Positions 1 to 33,100 of a DNA stretch of 33,100 nt are shown piece by piece. The translations under genes were made by a program, and so were the position numbers. The notes beneath the pieces are model-generated. The model saw nothing but the letters and a program-made list of their open reading frames with translations. It was not told the DNA's origin and did not search any database. The stretch comes from Schwartzia sp. (in: firmicutes) (lineage in GTDB: Bacteria > Bacillota > Negativicutes > Selenomonadales > Selenomonadaceae). Location: contig JAFSWT010000027.1 of NCBI GenBank assembly GCA_017444395.1, forward strand, positions 1 to 33,100. Reading direction: 5' to 3'. How positions within the stretch are numbered: position 1 is the first letter of the stretch; each line of letters starts with the position of its first letter.

Positions 1-8
1 CGCGTGGC

Positions 9-46
9 AAAAAATCAAAACAAAAATATTTTTGTTTTGATTTTTT
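9..46. terminator. 38-bp perfect AT palindrome, possible bidirectional terminator
   Basis: Positions 9-27 and 28-46 are exact reverse complements (19 + 19, no loop). They are almost pure A/T with a TCAAAAC core in each arm, flanked by GGC on the left and cGCC on the right. It lies downstream of the minus-strand phosphoesterase that ends at 143 and presumably of a gene left of the window. The A-run/T-run ends would let it act as a terminator in either direction, or extrude as a cruciform. The role is inferred; the symmetry is directly seen. Confidence 0.55.
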
Positions 47-104
47 CGCCGTGTCTTCTCCGATGGCATCGAAGCTATGCCACATCAGCGTTTGCGGCCT
101 ATCG

Positions 105-140
105 TCAAAACGGGGGCTTCGCCAAAATTGCGCGTTTTGA
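105..140 (-). terminator. weak inverted repeat after the phosphoesterase stop
   Basis: TCAAAACG (105-112) and CGTTTTGA (133-140) form an 8-bp stem with a 20-base loop, immediately downstream (minus strand) of the stop codon at 143-145. No long T-run follows, so it would be a poor terminator alone. The same TCAAAAC word forms the palindrome at 9-46. Confidence 0.3.
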
Positions 141-142
141 TC

Positions 143-1462
143 TCATTTCCGCAAGCGGGCCTCGTCGATCGGGGTGCCGTCGGGAAGATAGCAGCGGAAG
201 ACGAGCTCGTCTTTGGAAGCGTCGAGCGTCAGGTAGTTATCGGTCTCCGGCTGGGGAGCGATGAATTTGTCGAACACGTGGTCGATCCAGAGACCGGGGT
301 AGCGCACGTTGCCGGCGACGCCGGTGAGGATGTAGAGGGGGCCCTGATTAGCGGGTTGGAAGTCGTAGAGACGGCCCCGGTCGCGGTAGGTGTGCAGGTG
401 CGCTGTGAGCACCGCGTCCACGCCGGCTTCGTCAAAGAGGGGCATGAAGGTCCGGCCGATGTCGTCGATGCCGGGCCGCCGCTCGGGACGGCCGTGGATG
501 CCGTAGCGCAGGACGTCGCGGTGCATCAGCACGATTTTCCATTTCTTCGTCGTGGCGGCCAGGTCCCGGGGCAGCCAGGCGAGCTGCTCCGCCAGAAGGC
601 CGGGACGCAGGTCGTCGATCTCGTTCATCTGGGTGTTGACCACGGCGAAATGGACATCGCCGTAATCGAAGGAATAGTAGTAGCGGCCGAAGGCGGCGCT
701 GCCGTTTTCCGGGACGTCAAACAGCGAGAGATAGGCCAGCGGCAGGCGGGTTTTCCAGTCGAGGGTGTAGGTCTCGTGGTTGCCCATGACCGGCGCCAGC
801 GGCAGGCGGTTCAGGACGCCGTCGAGGCCGTTGAACCACTGCTCCCATTGGTTATGGTCCTCGCCGTTGTCCACGAGGTCGCCCATGCTGATGAGGAAAG
901 CGGCCTCCGGGGTGCGTCGGGCGGCGTCCTGCGCGACCTCGCGCCAGGTGACGTAGCCGTCGGAGCACTGGGAGTCGGGGAAGATGAGGCAGGTGAAACG
1001 GCCGCCGTCATCGGTTTTCAGCGGCATCCAGGAACTGCCGCTGTCGCCGGCGAGCAGCCGGTACTCATATTGTTTTCCCGGGAGCAGCGGTTCCAGACGG
1101 GCGCTGTGCAGATAGGCGTCCTGCCGGTCGTCGGTATATCGCTCCGTGGTAGCGGGCACCACCATGAAATCCTCCGTCCCCGCCAGACGGCAGGCGACCT
1201 CAGCGCCGGCCTGGGCATCGTCCGACTGCCACATGACGGTGCGGCCGGTTCGGTTATCGCCGGTGACAATCTGCCGGACGAAGCGGGCCTCCAGCGAGGT
1301 GTCGCCGGTCAGCGTCCGGGCCAGCTTACGGACGGGGCGGGCCGCTTCGTCCAGCCGGCTTTTGGCGGCAGGCGGGGCGGAAAAGCCGCAACCGGCGGCA
1401 AGGGACAGGATGGCGGAGCCGGCGAGTTTCAGGAATCGCCGGCGGGAAAGACTGTTTTTCAT
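143..1462 (-). CDS. Tat-exported calcineurin-like metallophosphoesterase (purple acid phosphatase-like)
   Basis: Predicted metal-dependent phosphoesterase acting outside the cytoplasm. The start at 1462 (MKNSLSRRRFLK) is preferred because GGAG lies about 9 bases upstream; a longer frame to 1516 has no such site. The N-terminus has a twin-arginine motif (SRRRFLK), a hydrophobic stretch and a possible lipobox (LAAGC), so it may be a Tat-exported lipoprotein. A beta-sandwich N-terminal domain (VRQIVTGDNRTGRTVMW) is followed by the phosphoesterase core. Metal-site motifs are DSQ (a DxH variant with Gln), GDLVDNGEDHNQW, GNHE, MHRD and AHLH, where Ala replaces the usual Gly of GHxH. It is a paralogue of the next gene (1576-2835), read in the same direction. 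The substrate is not predictable. Confidence 0.85.
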   Translation of the reverse strand: MKNSLSRRRFLKLAGSAILSLAAGCGFSAPPAAKSRLDEAARPVRKLARTLTGDTSLEARFVRQIVTGDNRTGRTVMWQSDDAQAGAEVACRLAGTEDFMVVPATTERYTDDRQDAYLHSARLEPLLPGKQYEYRLLAGDSGSSWMPLKTDDGGRFTCLIFPDSQCSDGYVTWREVAQDAARRTPEAAFLISMGDLVDNGEDHNQWEQWFNGLDGVLNRLPLAPVMGNHETYTLDWKTRLPLAYLSLFDVPENGSAAFGRYYYSFDYGDVHFAVVNTQMNEIDDLRPGLLAEQLAWLPRDLAATTKKWKIVLMHRDVLRYGIHGRPERRPGIDDIGRTFMPLFDEAGVDAVLTAHLHTYRDRGRLYDFQPANQGPLYILTGVAGNVRYPGLWIDHVFDKFIAPQPETDNYLTLDASKDELVFRCYLPDGTPIDEARLRK

Positions 1463-1575
1463 GGCAATGCTCCGTTCTATCAATGCATCCGCGCCTTTCG
1501 CGCGTCTGCTTACCATACACCCGCTGTAAGTAATAGTATTTCCAACAGCGAGTATGATATTGTTTTCTCTCCCTC

Positions 1576-2835
1576 TTACCGGTACCGGGAGAACTTGTCG
1601 ATGATGTCGCCGCTTTCGCGGCAGGCGGTGAAGTCGAGCTGCTTTTCCGTTGCCGCCAGCGTCATATAGATGGGCGGCTCCGGCTGGGGCCCTCGCACCT
1701 CATCCCAGAGGTGCCGGAGGGTTTTGAACTGCTGGTCGCCGGCGTAGCCGTCGCAGATGTAGAGAGTACCGCTGGGGTCGATGTTCCCGTTTCGCAAAGG
1801 GAATCGCCGGCGATAGGCGTGCACATGGCCGTCCATGACCACGTCGATCTTCAGCTCGTCAAAGAGGGGCATGAGGCTTTTGCCTACCGGGTGCAGGACG
1901 GGGCGGCCTTCGTCGTATTCCAGGATGTCCTTGTGCATCAACACGATTTTCCAGGGGCGGCGGGCGGCGGCCATATCGGCCCGAAGCCAGTCCCGCTGCT
2001 CGTTCAGCAGACCCTTCTGCAGGCGTTCCAGCTCGCCCCACTGGGTGTTGAGGACGGCGAAATGGACCGGGCCGTAATCGAAGGAATAGTAGTAACGAGG
2101 GAACCGGGCACTGCGATTGCCCGGGACGTCGAAGTAGTTCAGATAGGCGTAGGGAATCCGGGGCTGCCAGTCGCGGCCGTACACCTCGTGGTTCCCCATG
2201 ACCGGCGCCAGGGCCGCGTTGGCGCCGATGGGATCCAGAGCGTCAAACCAACTGTACCACTGATGATGATCCTCGCCGTTGTCCACCAGGTCGCCGAGCA
2301 GGAGCCAGAGCTCGGCGTCGGGATTTTTCTGCGCCGCGCTCCGGGCCATCCGCCGCCAGGTGTCGTAGTTTCCGGCGCACTGGCTGTCGGAGGCGATGAT
2401 TGCCTTGAAGGAGGTGCCGTTGTCGCTTTGCATCAGGAACCAGCCGGTGGAGAAGCCGCCGCTCTCCACGCGGTATTCGTAGAACTCGCCGGGCTTCATG
2501 CCGGCGAAGCGGACGGTGTAGAGAAAGATGGGGTGGTCGTCATCGGAGAAGGCCGTGACGACGGGAATCAAAGACCGCTCCGACCGCTTCCCGGCCTGAC
2601 GCCAGATGAGGCGGGCACCGGGATCGGAAACGTCGGCGTGCCAGAGGATGACGCGCTCGGTCTTGTTGTCCGCGGTGACGATCTGGCGGACGAAGCGCAT
2701 CGTAGGCCGGACCGGGGCGGCAAAGAGACGCCGCAAAGGCGCCAGCGCGGCGCCTGCCGCCAACAGGAGGGAGCGGGCGCTGATGGTGAGGAAACGCCGC
2801 CGGGAAACCGGGTCGGCGCACAAGGCGGAAAGCAT
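1576..2835 (-). CDS. Tat-exported calcineurin-like metallophosphoesterase, paralogue
   Basis: A 419-residue phosphoesterase, similar throughout to the product of 143-1462. It starts at 2835 behind AAAGGAGT, about 7 bases upstream. The Tat signal is SRRRFLTI followed by a hydrophobic run ending near LFAAP; no clear lipobox is seen, so it is probably released or membrane-anchored rather than a lipoprotein. The N-terminal beta domain (VRQIVTADNKTERVILW) precedes the metallophosphatase core with DSQ, GDLVDNGEDHHQW, GNHE, MHKD and GHVH. The last motif is canonical here, unlike in the neighbour. Tandem duplication is the simple explanation for the pair. It is divergent from purB across a 265-base gap holding both promoters. 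Substrate unknown. Confidence 0.86.
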   Translation of the reverse strand: MLSALCADPVSRRRFLTISARSLLLAAGAALAPLRRLFAAPVRPTMRFVRQIVTADNKTERVILWHADVSDPGARLIWRQAGKRSERSLIPVVTAFSDDDHPIFLYTVRFAGMKPGEFYEYRVESGGFSTGWFLMQSDNGTSFKAIIASDSQCAGNYDTWRRMARSAAQKNPDAELWLLLGDLVDNGEDHHQWYSWFDALDPIGANAALAPVMGNHEVYGRDWQPRIPYAYLNYFDVPGNRSARFPRYYYSFDYGPVHFAVLNTQWGELERLQKGLLNEQRDWLRADMAAARRPWKIVLMHKDILEYDEGRPVLHPVGKSLMPLFDELKIDVVMDGHVHAYRRRFPLRNGNIDPSGTLYICDGYAGDQQFKTLRHLWDEVRGPQPEPPIYMTLAATEKQLDFTACRESGDIIDKFSRYR

Positions 2836-2923
2836 GGCAGGACTCCTTTCCCCAGGCAGAGGATGCGTGAACCGGGGTAAATCATGTATACATGCGCCGC
2901 GTGATGAGCGGACGCTACCGCTT

Positions 2924-2951
2924 ACTATGAGGGATTTCGTTGTAAATTCAA
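2924..2951 (-). promoter_or_regulatory. candidate promoter for the phosphoesterase pair
   Basis: On the minus strand TTGAAT (2951-2946) and CATAGT (2929-2924) are separated by 16 bases, about 90 bases upstream of the start at 2835. Each hexamer matches the sigma-A consensus at four of six bases. Weak but suitably placed. Confidence 0.3.
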
Positions 2952-2996
2952 TGAAAAAGTCTGGAAGGGAAGGACGGTTGCCGTGCCGCCTTCACG

Positions 2997-3025
2997 TTGA
3001 CCAACGCGGGGGAAAATGCTATGAT
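2997..3025 (+). promoter_or_regulatory. sigma-A type promoter of purB
   Basis: TTGACC (2997-3002), a 17-base spacer and TATGAT (3020-3025) make a near-consensus promoter about 75 bases before the purB start. The leader contains a GC stem (CGGCCGG near 3046 against CCGGCCG near 3075) directly before the AGGAGGAGG ribosome site. No PurR box or purine riboswitch was recognised. Confidence 0.72.
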
Positions 3026-3100
3026 AATGTGCGGACAGAGACGCCGGCCGGTGTTTTTACGCTTGTCCCTTTGCCGGCCGCAGGAGGAGGAAAATCATCC

Positions 3101-4393
3101 ATGATCGAACGCTATACGAACCCCGAGATGGGAAAACTCTGGTCGCTGCAGCATGAATTCGAGGAGATCCTCGAAGTCGAGATTTGCGCCTGCGAAGCGA
3201 TGGCGGAGCTCGGCGAGATCCCGAAGGAGGCGGCGGCGAACATCCGCCAAAAAGCGTCCTTTGATCTGGCGCGGGTTCACGAGATCGAGAAAGTGACGAA
3301 TCACGACATCATCGCTTTCCTGACGAACGTGGCCGAGTATGTGGGCGAGGACTCGAAGTACGTCCACAAGGGCCTGACCTCCAGCGATGTGAAGGACACC
3401 GCCCTGGGCGTGATGATGAAGAAATCCGCCGACATCATCCTGGATGACCTGCGGCAGTTCCGCGACGTGCTGAAGCGGCGGGCGGTGGAGTTCAAGCATA
3501 CGCCCTGCATCGGCCGCACCCACGGCATCCACGCCGAACCCATGACCTTCGGCCTGAAACTGTTGCTCTGGATGGACGAGGTGGAGCGCGACATCGAACG
3601 GGTGGAGCACGCGAAGAAGACCGTGGCCGTGGGAAAGCTCTCCGGCGCCGTCGGCACCTACTCCAACATCGACCCGCGCATTGAGAAGATGGTCTGCGAC
3701 AAACTCGGCCTCACGCCGGCGCGGCTGGCCACCCAGGTCATCCAGCGTGACCGCCACGCCGAATACATGACGACGCTGGCCATCGTCGCCAGTTCTTTCG
3801 AGAAGTTCGCCACCGAGGTGCGGAACCTCCAGCGCACCGACATCCGCGAAGCGGAGGAATATTTCAGCCCCGGGCAGAAGGGATCCTCGGCCATGCCCCA
3901 CAAGCGCAACCCCATCACCTGCGAGCGGGTGGCCGGCATGGCGCGGCTGGTGCGTGGCAACGCCATCGCCGCCATGGAGGACATCACCCTCTGGCACGAG
4001 CGGGATATCTCCCATTCCTCGGTGGAGCGCGTCATCCTGCCCGACAGCACCATCAACGTCGATTACTGCGTGAAGAAGTTCACGAAGATCATCGACAAGC
4101 TGCTGGTCTATCCCGACGCCATGCTGCAGAACATGGGCAAGACCGGCGGCCTGATATACAGCCAGCGGATCCTGCTGGCCATCGTGAACAAGGGCGTGCT
4201 GCGCGAGGACGCCTACCAGTGGGTGCAGCGCAACGCCATGAAGCGCTGGCTGGAGGGCGAGGACTTCCGGACGAACGTGGAGAAAGACCCCGATATCACG
4301 AAGTACCTGACAAAGGCGGAAATCGAGGAATGCTTCGATTACCAGTGGTTCCTGCGGAACGTCGATATGATCTTCGCCCGGTACGGGCTCTGA
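3101..4393 (+). CDS. purB: adenylosuccinate lyase
   Basis: Cleaves adenylosuccinate to AMP plus fumarate, and SAICAR to AICAR, in cytosolic purine synthesis. The start ATG at 3101 follows AGGAGGAGG (3082-3090); the frame stays open upstream but without a start site. The 430-residue length is normal for the bacterial Bacillus-type enzyme. The catalytic region GRTHGIHAEP contains His141, TSSDVKDTA lies upstream, and the fumarase/aspartase superfamily signature GSSAMPHKRNP occupies about residues 261-271, with Ser262/Ser263 on the mobile catalytic loop. It is first gene of a unit with the 69-residue ORF and purA, so both AMP-specific steps are co-transcribed. Confidence 0.97.
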   Translation: MIERYTNPEMGKLWSLQHEFEEILEVEICACEAMAELGEIPKEAAANIRQKASFDLARVHEIEKVTNHDIIAFLTNVAEYVGEDSKYVHKGLTSSDVKDTALGVMMKKSADIILDDLRQFRDVLKRRAVEFKHTPCIGRTHGIHAEPMTFGLKLLLWMDEVERDIERVEHAKKTVAVGKLSGAVGTYSNIDPRIEKMVCDKLGLTPARLATQVIQRDRHAEYMTTLAIVASSFEKFATEVRNLQRTDIREAEEYFSPGQKGSSAMPHKRNPITCERVAGMARLVRGNAIAAMEDITLWHERDISHSSVERVILPDSTINVDYCVKKFTKIIDKLLVYPDAMLQNMGKTGGLIYSQRILLAIVNKGVLREDAYQWVQRNAMKRWLEGEDFRTNVEKDPDITKYLTKAEIEECFDYQWFLRNVDMIFARYGL

Positions 4394-4408
4394 CGGAAAA
4401 CGGTTGAA

Positions 4409-4618
4409 ATGGCAGTGAAAAAGCACGACACTTCACCGGCAGGGGAAGAAAAAGGCATTGACCTTTCCGGGCTGCCGAAATCTGTCAACGCCGACAAGAT
4501 GACAGATGAAGAATTGATTATGACGCTTCGGGAAGGAATCGAAAAAGTTTTGGCCGGGGAAAGAGGCATTCCCGTTGAGGATTTTGACCGGGAATTCAGG
4601 GCCAGGCACAAGCTGTGA
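4409..4618 (+). CDS. small hypothetical protein, antitoxin-like tail
   Basis: A 69-residue acidic protein between purB (15-base gap) and purA (39-base gap). Its C-terminal half, from MTDEELIMTLREGIEKVL to a charged end (VEDFDREFRARHKL), resembles the helical tails of RelB/DinJ-type antitoxins, but no partner toxin is beside it. The ribosome site is weak (GGAAAACGG). The codons look less GC-biased than in purB and purA, which hints at later insertion into the operon. The function is not established. The antitoxin similarity is by eye only; a non-coding alternative is unlikely given the intact frame and fit between genes. Confidence 0.55.
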   Translation: MAVKKHDTSPAGEEKGIDLSGLPKSVNADKMTDEELIMTLREGIEKVLAGERGIPVEDFDREFRARHKL

Positions 4619-4657
4619 AAGCGTTCATTCCCAAACTTAATATGAGGAGTTGTTAGT

Positions 4658-5944
4658 ATGTCAGCAGTAGTAGTCATGGGCAGCCAGTGGGGCGACGAGG
4701 GCAAGGGAAAGATCGTCGATTATCTGGCGCAGCAGGCGGACACCGTCGTCCGTTATCAGGGCGGCAGCAACGCCGGCCATACCGTCTCGGTGAACGGTGA
4801 GGAGTATAAATTGCGGCTTTTGCCCTCGGGCATCCTGTACAAGGGCAAGCACTGCGTCGTCGGCAACGGCGTCGTCGTGGACCCGAAGGTCATGCTTGAG
4901 GAAATGGACGCCATGGAGCAGCGCGGCATCGACGTCAGCGGCATCCGCCTCTCCAACCGGGCCCATGTGGTGCTGCCCTATCACGCCCTCATGGACGGGC
5001 TCAGCGAAGAGCTCCGGGGCAACGACAAGATCGGCACGACGAAGCGCGGCATCGGCCCCTGCTATCAGGACAAGGCCAAGCGCGTCGGCATCCGGGTCTG
5101 CGACCTCATGGACAAGGACGAGTTCGCGAAACGGCTGAAGGAAAATCTCGACGTCAAGAACATCGAGCTCCAGCGCCTTTACAACCACGAGCCGCTGGAC
5201 TACGATACCATGCTCAGGGACTACCTCGGCTACGCCGACCGGTTGCGCCCCTATGTCTGCGATACCATCGCCCTGCTCAACGACGAGCTGGCCGCCGGCA
5301 AGCGCATCCTCTTTGAGGGGGCCCAGGCCACGATGATCGACGTGGACTACGGCACCTATCCCTATGTCACCTCTTCGCACCCGGTCTCCGGCGGCATCGG
5401 CGTCGGCGCCGGCGTTGCCCCAAACCGCCTCGACAATGTGGTGGGCGTCGTGAAGGCCTACTGCACCCGCGTCGGCGGCGGTCCCTTCCCGACGGAACAG
5501 CTTAACGAGGTGGGGGAGAAGCTGCGGGAGGCGGGCCACGAGTTCGGCACCGTCACCGGCCGCCCGCGCCGCACCGGCTGGCTTGACGCCGTGGTCGTGC
5601 GCTACGCCGGCCTGCTCTCCGGCATCAACTACATGGCGGTCACCCGCCTTGACATCCTCGACGGTTTCGACGAGATCAAGATGTGCACCGGCTACCGCTA
5701 CAAGGGCGAGCTCCTGAACGAGATGCCCGCCAGTCTCAAGGTACTGGCCGAAGTCGAGCCCGTCTATGAGACATTCAAGGGCTGGAAGACCAGCATCAGC
5801 GGCATCCGCGAATATCGGGACCTGCCCATCGAGGCGCGGGCCTACCTCGAGCGTCTGTCGCAGTTCACCGGCATCAAGCTCGGCATCGTCTCCGTCGGCG
5901 CCAACCGCGACCAGACCATCGTCCTCGAAAAATATCTCTTCTGA
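4658..5944 (+). CDS. purA: adenylosuccinate synthetase
   Basis: GTP-dependent ligation of IMP and aspartate to adenylosuccinate, the step before PurB. The start ATG 4658 has GAGGAG at 4644-4649. At 428 residues it is the usual length. The N-terminal P-loop-like motif GSQWGDEGKGK contains catalytic Asp13, and GGSNAGHTV contains His41. IGTTKRGIGPCYQDKAKR is the IMP-binding segment, and TVTGRPRRTGWLD and the C-terminal GTP base contact (SVGANRDQT) are present. The gene closes the purB-purA unit and is followed within 20 bases by a strong terminator. Confidence 0.98.
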   Translation: MSAVVVMGSQWGDEGKGKIVDYLAQQADTVVRYQGGSNAGHTVSVNGEEYKLRLLPSGILYKGKHCVVGNGVVVDPKVMLEEMDAMEQRGIDVSGIRLSNRAHVVLPYHALMDGLSEELRGNDKIGTTKRGIGPCYQDKAKRVGIRVCDLMDKDEFAKRLKENLDVKNIELQRLYNHEPLDYDTMLRDYLGYADRLRPYVCDTIALLNDELAAGKRILFEGAQATMIDVDYGTYPYVTSSHPVSGGIGVGAGVAPNRLDNVVGVVKAYCTRVGGGPFPTEQLNEVGEKLREAGHEFGTVTGRPRRTGWLDAVVVRYAGLLSGINYMAVTRLDILDGFDEIKMCTGYRYKGELLNEMPASLKVLAEVEPVYETFKGWKTSISGIREYRDLPIEARAYLERLSQFTGIKLGIVSVGANRDQTIVLEKYLF

Positions 5945-5960
5945 TTCTGCTCCGATTACC

Positions 5961-5995
5961 AAAACCGCCCGGCCGTTAAAAGGCCGGGCGGTTTT
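5961..5995 (+). terminator. Rho-independent terminator after purA
   Basis: AAAACCGCCCGGCC (5961-5974) pairs perfectly with GGCCGGGCGGTTTT (5982-5995) around a 7-base loop, and the T-run is part of the right arm. It separates the purine unit from the glycogen operon. The following leader up to 6188 holds no promoter I would assert. Confidence 0.92.
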
Positions 5996-6188
5996 TGCGC
6001 GCCGCGAAAAAAAGTTCCGCCCCGGGGGCGTTTCCGGCAGGAAAAAAGCGGGATTTGTAGAATAAGATATTAAGCAATAGTCTGTGTCAACGAAAAAAAC
6101 GCCACCGGTTTATGGATAACAGGCCATTTAACAATCGTTAGTCAATTCTTTCAAAATACATGAATCCATCAAAGAGGAGGGGAACATA

Positions 6189-7343
6189 ATGAAAATCGAC
6201 TGCTTGGCAATGATATTGGCCGGCGGGCAGGGAAGCCGTCTGGGAGCACTGACAAATAACGTCGCCAAGCCGGCAGTCCCGTTTGGGGGAAAGTACCGGA
6301 TCATTGATTTTCCATTGAGCAACTGCGTCCATTCGGGGATTGAACGGGTCGGCGTGCTCACGCAGTACCGTCCCTTCGCGCTGCACAACTACGTAAGCGA
6401 CGGCGCGGCCTGGGACCTCGACGCCCATTACGGCGGCGTCTATATCCTGCCGCCCTATGCCCGGGCGAAAGGCGCCGACTGGTACCGGGGAACGGCGGAC
6501 GCGATTTACCAGAACCTCAATTTCATCGAGCTCTCCAATCCGGACTACGTGCTGATTCTGTCGGGCGACCACATCTACACGATGGATTACTCGAAGATGC
6601 TGGATACCCATAAGCGCAACAAGGCCGAGGCCACCATCGGCGTCATCGAGGTGCCCTGGGAAGAGGCGTCGCGCTTCGGCATCATGGAGACGGACGAAGG
6701 GGGCCGCATCACGAAGTTCGTGGAGAAGCCGCCCGAACCGAAGAGCAATCTGGCCTCCATGGGCATCTACATCTTCTCGGCGCCCTTCCTGCGCCGCTAT
6801 CTCGAGGCGGATGCGAAGAATCCGCACTCGTCCCACGACTTCGGCAACGACCTGATTCCGAAGATGCTTGCCGACCGGGCCCGGCTCTTCTCGTATCCCT
6901 TCGTGGGCTACTGGAAGGACGTGGGAACCATCGAGTCGCTGTGGCAGGCAAACATGGACTTCCTGGCGAAGCGGCCGCCCATCGACATCGACGGCCACTG
7001 GAACATCCTGTCCTCGAACCCGCCGGTGCCGCCACAGTACATCGGCCCCGAAGCGCGGGTGGAGCAGTCGCTGCTCAACGAAGGAGCCATGATCTTCGGC
7101 AATGTGGAGCGTTCGGTGATTTCCCTCGGCGTGCGCATCGCCAAGGGGGCCCGGGTAACGAACTCGGTCATCATGCCCTACGCGACGATCGGCGAGGGCG
7201 CGGTGGTCGACCACGCCATCCTGGCACCCCACGCGGAGGTCGCGCCGGGCGCCCGGGTACAGGGCCAGGCCAATTCCATCGCCGTGATTGCCGAAGGCGA
7301 GACGGTGCTGCCGGAAAGCGCGACGGCGCAGCAGGCCGGTTGA
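6189..7343 (+). CDS. glgC: glucose-1-phosphate adenylyltransferase, catalytic subunit
   Basis: Makes ADP-glucose from ATP and glucose-1-phosphate, the committed step of bacterial glycogen synthesis. The start at 6189 has AGGAGG (6175-6180). The nucleotidyltransferase domain opens with the intact signature AGGQGSRL, followed by [26 protein letters not shown] and FVEKP. The C-terminal third has hexapeptide repeats typical of left-handed beta-helix oligomerisation ([20 protein letters not shown]). At 384 residues it is close to the Firmicute form. It is the first gene of a same-strand operon; glgD follows after 19 bases and is its probable partner subunit. Confidence 0.96.
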
Positions 7344-7362
7344 GCGGATGGGAGTGTGAACT

Positions 7363-8472
7363 GTGAAGAATGTGATGGGATTATTGGACCTGCAGCGCGA
7401 CGAAATGATGCTGCAGGATCTGACGAAGGGCCGGACCATCGCGTCCCTGCCTTTTGCCGGACGGTACCGCATCGTTGATTTCCCGCTTTCCAGCATGGTG
7501 AATTCCGGCATCCGCCACGTGGGCGTCCTGCTGGCGGAGAAGTCCCGGTCAGTGCTCGATCATCTTCGCTCCGGCAAGGACTGGGGCCTGGCCCGCCATT
7601 ACAAGGGCCTTATCTATCTGCCGCCGGTGCGCCCCGAGCACGACGAGCGCGGCGGCGACCTGCGGAACCTCTATCAGAATCTTGATTTCGTCATCAACAA
7701 CAACGAGGAATATGTGTTGCTGGCCCGGGCGGCTTCCATCTACAACATGGATTTCCGGCCGGTGCTGCGCTTCCACCAGAACACCGGGGCCGATGTCACG
7801 ATGGTGATGGGCCGGGCCCGCCACGACGATGTCTGCAACGGCATCGTGGCGGAGGTGGCCGCCAACGGCCTGATCATGGACATGGCGACAAAGCCGAACA
7901 TCAGGAAGGGCGAGATGCGCTCTCTGGGCGTATTCCTGATGAAGAAGGACGTCTTCGTCGATCTGATACGCCGCTCCTTTGAACATGGCGGCCTCGATTT
8001 CCGCCGCGACGTCGTCGCCCGGCTCATGGACAACCAGACGGTCTATGCCTACGAGCATACGGGCTTCGCCGGCCGCATCTGCACCATGCTGGCCTATTAC
8101 GAGATGAATCTGGCGATGATCCAGCCGGCGGTCTGGGAAGAGATGTTCCTGCGTGAAGGGGCGCCGGTCTATACGAAAGTGAAGGATATGCCGCCGGTCC
8201 GCTACAAGGAGGGGGCCCGGGTCAACGACTCGCTGGTGGCCAACGGCTGCGAGATTTACGGTGAGGTGCAAAACAGTGTTCTCTTCCGCGGCGTCAAGGT
8301 GGCGCCGGGGGCGGTGATCCGGAACTGCGTCATCATGCAGGGCGGTGTGATCCAGGAGGGCGCCCGTCTCGACTGCGTGGTCTGCGACAAGAGCGTCAAA
8401 GTCACGACCGGCAAGGAACTCCGCGGCGCGCCGACATACCCGCTGTACATCGGCAAGCAGGCAGTCATTTAG
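7363..8472 (+). CDS. glgD: glucose-1-phosphate adenylyltransferase, GlgD regulatory subunit
   Basis: A paralogue of GlgC that, in Bacillus-type systems, forms a hetero-oligomer with GlgC and raises its activity. It starts at GTG 7363 behind GGAG about 9 bases upstream. The 369-residue protein keeps LPFAGRYRIVDFPLSSMVNSGI, but the glycine-rich nucleotide loop AGGQGSRL is replaced by LLDLQRDEMML. It is therefore probably catalytically poor. The C-terminal hexapeptide repeats (NSVLFRGVKVAPGAVIRNCVIM) are retained. The adjacent glgC supports the heteromer assignment. Confidence 0.94.
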   Translation: MKNVMGLLDLQRDEMMLQDLTKGRTIASLPFAGRYRIVDFPLSSMVNSGIRHVGVLLAEKSRSVLDHLRSGKDWGLARHYKGLIYLPPVRPEHDERGGDLRNLYQNLDFVINNNEEYVLLARAASIYNMDFRPVLRFHQNTGADVTMVMGRARHDDVCNGIVAEVAANGLIMDMATKPNIRKGEMRSLGVFLMKKDVFVDLIRRSFEHGGLDFRRDVVARLMDNQTVYAYEHTGFAGRICTMLAYYEMNLAMIQPAVWEEMFLREGAPVYTKVKDMPPVRYKEGARVNDSLVANGCEIYGEVQNSVLFRGVKVAPGAVIRNCVIMQGGVIQEGARLDCVVCDKSVKVTTGKELRGAPTYPLYIGKQAVI

Positions 8473-8481
8473 AATCAATAG

Positions 8482-8573
8482 AAGCGCCGCGCGCCATCTT
8501 CGCCGGGCGTGTTGGTCAGGAACCGCCGGTCAGGCGGCAGCGCCCAACAGACCGCGGGATGACGGCGGCGCTT
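8482..8573 (+). promoter_or_regulatory. nested hairpins in the glgD-glgP gap
   Basis: The 152-base gap before glgP holds three nested inverted repeats. The outer is AAGCGCCGC (8482-8490) with GCGGCGCTT (8565-8573). The middle is TGTTGG (8510-8515) with CCAACA (8544-8549). The inner is CCGCC (8523-8527) with GGCGG (8533-8537). No T-run follows, so this is not a simple terminator. It could be an RNA processing or stability element, or an attenuator setting the phosphorylase to synthase ratio. Confidence 0.4.
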
Positions 8574-8624
8574 ATGTATGGGGACGGCCGGGAGCCGCCC
8601 CGTTTCCCTGGGGAGGTAGAGCAA

Positions 8625-11060
8625 ATGGCAAGAAAGGTACGCGATATTGCGGTTCTGGAGCTGCAAAAGCGTTTCGTGATGACGGCCCATATCCTGTTCG
8701 GCCGGGATCTCGACGAGCTCACGGATCACGAGATTTACCGGACGATCACGGCGACGGTGAAGGAACTCCTGTCCGAGGACTGGATCCGGACGAATAAGTA
8801 TTACGCGGAAAAGCAGGAAAAGCAGGTGTACTATTTCTCGATTGAGTTCCTGCTGGGCCGGCTGCTGAAGACGAACCTGATCAATCTCGGGGTCAAGGAG
8901 CTTATCACCGAGGCGCTGAAGGGGCTGAACCTGTCGCTGGCGCAGTTCTATGACGAGGAGCCGGACGCGGGCCTCGGCAACGGCGGCCTCGGGCGTCTGG
9001 CGGCCTGCTTCATCGACTCGCTGGCGTCTCTGGGACTGCCGGGGCACGGTTGCAGCATCCGCTACAAATACGGCCTGTTCGAGCAGAAGATCATCGACGG
9101 CAACCAGGTCGAGCTGCCAGACAAATGGCTCCGGGACGGTTTTGCCTGGGAGTACCGCAAACCCGATAAGTCGGTGAACGTGCGCCTCGGCGGCAACGCC
9201 TACATGAAGGCGATGGACGACGGCACGCTGGAACTCGTCCATGAGGGCTTCCAGACGATCCTGGCCGTCCCCTACGACGTCCCGGTGGTCGGCGCCGGCA
9301 ACCATGTCGTGAACACCCTGCGCCTCTGGAACGCCGAGGTGGACCGCGACTTCACCACCTACGGCACCCTGACGCAGGGCCGCCGGCAGGACTGGCAGCA
9401 GTATCAGCAGATGGTCGAGGGCATCACCGAGTTCCTCTATCCCGACGACAGTTCCTTTGAGGGGCGCCGTCTGCGGCTGGTGCAGGAGTATTTCTTCGTC
9501 TCCGCCGGCGTCCAGAGCATCGTCCGCCACATGCGAAAGGCCCAGCTCGGCGTCCGCGCCATCGCCGACAAGATTGCCATCCATATCAACGATACCCATC
9601 CGGCCCTGGCGGTGGCCGAGCTCATGCGCATCCTGGTGGACGAAGAGGAAATCGATTGGGATGAGGCCTGGGAGCTTACGGTCAGGACGATGGCCTATAC
9701 GAACCACACCATCCTGCCGGAAGCGCTGGAGAAATGGCCGGTGGATATGCTGCGGGCCGTAGTGCCCCGCATCTACCTCATCATCGAGGAGATCAACCGC
9801 CGCTTCATGACCGAGGCGCGGCGCCGCTTCCCGAACGACGAGGCCCGCTGGCGGGAGCTTTCCATCATCGAGGACGGTCAGGTCCATATGGCGCGCCTGG
9901 CCTGCGCCGGCAGCCACAGCATCAACGGTGTCGCCGCCATCCATTCCAATATCATCAAGCAGTCCACGCTCCGCGCTTTTTATGAGATGTACCCGAACCG
10001 CTTCAACAACAAGACGAACGGCATCACCCACCGCCGCTGGCTCATCGGCGCCAATCCGGAGCTGGCGGGCCTTCTGGACGAGACGATTTCGCCGACCTGG
10101 CGCAAGAAGCCGGACCACCTGTCCGACCTCGCCGCTCACGCCGGGGACAAAACGCTTCTCGAACGGTTGGCGAAAATGAAGCTCAACCGCAAGAAAATCC
10201 TGGCCCGCTATATCCGGGAGCACAACGGCGAGCGCGTCGATCCGGAATCCATCTTCGACATCCAGGTCAAGCGCATCCATTCTTATAAGCGCCAGCTCAT
10301 GAACATCCTCTACATCATGTGTCTGGCGGACCGCATCAAGAGCGGTAAGCTCAAGGACCTGCCGCCCACGACGTTCTTCTTCGGCGGCAAGGCGGCACCG
10401 GGCTACCACATCGCCAAGGAAACGATCCGCCTGATTTGTGCCGTGGCGGAAAAGATCAACAAGGACCCGGTGGTCAGCAAGGTCATCAAGGTGGTGTTCC
10501 TGGAGAACTTCGGCGTCTCCCTGGGCGAGATCGTCTATCCGGCGGCCGACGTTTCCGAGCAGATATCCACCGCCAGCAAGGAAGCCTCGGGCACCGGCAA
10601 CATGAAGTTCATGATGAACGGCGCCATCACCCTCGGCACCCTCGACGGGGCCAACGTGGAGATCCGCGACGCCGTGGGCGACGACAACTGCGTCATCTTC
10701 GGTCTCAAGGCCGAGGAGGTCATGAGCTACTACGAGAAGGGCAACTATTCCGCCTGGGAGGAATACCACAACAACGAATCGGTGCGCCGCGTCCTGGAGC
10801 GCCTCGTCGACAATACCTACGGCGATTTCCGCTCGCTCTATGACTACCTCCTGCAAAACAACGACGAGTTCTTCATCCTGAAGGACTTCGACGCTTACCG
10901 GAAAGCCCACAAGGAAATCTACCGCCGCTATCAGGATACGGACGGCTGGCGGCGTTCCATGCTCCTCAATATCGCCCATTCCGGCATCTTCTCATCCGAC
11001 CGCACGATTCACGAGTACGCGCGTGACATCTGGGATATTCATCCGGTAGAGCTCGACTGA
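8625..11060 (+). CDS. glgP: glycogen/maltodextrin phosphorylase
   Basis: A PLP-dependent GT35 enzyme that releases glucose-1-phosphate from alpha-1,4-glucan ends. The start at ATG 8625 (MARKVRD) is chosen because GGGAGGT ends 7 bases upstream; the frame runs back to 8559 without a good site. It is 811 residues, normal for the family. Conserved stretches include EPDAGLGNGGLGRLAACFIDS, the glucan-site region HINDTHPALAVAE, NKTNGITHRRW, and the PLP motif EASGTGNMKF with the Schiff-base Lys at residue 661, then GTLDGANVEI. It sits mid-operon with the synthesis genes, so storage and mobilisation are co-expressed. Confidence 0.97.
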   Translation: MARKVRDIAVLELQKRFVMTAHILFGRDLDELTDHEIYRTITATVKELLSEDWIRTNKYYAEKQEKQVYYFSIEFLLGRLLKTNLINLGVKELITEALKGLNLSLAQFYDEEPDAGLGNGGLGRLAACFIDSLASLGLPGHGCSIRYKYGLFEQKIIDGNQVELPDKWLRDGFAWEYRKPDKSVNVRLGGNAYMKAMDDGTLELVHEGFQTILAVPYDVPVVGAGNHVVNTLRLWNAEVDRDFTTYGTLTQGRRQDWQQYQQMVEGITEFLYPDDSSFEGRRLRLVQEYFFVSAGVQSIVRHMRKAQLGVRAIADKIAIHINDTHPALAVAELMRILVDEEEIDWDEAWELTVRTMAYTNHTILPEALEKWPVDMLRAVVPRIYLIIEEINRRFMTEARRRFPNDEARWRELSIIEDGQVHMARLACAGSHSINGVAAIHSNIIKQSTLRAFYEMYPNRFNNKTNGITHRRWLIGANPELAGLLDETISPTWRKKPDHLSDLAAHAGDKTLLERLAKMKLNRKKILARYIREHNGERVDPESIFDIQVKRIHSYKRQLMNILYIMCLADRIKSGKLKDLPPTTFFFGGKAAPGYHIAKETIRLICAVAEKINKDPVVSKVIKVVFLENFGVSLGEIVYPAADVSEQISTASKEASGTGNMKFMMNGAITLGTLDGANVEIRDAVGDDNCVIFGLKAEEVMSYYEKGNYSAWEEYHNNESVRRVLERLVDNTYGDFRSLYDYLLQNNDEFFILKDFDAYRKAHKEIYRRYQDTDGWRRSMLLNIAHSGIFSSDRTIHEYARDIWDIHPVELD

Positions 11061-11124
11061 TACCACCCGCAGATTCAGGGTTTACTCTGCGATACGCGTG
11101 CTACGCACGGAGGGAGGAAACGAC

Positions 11125-13023
11125 ATGAAGACATCCGCATTGGCGGACTACGACCTCTATCTTTTCCATCAGGGAACGAATTACCACGCTCAGGAAATGC
11201 TGGGCGCCCACTACGTCGAGCGCGAAGGCAAGCGCGGCGTGCGCTTTGCCGTCTGGGCACCGGAGGCAAAGGCCGTCAGCGTCGTGGGGGACTTCAACGG
11301 CTGGGATACCCGGGAAAATCCCCTGGCGAAGATCGGCGACGGTGAGATCTGGGAGGGCTTCATCCCCGGCCTGCCGTCGGAGACCGTTTATAAATACGCC
11401 ATCGAACCGCCCTGGGGCGGCCCCCATATCATGAAGGCCGATCCCTACGGTTTCTACGCCGAGAAAAAGCCGGAGACGGCCTCGAAGACGTATGATTTCG
11501 CCGAATACGACTGGCATGACGGGGCCTGGTACGAGGCGCAAAAGCAGGGCAGCTCCTACGAGAAGCCCATGCTGACCTACGAGGTGCATCTGGGCTCCTG
11601 GCGGCGCAATCCCGACGGCGGCTACCTCTCTTACCGGGAGCTGGCGGACGCTCTGGTCAGCTACGCCAAAGACATGAACTACACCCATCTCGAGTTCATG
11701 CCGCTCTGCGAGCATCCCTACGACGGTTCCTGGGGCTATCAGGCGACGGGCTACTTCGCCGTCACCAGTCGCTACGGGACGCCGGAGGATTTCAAGTACC
11801 TGGTGGATACCGCCCATCAGGCGGGCCTCGGCGTCATCATGGACTGGGTGCCGGGCCATTTCTGCAACAACGACGAGGGCCTGCGCCATTTCGACGGGCC
11901 AAACCTTTACGAGTCCGACAACGAGCAGCGGGCCGAGAACCGGGACTGGGGCACGACGAATTTCGATTATGGCCGCACCGAGGTCCGGAGCTTCCTGATC
12001 TCCAACGCCCTGTTCTGGCTGGAGGAGTACCATATCGACGGCCTGCGCATCGACGCCGTGGCCAACATGCTCTATCTGAACTACGGCCGCAAGGACGGCG
12101 AATGGCTGCCGAACAAGTACGGCGGCACCGGCAACCTCGAAGCGATGGACTTCCTGAAGCAGCTCAACATGGCTGTCTTCGAAGCCTGCCCCCAGGCGCT
12201 GATGATCGCCGAGGAATCCACTTCCTGGCCGCTGATTTCCAAGCCGGTCTACATGGGCGGCATGGGCTTCAACTACAAGTGGAACATGGGCTGGATGAAC
12301 GACGTCCTGAAGTACATGAGCCTTGATCCCATCTATCGCAAATGGAACCAGAACAAGCTGACATTCTCGCTGATGTACGCCTTCTCCGAGAACTTCGTGC
12401 TGCCCCTCTCCCACGATGAGGTCGTGCACGGCAAGTGCTCGCTCCTCAGCAAGATGCCGGGCGATTACTGGCAGAAGTTCGCCGGGCTCCGGGCCTTCTT
12501 CGGCTACTGGATGGCCCATCCGGGCAAGAAGCTCCTGTTCATGGGCGGCGAGTTCGGCCAGTTCATCGAGTGGAACTTTGACGACAGCCTCGACTGGCAT
12601 CTGGTGGAGCAATACGAGAAGCATACCCAGATGCAGGGCTTCTCCCGGGAGCTGAACCGCTTCTACGTTGACCATCCGGCGTTCTGGCAGGTGGACTTCG
12701 ACTGGCGAGGCTTTGAGTGGATTGACTGCAACGACGCCGACCAGAGCGTCCTCTCCTTCATCCGCCGGGCAAAGGACGGCTCCGATTTCATCGTCGTCGT
12801 CTGCAACTTCACGCCGGAGGTCCGCCACGGCTACCGCATCGGCGTGCCCGAAAAAGGCGTCTATCAGGAAGTCCTGAACAGCGACGATCCGCGCTATGGC
12901 GGGTCCGGGGTGATGAACGGCGGCGACCTTCATACCGACGATTTCATCTGGCACGACCGGCCGCAGTCGCTGTCTCTGACATTGCCGCCGCTGGCGACCA
13001 TCTACCTGCGGAAAAAGGCGTAA
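11125..13023 (+). CDS. glgB: 1,4-alpha-glucan branching enzyme
   Basis: A GH13 transglycosylase that introduces alpha-1,6 branches into glycogen. The start ATG 11125 (MKTSALADY) follows GGAGGGAGG (11109-11117). It has 632 residues: an N-terminal CBM48 beta domain (RFAVWAPEAKAVSVVGDFNGWD) followed by the TIM barrel. Catalytic motifs are DWVPGHF, GLRIDAVANMLY with nucleophile Asp310, IAEES with acid/base Glu363, and LSHDEVVHGK with Asp431. The HDEVVHGK form is typical of branching enzymes rather than amylases or debranching enzymes. It is preceded by glgP and followed after 64 bases by glgA. Confidence 0.97.
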   Translation: MKTSALADYDLYLFHQGTNYHAQEMLGAHYVEREGKRGVRFAVWAPEAKAVSVVGDFNGWDTRENPLAKIGDGEIWEGFIPGLPSETVYKYAIEPPWGGPHIMKADPYGFYAEKKPETASKTYDFAEYDWHDGAWYEAQKQGSSYEKPMLTYEVHLGSWRRNPDGGYLSYRELADALVSYAKDMNYTHLEFMPLCEHPYDGSWGYQATGYFAVTSRYGTPEDFKYLVDTAHQAGLGVIMDWVPGHFCNNDEGLRHFDGPNLYESDNEQRAENRDWGTTNFDYGRTEVRSFLISNALFWLEEYHIDGLRIDAVANMLYLNYGRKDGEWLPNKYGGTGNLEAMDFLKQLNMAVFEACPQALMIAEESTSWPLISKPVYMGGMGFNYKWNMGWMNDVLKYMSLDPIYRKWNQNKLTFSLMYAFSENFVLPLSHDEVVHGKCSLLSKMPGDYWQKFAGLRAFFGYWMAHPGKKLLFMGGEFGQFIEWNFDDSLDWHLVEQYEKHTQMQGFSRELNRFYVDHPAFWQVDFDWRGFEWIDCNDADQSVLSFIRRAKDGSDFIVVVCNFTPEVRHGYRIGVPEKGVYQEVLNSDDPRYGGSGVMNGGDLHTDDFIWHDRPQSLSLTLPPLATIYLRKKA

Positions 13024-13087
13024 AACACCTTTCCCAACGGGCAGACATTTTCAAAAATACAACCATCATGCAAGGGGGTTTGATTTT

Positions 13088-14527
13088 ATGTTAAAGGTTC
13101 TGTATGTGGCATCGGAAGCGGTGCCTTTCGTGAAGACGGGTGGCCTGGCCGATGTGGCGGGCTCTCTTCCCCAGGCGCTCCGGAAACAGGACGTGGACGT
13201 GCGGGTCATGCTGCCGAAGTACGCCGCGATCCCGGAAGAGTTCCGCAGCCGCATGGAGCACGTCTATCACGGCGAGATTCCGGTGGCCTGGCGGCAGAAG
13301 TATGTCGGCGTTGAAAAGCTCGAATACGAAGGCGTGACCTGGTATTTCATCGACAATGAGGAATATTTCGGCCGCGATAGCTTCTACGGCTACGACGACG
13401 ACGTGGCCCGGTTCTCGTTCTTCTCCCGGGCGGCGCTGTCGGTGCTCGCGGCCATCGATTTCTGGCCGGATGTCATTCATACGAACGACTGGCACACGGC
13501 GCTCATCAACGTCCTGTTGCGGCTCGAGCACATGGGCGATGAACGCTACGAACACATCCGCACCCTGTTCACGATCCACAACCTGAAATACCAGGGCGTA
13601 TTCCCCAAGAATGTCATGGCCGATGTCCTCGGGCTCGACTGGAAATACTTCAACAACGGCGATCTCGAATATTACGATGCCGTGAATTTCATGAAGGGCG
13701 CCATCATCTACTCCGATTTCATCTCGACGGTGAGCCGCACCTACGCGGAGGAAATCCAGTACGAATACTTCGGCGAGGGCCTCGACGGCCTGCTGCGCCT
13801 CCGCAGCGACGACCTCTTCGGCATCGTGAACGGCCTTGATTACCAAGTCTACAATCCCAAGACCGACCGGAACCTGGTGGTGAATTACGATCAGGACAGC
13901 CTCCCGAAGAAGCTCGATAACAAGACGGCCCTGCAGCAGCAACTCGGCCTTCCCGAGAACCGCGGCATACCGATGCTGGGCATGGTCACCCGGATGGTGG
14001 AGGCAAAGGGCCTCGACTTCGTGATCCGGGTTCTCGACGAGCTGCTGCTCCATGAGGACATCCAGTTCGTGTTGCTGGGGCAGGGCGACCGCGTCTATGA
14101 GGACTGGTTCCGCGAGCTCGCCTGGCGCCATCCCCAGAAGGTATCGGTCAACATCTTCTTCAACAACGAGTTGGCGCAGCGCATCTACGCCGCCAGCGAT
14201 CTCTTCCTGATGCCCTCGATGTACGAACCCTGCGGTATCGGCCAGCTCATCGCCCTGCGTTACGGCGCGATTCCGGTTGTCCGGGCCACCGGCGGCCTCA
14301 AGGATACCGTCCAGCCCTTTGACAAGGCAACGGAGGAAGGCAACGGGTTCGTGTTCCCGAACTACAACGCCCACGAATTCCTCTACACCATCAAGCGGGC
14401 CATCCGCCTCATCAAGAATCTCAAGACCTGGGAGGCCATGGAGAAGAACGCGATGCAGACAGACTACAGTTGGGACAAATCGGCCGGCGAGTACAAGGGT
14501 CTTTATGAGCGGCTGCTGAAGCGGTAA
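13088..14527 (+). CDS. glgA: glycogen synthase (ADP-glucose)
   Basis: A GT5 glycosyltransferase elongating alpha-1,4-glucan chains from ADP-glucose. The start ATG 13088 has AAGGGGG about 9 bases upstream. It has 479 residues, the standard bacterial length. The N-terminal ADP-glucose motif KTGGLADV starts at Lys16. Other GT-B features are NDWHTALIN, TIHNLKYQG, GIVNGLDYQVYNP and the C-terminal MPSMYEPCGIGQL segment with Glu380. GlgC/GlgD upstream supply its donor and GlgB branches its product. Confidence 0.97.
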   Translation: MLKVLYVASEAVPFVKTGGLADVAGSLPQALRKQDVDVRVMLPKYAAIPEEFRSRMEHVYHGEIPVAWRQKYVGVEKLEYEGVTWYFIDNEEYFGRDSFYGYDDDVARFSFFSRAALSVLAAIDFWPDVIHTNDWHTALINVLLRLEHMGDERYEHIRTLFTIHNLKYQGVFPKNVMADVLGLDWKYFNNGDLEYYDAVNFMKGAIIYSDFISTVSRTYAEEIQYEYFGEGLDGLLRLRSDDLFGIVNGLDYQVYNPKTDRNLVVNYDQDSLPKKLDNKTALQQQLGLPENRGIPMLGMVTRMVEAKGLDFVIRVLDELLLHEDIQFVLLGQGDRVYEDWFRELAWRHPQKVSVNIFFNNELAQRIYAASDLFLMPSMYEPCGIGQLIALRYGAIPVVRATGGLKDTVQPFDKATEEGNGFVFPNYNAHEFLYTIKRAIRLIKNLKTWEAMEKNAMQTDYSWDKSAGEYKGLYERLLKR

Positions 14528-14555
14528 GGAACTAAGGAAGAAAAAACGCACAAGA

Positions 14556-14603
14556 CGCCGCCGGACGGGCGGCGGAAATTGGGCGCGGAGAGATTCCGCG
14601 CCC
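14556..14603 (+). promoter_or_regulatory. two successive GC hairpins between glgA and the fusion enzyme
   Basis: CGCCGCC (14556-14562) pairs with GGCGGCG (14568-14574), and GGGCGCGGA (14581-14589) with TCCGCGCCC (14595-14603), each around a 5-base loop. Neither is followed by a clear T-run. They lie 50-100 bases before the next gene and may damp read-through or protect an mRNA 3' end. Confidence 0.4.
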
Positions 14604-14655
14604 GGCGTTTCCAGGGATGAAATCGCTTCTTTCACGTAGACAGGGGGGCTTGTCA

Positions 14656-17600
14656 TTGGCGGAACAATACACGATTGAACACGATTCACGAAATGTGGCA
14701 TACCGGTTCCCCACCGGGGCAACGGTGGCGGGCAGCCGCGTCTGGCTGGGCATCCGGATCGCCGGGGCGCAATCGGCCTCCGGCCAGATCCGGCTTTGGC
14801 GCGATAATGCCGGCGAGCTGCTGGTGGACCTGACGCCTTCGTCCGAAACGCCGGCGCCATCCGGCGATATCTGGCTCAGCGCGACAGTGAAAATGCCGCC
14901 GGAGGGCGGACTGATATGGTATTATTTCATCCTGTCCGTTGACGGCAAGACCGTTTACTACGGCAACAACGACGGCCGCCTGGGCGGACGGGGCCAGGCG
15001 AAAGAGGAGGCGCCGGCGTCCTATCAGATCACGGTCTATGACAAGGGGGCGGACACCCCGGCCTGGTTCCGCCGCTCGGTGATGTACCAGATCTTTCCCG
15101 ACCGCTTCTACCGGGAGGGACCGGCGGCGGAAAAGCCCGGCGCGGTGCTCCATTCCTGCTGGAAGGACGCGCCGCAGTATTTCAAGGACGAATACTCCAG
15201 GGCCATCCTCGCCTATGATTTCTTTGGCGGCAATCTCGCCGGCATCCGGGCCAAGCTCCGGTATCTCAAAGACCTGGGCATATCCGTCATCTATTTCAAC
15301 CCGGTCTTCGAGGCGGAAAGCAACCATCGCTATGATACCGGCGACTACCATAAGATCGATCCCATGCTGGGCACGGAGGAGGAATTCTCCGCGCTTTGCC
15401 GGGATGCGAAGGAAATGGGCATCCGCATACTGATTGACGGCGTTTTCAGCCATACCGGCAGCAACAGCCGCTACTTCAACCGCTACGGGCAATACGACAG
15501 CATCGGCGCCTACCAGTCGAAAAAATCGCCGTATTTCGCCTGGTATGATTTCGTCAATTACCCCGAATCCTACAACAGTTGGTGGGGCTTCGACACATTG
15601 CCGAACATCAACGAGACGGAGCCCTCCTATATGGACTTCATCATTTCCGCCGAGGACAGCGTGCTCCATCACTGGTCAAAGGCCGGCATCAGCGGCTGGC
15701 GTCTCGACGTGATTGACGAGCTGCCGCCGGAATTCTCCCAGGCGTTCTACCGGGAACTCAAGAAAACCGATCCGGAGGCGGTGCTGATCGGCGAAATCTG
15801 GGAAGATGCCTCCAACAAGATCAGCTACAGCCAGCAGCGGGCCTATCTGTCCGGCCTTGAGATTGACGGCGCCATGAACTACCCCTTCCGCACTGCGGTA
15901 CTGGACTTCCTGCTGGGCCACATGGACGGCGCCGCTCTGGGGCAGCACATGGAAAGCCTGCGGGAAAACTATCCGGCGCATAATTTCTACGCCATGATGA
16001 ACCTTCTGGGCAGCCATGACGTGGAGCGCCTGATGACGATCCTCGGCGAGGCCCCGCCGCCGGACGCGCTGGACCAGAAGCAGCGGGGACAGTACCGGCT
16101 GCCAAAGGATCAGGCGAAGCTGGCGCGGGCCCGGGCGGGACTGGCCATGCTATGGCAACTCACCTTCCCCGGCGTGCCGTCCATCTATTACGGCGATGAA
16201 ATCGGCATGCAGGGCTACCGCGATCCTTATAACCGCGGCCCCTACGATTGGGAGGACGGCGACAAGGAGCTCCGGGCGCGGGTACGCCGCCTGATTTACT
16301 GGCGGAACCACCACCCCGCCCTCTCCACCGGCGAATTCCTGCCGCTCTATAGCGAAGGCAATGTCTATGCGTATGCCCGTCTGATACGGGGCGGCCGCGA
16401 TATGTTCCAGGCGGAAGCGCCGGACGAGACCTTTGTCGTGGTCCTGAACCGCAGCCGGCGCGATATCGCGCGGGTACGGCTCGGCGTCGGCGATTTCGCT
16501 TGCGGGACCTTCCATCTGCTCATGTCGGCCGGCAACAGCACCGAGACCATTCCCTCGAGTCTTGTCACGAAGGACGGCGGCATCGAGGCGGTGCTGCCGC
16601 CGCTTTCCGGGGCGCTCTACCAGCTACAGAAGCCGGAGGCGGCAAAGCCCCGTCAGGCCGGTCTGTTGCTGCACCCGGCTTCGCTTCCCTCGTCCTACGG
16701 CATCGGTGACATCGGCCCGGCGGCCTATCAGTTCGTCGATTTCCTGGCGGCGGCGGGCCACACGGTCTGGCAAATCCTGCCCCTCTGTCCGGTGGGCGAC
16801 GACGCTTCGCCCTACGCATCCTCCTCCGCCTTCGCCGGTAATCCGCTCCTGATCTCGCTGGAATGGCTGGCGGACGCCGGCTGGCTCACCGAAGATGAGC
16901 TGGCCGCGCCGCCGCCCTCGAGCGTCAGCACCTTCAAACAGGCCCGGGCCTATAAAGAAGAACTCCTGCATAAAGCCTGGGATCGCTTCCGTCTCGAACC
17001 GCCGAAGGAATACGAATCCTTCTGCCGGCAGGAAGCGGAATGGCTCGACGGCTACGCTCTCTTCATGGCAACCCATGAAAAGGAGAAGGGCAAGCCCTGG
17101 TACGAATGGGAAGCGTCGCTGCGGGACGCGGTGCCGGAGGCATTGGAGGACCAGCGCCGCCGGCTGCGGCTCAACATCGAGTATGTCAAATTCAAGCAGT
17201 ACCTGTTCTTCCGTCAGTGGGACGGTCTGCACCGGTACGCCCAGGCAAAGGGCGTCGATATCCTGGGCGATATGCCGCTGTTCCTGTCCCTCGACAGCGC
17301 TGATGTCTGGCTGAACCAGAAGCTCTTCCAGATCGCGCCGGGAGGAAAACCGAAGAAAGTGGCCGGCGTACCGCCGGACTATTTCAGCCCCACGGGGCAG
17401 CTCTGGGGGAACCCGCAGTACGATTGGGATGCCATGAAGCGGGATAGCTACGCCTGGTGGATTGCCCGGTTCAAGAGACTCTTCTCCCTGGTTGACGTCG
17501 TCCGCGTCGATCACTTCCGTGGACTGGAATCTTACTGGGAAGTGGACGGCGACGCCAAAACCGCGGAAAACGGCCGTTGGGTCAAAGGACCGGGGAAAGA

Positions 17601-18141
17601 TCTCTTTGACGCCGTTGAAAAGGCGCTGGGCAAGCTCCCCATCGTGGCCGAAGACCTGGGCGTTCAGACGCCGGAGGTGGCGGCGCTGCGGGAAGCCTGC
17701 GGTTTCCCGGGCATGAAGGTCCTGCAATTCGAGCTGACAGGAAACGGAACGCCCCGGATTGGTTGCGCCCTGCCGGAGGATTCCATCGCTTACACCGGCA
17801 CCCATGACAACAACACCGTGGCCGGCTGGTATCAGGACGACCTGCGGGAAGAAGACCGCCGCCGCGTCGCGGCCTGGCTGGGCCTTGGCCGGACCGCTTC
17901 CGGCGTGGAAGCAGCCGTCCGGATGGTGGAGACGGCTTATGCTTCGGCCGCCCGGCTTGTCATCACCCCCATGCAGGATATCCTGGGGCTCGACGGCACC
18001 CACCGCATGAATACGCCCGGCACCGTCAGCGACACCAACTGGAACTGGCGCATGCAGGCCGGCGTCCTGACGACCTTCCTGATCAAACGCCTGAAGCAAC
18101 TCGCCGAAAAACATCATCGGCTGGGAACCGGCAGCAAATGA
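14656..18141 (+). CDS. fused GH13 alpha-glucosidase/debranching-type enzyme and 4-alpha-glucanotransferase
   Basis: A bifunctional maltodextrin enzyme of 1161 residues. TTG 14656 is preferred, with AGGGGGG ending 7 bases upstream; ATG 14617 would add 13 residues but lacks a site. An N-terminal beta domain (about 1-135) precedes a neopullulanase-like GH13 barrel: DGVFSHTG (Asp261), GWRLDVIDE with nucleophile Asp351, IGEIWED with acid/base Glu380, and GSHDVER (Asp455). From about 669 a complete GH77 (MalQ-like) domain follows: HPASLPSSYGIGD, SSSAFAGNP, VRVDHFRG with nucleophile Asp952, VAEDLG with Glu999, and GTHDNNT. It has no signal peptide, so it is cytosolic. It probably trims or debranches limit dextrins left by GlgP and disproportionates the maltooligosaccharides. 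The exact GH13 specificity is uncertain. Confidence 0.93.
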   Translation: MAEQYTIEHDSRNVAYRFPTGATVAGSRVWLGIRIAGAQSASGQIRLWRDNAGELLVDLTPSSETPAPSGDIWLSATVKMPPEGGLIWYYFILSVDGKTVYYGNNDGRLGGRGQAKEEAPASYQITVYDKGADTPAWFRRSVMYQIFPDRFYREGPAAEKPGAVLHSCWKDAPQYFKDEYSRAILAYDFFGGNLAGIRAKLRYLKDLGISVIYFNPVFEAESNHRYDTGDYHKIDPMLGTEEEFSALCRDAKEMGIRILIDGVFSHTGSNSRYFNRYGQYDSIGAYQSKKSPYFAWYDFVNYPESYNSWWGFDTLPNINETEPSYMDFIISAEDSVLHHWSKAGISGWRLDVIDELPPEFSQAFYRELKKTDPEAVLIGEIWEDASNKISYSQQRAYLSGLEIDGAMNYPFRTAVLDFLLGHMDGAALGQHMESLRENYPAHNFYAMMNLLGSHDVERLMTILGEAPPPDALDQKQRGQYRLPKDQAKLARARAGLAMLWQLTFPGVPSIYYGDEIGMQGYRDPYNRGPYDWEDGDKELRARVRRLIYWRNHHPALSTGEFLPLYSEGNVYAYARLIRGGRDMFQAEAPDETFVVVLNRSRRDIARVRLGVGDFACGTFHLLMSAGNSTETIPSSLVTKDGGIEAVLPPLSGALYQLQKPEAAKPRQAGLLLHPASLPSSYGIGDIGPAAYQFVDFLAAAGHTVWQILPLCPVGDDASPYASSSAFAGNPLLISLEWLADAGWLTEDELAAPPPSSVSTFKQARAYKEELLHKAWDRFRLEPPKEYESFCRQEAEWLDGYALFMATHEKEKGKPWYEWEASLRDAVPEALEDQRRRLRLNIEYVKFKQYLFFRQWDGLHRYAQAKGVDILGDMPLFLSLDSADVWLNQKLFQIAPGGKPKKVAGVPPDYFSPTGQLWGNPQYDWDAMKRDSYAWWIARFKRLFSLVDVVRVDHFRGLESYWEVDGDAKTAENGRWVKGPGKDLFDAVEKALGKLPIVAEDLGVQTPEVAALREACGFPGMKVLQFELTGNGTPRIGCALPEDSIAYTGTHDNNTVAGWYQDDLREEDRRRVAAWLGLGRTASGVEAAVRMVETAYASAARLVITPMQDILGLDGTHRMNTPGTVSDTNWNWRMQAGVLTTFLIKRLKQLAEKHHRLGTGSK

Positions 18142-18160
18142 CACCGTTCCCTCCGAAAAA

Positions 18161-18195
18161 GAAAAGCCCCGGAATGACCCGGGGCTTTTCTTTTG
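18161..18195 (+). terminator. terminator of the glycogen operon
   Basis: GAAAAGCCCCGG (18161-18172) pairs with CCGGGGCTTTTC (18179-18190) around 6 bases, with extra A's upstream and TTTT downstream. It is strong and symmetric enough to work both ways. It is the first clear terminator after glgC, so 6189-18141 can be one transcription unit. Confidence 0.9.
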
Positions 18196-18204
18196 TTCTA
18201 CTTT

Positions 18205-18243
18205 GTGGTATCTTATAGTGGTATATTATTGTGGTATCTTAAA
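18205..18243 (+). repeat. three 13-bp tandem repeats in the DUF2225 leader
   Basis: GTGGTATCTTATA (18205), GTGGTATATTATT (18218) and GTGGTATCTTAAA (18231) are head-to-tail at an exact 13-base period. They sit between the glycogen terminator and the DUF2225 start at 18275. They are AT-rich in a GC-rich setting and overlap the only space available for a promoter, so they may be an operator array or promoter region. Confidence 0.65.
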
Positions 18244-18274
18244 TTCGCAGCTTATCATGAAAGGAGTGACCGGG

Positions 18275-18952
18275 ATGGCGCTGGAACAGACCTATGTTGT
18301 GGAAAAGCCATGCCCTGTTTGCGGAAAGACGACACATGTCATCAAGGTGCGGTCGCGGCTGATTGCGGAAAAGACGGATTGGGACTACTGTACCTGGTAC
18401 AAGGGATTCAATCCCTATATGTACATGATCTGGGTTTGTGAGCATTGCGGTTTTGCCGCTGACGAGAAAGTGTTCCTGGCGGCGATGCCGGACCGGTACA
18501 AGAAGAAGGTAGGGGATTTCCTCACGAAGCGTCATATCTCCTTCAAGTTCCAGGACGTGCGGGGCGTGCCGGAGGCAGTGGCTTCCTATAAGCTGGCCCT
18601 GCTGTTCGCGGAGATGATGGACGCCTCGCTGGCGCATCAGGCCGGGCTCTATCTTAAGCTGGCCTGGATTTTCCGCATCACCGGTAACAAGGATGAGGAG
18701 AAGGCGAATCTGACGAAGGCAGCGGAGCTCTACGAGCAGTCGGTGATGAAGGAGCGCTATCCCATCGGGCCGATGACCGATTCCATGGCGATTTACCTGA
18801 CCGGCGCCTGCTACTACATGGCCGGGCAGCCGGAACAATCCACCCAGTATATCAGCCGCCTCATGGGCGACTCGGCTCTCAGGACGTCGGAACCGAAACT
18901 CTTTGAGCGGGCCCGCGATCTCTGGCAGGATATTCGCGAGGGCCAGTCATGA
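18275..18952 (+). CDS. DUF2225 family zinc-ribbon/helical-repeat protein
   Basis: A cytosolic 225-residue protein of unknown function. The start ATG 18275 (MALEQTYVV) has AAGGAGTGA about 7 bases upstream; upstream in-frame ATGs lack this spacing. Two CxxC pairs (Cys13/Cys16 in CPVCGK and Cys55/Cys58 in CEHCGF) suggest one structural zinc. The rest (about 90-220) is helical with TPR-like character: AVASYKLALLFAEM, HQAGLYLKLAWIFRITGN, LYEQSV, YLTGACYYMAGQPEQS. This matches the DUF2225 family as I know it. Its stop overlaps the next start (ATGA), so the two proteins are translationally coupled, which suggests a shared task. Confidence 0.82.
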   Translation: MALEQTYVVEKPCPVCGKTTHVIKVRSRLIAEKTDWDYCTWYKGFNPYMYMIWVCEHCGFAADEKVFLAAMPDRYKKKVGDFLTKRHISFKFQDVRGVPEAVASYKLALLFAEMMDASLAHQAGLYLKLAWIFRITGNKDEEKANLTKAAELYEQSVMKERYPIGPMTDSMAIYLTGACYYMAGQPEQSTQYISRLMGDSALRTSEPKLFERARDLWQDIREGQS

Positions 18953-20598
18953 CGCAGCGCTTTCTCCGTCTGATTCCGGCTGTCCTGACGCTTCTCCTGC
19001 TCCTTTGCCCGCCGCCGGCGCTGGCGAAAAAAATCGACCCGCACCCGGCCCGGCCCAGGCTCCTTTTCGTTCCGCATGACAATCGCCCGATCTCGGACGA
19101 ACAGACAGCGGATACGTTACGCCAAATGAACTGGGATATCGTTGTCCCGCCGGATGAGATTCTTGGCAGCCGAGGTGTTCTCGGCGATCCCGAGGCCGTT
19201 TGGGATTGGCTGGAAGCGGAGGCAACCGACGCCCATATCGCTGTGGTGTCCTCCGATACCCTTCTCTACGGCAGCCTGGTTGGCTCCCGAAAGCATGCCT
19301 TCCCGGCCCGCGAGATTGAGAAGCGCGTCAAGCGGTTCCGGGAATTCAAACGCCAGCATCCGGCGCTGAATCTTTACGTCTTCGGCTCCATCATGCGGAC
19401 GCCGCGCTCCGCCGAGGCCTCCGGCGGTGAAGAACCCAGCTACTATGCCAATTACGGCAGCGACATCTTCCGCTTCACCGCCCTGACCGACAAGAACGAA
19501 ACCGAAGGGCTTACGCGGCGGGAGAAAAAAGAATACGAATTCCTGACGAAACTCATCCCGCAGGAAGCGATGAATGACTGGATGACGCGCCGTGACAAGA
19601 ACTACCGCGCCAGCCTGGAGCTCATCAAGCTCGCCCGGGAAGGGAACTTCAACTACCTGGCCCTGGGAAGAGACGACAACGCCCCCTACTCCCAAACCCA
19701 TCTGGAGAGCCGCAAACTCCAGGCGGCCGGCAAGGACCTCGGTCCGACGAAATTCCAGGCCATGACCGGAATCGACGAATTCGCGCTCCTGATGCTGACC
19801 CGGGCCGTCAACGACTGGACCCGTACCGTGCCCTTCGTCTGCGTCAAATACAACTGGGGCCGGGGCGGCAACACGATTCCCGCTTATTCCGACGAGAAAA
19901 TTTCCGATACCATCCACTCCCATGTAACGGCTGCCGGCGGTCTCGTGGTGGATTCCCCGAAGAACGCTGACTTCGTTCTCTGCGTCAATACGAATCCCAA
20001 CGGCAAGACCTACGAGGCCAGCGACCGGGCCAACGACGGCCGCCCCCGGGAAGGCACACGCTATTTTGCCGATATTGTCAGCGAGAACGTGGGCGCCGGC
20101 TACTCCACCTGTGTCGCGGATATCGCTTATGCCAACGGTTCCGACAACGCGCTGATGGAGATGTTGAAGGACCGCGAGCTTCTTTTCCGGCTGCGGGCCT
20201 ATTCCGGTTGGAATACGCCGACCAACAGCACCGGCTTTGTTCTGGGGCAGGCGATGCTGGCCAGCCACATGACAGACGACGCCTGCGACGCGTTGCTTCT
20301 CCGGCGCTACCTCGACGACTGGGCCTATCAGGCCAATGTGCGTGGCGTTGTAGCCCGTCAGCTTGGCTGGCTCCGGGCCAGCGGCACTTATTCCTCCCTC
20401 GACGAACGCCGCGATGCTGCCCAGCAGCGGACCACCCGTCTCATGCATCGCTTTTGCGAGGATAACCTGCCGCCTTTTGAGGATTTAGCCCATCTGGAAG
20501 TGACCTTTCCCTGGAACCGGATGTTCGAGGCCCGCTTCATTTTCGGCCACCCCTTCGATCTCCAGGAATACAAGGCAGAACACGGATTGACCTGGTAA
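18949..20598 (+). CDS. DUF4127 family secreted protein
   Basis: A 549-residue protein of unknown function with a Sec signal peptide (about residues 1-26; basic MTQRFLR, a leucine-rich core, cleavage near ALA-KK). The mature part begins with FVPHDNRPISDEQTADTL, the recognisable N-terminal signature of DUF4127, and continues with IAVVSSDTLLYGSLVGSRKH and ALGRDDNAPYSQTH. Conserved Asp, His and Ser clusters look enzyme-like, but no reaction is established. The start overlaps the DUF2225 stop by 4 bases. It is likely envelope or periplasmic, while its coupled partner is cytosolic. A 17-bp hairpin terminator ends the pair. Confidence 0.82.
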   Translation: MTQRFLRLIPAVLTLLLLLCPPPALAKKIDPHPARPRLLFVPHDNRPISDEQTADTLRQMNWDIVVPPDEILGSRGVLGDPEAVWDWLEAEATDAHIAVVSSDTLLYGSLVGSRKHAFPAREIEKRVKRFREFKRQHPALNLYVFGSIMRTPRSAEASGGEEPSYYANYGSDIFRFTALTDKNETEGLTRREKKEYEFLTKLIPQEAMNDWMTRRDKNYRASLELIKLAREGNFNYLALGRDDNAPYSQTHLESRKLQAAGKDLGPTKFQAMTGIDEFALLMLTRAVNDWTRTVPFVCVKYNWGRGGNTIPAYSDEKISDTIHSHVTAAGGLVVDSPKNADFVLCVNTNPNGKTYEASDRANDGRPREGTRYFADIVSENVGAGYSTCVADIAYANGSDNALMEMLKDRELLFRLRAYSGWNTPTNSTGFVLGQAMLASHMTDDACDALLLRRYLDDWAYQANVRGVVARQLGWLRASGTYSSLDERRDAAQQRTTRLMHRFCEDNLPPFEDLAHLEVTFPWNRMFEARFIFGHPFDLQEYKAEHGLTW

Positions 20599-20605
20599 TA
20601 CCGGT

Positions 20606-20645
20606 CCATCAAAAAAGCAGCCCCGCCCGGCTGCTTTTTTGATGG
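20606..20645 (+). terminator. terminator after the DUF2225-DUF4127 pair
   Basis: CCATCAAAAAAGCAGCC (20606-20622) and GGCTGCTTTTTTGATGG (20629-20645) form a perfect 17-bp stem with a 6-base loop and an internal T-run. It begins 7 bases after the stop codon. The remaining bases up to 20790 show no feature I can support beyond AT-rich, promoter-like sequence. Confidence 0.92.
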
Positions 20646-20806
20646 ATTATTTCATTGCGGCGATGACGCCTCCAAACGATTTCTTTTGATTGCTATTGCA
20701 GGAACTACGCCGAATATGTCGAAATTATGTATATGGTATCCCCTGTTTTATTTTTCCCGCCGCTGTTCAAACGACCGGCGGCCCCGAATGACAAGGAGGA
20801 CCCGCG

Positions 20807-21445
20807 ATGAAAGCCTTTATCTTCGATATGGACGGCGTCATTGTCGATACCCAGAAAACGCATACCGAGGCGCTGATCCGGACCTTCGCCTTTTATGGCG
20901 TGACCGTACCGGCAGCGGAGCTGGCCCCCTTTGCCGGGACAAAGCGGGGCACCGCGCTCAAGGCCACGGCGGACAAGCGGGGCCTTTCCCTGCCCCTCGA
21001 TGAACTCTGTGACAAGAAGGACGAAATCTTCAACGAGATGATTGCCCGGACAGAACTGGTCCCCATCGACGGCATCCCGGAGCTTTTGGCGGCGCTCCGC
21101 AAAGCCGGGATAAAGACCGCCATCGCTTCCTCCTCCAGCGAGGCTTTCATCGCGCTGGTCGTGGACCGGCTGAACATCCGGCCTTATTTCGACGCCCTCA
21201 TCAGCGGCCAGACACTGCCGGAGTCAAAGCCCAACCCGGCCATTTACCGGCTGGCGGCCAGGACGCTGGGGGTGGAGCCGGCGGACTGCGTCGTCCTTGA
21301 GGACGCGGCCCTTGGCGTCGCCGCCGCCAAAGGAGCCGGCATGCGCTGCATCGGTTTCCGCAATCCCAACTCCGGCGCCCAGGACCTCTCGGCAGCGGAC
21401 AGCATCGTTGACGATATCCGGGCCATCGACATCGGCCGCTGGTGA
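20807..21445 (+). CDS. HAD-superfamily phosphatase/phosphoglucomutase-like
   Basis: A 212-residue cytosolic HAD hydrolase with the beta-phosphoglucomutase-type helical cap. The start ATG 20807 has AAGGAGG (20793-20799). Motif I is FDMDGVIVDT (Asp7 nucleophile, Asp9 acid/base), motif II the IASSSS stretch, motif III Lys141 in ESKPNP, and motif IV Glu165/Asp166 in VLEDAALGV. It could be a sugar-phosphate phosphatase or a beta-phosphoglucomutase; the sequence alone does not decide, and no maltose phosphorylase is nearby. The ribosome site of the following kinase overlaps its stop (TGGTGAAAGGAG), so the two are probably co-translated. Confidence 0.9.
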   Translation: MKAFIFDMDGVIVDTQKTHTEALIRTFAFYGVTVPAAELAPFAGTKRGTALKATADKRGLSLPLDELCDKKDEIFNEMIARTELVPIDGIPELLAALRKAGIKTAIASSSSEAFIALVVDRLNIRPYFDALISGQTLPESKPNPAIYRLAARTLGVEPADCVVLEDAALGVAAAKGAGMRCIGFRNPNSGAQDLSAADSIVDDIRAIDIGRW

Positions 21446-21459
21446 AAGGAGCCATTCCC

Positions 21460-24400
21460 ATGACAGCATCCCATTCTGAGAACAATCAGCCTCCGGCAGT
21501 TCCGGGCCGCTCGGATTCGCTGCTGGAAAAAATCCTGGACACCACGCAGGCGAAGATATTCTGGAAAGACGCCAACCGCCGTTTTCTCGGCGCCAATAAG
21601 GCCTTTCTCGATTACTACGGCCTGAAGCCGGAGGATATCATCGGCCGCACCGACGAGGATATAGGTTGGAACCTCGACGAGGCGGATTTCAAGAACGACG
21701 AGCTCCGGGTGTTGCAGGGGGAGAGCTTTTTCCGCCACGCGGGCCGCTGCTATTGCCGCGGCGTAGCGCGGGACATCGTCGCCAGCAAGAGCCCCCTGTA
21801 TGAGGACGGACGCATTGCCGGTCTCGTCGGCTCCTTCGAGGATGTCACCGAGGAGCACCGCCACCAGGATGAGAACCTCCGTCTCCGGCAGATTCTCGAA
21901 AACGTACCGGCCGGCCTTTGCCTGTACCAATGCCAGGACGAGGGCTGTACCTGCCTGATGGTCAACGAATATTTCACGCTCCTGACCGGCATCCCCAAGG
22001 AAGCGCTGGAAAACCGCATCTGCAGTTCCATTCTGCCGTTCCTGAACAGCTCAGAACGTTCCAATTACCAGGAAAAGTATTGCAGCCTGCTGCACGGCGC
22101 CGAGGACTTTGAGTGCACGGTCCGCATTCCCCGGCCCCGGGGACGCGGCGTCGGCTGGTTCGCGGTTCACGGCCGTCGTGTCCGCTACGGGAACATTGAC
22201 CGCATTTACGTCATCTACTCGGACATCACCAATGAGAAGCGGCTGGAAAGCATCCGCCAGGACGAGCGGCAAATCCTGGAGCAGGCGCTGGATATGGCCC
22301 ATATCCTCGTCTGGGAATACGATCTCAAGACCCATTACGCGACGCAGCTGGAGACGGCGACCGGCGAAGCGGAGCGGACACTTCTGAAGCTGCCCCTCCA
22401 TTTCGGACCGCTGCCGGAGTATTTCCTCGACCGCATCGACGCCAGGGACCGGGCCAAATACCTCGATATGTTCCGGGCGGTCGTCCAGGGCCGTTCCGCC
22501 GCCACCGATATTCGTTTCTCCGTTCCCGGCGAGGCGGAACCGCGTTGCGAACGATTCAGCTACATCGTCCTGCGGGACGATCGCGGCCGCCCCCGCAAAG
22601 CCTTCGGCATGGGGCAGAACATCACCCGGCAGCGCCGCCTGGAGGAGAATTACCAAAAGGAAATGCAGATGCTGCGGCAGTCCAGCCCCAGCAATCTGCT
22701 GGCCAAAGCCCATTTCAGCCTGACGGAGAACCGCACCCTCCACTACGAAGCCAACGACGAACGGGCCATTTCTTTTGGCGAAGGCATGGCCTATGACCTG
22801 TTCGTGGAGCGTGTCACCGAGCGCGCCCTGGAGCCGGAGGCACAGGAGCAGCTGCGGGAGACGCTGGACCGGCACCGGCTGATCGCCCGATACGAGGACG
22901 GCGAACAGAGCTTCACCCTGGAATACAAAGCCGCCAGCCCCAATCACCGGGCCAGCTGGCTGACACTCACGGTCAATACCTTTTCGCCGCGGGCGGGCGA
23001 GGTTGAATCCTTCCTTTACGCTTACGATGTCACCAATGAAGCGCTGGGCCGCAGCATCATCGGCCGGCTCCCGGAGCTGGGCTTCGATCTCCTCGGCATG
23101 GTGGACGTCCGCCGCAATATCTTCATCGCCGACCATTCCTCCTTCCGGACCGCCGGCGCCGACGTGGGCAAGGGGGATGATTTTGCCGCCTATATCCGGC
23201 GTCACATCGAAGAACACATTCCCGCCGCCGCCCGGGAGGAGGCCTTCCAGGCCCTTTCCATGCAGAGCATCCAGTCCCATCTGACTGCCGCCACCATGTA
23301 CGAATACTCCTACGACTACGTGGAGCAAAAGGAGTTGCGGCGCAAGCGCCTGCAGTTCTGCTATCTCGATGACGACCAGGAGGTCATCTTCTTCTGCCGC
23401 AACGATATCACCGAGCAGCATCAGCGGGACATCGCCCAGATGGAACGGCTGCACGAAGCGCTGGCCGCCGCCGAGCGGGCCGGCGAAGCCAAGACGATGT
23501 TCCTGGCCAGCATCAGCCACGATATGCGGACGCCACTCAACGGCATCATCGGCTTCACGCGTCTGGCCATGGAAACGGAAGATACGGCAAAGAAGCAGGA
23601 CTACCTCCAGAAAATCAAGTTCTCCGGCGAGCTCCTGCTCTCCCTTGTCAACGACACCCTGGAGCTTTCCCGCATCGAGAGCGGGCGATACGTGCTGATG
23701 CCGGAGAAGAACGATTTCGCCGAGGTACTGGACGGCGTCATCGTGCCGGTGCGGGCCTCCGCCAGCGAAAAGGACGTCCATCTGGCGGTGGACATCGCTG
23801 CCCCGCCCCGCCCCTCGCTGAACGTCGATAAGCTGAAATTCCAGGAGATCATCCTGAACCTCCTTTCCAATGCCGTGAAATTCACCGCGCCGGGCGGCGC
23901 GGTGGTGTTCTCGGTGGATTTCCCGTCGCCGGCCATCGGCGGCTGCAATGCCCGCTTCATCGTCCAGGATACCGGCATCGGCATCAGCCAGGACTTCATC
24001 GGGAAGATCTTCGAGCCCTTCATGCAGGAGCGCACCGCGAAGACGCAGAACATCGCCGGGACGGGGCTGGGCCTTACCATCGTGAAGCGTGTCGTCGACC
24101 GCATGGGCGGCTCCATCACGGTGGAGAGCGAGTTGGGCGTGGGCACGAAATTCACGGTGCTTTTGCCACTGGAATTCATCGACGAGGCTGGGGCCGCTAC
24201 CCGCATGAACCTGGGCGCGGAGACCGACTTCCGGGGCGGACGGGTGCTGCTCTGCGAGGATAACGCCCTCAATACCGAAATCGCCCGGACACTTCTCGAG
24301 GACCGCGGTCTCTCCGTAGTCTGCGCCGCCAACGGCCGCGAAGGCGTCGAGGCCTTCCGCGCCTCCGCCCCCGGCGAATTCGCGGCCGTCTTCATGGACA

Positions 24401-24612
24401 TCCGGATGCCGGAAATGGACGGCTACGAAGCCGCCTGCTGCATCCGCGTCCTTGACCGCTCTGACGCCGCCACGGTTCCCATCATCGCCATGACCGCCGA
24501 CGCCTACGCCGAAGACATCAAGCGTTGCCACGATGTGGGCATGAACGATCATATCGCCAAACCCATCGACCCGGTGAAGCTGTTCAATACACTGGCGAAA
24601 TGGCGGCGCTGA
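21460..24612 (+). CDS. multi-PAS hybrid sensor histidine kinase
   Basis: A 1050-residue two-component kinase with no signal peptide or membrane segment, so it is a cytosolic sensor. The start ATG 21460 lies 8 bases after GGAG. About five PAS or PAS-like segments fill residues 15-665; the first ([23 protein letters not shown]) and second ([16 protein letters not shown]) are clearest, the fourth and fifth degenerate. HisKA follows with [16 protein letters not shown] and phospho-acceptor His687. The ATPase domain has [16 protein letters not shown] and [15 protein letters not shown]-terminal receiver has CEDN, phospho-acceptor Asp980 in [14 protein letters not shown], and the KPID lysine. No DNA-binding output or response regulator is adjacent, so an Hpt protein or regulator elsewhere is implied. 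Signal unknown. Confidence 0.94.
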
Positions 24613-24660
24613 AAGCCGGTTCTCATTCCGGAGAAATGTGACGCCAGCCGCCGGGAAAAA

Positions 24661-24690
24661 TGCCGGCCGCTTTTGGAACCGCGGCCGGCA
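24661..24690. promoter_or_regulatory. inverted repeat just upstream of the cyclase promoter
   Basis: TGCCGGCCGC (24661-24670) and GCGGCCGGCA (24681-24690) are a perfect 10-bp inverted repeat with a 10-base centre. It ends five bases before the -35 hexamer of the diguanylate cyclase promoter. It could be an operator, or the weak terminator of the kinase gene; there is no T-run. Confidence 0.45.
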
Positions 24691-24694
24691 CTGC

Positions 24695-24722
24695 TTGACG
24701 TATCGGCAAATGATTGTATAAT
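24695..24722 (+). promoter_or_regulatory. promoter of the diguanylate cyclase gene
   Basis: TTGACG (24695-24700), 16 bases, then TATAAT (24717-24722). This rules out the ATG at 24714, which would lie inside the -10 region, and supports a downstream start. Confidence 0.75.
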
Positions 24723-24815
24723 GATATATGTATAGCTTATGATATGATTGTCGTATCCGCTCCCGTGACGGGCGGAAACGGCGGAAAGGATTCCCAGGAA
24801 GGGCAGGCGAGGCCA

Positions 24816-26513
24816 TTGAAAGCGTTCCGCATCATTCTCATACTTCTTCTGACCCTGACGATGCTCTGGACCGGTGACACCTCGGCCGCCGTTTACGGGC
24901 AGTTCTGGAAGTACCGGGAGGGCGACTCGCCCCGCACGGCGTTCGGGGATTTTCCCTGGCTCTACTCCGCCATCAATGAGGAGCCGGAGTGGCAGGACTT
25001 CGACTTCCCGCGCCGGCCGCCGCTTTCCGGGAAAATGCATCACGTCTGGCTTACGACCAAGATCCCGGCCAGCAATCCGGAGGAAAACACCCTGTTCTTC
25101 GTGACCACCAACCAGTCCTTCCGCGTCTGGCTGGACGAGAAGATGATTTATCAGTACGGCACGCTGGCCCATCAGAATATCGGCTATGGTTGGCGGTGGC
25201 ATTTCATCGCCCTGCCGGACCGTGCCCGCAGCCACACCCTGACATTCCAGATGTTCTCCGACAATCCGGCGTCTCTGGGGTTGCTCTCTCAATTCTCCAT
25301 CGATACCAGCGACCGCCAGTTTCACAATCTGGTAGGCAACGACCTGCCGTTTTTGATCAATCTGCCGCTGGTTTGCCTGCTTTTGGTCATCATGGTGCTT
25401 TTCTGCCTGAACCAGCAGGAGCTTCGCCTGCTCTACAAGCACATCATCGCATTTCTGGTAGCCTTCGGTCTTTGGATTTTCTGCGTCAGCAACATGACGG
25501 TCTTCGTCCTTGACCAGCCGGCCTTCTGGTGGTGCTTCGCCCAGGAACTCATCTATATCATTCCGGCCATCGGCACCCGGATTGTCGAGCATCTCCTGAG
25601 CGGCCAACAAGCCGTGTGGACGCGGCATATCCGCTATGGCTATCTCATTCTCCTGGCGGTTTCCCTGATAGCGGAGGTCACTTCGCTCAGCGGCCTCACG
25701 AAGCTGTTGCCGGTACTCTTTATCTATATGATCGTGACGCAGCTTTTCGTCCTCGTCTGGCTCGTGCAGGAAGCCCGGGCGGGCAACCGATATTGCCGGG
25801 CCTTCCTGGTGCCGGCGACGGTCATCCCGGTTCTGGCTTTGGTGGATGTCGCCAGCCGGGCCTATGACGGGATATCCTCCATCACCTCTCTGACCGCTTA
25901 CGGCATTTTGGCCTTTGCCTTCTTCGTGATGTCGATTCTCAAAGAGCAGTTCCAGCGCGAACGGCGGCTCATCGCGCTGGCGAACAGCCTGGAGCTGGAA
26001 GTGGCCAGCGCCGTCGAGCGCTCGGAGATCGACCCCCTGACGAAATGCTTCAACCGCCGCAAGTTCGACGATACCGTGACGCAAGCGGTAACCGCCGCCC
26101 GGGCTGCGGGCAAGCCGCTGTCGCTCCTGATGCTCGACATTGATTTCTTCAAGCGGGTCAACGATACTTACGGGCATGACATCGGCGACCGCACGCTGAT
26201 CAACTTCGCCGAGACGATCCGTAAGCATCTCGACCAGCATCAGACGCTTTACCGTTGGGGCGGCGAGGAATTCATGGTACTCTGTCGGGGCAGCGACCTC
26301 GACACCTCGACGGCGCTGGGCGAATCCCTGCGGCAGCGGGTGGCCGCCTCGCCGATATGCCCGGGCAAGCCGGATCCGGTGACCTGCAGCGTCGGCGTCG
26401 CCTCCTGGCACGAAAACGACGCCAACGAGAGCGTCTTCCAGCGCGTGGACGAGGCTCTCTACGCTGCCAAGCAATCCGGCCGTAACCGGGTCGTCACCGA
26501 AGCGATGCTGTGA
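24816..26513 (+). CDS. membrane diguanylate cyclase (7TM-DISM-like sensor, GGDEF)
   Basis: Predicted to make cyclic di-GMP from GTP in response to an extracytoplasmic cue. The start is uncertain. TTG 24816 gives a classical signal peptide (LKAFRIILILLLTLTML); ATG 24744 is an alternative with no ribosome site. With TTG it is 565 residues. An exported beta-rich domain (about 25-175) contains TTNQSFRVWLDEKMIYQYG. About seven hydrophobic segments follow (about 178-375), an arrangement like 7TMR-DISM sensors, then a short coiled linker and a GGDEF domain from about 405 (DPLTKCFNRRKF, LDIDFFKRVNDTYGHDIGD). The active-site loop RWGGEEF has GGEEF at 482-486. The inhibitory RxxD site is replaced by DQHQ, so canonical product feedback is probably absent. 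Confidence 0.92.
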   Translation: MKAFRIILILLLTLTMLWTGDTSAAVYGQFWKYREGDSPRTAFGDFPWLYSAINEEPEWQDFDFPRRPPLSGKMHHVWLTTKIPASNPEENTLFFVTTNQSFRVWLDEKMIYQYGTLAHQNIGYGWRWHFIALPDRARSHTLTFQMFSDNPASLGLLSQFSIDTSDRQFHNLVGNDLPFLINLPLVCLLLVIMVLFCLNQQELRLLYKHIIAFLVAFGLWIFCVSNMTVFVLDQPAFWWCFAQELIYIIPAIGTRIVEHLLSGQQAVWTRHIRYGYLILLAVSLIAEVTSLSGLTKLLPVLFIYMIVTQLFVLVWLVQEARAGNRYCRAFLVPATVIPVLALVDVASRAYDGISSITSLTAYGILAFAFFVMSILKEQFQRERRLIALANSLELEVASAVERSEIDPLTKCFNRRKFDDTVTQAVTAARAAGKPLSLLMLDIDFFKRVNDTYGHDIGDRTLINFAETIRKHLDQHQTLYRWGGEEFMVLCRGSDLDTSTALGESLRQRVAASPICPGKPDPVTCSVGVASWHENDANESVFQRVDEALYAAKQSGRNRVVTEAML

Positions 26514-26532
26514 CAGGCAGGAAACAGTCAAA

Positions 26533-26587
26533 AAAGCGCCGGTTTGCCGTCGCCCGTTGAACGGATGACGCCCGCGACCGGCGCTTT
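26533..26587 (+). terminator. long hairpin terminator after the cyclase
   Basis: AAAGCGCCGGT (26533-26543) pairs with ACCGGCGCTTT (26577-26587). The 33-base loop itself folds through GTC, CCGTT / AACGG and GAC. It starts about 20 bases after the stop codon; the T-run is short. Confidence 0.65.
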
Positions 26588-26637
26588 CTGTTGCGCCGGG
26601 AAAAACGTCTGCCGGAGATGACCGGGAGGGAAAACGA

Positions 26638-27771
26638 ATGGAGACAGGCAGTGTCTTTTGGGAACCGGAATACGTAGCGCACTTTCGCTGCGATGGCAAG
26701 ACATGTGGCAGCCGGTGCTGCCAGGGCTGGCGGATTGCCGTGGATGACCGGGCCCGGGAGAGATACCGGGCCATTCCCGATGCCGCCGCCCGGCAGTCGG
26801 TTCTGGATGCTATCCGCTATAACCCGGCGCTGGGCTCCCACGAGTTCGCCATCGGCAGCGACGGGCGCTGCCCTTTCCTGCGGGCCGATTGGCTCTGCCA
26901 GCTTCAGCGCGATCTCGGTGAGGACGGGCTGACCGACATCTGTTGGCAGTATCCCCGGGTGTTCTACCGTTTCCCGGATCTCATCGAGAGCGCGCTGACG
27001 ATTTCCTGTCCCGTGGCGGCGGCGCTCATCCTGCGCGAGGAACCGCTGCGGTTCCATCGGATTCGGCGGCCGCTGCCACCGGAACGGACGATGCTCCAAC
27101 CGGTTCCGGCTGTCCTGGCGCTGGAGGACGTTGTTTTTTCCCTGCAGCGGGCCGGTATAGCCCTGCTGCAGGACCGCCGCTATCCGCTGGATTGCCGCTT
27201 GCTGGCGCTTTACCGATTGGCCGCCCGGGCGGACGCGGTGGCAGGATGCCTGGATACCTTCTGCCGGGACGCTTCCTCGCCGGAGTTCATCGGGACGCTG
27301 CTGGCGGCGCCCCCGCCCCCCTTCGACCTCCCCGCCTCGTTACGCTGGCGGGTCCGGCTCATGGGAGAGATCTACGAGCATCCCTTTTCCCCGGAAAAGA
27401 CCGCCGCTTTGACGACGGCCTGCGCGGCCGCCTGGCCGGCCTTTTGCCGTGATGTCCGGCAGGCATACGCGCCGCTCCTGGAAAGCTATCTCGTCAACGA
27501 ATATTTCCTGCGCCTCTATCCCTTTGCCTTTCCCGGCTCCTTCCGACGGAATACCGGCATTTTCCTCGCTACCGGGAAACTCATCGAAACGGCGCTGCTG
27601 GCATCCTATACGCAAAGCGGGCAGCTCGGCCGGGACGCGTTTTTCTCCCTGCTGGTCCGTGTCGCCGGCCACCTTGACCACAACACCCTGAGCATGCGGC
27701 GCGTCGGGGCGGCGGTGGACAATATCCTTTCCGCCTCCCCTGCCCTCCTGATTGACCGCGGTATCCGCTGA
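26638..27771 (+). CDS. FliB-like / YkgJ-type cysteine-cluster protein
   Basis: A 377-residue cytosolic protein of the family commonly annotated as flagellin lysine-N-methylase (FliB). The start ATG 26638 has GGGAGGG (26624-26630). The N-terminal cysteine cluster is FRCDGKTCGSRCCQGWRI (Cys18, Cys23, Cys27, Cys28), followed by GRCPFLRADWLC and DICWQYPRV. Together these resemble the YkgJ pattern proposed to bind metal or an Fe-S cluster. No flagellin or flagellar gene lies in the window, so the methylase role is transferred from the family name only. It has its own terminator upstream and the putP promoter directly downstream, so it is probably monocistronic. Confidence 0.78.
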   Translation: METGSVFWEPEYVAHFRCDGKTCGSRCCQGWRIAVDDRARERYRAIPDAAARQSVLDAIRYNPALGSHEFAIGSDGRCPFLRADWLCQLQRDLGEDGLTDICWQYPRVFYRFPDLIESALTISCPVAAALILREEPLRFHRIRRPLPPERTMLQPVPAVLALEDVVFSLQRAGIALLQDRRYPLDCRLLALYRLAARADAVAGCLDTFCRDASSPEFIGTLLAAPPPPFDLPASLRWRVRLMGEIYEHPFSPEKTAALTTACAAAWPAFCRDVRQAYAPLLESYLVNEYFLRLYPFAFPGSFRRNTGIFLATGKLIETALLASYTQSGQLGRDAFFSLLVRVAGHLDHNTLSMRRVGAAVDNILSASPALLIDRGIR

Positions 27772-27784
27772 ATTTGCCTTCGAT

Positions 27785-27813
27785 TTGCATTTACGGCCCC
27801 ACTCCCGTATAAT
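27785..27813 (+). promoter_or_regulatory. promoter of the PutP-type symporter
   Basis: TTGCAT (27785-27790), a 17-base spacer and a perfect TATAAT (27808-27813) lie 37 bases before the preferred start codon. The -35 is weak, the -10 strong. Confidence 0.6.
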
Positions 27814-27849
27814 AGTAAAGTCAATTCATCAATCATAGGAGTGAGTTTC

Positions 27850-29331
27850 TTGTCGGACAACAACGTTTTTATCATCATCGCCTTTATCCTTTACCTGGCG
27901 CTCATGATGGGCATCGGCATCTACAATTACCGGCGCACCCACAATATGGCCGACTACATCCTGGGCAGCCGCCGGCTCGGCGCCTGGGTCATTTCCATGA
28001 GCGCCGAAGCCTCCGATATGAGCGGCTGGATGCTCATGGGCCTGCCGGGCTACGCCTATATCGCCGGCCTGAACGCGGGCTGGATCGCGCTGGGCCTTTG
28101 CATCGGCACCTGGGCGAACTGGCAGTTCGTGGCGACACGGCTGCGCCGCTATACGGAAATGGCGGACAATTCGCTGACCCTGCCGGATTTCTTGCAGAAC
28201 CGCTTCCACGACAAGAGCAACCTGCTCCGGATCATCACCGCCGTGTTCATCCTGATTTTCTTCATCATCTACACCTCCTCGAGTTTCGTGGCCGGGGGCA
28301 AGCTCTTTGAGACGGTCTTTGGGCTCCCCTACCTCTGGGCGCTCCTTCTGGGCGCGTCGGTGGTCGTCTTCTACACCAGCGTGGGCGGGTTCCTGGCCGT
28401 GGTCTGGACGGATTTCATCCAGGGATTGATGATGTTCGGCGCCATCTTCCTGGTGCCCACCATGGCCGCCTTCGCGCTCGGCGGCATCTCCGAAACCCAG
28501 GCCGCCATCAACGCCATCAGCCCCACCTTTTTCGAGCCGCTGACGAAACCCGACGGCTCCGCCATGACCCTGGTGGAGCTTGCCTCCTTACTGGGATGGG
28601 GCCTCGGCTACTTCGGACAGCCGCATATCCTCGTCCGCTTCATGGCCATCCATTCCGCCGGCGCCATCCGTAACGCGATGCGGATTGCCATGATCTGGGT
28701 CGTCATTTCCCTGGCCGCCGCCGTCCTCGTCGGCATGGTGGGACGTCCCTTCCTCAGCGGCTCGCTGACCGGCGCGGAATCGGAGACCGTCTTCCTCGTC
28801 ATGACCAACAAACTCTTTTCCCCGTTCTTTGCCGGCATCGTCCTGTCCGCGGTTCTCGCCGCCATCATGAGTACTGTATCCTCGCAGCTCCTGGTGGCCT
28901 CCTCCGCCTTTGCCCAGGACATCTACCACACCATGATGCGGAAAGACGCCGGCGAAAACGAACTGGTCTGGGTGGGCCGCGTCTCCACCTTCCTGATCTC
29001 CGCCATCGCCATCGTCCTAGCGATGAATCCGGACAGCTTCATTCTCGACATCGTCGCCTATGCCTGGGCAGGCTTCGGCGCCGCCTTCGGTCCGGCCATC
29101 CTGGCGTCGCTGTTCTGGCGGCGCACCACGCGGAACGGTGTCCTGGCGGGCATCATCGTCGGCGGCCTCACCGTCCTGATCTGGAAGCAGCTCGCCCTCT
29201 TCGGCCTCTACGAAATCATTCCCGGCTTCTTCCTGTCCTGCCTCGCCATTTACATCGTGAGCAAGCTCGACCGGGAGCCGTCACCGGAAATCACCGCGAC
29301 CTTTGACGCCGTGAACGGCAGCGATGCCTGA
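27850..29331 (+). CDS. putP: sodium/proline symporter
   Basis: An inner-membrane solute:sodium symporter (SSS family) importing proline with Na+. AGGAG at 27837-27841 serves TTG 27850; the GTG at 27841 lies inside that ribosome site, so 27850 is preferred, giving 493 residues. Around 12-13 hydrophobic helices are visible. The signature SMSAEASDMSGWMLMGLPG (about residues 46-65) corresponds to the Na+-binding TM2 region of E. coli PutP. YTSVGGFLAVVWTDFIQG and GLGYFGQPHILVRFMA are further family hallmarks. It probably serves proline uptake for nutrition or osmoprotection. No putA is adjacent. Confidence 0.93.
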   Translation: MSDNNVFIIIAFILYLALMMGIGIYNYRRTHNMADYILGSRRLGAWVISMSAEASDMSGWMLMGLPGYAYIAGLNAGWIALGLCIGTWANWQFVATRLRRYTEMADNSLTLPDFLQNRFHDKSNLLRIITAVFILIFFIIYTSSSFVAGGKLFETVFGLPYLWALLLGASVVVFYTSVGGFLAVVWTDFIQGLMMFGAIFLVPTMAAFALGGISETQAAINAISPTFFEPLTKPDGSAMTLVELASLLGWGLGYFGQPHILVRFMAIHSAGAIRNAMRIAMIWVVISLAAAVLVGMVGRPFLSGSLTGAESETVFLVMTNKLFSPFFAGIVLSAVLAAIMSTVSSQLLVASSAFAQDIYHTMMRKDAGENELVWVGRVSTFLISAIAIVLAMNPDSFILDIVAYAWAGFGAAFGPAILASLFWRRTTRNGVLAGIIVGGLTVLIWKQLALFGLYEIIPGFFLSCLAIYIVSKLDREPSPEITATFDAVNGSDA

Positions 29332-29391
29332 CAAAGGAAGCGCAATTTCACTGTCGCCTCTTCGCCGCTGGCGAAAATCCCGAATTTGTAT

Positions 29392-29397
29392 TATAAT
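29392..29397 (+). promoter_or_regulatory. -10 element before clpX
   Basis: A perfect TATAAT 34 bases before the clpX start, with no convincing -35 at the right distance. No hairpin terminator for putP is evident in this 99-base gap, so read-through is possible. Confidence 0.4.
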
Positions 29398-29430
29398 GAT
29401 AGAGGACTCTAAAGAAAAGGAAGGAACACC

Positions 29431-30744
29431 ATGGCAAAAAACACGCCGGTTCAGCACGTCTGCAGCTTCTGCAAGCGGCTCATCACCATCCGCGACCAGT
29501 ACGACCTGCCGATTTTCGACCCGCAATCGGGCTTCGCAATCTGCAAGAGCTGCATCAAGGACATCTACCGTTTCCTGGAGGAGCATGACCAAAACGTCGA
29601 GCAGAAGCACAAGAAGAATTTTGCCGCTTCGCTGGACGCCGCGCTGGAAAAGAACAAGCCCCATATCATCAAGGAATACCTCGACCAGTACATCATCGAG
29701 CAGGACCGGGCAAAGAAGGTCCTGGCGGTGGCGGTCTATAACCACTACAAGCGCATGAAGTACGGCTACGAGACCCAGCCGGGCGAGACGGAAATCGAGA
29801 AATCCAACGTCATCATGCTGGGCCCCTCGGGCTGCGGCAAGACGGCGCTGCTGTCGCATCTCTCCACGATGCTCGACATCCCCTTCGCCGTCACCGACGC
29901 CTCCAGCCTCACCGAGGCCGGCTTCGTCGGCGCCGACGTCGAGGTGGCGGTTCGCAATCTCTACTACGCCGCCGACAAAGACATCGAGCGCACGGAGCAC
30001 GGCATCATCTACCTTGACGAATTCGACAAGATTGCCCGCAAATCCGGCGAGAACAACTCCATCACCGCCGACCCCGGCCATGAGGGTGTCCAGCAGGCGC
30101 TGCTCAAGATGCTGGAAGGCAGCCAGGTGGAATTCACGGCCCGGGGCCAGCGCAAACACCCCGAAGCGCCCACCATCAAGGTCAATACCCAGAACATCCT
30201 GTTCATCGTCGGCGGCGCCTTCGTGGGCATCGACGACGTAATCGCCAAACGGCTCCAGAAGTCCGACGCCAACATCGGCTTCGGCGCCAAAGTGGAAGGC
30301 GAGAAGGACAAGGCGAAATACGACGAGCTCATCCGTCAGGTGAACCCGGAGGATTTGATGAAGTACGGCATCATCCCGGAAATCATCGGCCGCCTCCCCA
30401 TCATCTGCACCCTGGAAACCCTGGACGAGAACGCCCTGCTGCGCATCCTGACGGAACCGATAAACGCGCCGGTCCGCCAGTACCAGAAACTCCTGGCCAT
30501 GGACCACGTCAAGCTGGAGTTTGAGGATGCGGCGCTGCGGGCCGTGGCGAAGAAGGCCATCGAGCGCAAGACCGGCGCCCGCAGCCTCAAAGGCATCATC
30601 GAAGACGTGATGCTCGACGTCATGTTCGACATCCCGCGCTCCGCCGAGCCGCGCCGGGTGACCATCACCGAGGCCTGCATCACCGAGGGCGCCCGCCCCG
30701 AGGTCGAGTTACTGGAAGAAGACGAGGAAAGCTGGTCGGCATAA
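29431..30744 (+). CDS. clpX: ClpX-type AAA+ unfoldase, divergent form
   Basis: An ATP-dependent unfoldase, probably delivering substrates to ClpP. The start ATG 29431 follows AAGGAAGGA. It has 437 residues. An N-terminal zinc domain has Cys11/Cys14 and Cys38/Cys41; the spacing of 23 residues between pairs exceeds the usual 18. Walker A is GPSGCGKT (131-138), Walker B IIYLDEFD (192-199), the RKH loop 241-243, and the IGF loop for ClpP docking 282-284. The sensor-2 motif KTGARSLKG has Arg384. The pore-1 loop is GFVG (164-167) instead of GYVG. It stands alone, without tig or clpP, so it may be a paralogue beside a canonical clpX elsewhere. Confidence 0.9.
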   Translation: MAKNTPVQHVCSFCKRLITIRDQYDLPIFDPQSGFAICKSCIKDIYRFLEEHDQNVEQKHKKNFAASLDAALEKNKPHIIKEYLDQYIIEQDRAKKVLAVAVYNHYKRMKYGYETQPGETEIEKSNVIMLGPSGCGKTALLSHLSTMLDIPFAVTDASSLTEAGFVGADVEVAVRNLYYAADKDIERTEHGIIYLDEFDKIARKSGENNSITADPGHEGVQQALLKMLEGSQVEFTARGQRKHPEAPTIKVNTQNILFIVGGAFVGIDDVIAKRLQKSDANIGFGAKVEGEKDKAKYDELIRQVNPEDLMKYGIIPEIIGRLPIICTLETLDENALLRILTEPINAPVRQYQKLLAMDHVKLEFEDAALRAVAKKAIERKTGARSLKGIIEDVMLDVMFDIPRSAEPRRVTITEACITEGARPEVELLEEDEESWSA

Positions 30745-30755
30745 AAACAGAAAAA

Positions 30756-30833
30756 GGCTGATAAAATACAGGCGGTTTTGCTGCCCGTGACGATGCGTCC
30801 GGGTAAGCAAAACCGCCTGTTTTATTATCAGCC
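30756..30833 (+). terminator. long hairpin terminator after clpX
   Basis: A stem of about 27 bp: the left arm 30756-30782 begins GGCTGATAAAATACAGGCGG and the right arm 30806-30833 ends TTTTATTATCAGCC, with one or two bulges. An inner CCCG/CGGG extends it. It begins 12 bases after the clpX stop and is unusually long and nearly symmetric. Confidence 0.75.
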
Positions 30834-30866
30834 CAAAGCAATCACGCCCTCCCGGAGGGGGCTTTG
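30834..30866. terminator. second hairpin next to the clpX terminator
   Basis: CAAAGC (30834-30839) with GCTTTG (30861-30866) encloses CCCTCC (30847-30852) with GGAGGG (30854-30859). The T-run is weak. It abuts the clpX terminator and precedes the TA promoter region. Confidence 0.4.
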
Positions 30867-30883
30867 TCATGGCATTGAGGCCG

Positions 30884-30949
30884 GCTTCATGATGCATTGC
30901 TCCCTTCGCCGAGGTTTGACTTTTGGGGAAACGAAAGGTATGATAGAGG
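30884..30949 (+). repeat. shared TA promoter region, copy 1
   Basis: Aligns without gaps to 32271-32336 (constant offset 1387). The last 49 bases match at about 38 positions. It begins with GCTTC(A/C)TGATGCA and includes the whole promoter. The two copies precede unrelated toxin-antitoxin modules. Confidence 0.7.
30916..30944 (+). promoter_or_regulatory. promoter of the YoeB-type TA module
   Basis: TTGACT (30916-30921), 17 bases, then TATGAT (30939-30944), about 40 bases before the antitoxin start. Nearly identical to the promoter at 32303-32331. Confidence 0.75.
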
Positions 30950-30982
30950 AAACGAAGTGGATATGGACAAGGAGATGATTTT

Positions 30983-31228
30983 ATGGAACTCGCGCTGTCC
31001 TTCAGCGACGCCGACGCCGCCCGCATCAAACACTATGCGGCGAAAAAGAATATGAATGTCCTCGACTATGCGAAACGCGCGGTGATGAAACCCATCGAAG
31101 AGGAAGATTCGCTTGCCGCACAAAACGCCGCGTATGCGGCAAAGATTGAAGAGAGCCGCAAGCAGTTTGCCGAGGGGCGGTTTGTGACAAAAACCTGGGA
31201 GGAGTTGGCGCAGCTTGCCCATGAATAA
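30983..31228 (+). CDS. ribbon-helix-helix/RelB-like antitoxin
   Basis: An 81-residue protein preceding a YoeB-type toxin. The start ATG 30983 has AAGGAG about 8 bases upstream. The N-terminal half (MELALSFSDADAARIKHYAAKKNMNVLDYAKRAV, written here only in outline) has the beta-strand then two-helix pattern of ribbon-helix-helix DNA-binding proteins. The acidic, helical C-terminal half (EESRKQFAEGRFVTKTWEEL) would wrap the toxin. Known antitoxins of this kind neutralise the toxin and repress their own promoter. Its stop overlaps the toxin start by 8 bases. The RHH family rather than the Phd/YefM fold usual for yoeB partners is an inference from the N-terminus. Confidence 0.82.
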   Translation: MELALSFSDADAARIKHYAAKKNMNVLDYAKRAVMKPIEEEDSLAAQNAAYAAKIEESRKQFAEGRFVTKTWEELAQLAHE

Positions 31229-31481
31229 GCAATTCTCCGACCAGACATGGCAAGAGCTTGTGGAATGGGTGCATGAGGACCGCAAAACCGTAGACAAGAT
31301 TTATGACTTGCTTCGCGACATCGAAAGAAACGGCGCCTCAAAAGGGATGGGCAAGCCCGAATATTTGAAGCATTTGCGGGCATGGAGCCGTCGCATCGAT
31401 CAAAAGAACCGACTGCTTTACGAGGTAGACGGCGACAATCTCATGATACATTCCTGCAAAGGCCATTATGGCGACAAGTAA
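31221..31481 (+). CDS. yoeB: Txe/YoeB family toxin (mRNA interferase)
   Basis: An 86-residue ribosome-dependent mRNA endonuclease homologue. ATG 31221 aligns exactly with the E. coli YoeB N-terminus (second conserved Trp at residue 10). TTG 31215 is better spaced from AGGAG and remains possible. The pattern SDQTWQELVEW, KGMGKPEYLKHL, AWSRRIDQKNRLLYEV and SCKGHY matches the family. Glu47, Arg64 and His82 fall at the positions of the E. coli catalytic residues Glu46, Arg65 and His83. The toxin therefore looks intact and active. It is translationally coupled to the upstream antitoxin and closed by a terminator 10 bases downstream. Confidence 0.93.
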   Translation: MNKQFSDQTWQELVEWVHEDRKTVDKIYDLLRDIERNGASKGMGKPEYLKHLRAWSRRIDQKNRLLYEVDGDNLMIHSCKGHYGDK

Positions 31482-31490
31482 GAAAGGTCC

Positions 31491-31515
31491 GCCCCGCATA
31501 CGCGGTGCATTTTTT
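31491..31515 (+). terminator. terminator of the YoeB module
   Basis: GCCCCGC (31491-31497) and GCGGTGC (31502-31508) form a stem with one mismatch and a 4-base loop, followed by ATTTTTT. It starts 10 bases after the toxin stop. Confidence 0.7.
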
Positions 31516-31534
31516 ATTCTCTTTTCCGCCGGAG

Positions 31535-31561
31535 CATCAAAGCTGGCTCTGCCAGCCTCCC
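31535..31561. repeat. TA tail repeat, copy 1
   Basis: CATCAAAG, four variable bases, then CTCTGCCAGCCTCCC. It lies 20 bases after the end of the terminator T-run. The same 23 fixed bases recur at 33040-33066 after the BrnT/BrnA terminator. In this copy the variable bases create a small hairpin (GCTGGC/GCCAGC). Confidence 0.75.
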
Positions 31562-31572
31562 AGCGAAAATCC

Positions 31573-31935
31573 TCACAGCATAAACATCACACTCACCCCG
31601 CCGGTGAAGCCTCTTTTTTTGCCGGCGAAGGCGGAGAGGTTGAGGTCGAGGGTTATGGGGGAGTTGTCGCCCGGTTTCATGGTGGCGCCGATCTCGCCGC
31701 GCAGACTGCCGCCGCTGGTGTCGGCGCCTTCGATGGCGTAGCCGTCGGCTTTGCCGGTGGCTTTGCCGTCGAGTTCGTGCTCGTAGGCGAGGCCGCCGTA
31801 GAAGCTCCACTTGTCCCGCTTCACCGTGTACCTGGCGCCGAGGCGGAGCACCTGGCTCGTCACGGCGTCGAGGTCGTAGTGACCGCCGGCGTCGAAGCTG
31901 ACGCCGCGACGGCGGTTGAAGTAGTATTTGCCGGA
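31573..31935 (-). pseudogene. autotransporter beta-barrel C-terminal remnant
   Basis: On the minus strand about 120 codons read as the end of an autotransporter outer-membrane barrel: YYFNRRRGVSFDAGGHYDLD, LRLGARYTV, WSFYGGLAYEHELDGKATG, GEIGATMKPG, LDLNLSAFAGKKRGFTGG, then the terminal VSVMFML. Alternating hydrophobic strands and the closing strand fit the family, although most members end in Phe. A full barrel has about 250-300 residues and follows a large passenger. Here the homology stops near 31935 and the frame continues to 32046 as unrelated sequence. With no passenger, start or signal peptide it is a 5'-truncated remnant. It shows that the lineage has an outer membrane. Confidence 0.8.
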
Positions 31936-31938
31936 ACG

Positions 31939-32171
31939 CCGGATATTTCCATTGACGGCGTGCTGTGGGAGATCAAGTCTCCTACCGGAAACAGCAGGCA
32001 TACGATGAAGCATACGCTTCAGAAGGCAGCGCATCAATCCAATCATGTTATCGTGGATTTAAGGAGATGCCGCAAGACGGCGCTGCCAAGGAACTTGCGC
32101 ACCATTTCAACTTGTCAAGGCGAATCCGCCGCATGATAATTATTACCGCCGATGAACCAAAAAATCATTGA
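31939..32171 (+). pseudogene. CdiA-type nuclease toxin C-terminal remnant, frameshifted
   Basis: The plus strand reads PDISIDGVLWEIKSPTGNS, then TMKHTLQKAAHQSNHVIVDLRR, and after a frame change near 32059-32068 continues MPQDGAAKELAHHFNL, then RRIRRMIIITADE, stopping at 32171. This is the pattern of the tRNA-nuclease C-terminal domains (BECR fold) found at the ends of CdiA contact-dependent inhibition proteins and some phage MuF toxins: a D-G-x-x-x-E/D-x-K core, a helix, the DLRR strand and a final hydrophobic strand. The two halves are in frames differing by one base. There is no N-terminal part and no immunity gene. It starts 3 bases from the barrel remnant on the other strand. Confidence 0.65.
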
Positions 32172-32206
32172 CTTTGCGAAATAAGAGGTTTACTATAGTA
32201 TTACAA

Positions 32207-32251
32207 GGTGCGGACCGGCGTTGAATATGCGCGGGGGCCGCACCATTTTTT
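32207..32251 (+). terminator. terminator after the nuclease remnant
   Basis: GGTGCGG (32207-32213) pairs with CCGCACC (32238-32244), followed by ATTTTTT. The loop is 24 bases. A small perfect palindrome TACTATAGTA lies just upstream at 32191-32200. Confidence 0.7.
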
Positions 32252-32270
32252 GTCCCCCCGTGATGGTTCC

Positions 32271-32336
32271 GCTTCCTGATGCACGGATCCTTTCGCGGCA
32301 GTTTGACTTTCGGGGTGGAAATAGGTATGATAGAGG
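32271..32336 (+). repeat. shared TA promoter region, copy 2
   Basis: The second copy of the 66-base segment at 30884-30949, at constant offset without gaps. Conserved blocks are GCTTC(A/C)TGATGCA, TTTGACTTT(T/C)GGGG and AGGTATGATAGAGG. Confidence 0.7.
32303..32331 (+). promoter_or_regulatory. promoter of the BrnT/BrnA module
   Basis: TTGACT (32303-32308), 17 bases, then TATGAT (32326-32331), 22 bases before the GTG start of brnT. Confidence 0.75.
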
Positions 32337-32353
32337 TATGAGGTGAATTATAG

Positions 32354-32647
32354 GTGCGAAAGATTATTTTTGACCGTGTTTTTGAATGGGACGATGAGAA
32401 GGAAAAGCTGAATGACAAAAAGCATGGCGTAGACTTCGATACAGCAGCGCGGGTATTTTTCGACGCCCATCATCTTGAATATCCTGATGAATTCCATAGC
32501 GACGAGGAAGAACGGTATATCGTCCTGGGCATGGTACGAAATGTTCTTTTTGTCGTCTGCACCGACCGGGGCGATACAACGCGCATCATATCCGCAAGAA
32601 AGGCAACTGCCAAAGAGAGGAGAGCTTATTATGGCAATCGTGCGTAA
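32354..32647 (+). CDS. brnT: BrnT family toxin (RelE-fold ribonuclease)
   Basis: A 97-residue BrnT-like toxin. It starts at GTG 32354 with GAGGTGA about 8 bases upstream. The family pattern is clear: FEWDDEKEKLNDKKHGVDF, then AARVFFDAHHLEYPDEFHSDEEERY, VLGMVRNVLFVVCTDRGD, and IISARKATAKERRAYY. BrnT toxins are RelE-fold RNases that inhibit translation and are neutralised by BrnA. The toxin-first gene order is typical of this family. The downstream antitoxin start lies inside its last codons (17-base overlap), so synthesis of the two is coupled. Nothing looks truncated. Confidence 0.92.
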   Translation: MRKIIFDRVFEWDDEKEKLNDKKHGVDFDTAARVFFDAHHLEYPDEFHSDEEERYIVLGMVRNVLFVVCTDRGDTTRIISARKATAKERRAYYGNRA

Positions 32648-32954
32648 ATTTATCCGAGCGGACAAACCGCTGACTCCTGAACAGCTTGAAAAACTCAACG
32701 CCTTGGAAAACCGGCCTATCGTTTTTGATGAAGACTGCCCCGAGCTGACGGACGAGCAGCTTGACAAGATAGCCGCCATGGCGCGGAAGCGCGACGCCGA
32801 GGAGGCGCGGGCGAAGGAACTTCATCTTCAACCGTTGCCGCTCAACGTCCTGCCCTCTACTATCCGCGCCGCCGAGAAGTATGGCGCCGCCGTCATGGGC
32901 CGCCTTTTGGATCTGGCGGTGCAGGACGAGGCCATGATCAAGAAGTGCCTGTGA
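32631..32954 (+). CDS. BrnA-like antitoxin
   Basis: A 107-residue protein directly after and overlapping brnT. The start ATG 32631 follows AGAGAGGAGAG; an open frame runs further upstream but is inside brnT. The N-terminal half (LTPEQLEKLNALENRPIVFDEDCPELTDEQLDKIAAMA in outline) has the acidic, toxin-binding character and the ELTDEQ motif seen in BrnA proteins. The C-terminal half (VLPSTIRAAEKYGAAVMGRLLDLAV) does not show an obvious ribbon-helix-helix domain, so DNA binding and autoregulation are uncertain. Identification rests mainly on position beside brnT. Confidence 0.75.
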   Translation: MAIVRKFIRADKPLTPEQLEKLNALENRPIVFDEDCPELTDEQLDKIAAMARKRDAEEARAKELHLQPLPLNVLPSTIRAAEKYGAAVMGRLLDLAVQDEAMIKKCL

Positions 32955-32972
32955 TACAACTGCCTATTGTTT

Positions 32973-33020
32973 CCCCGCCTCCGCCACATGCCAGTGACAT
33001 GTTGCGCGCGGGGCTTTTTT
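32973..33020 (+). terminator. terminator of the BrnT/BrnA module
   Basis: CCCCGC (32973-32978) pairs with GCGGGG (33007-33012), followed by a run of seven T. The loop has an inner ACATG/CATGT stem. It starts 19 bases after the antitoxin stop. Confidence 0.75.
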
Positions 33021-33039
33021 TCGCGCTTATATCGCTGGG

Positions 33040-33066
33040 ACATCAAAGATTACTCTGCCAGCCTCC
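33040..33066. repeat. TA tail repeat, copy 2
   Basis: CATCAAAG, four variable bases, CTCTGCCAGCCTCCC, 20 bases after the terminator T-run, exactly as in copy 1. The final 34 bases of the window hold AAGGAG and an ATG, but the frame stops after two codons, so no gene is called. Confidence 0.75.
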
Positions 33067-33100
33067 CGGATCGCCGGAAGGAGACCACTGCATGATATAG

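Follow-up and report, generated by a model that had tools for sequence, protein, structure and literature searches.

Two toxin-antitoxin operons flanking an autotransporter relic

The window analyzed here is the whole stretch of 33,100 nucleotides (1 to 33,100 of the forward strand of contig JAFSWT010000027.1) from Schwartzia sp. (in: firmicutes), assembly GCA_017444395.1, whose GTDB lineage is Bacillota; Negativicutes; Selenomonadales; Selenomonadaceae. The assembly is a draft in fragments; at 33100, the right end of the window coincides with a contig end. Two toxin-antitoxin (TA) modules are encoded on its plus strand. In the first, an 81-aa antitoxin gene of DUF6290/RelB-like type (30983..31228), with matches just under the cut-off for PF19807 (E 1.2e-5) and under the cut-off for the RelB family NF046040 (E 5.9e-5), precedes a YoeB toxin gene (31221..31481) that matches Txe/YoeB profiles above their curated cut-offs (PF06769, E 7.2e-23, 80.9 bits against 27; TIGR02116, 65.8 against 51.8). 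No Phd or YefM profile occurs among the Pfam and NCBIfam matches of the partner. In the second module, the BrnT toxin gene (32354..32647; PF04365, E 3.6e-26, 91.7 bits against a cut-off of 34.5) comes first, and both the profile and the toxin-first order are those of BrnT systems. The gene that follows (32631..32954) has no BrnA profile match in Pfam or NCBIfam at the thresholds used; it is termed BrnA-like from its position and from the similar gene that follows brnT in G166, a genome of another genus carrying a similar pair. The first-pass annotation had described the modules as encoding different proteins in opposite gene order, and this description holds.

Between the two modules lies a C-terminal relic of an autotransporter-like gene (31573..31926, minus strand; autotransporter beta-domain, PF03797, E 5.6e-6), which shares 68% identity across 117 residues with the C-terminal end of the gene divergent from brnTA in G166, together with a CdiA C-terminal domain fragment (31930..32136, plus strand; PF18451, E 3.6e-12). 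Comparison of positions 30745-33100 with plasmids returned one record, a Selenomonas ruminantium plasmid that matches 10% of the query at 69% identity, located at the autotransporter relic.

A homologous promoter spacer precedes both operons

The two operons had been noted to share a 66-bp upstream region, ungapped at an offset of 1387, and comparison of the plus-strand copies (copy 1, 30884..30949; copy 2, 32271..32336) bears this out, with 51 of 66 positions identical. Elsewhere in the window (outside 30801-32400), the best ungapped match to copy 1 is 31/66 on the plus strand or 32/66 on the minus strand, and a whole-genome search with copy 1 recovers copy 2 at E 2.1e-8. The inner part contains a predicted plus-strand promoter core, TTGACT-17-TATGAT, located at 30916..30944 in the YoeB module (boxes 30916-30921 and 30939-30944) and at 32303..32331 in front of brnTA (boxes 32303-32308 and 32326-32331). 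The outer part resembles the beginning of a gene on the other strand: the complement of copy 1, GAAGGGAGCAATGCATCATGAAGCC, compares with the leaders of genes in G166 and in the same-genus genome G001, where AAAGGAGCAATGCANNATGAA stands in place of the GGGAGCAATGCATCATGAA of copy 1. In G166, the spacer sits between brnTA and a divergent 1169-aa autotransporter-like gene, and homology with the brnTA region of the window begins at about 32280. Judged from these alignments, the outer half of the block reads as the ribosome-binding site (RBS) of a divergent autotransporter-like gene with a relic of its start codon, and the block as a whole as a homologous spacer carrying a predicted sigma-70-type promoter.

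A pattern for the promoter region, allowing up to three mismatches, finds four sites in the genome, none on the reverse strand and none in the control. All four precede TA operons, of three kinds (two YoeB, one BrnT and one UPF0175/DUF3368), as would be expected if one regulator acted on several TA operons through the shared core. However, the operator-like direct repeats differ between the YoeB and BrnT modules. A candidate operator of the YoeB modules consists of two copies of GGAAACGAA, 21 bp apart, placed across the -10 box (30927..30956, plus strand), and a repeat of this type is also present in the YoeB paralogue on C21; that of brnTA may be two copies of AGGTATGA, 11 bp apart, likewise across the -10 box (32323..32341, plus strand), a repeat found in G166 as AGGTATGA/AGGCATGA. 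Moreover, three other TA operons of the genome (BrnT on C155 and C73, YoeB on C88) lack the core, with at least 10 mismatches each, so that a common regulon of this sort is considered unlikely.

Resemblance without common descent, in which the strong sigma-70-type promoters of the genome simply look alike, was also weighed. In its favor, five of the nine sites fitting TTGAC-N15..17-GGTATRATA stand before other things, named by eye as an ffh region, a tRNA, a DedA-like gene, a peptidase-like gene and a leader, and the UPF0175 promoter has little in common with the others beyond the core. Elsewhere in the family, two sites carrying the core with two mismatches precede other genes, taken by eye to be ribF (G064) and a tadA-like region (G035). 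Compared with four of the five TA promoters, the non-TA promoter of G035 reaches scores of 30-34 (z 6.5-8.0), which shows that some likeness comes from promoter style alone. Against it, the YoeB1 and BrnT spacers are identical at 25 of 40 positions upstream of the core, and they score 59, whereas none of 300 shuffles exceeded 23 and no comparison with a non-TA promoter exceeded 34. When the YoeB1, YoeB2, BrnT and G166 BrnT spacers are compared in pairs, the six scores run from 50 to 116; the 35 comparisons of the five TA promoters with seven non-TA promoters whose -35/-10 boxes are in the same style give 13 to 34. The UPF0175 promoter scores 36-42, its 36 with G166 standing beside a shuffle maximum of 35, suggesting that it is related more weakly to the YoeB and BrnT spacers. 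Convergence is thus disfavored, and rated as quite improbable, for the YoeB1, YoeB2 and BrnT spacers, a judgment that does not include UPF0175.

Among relatives, the spacer is mostly missing: at most two mismatches to it were found in 5 of 68 upstream regions (duplicates included), and none of ten named BrnT relatives carries it, the best having 8 to 13 mismatches. A BLAST search of 60 genomes (own genome included) with copy 2 gave, outside the own genome, a single 29-base match in G003 (E 0.004) that lies inside an open frame and was judged to be chance. The exact promoter pattern has no match in 84,980 species genomes, a collection from which the own genome was possibly left out, and a similar pattern has none in viral contigs.

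The YoeB module is absent from a same-genus genome

In G001, clpX adjoins the autotransporter gene and the YoeB module is missing. By blastn against C232 of that genome, window positions 29379-30866 and 31571-31936 both match at 91% identity and lie 4 bases apart, delimiting an absent segment of 30867..31570 (YoeB module, spacer and tail) whose right edge is uncertain between 31561 and 31570. The YoeB module is therefore an approximately 0.7-kb presence/absence difference, and its breakpoints (30866 and ~31571) fall within 20 bases of the ends for which boundary polymorphism had been anticipated. This polymorphism rests on one same-genus genome, a comparison that does not directly separate gain in Schwartzia sp. 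from loss in G001; among 12 clpX loci compared (1.5 kb either side, mostly from other genera), the module is found in this genome only.

The downstream tail belongs to a dispersed repeat

A 27-bp tail had been reported behind both modules, and the repeat is real: positions 31535-31561 and 33041-33067 agree at 24 of 27 (offset 1506). The second copy had been placed one base off, at 33040-33066, where 6 of 27 positions agree; with this corrected, each tail does begin 20 positions past the last T of its terminator, the T runs ending at 31515 and 33021. The tail, however, is the beginning of an intergenic repeat that is dispersed through the genome. Copy 1 (31535..31566, plus strand) is a truncated start, of which 31541-31566 matches the repeat family, and copy 2 (33041..33095, plus strand) is an internally altered copy in two pieces (33053-33070 and 33073-33095) towards the contig end. 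The family is short and multi-copy, its members frequently lying at contig ends, with a hairpin recognized by eye; it has 44 matches in this genome and 11 in G001. Four of the 44, at three places, adjoin the two modules or the YoeB paralogue on C21, and a set of eight toxins or antitoxins has relatives close to 2 of 30 repeat loci.

The tail also lies outside what related modules share. Homology blocks span 30898-31517 for the YoeB paralogues and 32280-32954 for brnTA against G166, halting at the terminator or stop codon. Being a genome-wide dispersed repeat, the tail is not a cassette end, and it was rejected as the terminal repeat of an element. An undescribed cassette-type element exchanging TA cargo between the 66-bp block and the tail, to which two spacer-tail pairs around different cargo, the presence or absence of the first pair at nearly those ends and a repeat-family copy ~65 bases past the stop of the C21 YoeB paralogue might all point, is very improbable given that 40 of the 44 repeat matches lie elsewhere, that the C21 copy lacks the part corresponding to the tail, that the tail is absent from the 600 bases downstream of the G166 brnTA operon and reaches at best 11 of 15 core bases after the UPF0175 module on C8, that the homology of related modules stops short of it, and that no recombinase or transposase was seen by eye among the open reading frames of the stretch.

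Discussion

The proposal of cassette-like exchange survives in part. A left end shared across TA families and a boundary polymorphism are both found, the latter for the YoeB module in one genome (G001), and the upstream core occurs in its own genome only before TA operons; the right end, in contrast, is a repeat found at many places away from these modules, and what related modules have in common at their ends is confined to the left spacer. The locus thus holds a module that can move and brings its own promoter spacer, but an element with two matched ends was not shown. Since the tail match is only a scattered repeat, ordinary modules shuffled by recombination are indicated, not a new mobile element.

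We consider it probable that the locus holds two ordinary type II TA operons whose homologous promoter spacer was carried along when recombination brought the modules into a degenerate adhesin locus. Each operon would be driven by its own sigma-70-type promoter. The ancestral spacer may have had, as in G166, an adhesin RBS and start on one side and a TA promoter on the other; in the lineage of the window, the adhesin would have decayed while brnTA retained the spacer, and a YoeB operon with a spacer copy would have been gained between clpX and the adhesin 3′ end, a direction of change that we infer. Different TA families could have come to share the spacer by recombination within it or in the surrounding dispersed repeats, the tail being one such repeat outside both modules, and autoregulation is probable for each operon, by way of module-specific operator repeats placed over the shared core.

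A broader reading, put forward tentatively and with a rather low chance of being right, is that autotransporter or adhesin loci of these bacteria might act as exchange points at which unrelated TA families are swapped under one inherited spacer, the promoter core being the unit of descent and the operators evolving anew. If such swapping were general, it would explain how small TA modules spread without mobility genes, and cross-talk between module regulators would become testable. The locus shows that a matched pair of flanks can come from two unrelated causes, and offers a concrete case in which TA operons of different families may inherit one promoter, with an empty site in a sister genome and an adhesin-linked spacer in another genus. 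Titles and abstract openings of the literature on autotransporter-linked, promoter-sharing or cleanly inserted TA modules, in which subscription journals are thinly covered, do not describe this arrangement.

Several features agree with known systems. As in other Txe/YoeB type II modules, the toxin profiles match and the antitoxin gene comes first and overlaps the toxin gene; the Txe/YoeB partner is normally of the YefM/Phd type, whereas here it is DUF6290/RelB-like (below curated cut-offs) and the promoter is common to a BrnT operon. The second module is like BrnT/BrnA type II modules in its BrnT profile match and toxin-first order, but its second gene is without a BrnA profile match and its spacer is common to YoeB modules. 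Dispersed intergenic hairpin repeats go by such names as REP-like or MITE-like, and the tail family is likewise short and multi-copy, with its hairpin seen by eye; no Rfam family matched at gathering score in 30700-33100, the one match there, to a microRNA family, being rejected as far below that score. Chromosomal TA modules come and go in intergenic regions, and the YoeB module is likewise small and present or absent at the same intergenic site; here, however, its spacer is homologous to that of a different, neighboring module.

Results

The Schwartzia sp. assembly is a draft (2.29 Mb, 163 contigs, 79% complete), and the window is the whole of contig C113. At its right end, clpX (29431-30744, identified by eye and through its relatives) is followed by genes for a DUF6290-type antitoxin, a YoeB toxin, a BrnT toxin, and a BrnA-like protein. 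In a genome of the same genus (G001), the next gene after clpX is autotransporter-like and convergent with it, and no module intervenes. Window segments 29379-30866 and 31571-31936 each match G001 at 91%, the second match starting 4 bases further on; as the two are nearly contiguous there, G001 lacks ~704 bases of the window, which comprise the spacer, the YoeB operon, and the tail. BrnT has no match in G001. Among 12 clpX loci fetched with up to 1.5 kb on each side, the YoeB module was unique to the Schwartzia sp. genome, and the autotransporter C-terminus was shared by it and G001 alone. Judging from these remote outgroups, it is more likely that the YoeB module was gained here than that it was lost in G001.

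The interval between the two modules contains an autotransporter relic (31573-31926), which matches the autotransporter beta-domain, as does the G001 gene. An adjoining fragment of a CdiA C-terminal domain (PF18451, 31930-32136) makes this interval a patchwork of secreted-protein gene pieces. Just left of the second spacer (~32168-32253), a promoter-like TTGACT...TACTAT precedes a GC-rich hairpin and T run (by eye), perhaps a small RNA or what is left of a leader.

The first-pass annotation had proposed cassette-like exchange through shared ends, a 66-bp upstream block and a 27-bp tail, around different cargo. The upstream pair (30884-30949, before the YoeB operon, and 32271-32336, before the BrnT operon) is exactly as claimed, with 51 of 66 positions identical at an offset of 1387 and TTGACT-17-TATGAT in both copies. 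A pattern based on this core, at ≤3 mismatches, has four forward sites in the Schwartzia sp. genome (none on the reverse strand and no control sites): at YoeB1 (the window module), at BrnT, at a YoeB paralogue on contig C21 (YoeB2, toxin 65% identical to that of YoeB1), and at a UPF0175 and DUF3368 pair on contig C8 (PF03683, E 7.5e-17; PF11848, E 2.3e-7). The core is absent (≥10 mismatches) from the 500 bases upstream of the BrnT operons on C155 and C73 and the YoeB operon on C88.

A broader class, TTGAC-N15..17-GGTATRATA, has nine sites in this genome, of which five precede other genes (named by eye), so the likeness is partly promoter style. Pairwise scores among the spacers of YoeB1, YoeB2, BrnT, and the BrnT of G166, a genome from another genus of the family, were 50-116, versus 13-34 across 35 comparisons of five toxin-antitoxin promoters with seven promoters of other genes (five from this genome, two from other genomes), among which the one from G035 gave the highest values (z up to 8.0). 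By this measure, homology among the four spacers is judged to extend beyond promoter style. The UPF0175 promoter scored 36-42 against the other four, one score standing beside a shuffle maximum of 35, and common descent with them is at most tentative for this promoter.

At ≤2 mismatches, the core occurs in four of 189 family genomes: this one (four sites), G166 (BrnT/BrnA operon), G064 (before ribF, by eye), and G035 (near a tadA-like gene, by eye). Upstream regions of family BrnT and YoeB genes passed this threshold in 5 of 68 cases (a set with duplicates), namely three from this genome and G166 counted twice; read backwards, none of the 68 fell below 8 mismatches. The brnT copy of G166 looks broken, because a TAG interrupts its reading frame close to the start (locus L115, 2348-2350, minus strand).

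The tail pair is real (24 of 27 identical, first copy from 31535), but its second copy had been placed one base off and lies at 33041-33067. The tail sequence CTCTGCCAGCCTCCC has eight exact occurrences in the genome, and a 91-base reference copy of the repeat gives 44 matches (E up to 1), a figure that does not equal the number of distinct copies because some copies are broken up into several matches. The YoeB1, BrnT, and YoeB2 modules account for four of these 44, which adjoin them at three places. For 30 of the matches the locus was retrieved, and 16 of these are ≤600 bases from a contig end, as would be expected if the repeat breaks assembly. When these 30 loci were searched by tblastn with eight toxin or antitoxin proteins, two contained relatives: C21 itself, and one in which a third YoeB lies ~1 kb from the repeat. 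Most full copies, among 29 printed, run on beyond the tail as CCTCCCAGNGAGGGAGGTGGC...GCCGGAAGGAGACC. By eye, the first tail is cut mid-hairpin at the junction with the autotransporter relic and the second has lost its middle. In 59 other genomes, the repeat was found in G001 (11 matches, one copy lying upstream of the autotransporter-like gene) and two others (2 each). These genome-wide copies and their restricted spread indicate that the tail belongs to a repeat that is independent and lineage-specific. Among the dispersed repeats (e.g., C17:11745-11914) sit short palindromes like TGACATGCCAGTGGCATGTCA, and a relative, ACATGCCAGTGACATGT, lies in the brnA terminator region (~32987-33003; both by eye).

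YoeB paralogue homology spans 30898-31517, and brnTA homology with G166 spans 32280-32954. Both blocks start within the 66 bp and end at a terminator or stop codon, indicating a module that consists of promoter spacer plus operon. The tail, excluded from both blocks and not found within 600 bases downstream of the G166 operon, does not hold as a conserved end.

In G166, the spacer separates brnTA from a divergent gene of 1169 aa, the C-terminus of which matches the window relic (68% identity, 117 residues, E 2e-51); its last 655 residues have no Pfam match at E 0.001. Because the gene starts of G166 (AAAGGAGCAATGCAATATGAAAAAA) and G001 (AAAGGAGCAATGCAGCATGAAAAAG) compare with the opposite strand of the first spacer (GAAGGGAGCAATGCATCATGAAGCC), the outer portion of the 66-bp block is most readily interpreted as the ribosome-binding site and start of an adhesin gene, now a relic. 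In individual cases, adhesin neighbors recur beside toxin-antitoxin modules: on C73 (L129 ~1981-2115, minus strand), a DUF6290-like and YafQ-like pair lies directly upstream of an autotransporter-like gene on the same strand (by eye), and on C21 (L113 from 5323), the gene that follows YoeB2 encodes a TPS secretion domain.

Discussion

Recombination between spacers, or between nearby dispersed repeats, would account for these findings with no need for a dedicated enzyme. Over the shared core, the two YoeB modules carry direct repeats of GGAAACGAA, 21 bp apart, and the brnTA of two genomes carries repeats of AGGTATGA, 11 bp apart (the second repeat in G166 being AGGCATGA). These repeats are plausible candidate operators for autoregulation by each antitoxin. 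Module-specific operators over a common core would allow different modules to use a single promoter. In the parts of the literature covered, on autotransporter-linked, promoter-sharing, or cleanly inserted toxin-antitoxin modules, no description of such an arrangement was found. Toxin-antitoxin modules on chromosomes are commonly gained and lost between genes.

What the first reader, a model, noticed from the sequence alone, without database searches (positions are those of the whole stretch)
31573..32171. Two 5'-truncated genes diverging from one junction
An autotransporter barrel end (minus strand) and a CdiA-like nuclease end (plus strand) meet at about 31935-31939. Both have lost their 5' parts and keep their 3' ends. 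This geometry marks an inversion or deletion breakpoint that fused the tails of two surface or competition proteins between two TA modules. It suggests this locus once carried a contact-dependent or secreted toxin and an autotransporter.
Basis: partly seen in the sequence, partly recalled or inferred. Interest (0 to 1): 0.62.

Follow-up and report, generated by a model that had tools for sequence, protein, structure and literature searches.

The report
Broken toxin gene, intact RNA partner
Two gene tails really do meet head to head here: a native surface-protein gene and a dead copy of a small nuclease-toxin gene, whose intact relatives almost always sit beside an undescribed short hairpin RNA that survives intact in this window and may be the toxin's antidote.

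Summary
The last ~120 residues of an autotransporter barrel (minus strand) and a 5'-truncated CdiA_C nuclease gene (plus strand) meet at 31933-31936. The barrel is native: the sister species carries an intact 1520-codon autotransporter directly after clpX. The nuclease piece is not the end of a long CdiA. It is a decayed copy (first 43 codons lost, reading frame broken twice, natural stop at 32182-32184) of a standalone ~126-residue PD-(D/E)XK gene, not BECR. It is foreign: none of 398 other sampled genomes of the phylum has it. The join is a deletion or insertion breakpoint; the contig ends 1.2 kb away, so misassembly is not fully excluded. The unexpected part: in 29 of 31 loci (24 supported by covariance models) the relatives lie next to a ~40-nt hairpin RNA with its own promoter, on the opposite strand in six. 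It shows covarying stems, has no Rfam match, and is absent from phage MuF-fused versions of the domain. The window keeps this RNA intact (32207-32244; 42 of 43 bases identical to a Lachnospiraceae copy, against 73% for the toxin DNA). Best reading: remnant of an undescribed toxin plus RNA-antitoxin module, analogous to AbiF/type III. RNA function is inferred, not shown.

The parts
29431..30744 (+). clpX, the conserved anchor gene left of the locus
   Evidence: 96% aa identity to the sister species' ClpX, which is followed directly by the intact autotransporter
30866..31571 (+). ~704-bp islet carrying RelB-like antitoxin (30983-31228) and YoeB toxin (31215-31481), absent from the sister species at this place
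   Evidence: G001 has 4 bases where the window has 704; PF06769 E 8e-23
31573..31933 (-). 3' end of a native autotransporter gene, last ~120 codons of the barrel
   Evidence: PF03797 160-253/255; 91% nt to G001:C232:6555-6920; most homologues run on upstream in one frame
31933..31936 (.). junction of the two truncated genes
   Evidence: autotransporter identity ends, nuclease homology starts
31936..32184 (+). 5'-truncated, twice frame-broken pseudogene of a standalone CdiA_C PD-(D/E)XK nuclease
   Evidence: PF18451 E 4e-12; alignment A1; frames
32168..32196 (+). sigma-70-like promoter TTGACT-17-TACTAT overlapping the nuclease gene's 3' end; predicted to drive the hairpin RNA
   Evidence: same position and spacing as in the relatives
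32207..32251 (+). hairpin RNA (32207-32244) plus T-run (32246-32251); intact candidate RNA antitoxin
   Evidence: model R2 E 0.0017; 42/43 identical to L056 RNA; fold -25 kcal/mol
32354..32647 (+). BrnT toxin
   Evidence: PF04365 E 3.6e-26
32631..32954 (+). putative BrnA-position antitoxin
   Evidence: overlaps the BrnT end; same gene order in G029:C58; no Pfam match
33033..33100 (.). interspersed repeat in which the contig ends
   Evidence: many copies in G000; direct repeat of 31527-31561

Best explanation
The join is an illegitimate-recombination breakpoint, most simply one deletion across two divergently oriented genes. It removed the 5' part of a native autotransporter and the first 43 codons of an imported nuclease gene. 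The nuclease belongs to a standalone family with the fold of the tRNase CdiA-CT of B. pseudomallei 1026b. Its genes lie beside a ~40-nt hairpin RNA made from its own promoter. Proposed mechanism: the protein is an intracellular nuclease toxin held inactive by binding the hairpin RNA, as AbiF and type III toxins are; if transcription stops, the short RNA is lost and the toxin is freed. Here the toxin is dead and the harmless RNA half is still intact. Shown by computation: truncation, frame breaks, fold, gene-RNA association, RNA covariation and promoter. Inferred: that the RNA is made, binds the protein and neutralises it, and which type of rearrangement occurred.
For: Sister species has the whole autotransporter after clpX. 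Toxin relatives are 126-150-aa ORFs; [quoted passage not shown] only strong PDB match 4g6v, E 2e-7, TM 0.72. RNA beside 29 of 31 loci, 24 with model support; opposite strand in six, each with its own TTGACA-17/18 promoter. Promoter score at least 9/12 in 82% against 6% of control positions. 10 of 11 pairs with two-sided changes, covariation 0.62 against 0.34 in shuffles, 0/500. No match above 13 bits in 255 kb of control DNA and none beside phage or MuF-type CdiA_C. Window RNA 98% against toxin 73% identity to L056. G001 keeps a diverged promoter/RNA remnant without toxin.
Against: No expression, binding or toxicity data. Five of the 29 RNAs (L068, L070-L073) were recognised by eye only, and L058 has none. 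Outer-stem pairing is 77% of cells, and model R2 lost the outer stem. R1 training rows include close relatives, so the truly independent detections are few: L059 E 4e-4, L061 0.017, L063 0.027. Four loci have an HTH gene upstream that could be the regulator or antitoxin. The junction rests on one metagenome assembly, and both relevant contigs end nearby.
Confidence: 0.5

Rival explanations
1. The hairpin is only the nuclease gene's transcription terminator (plus a promoter for the next gene), with no RNA function.
For: Hairpins are often followed by a T-run, as in terminators.
Against: The promoter lies upstream of the hairpin, so it makes a transcript of about 50 nt. In six loci the hairpin is on the opposite strand with its own promoter. 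The inner loop sequence is conserved where proteins are only 30-40% identical. 42/43 identity between window and L056 exceeds the toxin's 73%.
Confidence: 0.15
2. The hairpin RNA is a cofactor, guide or substrate of the nuclease rather than an inhibitor.
For: Tight association and covariation fit any RNA-protein partnership; the 1026b-type fold acts on structured RNA, tRNA.
Against: The window keeps the RNA intact while the protein is dead, and G001 keeps a diverged remnant without the protein, as expected for a harmless antitoxin; this is weak evidence.
Confidence: 0.2
3. The junction is an insertion of an islet (dead nuclease, RNA, BrnTA) into the autotransporter gene, whose 5' part lies on contig C73.
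For: C73 starts inside an autotransporter 5' part, 78% aa to the same G001 gene over the barrel-linker region; the other TA islet nearby is a clean insertion.
Against: C73's right flank is not syntenic with the G001 locus; 315 bases of barrel are missing; fbp with a tetR-end remnant lies on C148 without autotransporter.
Confidence: 0.3
4. The junction is an assembly artefact joining two native loci.
For: One metagenome-type assembly of 163 contigs, 79% complete; both contig ends are close.
Against: At most a few bases are shared at the join, too few for a k-mer misjoin. The right arm carries this genome's own TA promoter repeat and interspersed repeats, so it is not contamination.
Confidence: 0.15

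Closest known systems
CdiA-CT of Burkholderia pseudomallei 1026b (PDB 4g6v; PF18451)
   Same: Same Pfam domain and PD-(D/E)XK fold; the characterised member is a tRNase (PMC9086364, PMC9990079)
   Different: Standalone ~126-aa protein without CdiA delivery regions; an RNA rather than a CdiI gene beside it
AbiF/RCd22 and type III toxin-antitoxin systems (ToxIN, CptIN, TenpIN)
   Same: Small toxin protein next to a ~35-40-nt structured RNA with its own promoter, sometimes in two copies (L056, L062); AbiF is neutralised by direct RNA binding (PMC12373285)
   Different: Nuclease fold is PD-(D/E)XK, not HEPN or ToxN-like; RNA lies downstream or convergent, not in the toxin leader; RNA does not match Rfam abiF
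Orphan cdiA-CT/cdiI modules
   Same: Displaced CdiA toxin domains without the full gene
   Different: Orphan modules lack a start codon, begin at the pretoxin motif and lie downstream of cdi loci (PMC9086364); these have start codons and no cdi locus
MuF-fused CdiA_C domains of phages
   Same: Same domain at the C-terminus of head proteins
   Different: Fused to capsid proteins; no hairpin RNA

Membership tests
PF18451 CdiA_C | Pfam profile match above cut-off | tested here: met
   Window piece 46.6 bits; intact relatives 59-66 bits
Contact-dependent inhibition (CdiA) toxin | Toxin domain at the C-terminus of a large two-partner-secreted CdiA, with CdiB/CdiI | tested here: not met
   Relatives are standalone short ORFs; no other CdiA_C in the genome; no cdi genes recognised in the window
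BECR nuclease | BECR fold | tested here: not met
   Model matches PD-(D/E)XK 4g6v only
[quoted passage not shown]
   (intact relative; the window copy lacks the first helix and strand)
Autotransporter barrel (PF03797) | C-terminal beta-barrel domain | tested here: met
   only the last part is present in the window
Type III toxin-antitoxin (RNA antitoxin binds protein toxin) | Structured RNA gene adjacent to the toxin | tested here: met
Type III toxin-antitoxin (RNA antitoxin binds protein toxin) | RNA repeats upstream of the toxin, co-transcribed through a terminator | tested here: not met
   RNA is downstream or convergent, mostly single copy
Type III toxin-antitoxin (RNA antitoxin binds protein toxin) | RNA neutralises the toxin by direct binding | not testable with these tools
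   Needs experiment
Type I toxin-antitoxin | RNA antisense to the toxin mRNA | tested here: not met
   No cognate preference in duplex energies with the toxin 5' region: mean rank 6.2 of 0-15
abiF RNA (RF03085) | Rfam model match | tested here: not met
   No match at the hairpin positions of the window and seven loci

The most novel reading that the evidence does not exclude
Standalone CdiA_C PD-(D/E)XK proteins and their adjacent ~40-nt hairpin RNA form a new toxin/RNA-antitoxin family, spread over Lachnospiraceae, Saccharibacteria, Coriobacteriales, Lactococcus and others, in which a CDI-type tRNase fold is neutralised by a small RNA instead of an immunity protein.
Probability: 0.45. Interest if true: 0.82.

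Novelty: new variant of a known kind. Interest (0 to 1): 0.55.

Why it matters
If the RNA neutralises the nuclease, a toxin fold known from contact-dependent inhibition, where protein immunity is the rule, also works with an RNA antidote. That would add a fold to the few known RNA-neutralised toxins (ToxN-like and AbiF/HEPN) and give an RNA handle for finding such modules, including in Saccharibacteria. The breakpoint itself is an ordinary example of gene decay at a TA-rich spot.

Tried and rejected
CDI or secreted-toxin origin: relatives are standalone. Phage origin: no DNA match in phages, no protein match of the window piece in phages or plasmids, and phage relatives are MuF fusions without RNA. 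Known RNA family: Rfam gave only chance miRNA matches, plus a separate sub-threshold abiF RNA in L080. Type I antisense: no cognate preference. RNA search in viral contigs by its 16-base core: 47 matches, about what chance gives by my estimate; the model matched the pre-selected core but mostly without the outer stem; two other patterns gave none. Conserved HTH partner: present in four Lachnospiraceae loci only, different HTH types. The downstream region of cysK in G000 (C139) does not carry the RNA seen there in G001.

Full report
Observation. The window is a whole contig (G000:C113, 33100 bases) of a 79%-complete assembly of 163 contigs. At 31573-31938 on the minus strand lies the end of an autotransporter barrel (PF03797 160-253/255; TIGR01414 320-432/432). 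At 31924-32133 on the plus strand lies PF18451 CdiA_C, positions 2-48/81, E 4e-12. YoeB with a RelB-like partner lies left and BrnT with a BrnA-position gene right.

The autotransporter side. In the sister species G001 clpX is followed 134 bases later by an intact 1520-codon autotransporter on the opposite strand; its barrel end matches PF03797 3-247/255. The window's tail is 91% identical to it and identity stops at 31933-31936. In most of the homologous loci examined the same barrel end continues upstream in one reading frame. The gene is therefore native to this place and was cut here. Between clpX and the barrel end the window has a 704-bp islet with RelB/YoeB that G001 lacks.

What lies on the other side. 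The 5' part of a similar autotransporter sits at the very start of contig C73, with 315 bases of barrel missing between the two. C73's right flank is not syntenic with the G001 locus. In G001 the autotransporter is followed by a repeat, tetR and fbp; in G000 fbp and a tetR-end remnant lie on C148 next to the same kind of repeat, without autotransporter. C113 itself ends in an interspersed repeat. A deletion across two divergent genes explains both truncations with one event; an insertion, or less likely a misassembly, is not excluded. Contamination is unlikely, because the right arm carries this genome's own TA promoter repeat and interspersed repeats. No long shared sequence exists at the join.

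The nuclease side. The closest relatives (54-68% identity in the best segment) come from Lachnospiraceae, Saccharibacteria, Endomicrobia and Lactococcus genomes, and most are short ORFs of about 126-150 residues with their own start codon. The window copy starts at residue 44 of these, its frame shifts near 32070, shifts again near 32150-32160, and the natural stop is TAA 32182-32184. It is a pseudogene. G+C is 48% against 60% for the window, and no other of 398 sampled genomes of the phylum has the gene at E 1e-6, so it is probably an import. An AlphaFold2 model of the intact relative L056 (mean pLDDT 92.6) has the PD-(D/E)XK core. Its only strong PDB match is 4g6v, CdiA-CT of B. pseudomallei 1026b (E 2.2e-7, TM 0.72), a tRNase (PMC9086364, PMC9990079). 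BECR is thus wrong, and nothing supports a contact-dependent or secreted parent.

The RNA. Downstream of the pseudogene, a promoter (TTGACT 32168-32173, 17 bases, TACTAT 32191-32196) overlaps the gene's end. It is followed by a hairpin, 32207-32244, and a T-run. The same arrangement follows the intact relatives. Of the 31 loci from genome contigs (L056-L086), 29 have a hairpin of this architecture beside the nuclease gene: 24 supported by covariance models at E up to 0.03 (R1, R2) and five by eye (L068, L070-L073). L058 and the broken L085 lack it. In six loci (L059, L074, L078, L081, L082, L084) it is convergent on the opposite strand with its own promoter. The inner arm is conserved in sequence (consensus CAGYGUUGGAUAACRCA; in the window GCGUUGAAUAUGCGC), while outer stems vary and covary. 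In the 13-sequence alignment 10 of 11 pairs show changes on both sides; cells paired 84.6% against 69.1% in shuffles; covariation 0.621 against 0.336, 0/500 shuffles.

Controls for the RNA. R1 gives nothing above 13 bits in 255 kb of unrelated loci, and neither model gives a match with E up to 1 in phage MuF-fused or other distant CdiA_C loci. Promoter scores reach 9/12 in 82% of RNAs against 6% of random positions in the same loci. Model caveat: R1 was trained on 13 rows; its independent detections beyond close relatives are L059 (4e-4) and L061 (0.017). R2, trained without the window but with L056 and L057, finds the window at E 0.0017, L063 at 0.027 and the G001 remnant at 0.08. The RNA is not in Rfam 15.

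Function. The window RNA is 42/43 identical to that of L056, while the toxin DNA is 73% identical; the RNA is thus more constrained than the protein gene. The toxin here is dead and the RNA intact. In G001 a diverged copy of promoter and RNA lies downstream of cysK without the toxin. This asymmetry fits an antitoxin. Antisense pairing with the toxin mRNA 5' region shows no cognate preference, so direct RNA-protein neutralisation, as shown for AbiF/RCd22 (PMC12373285), is the preferred mechanism. Tandem copies in L056 and a second copy in L062 echo the two motifs of RCd22. A cofactor or substrate role for the RNA cannot be excluded. Four loci have an HTH gene just upstream, which may be a regulator.

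Literature. Eight full-text searches of open-access papers found no description of this RNA or of standalone CdiA_C proteins with an RNA partner; subscription papers and preprints were not available.

Verdict. The breakpoint is ordinary gene decay at a TA-rich spot. What raises interest is the module that the broken gene came from.

Noticed in passing
30884-30949 with 32271-32336; 31527-31561 with 33033-33067: The two TA modules share a 66-nt 5' region with promoter (77%) and a 35-nt 3' repeat (83%); a third RelB/YoeB-like module on C21 has similar flanks. They look like cassettes that arrived with a common promoter and a repeat.
   Followed up: partly
L057:4671-4868, L058:4537-4803, L062:4565-4831, L064:4566-4832: Small HTH_3 genes lie directly upstream of standalone CdiA_C genes in four Lachnospiraceae loci.
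   Followed up: partly
L080:266-301: An abiF-like RNA (RF03085, 30.3 bits, below the gathering score of 37) lies just upstream of a CdiA_C gene that has its own hairpin RNA downstream.
   Followed up: no
L041:2312-2396 (G001:C176, minus strand): Sister species carries a diverged copy of the promoter and hairpin RNA downstream of cysK without any nuclease gene; G000 lacks it there.
   Followed up: yes
33050-33100 and many contig ends of G000: A short interspersed repeat (CTCTGCCAGCCTCCC ... GGAAGGAGWCCAC..CATGATA) occurs throughout the genome and at several contig ends, explaining much of the fragmentation.
   Followed up: partly
C108:219-997 and C148:595-759 of G000: tetR next to the autotransporter in G001 is present as a full copy on C108 and as a 3'-end remnant beside fbp on C148.
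   Followed up: partly
L041:1-1686 and G000 contigs C123, C83, C74, C140, C17: A family of large repeat proteins with similar C-terminal ends occurs in several copies near interspersed repeats.
   Followed up: no
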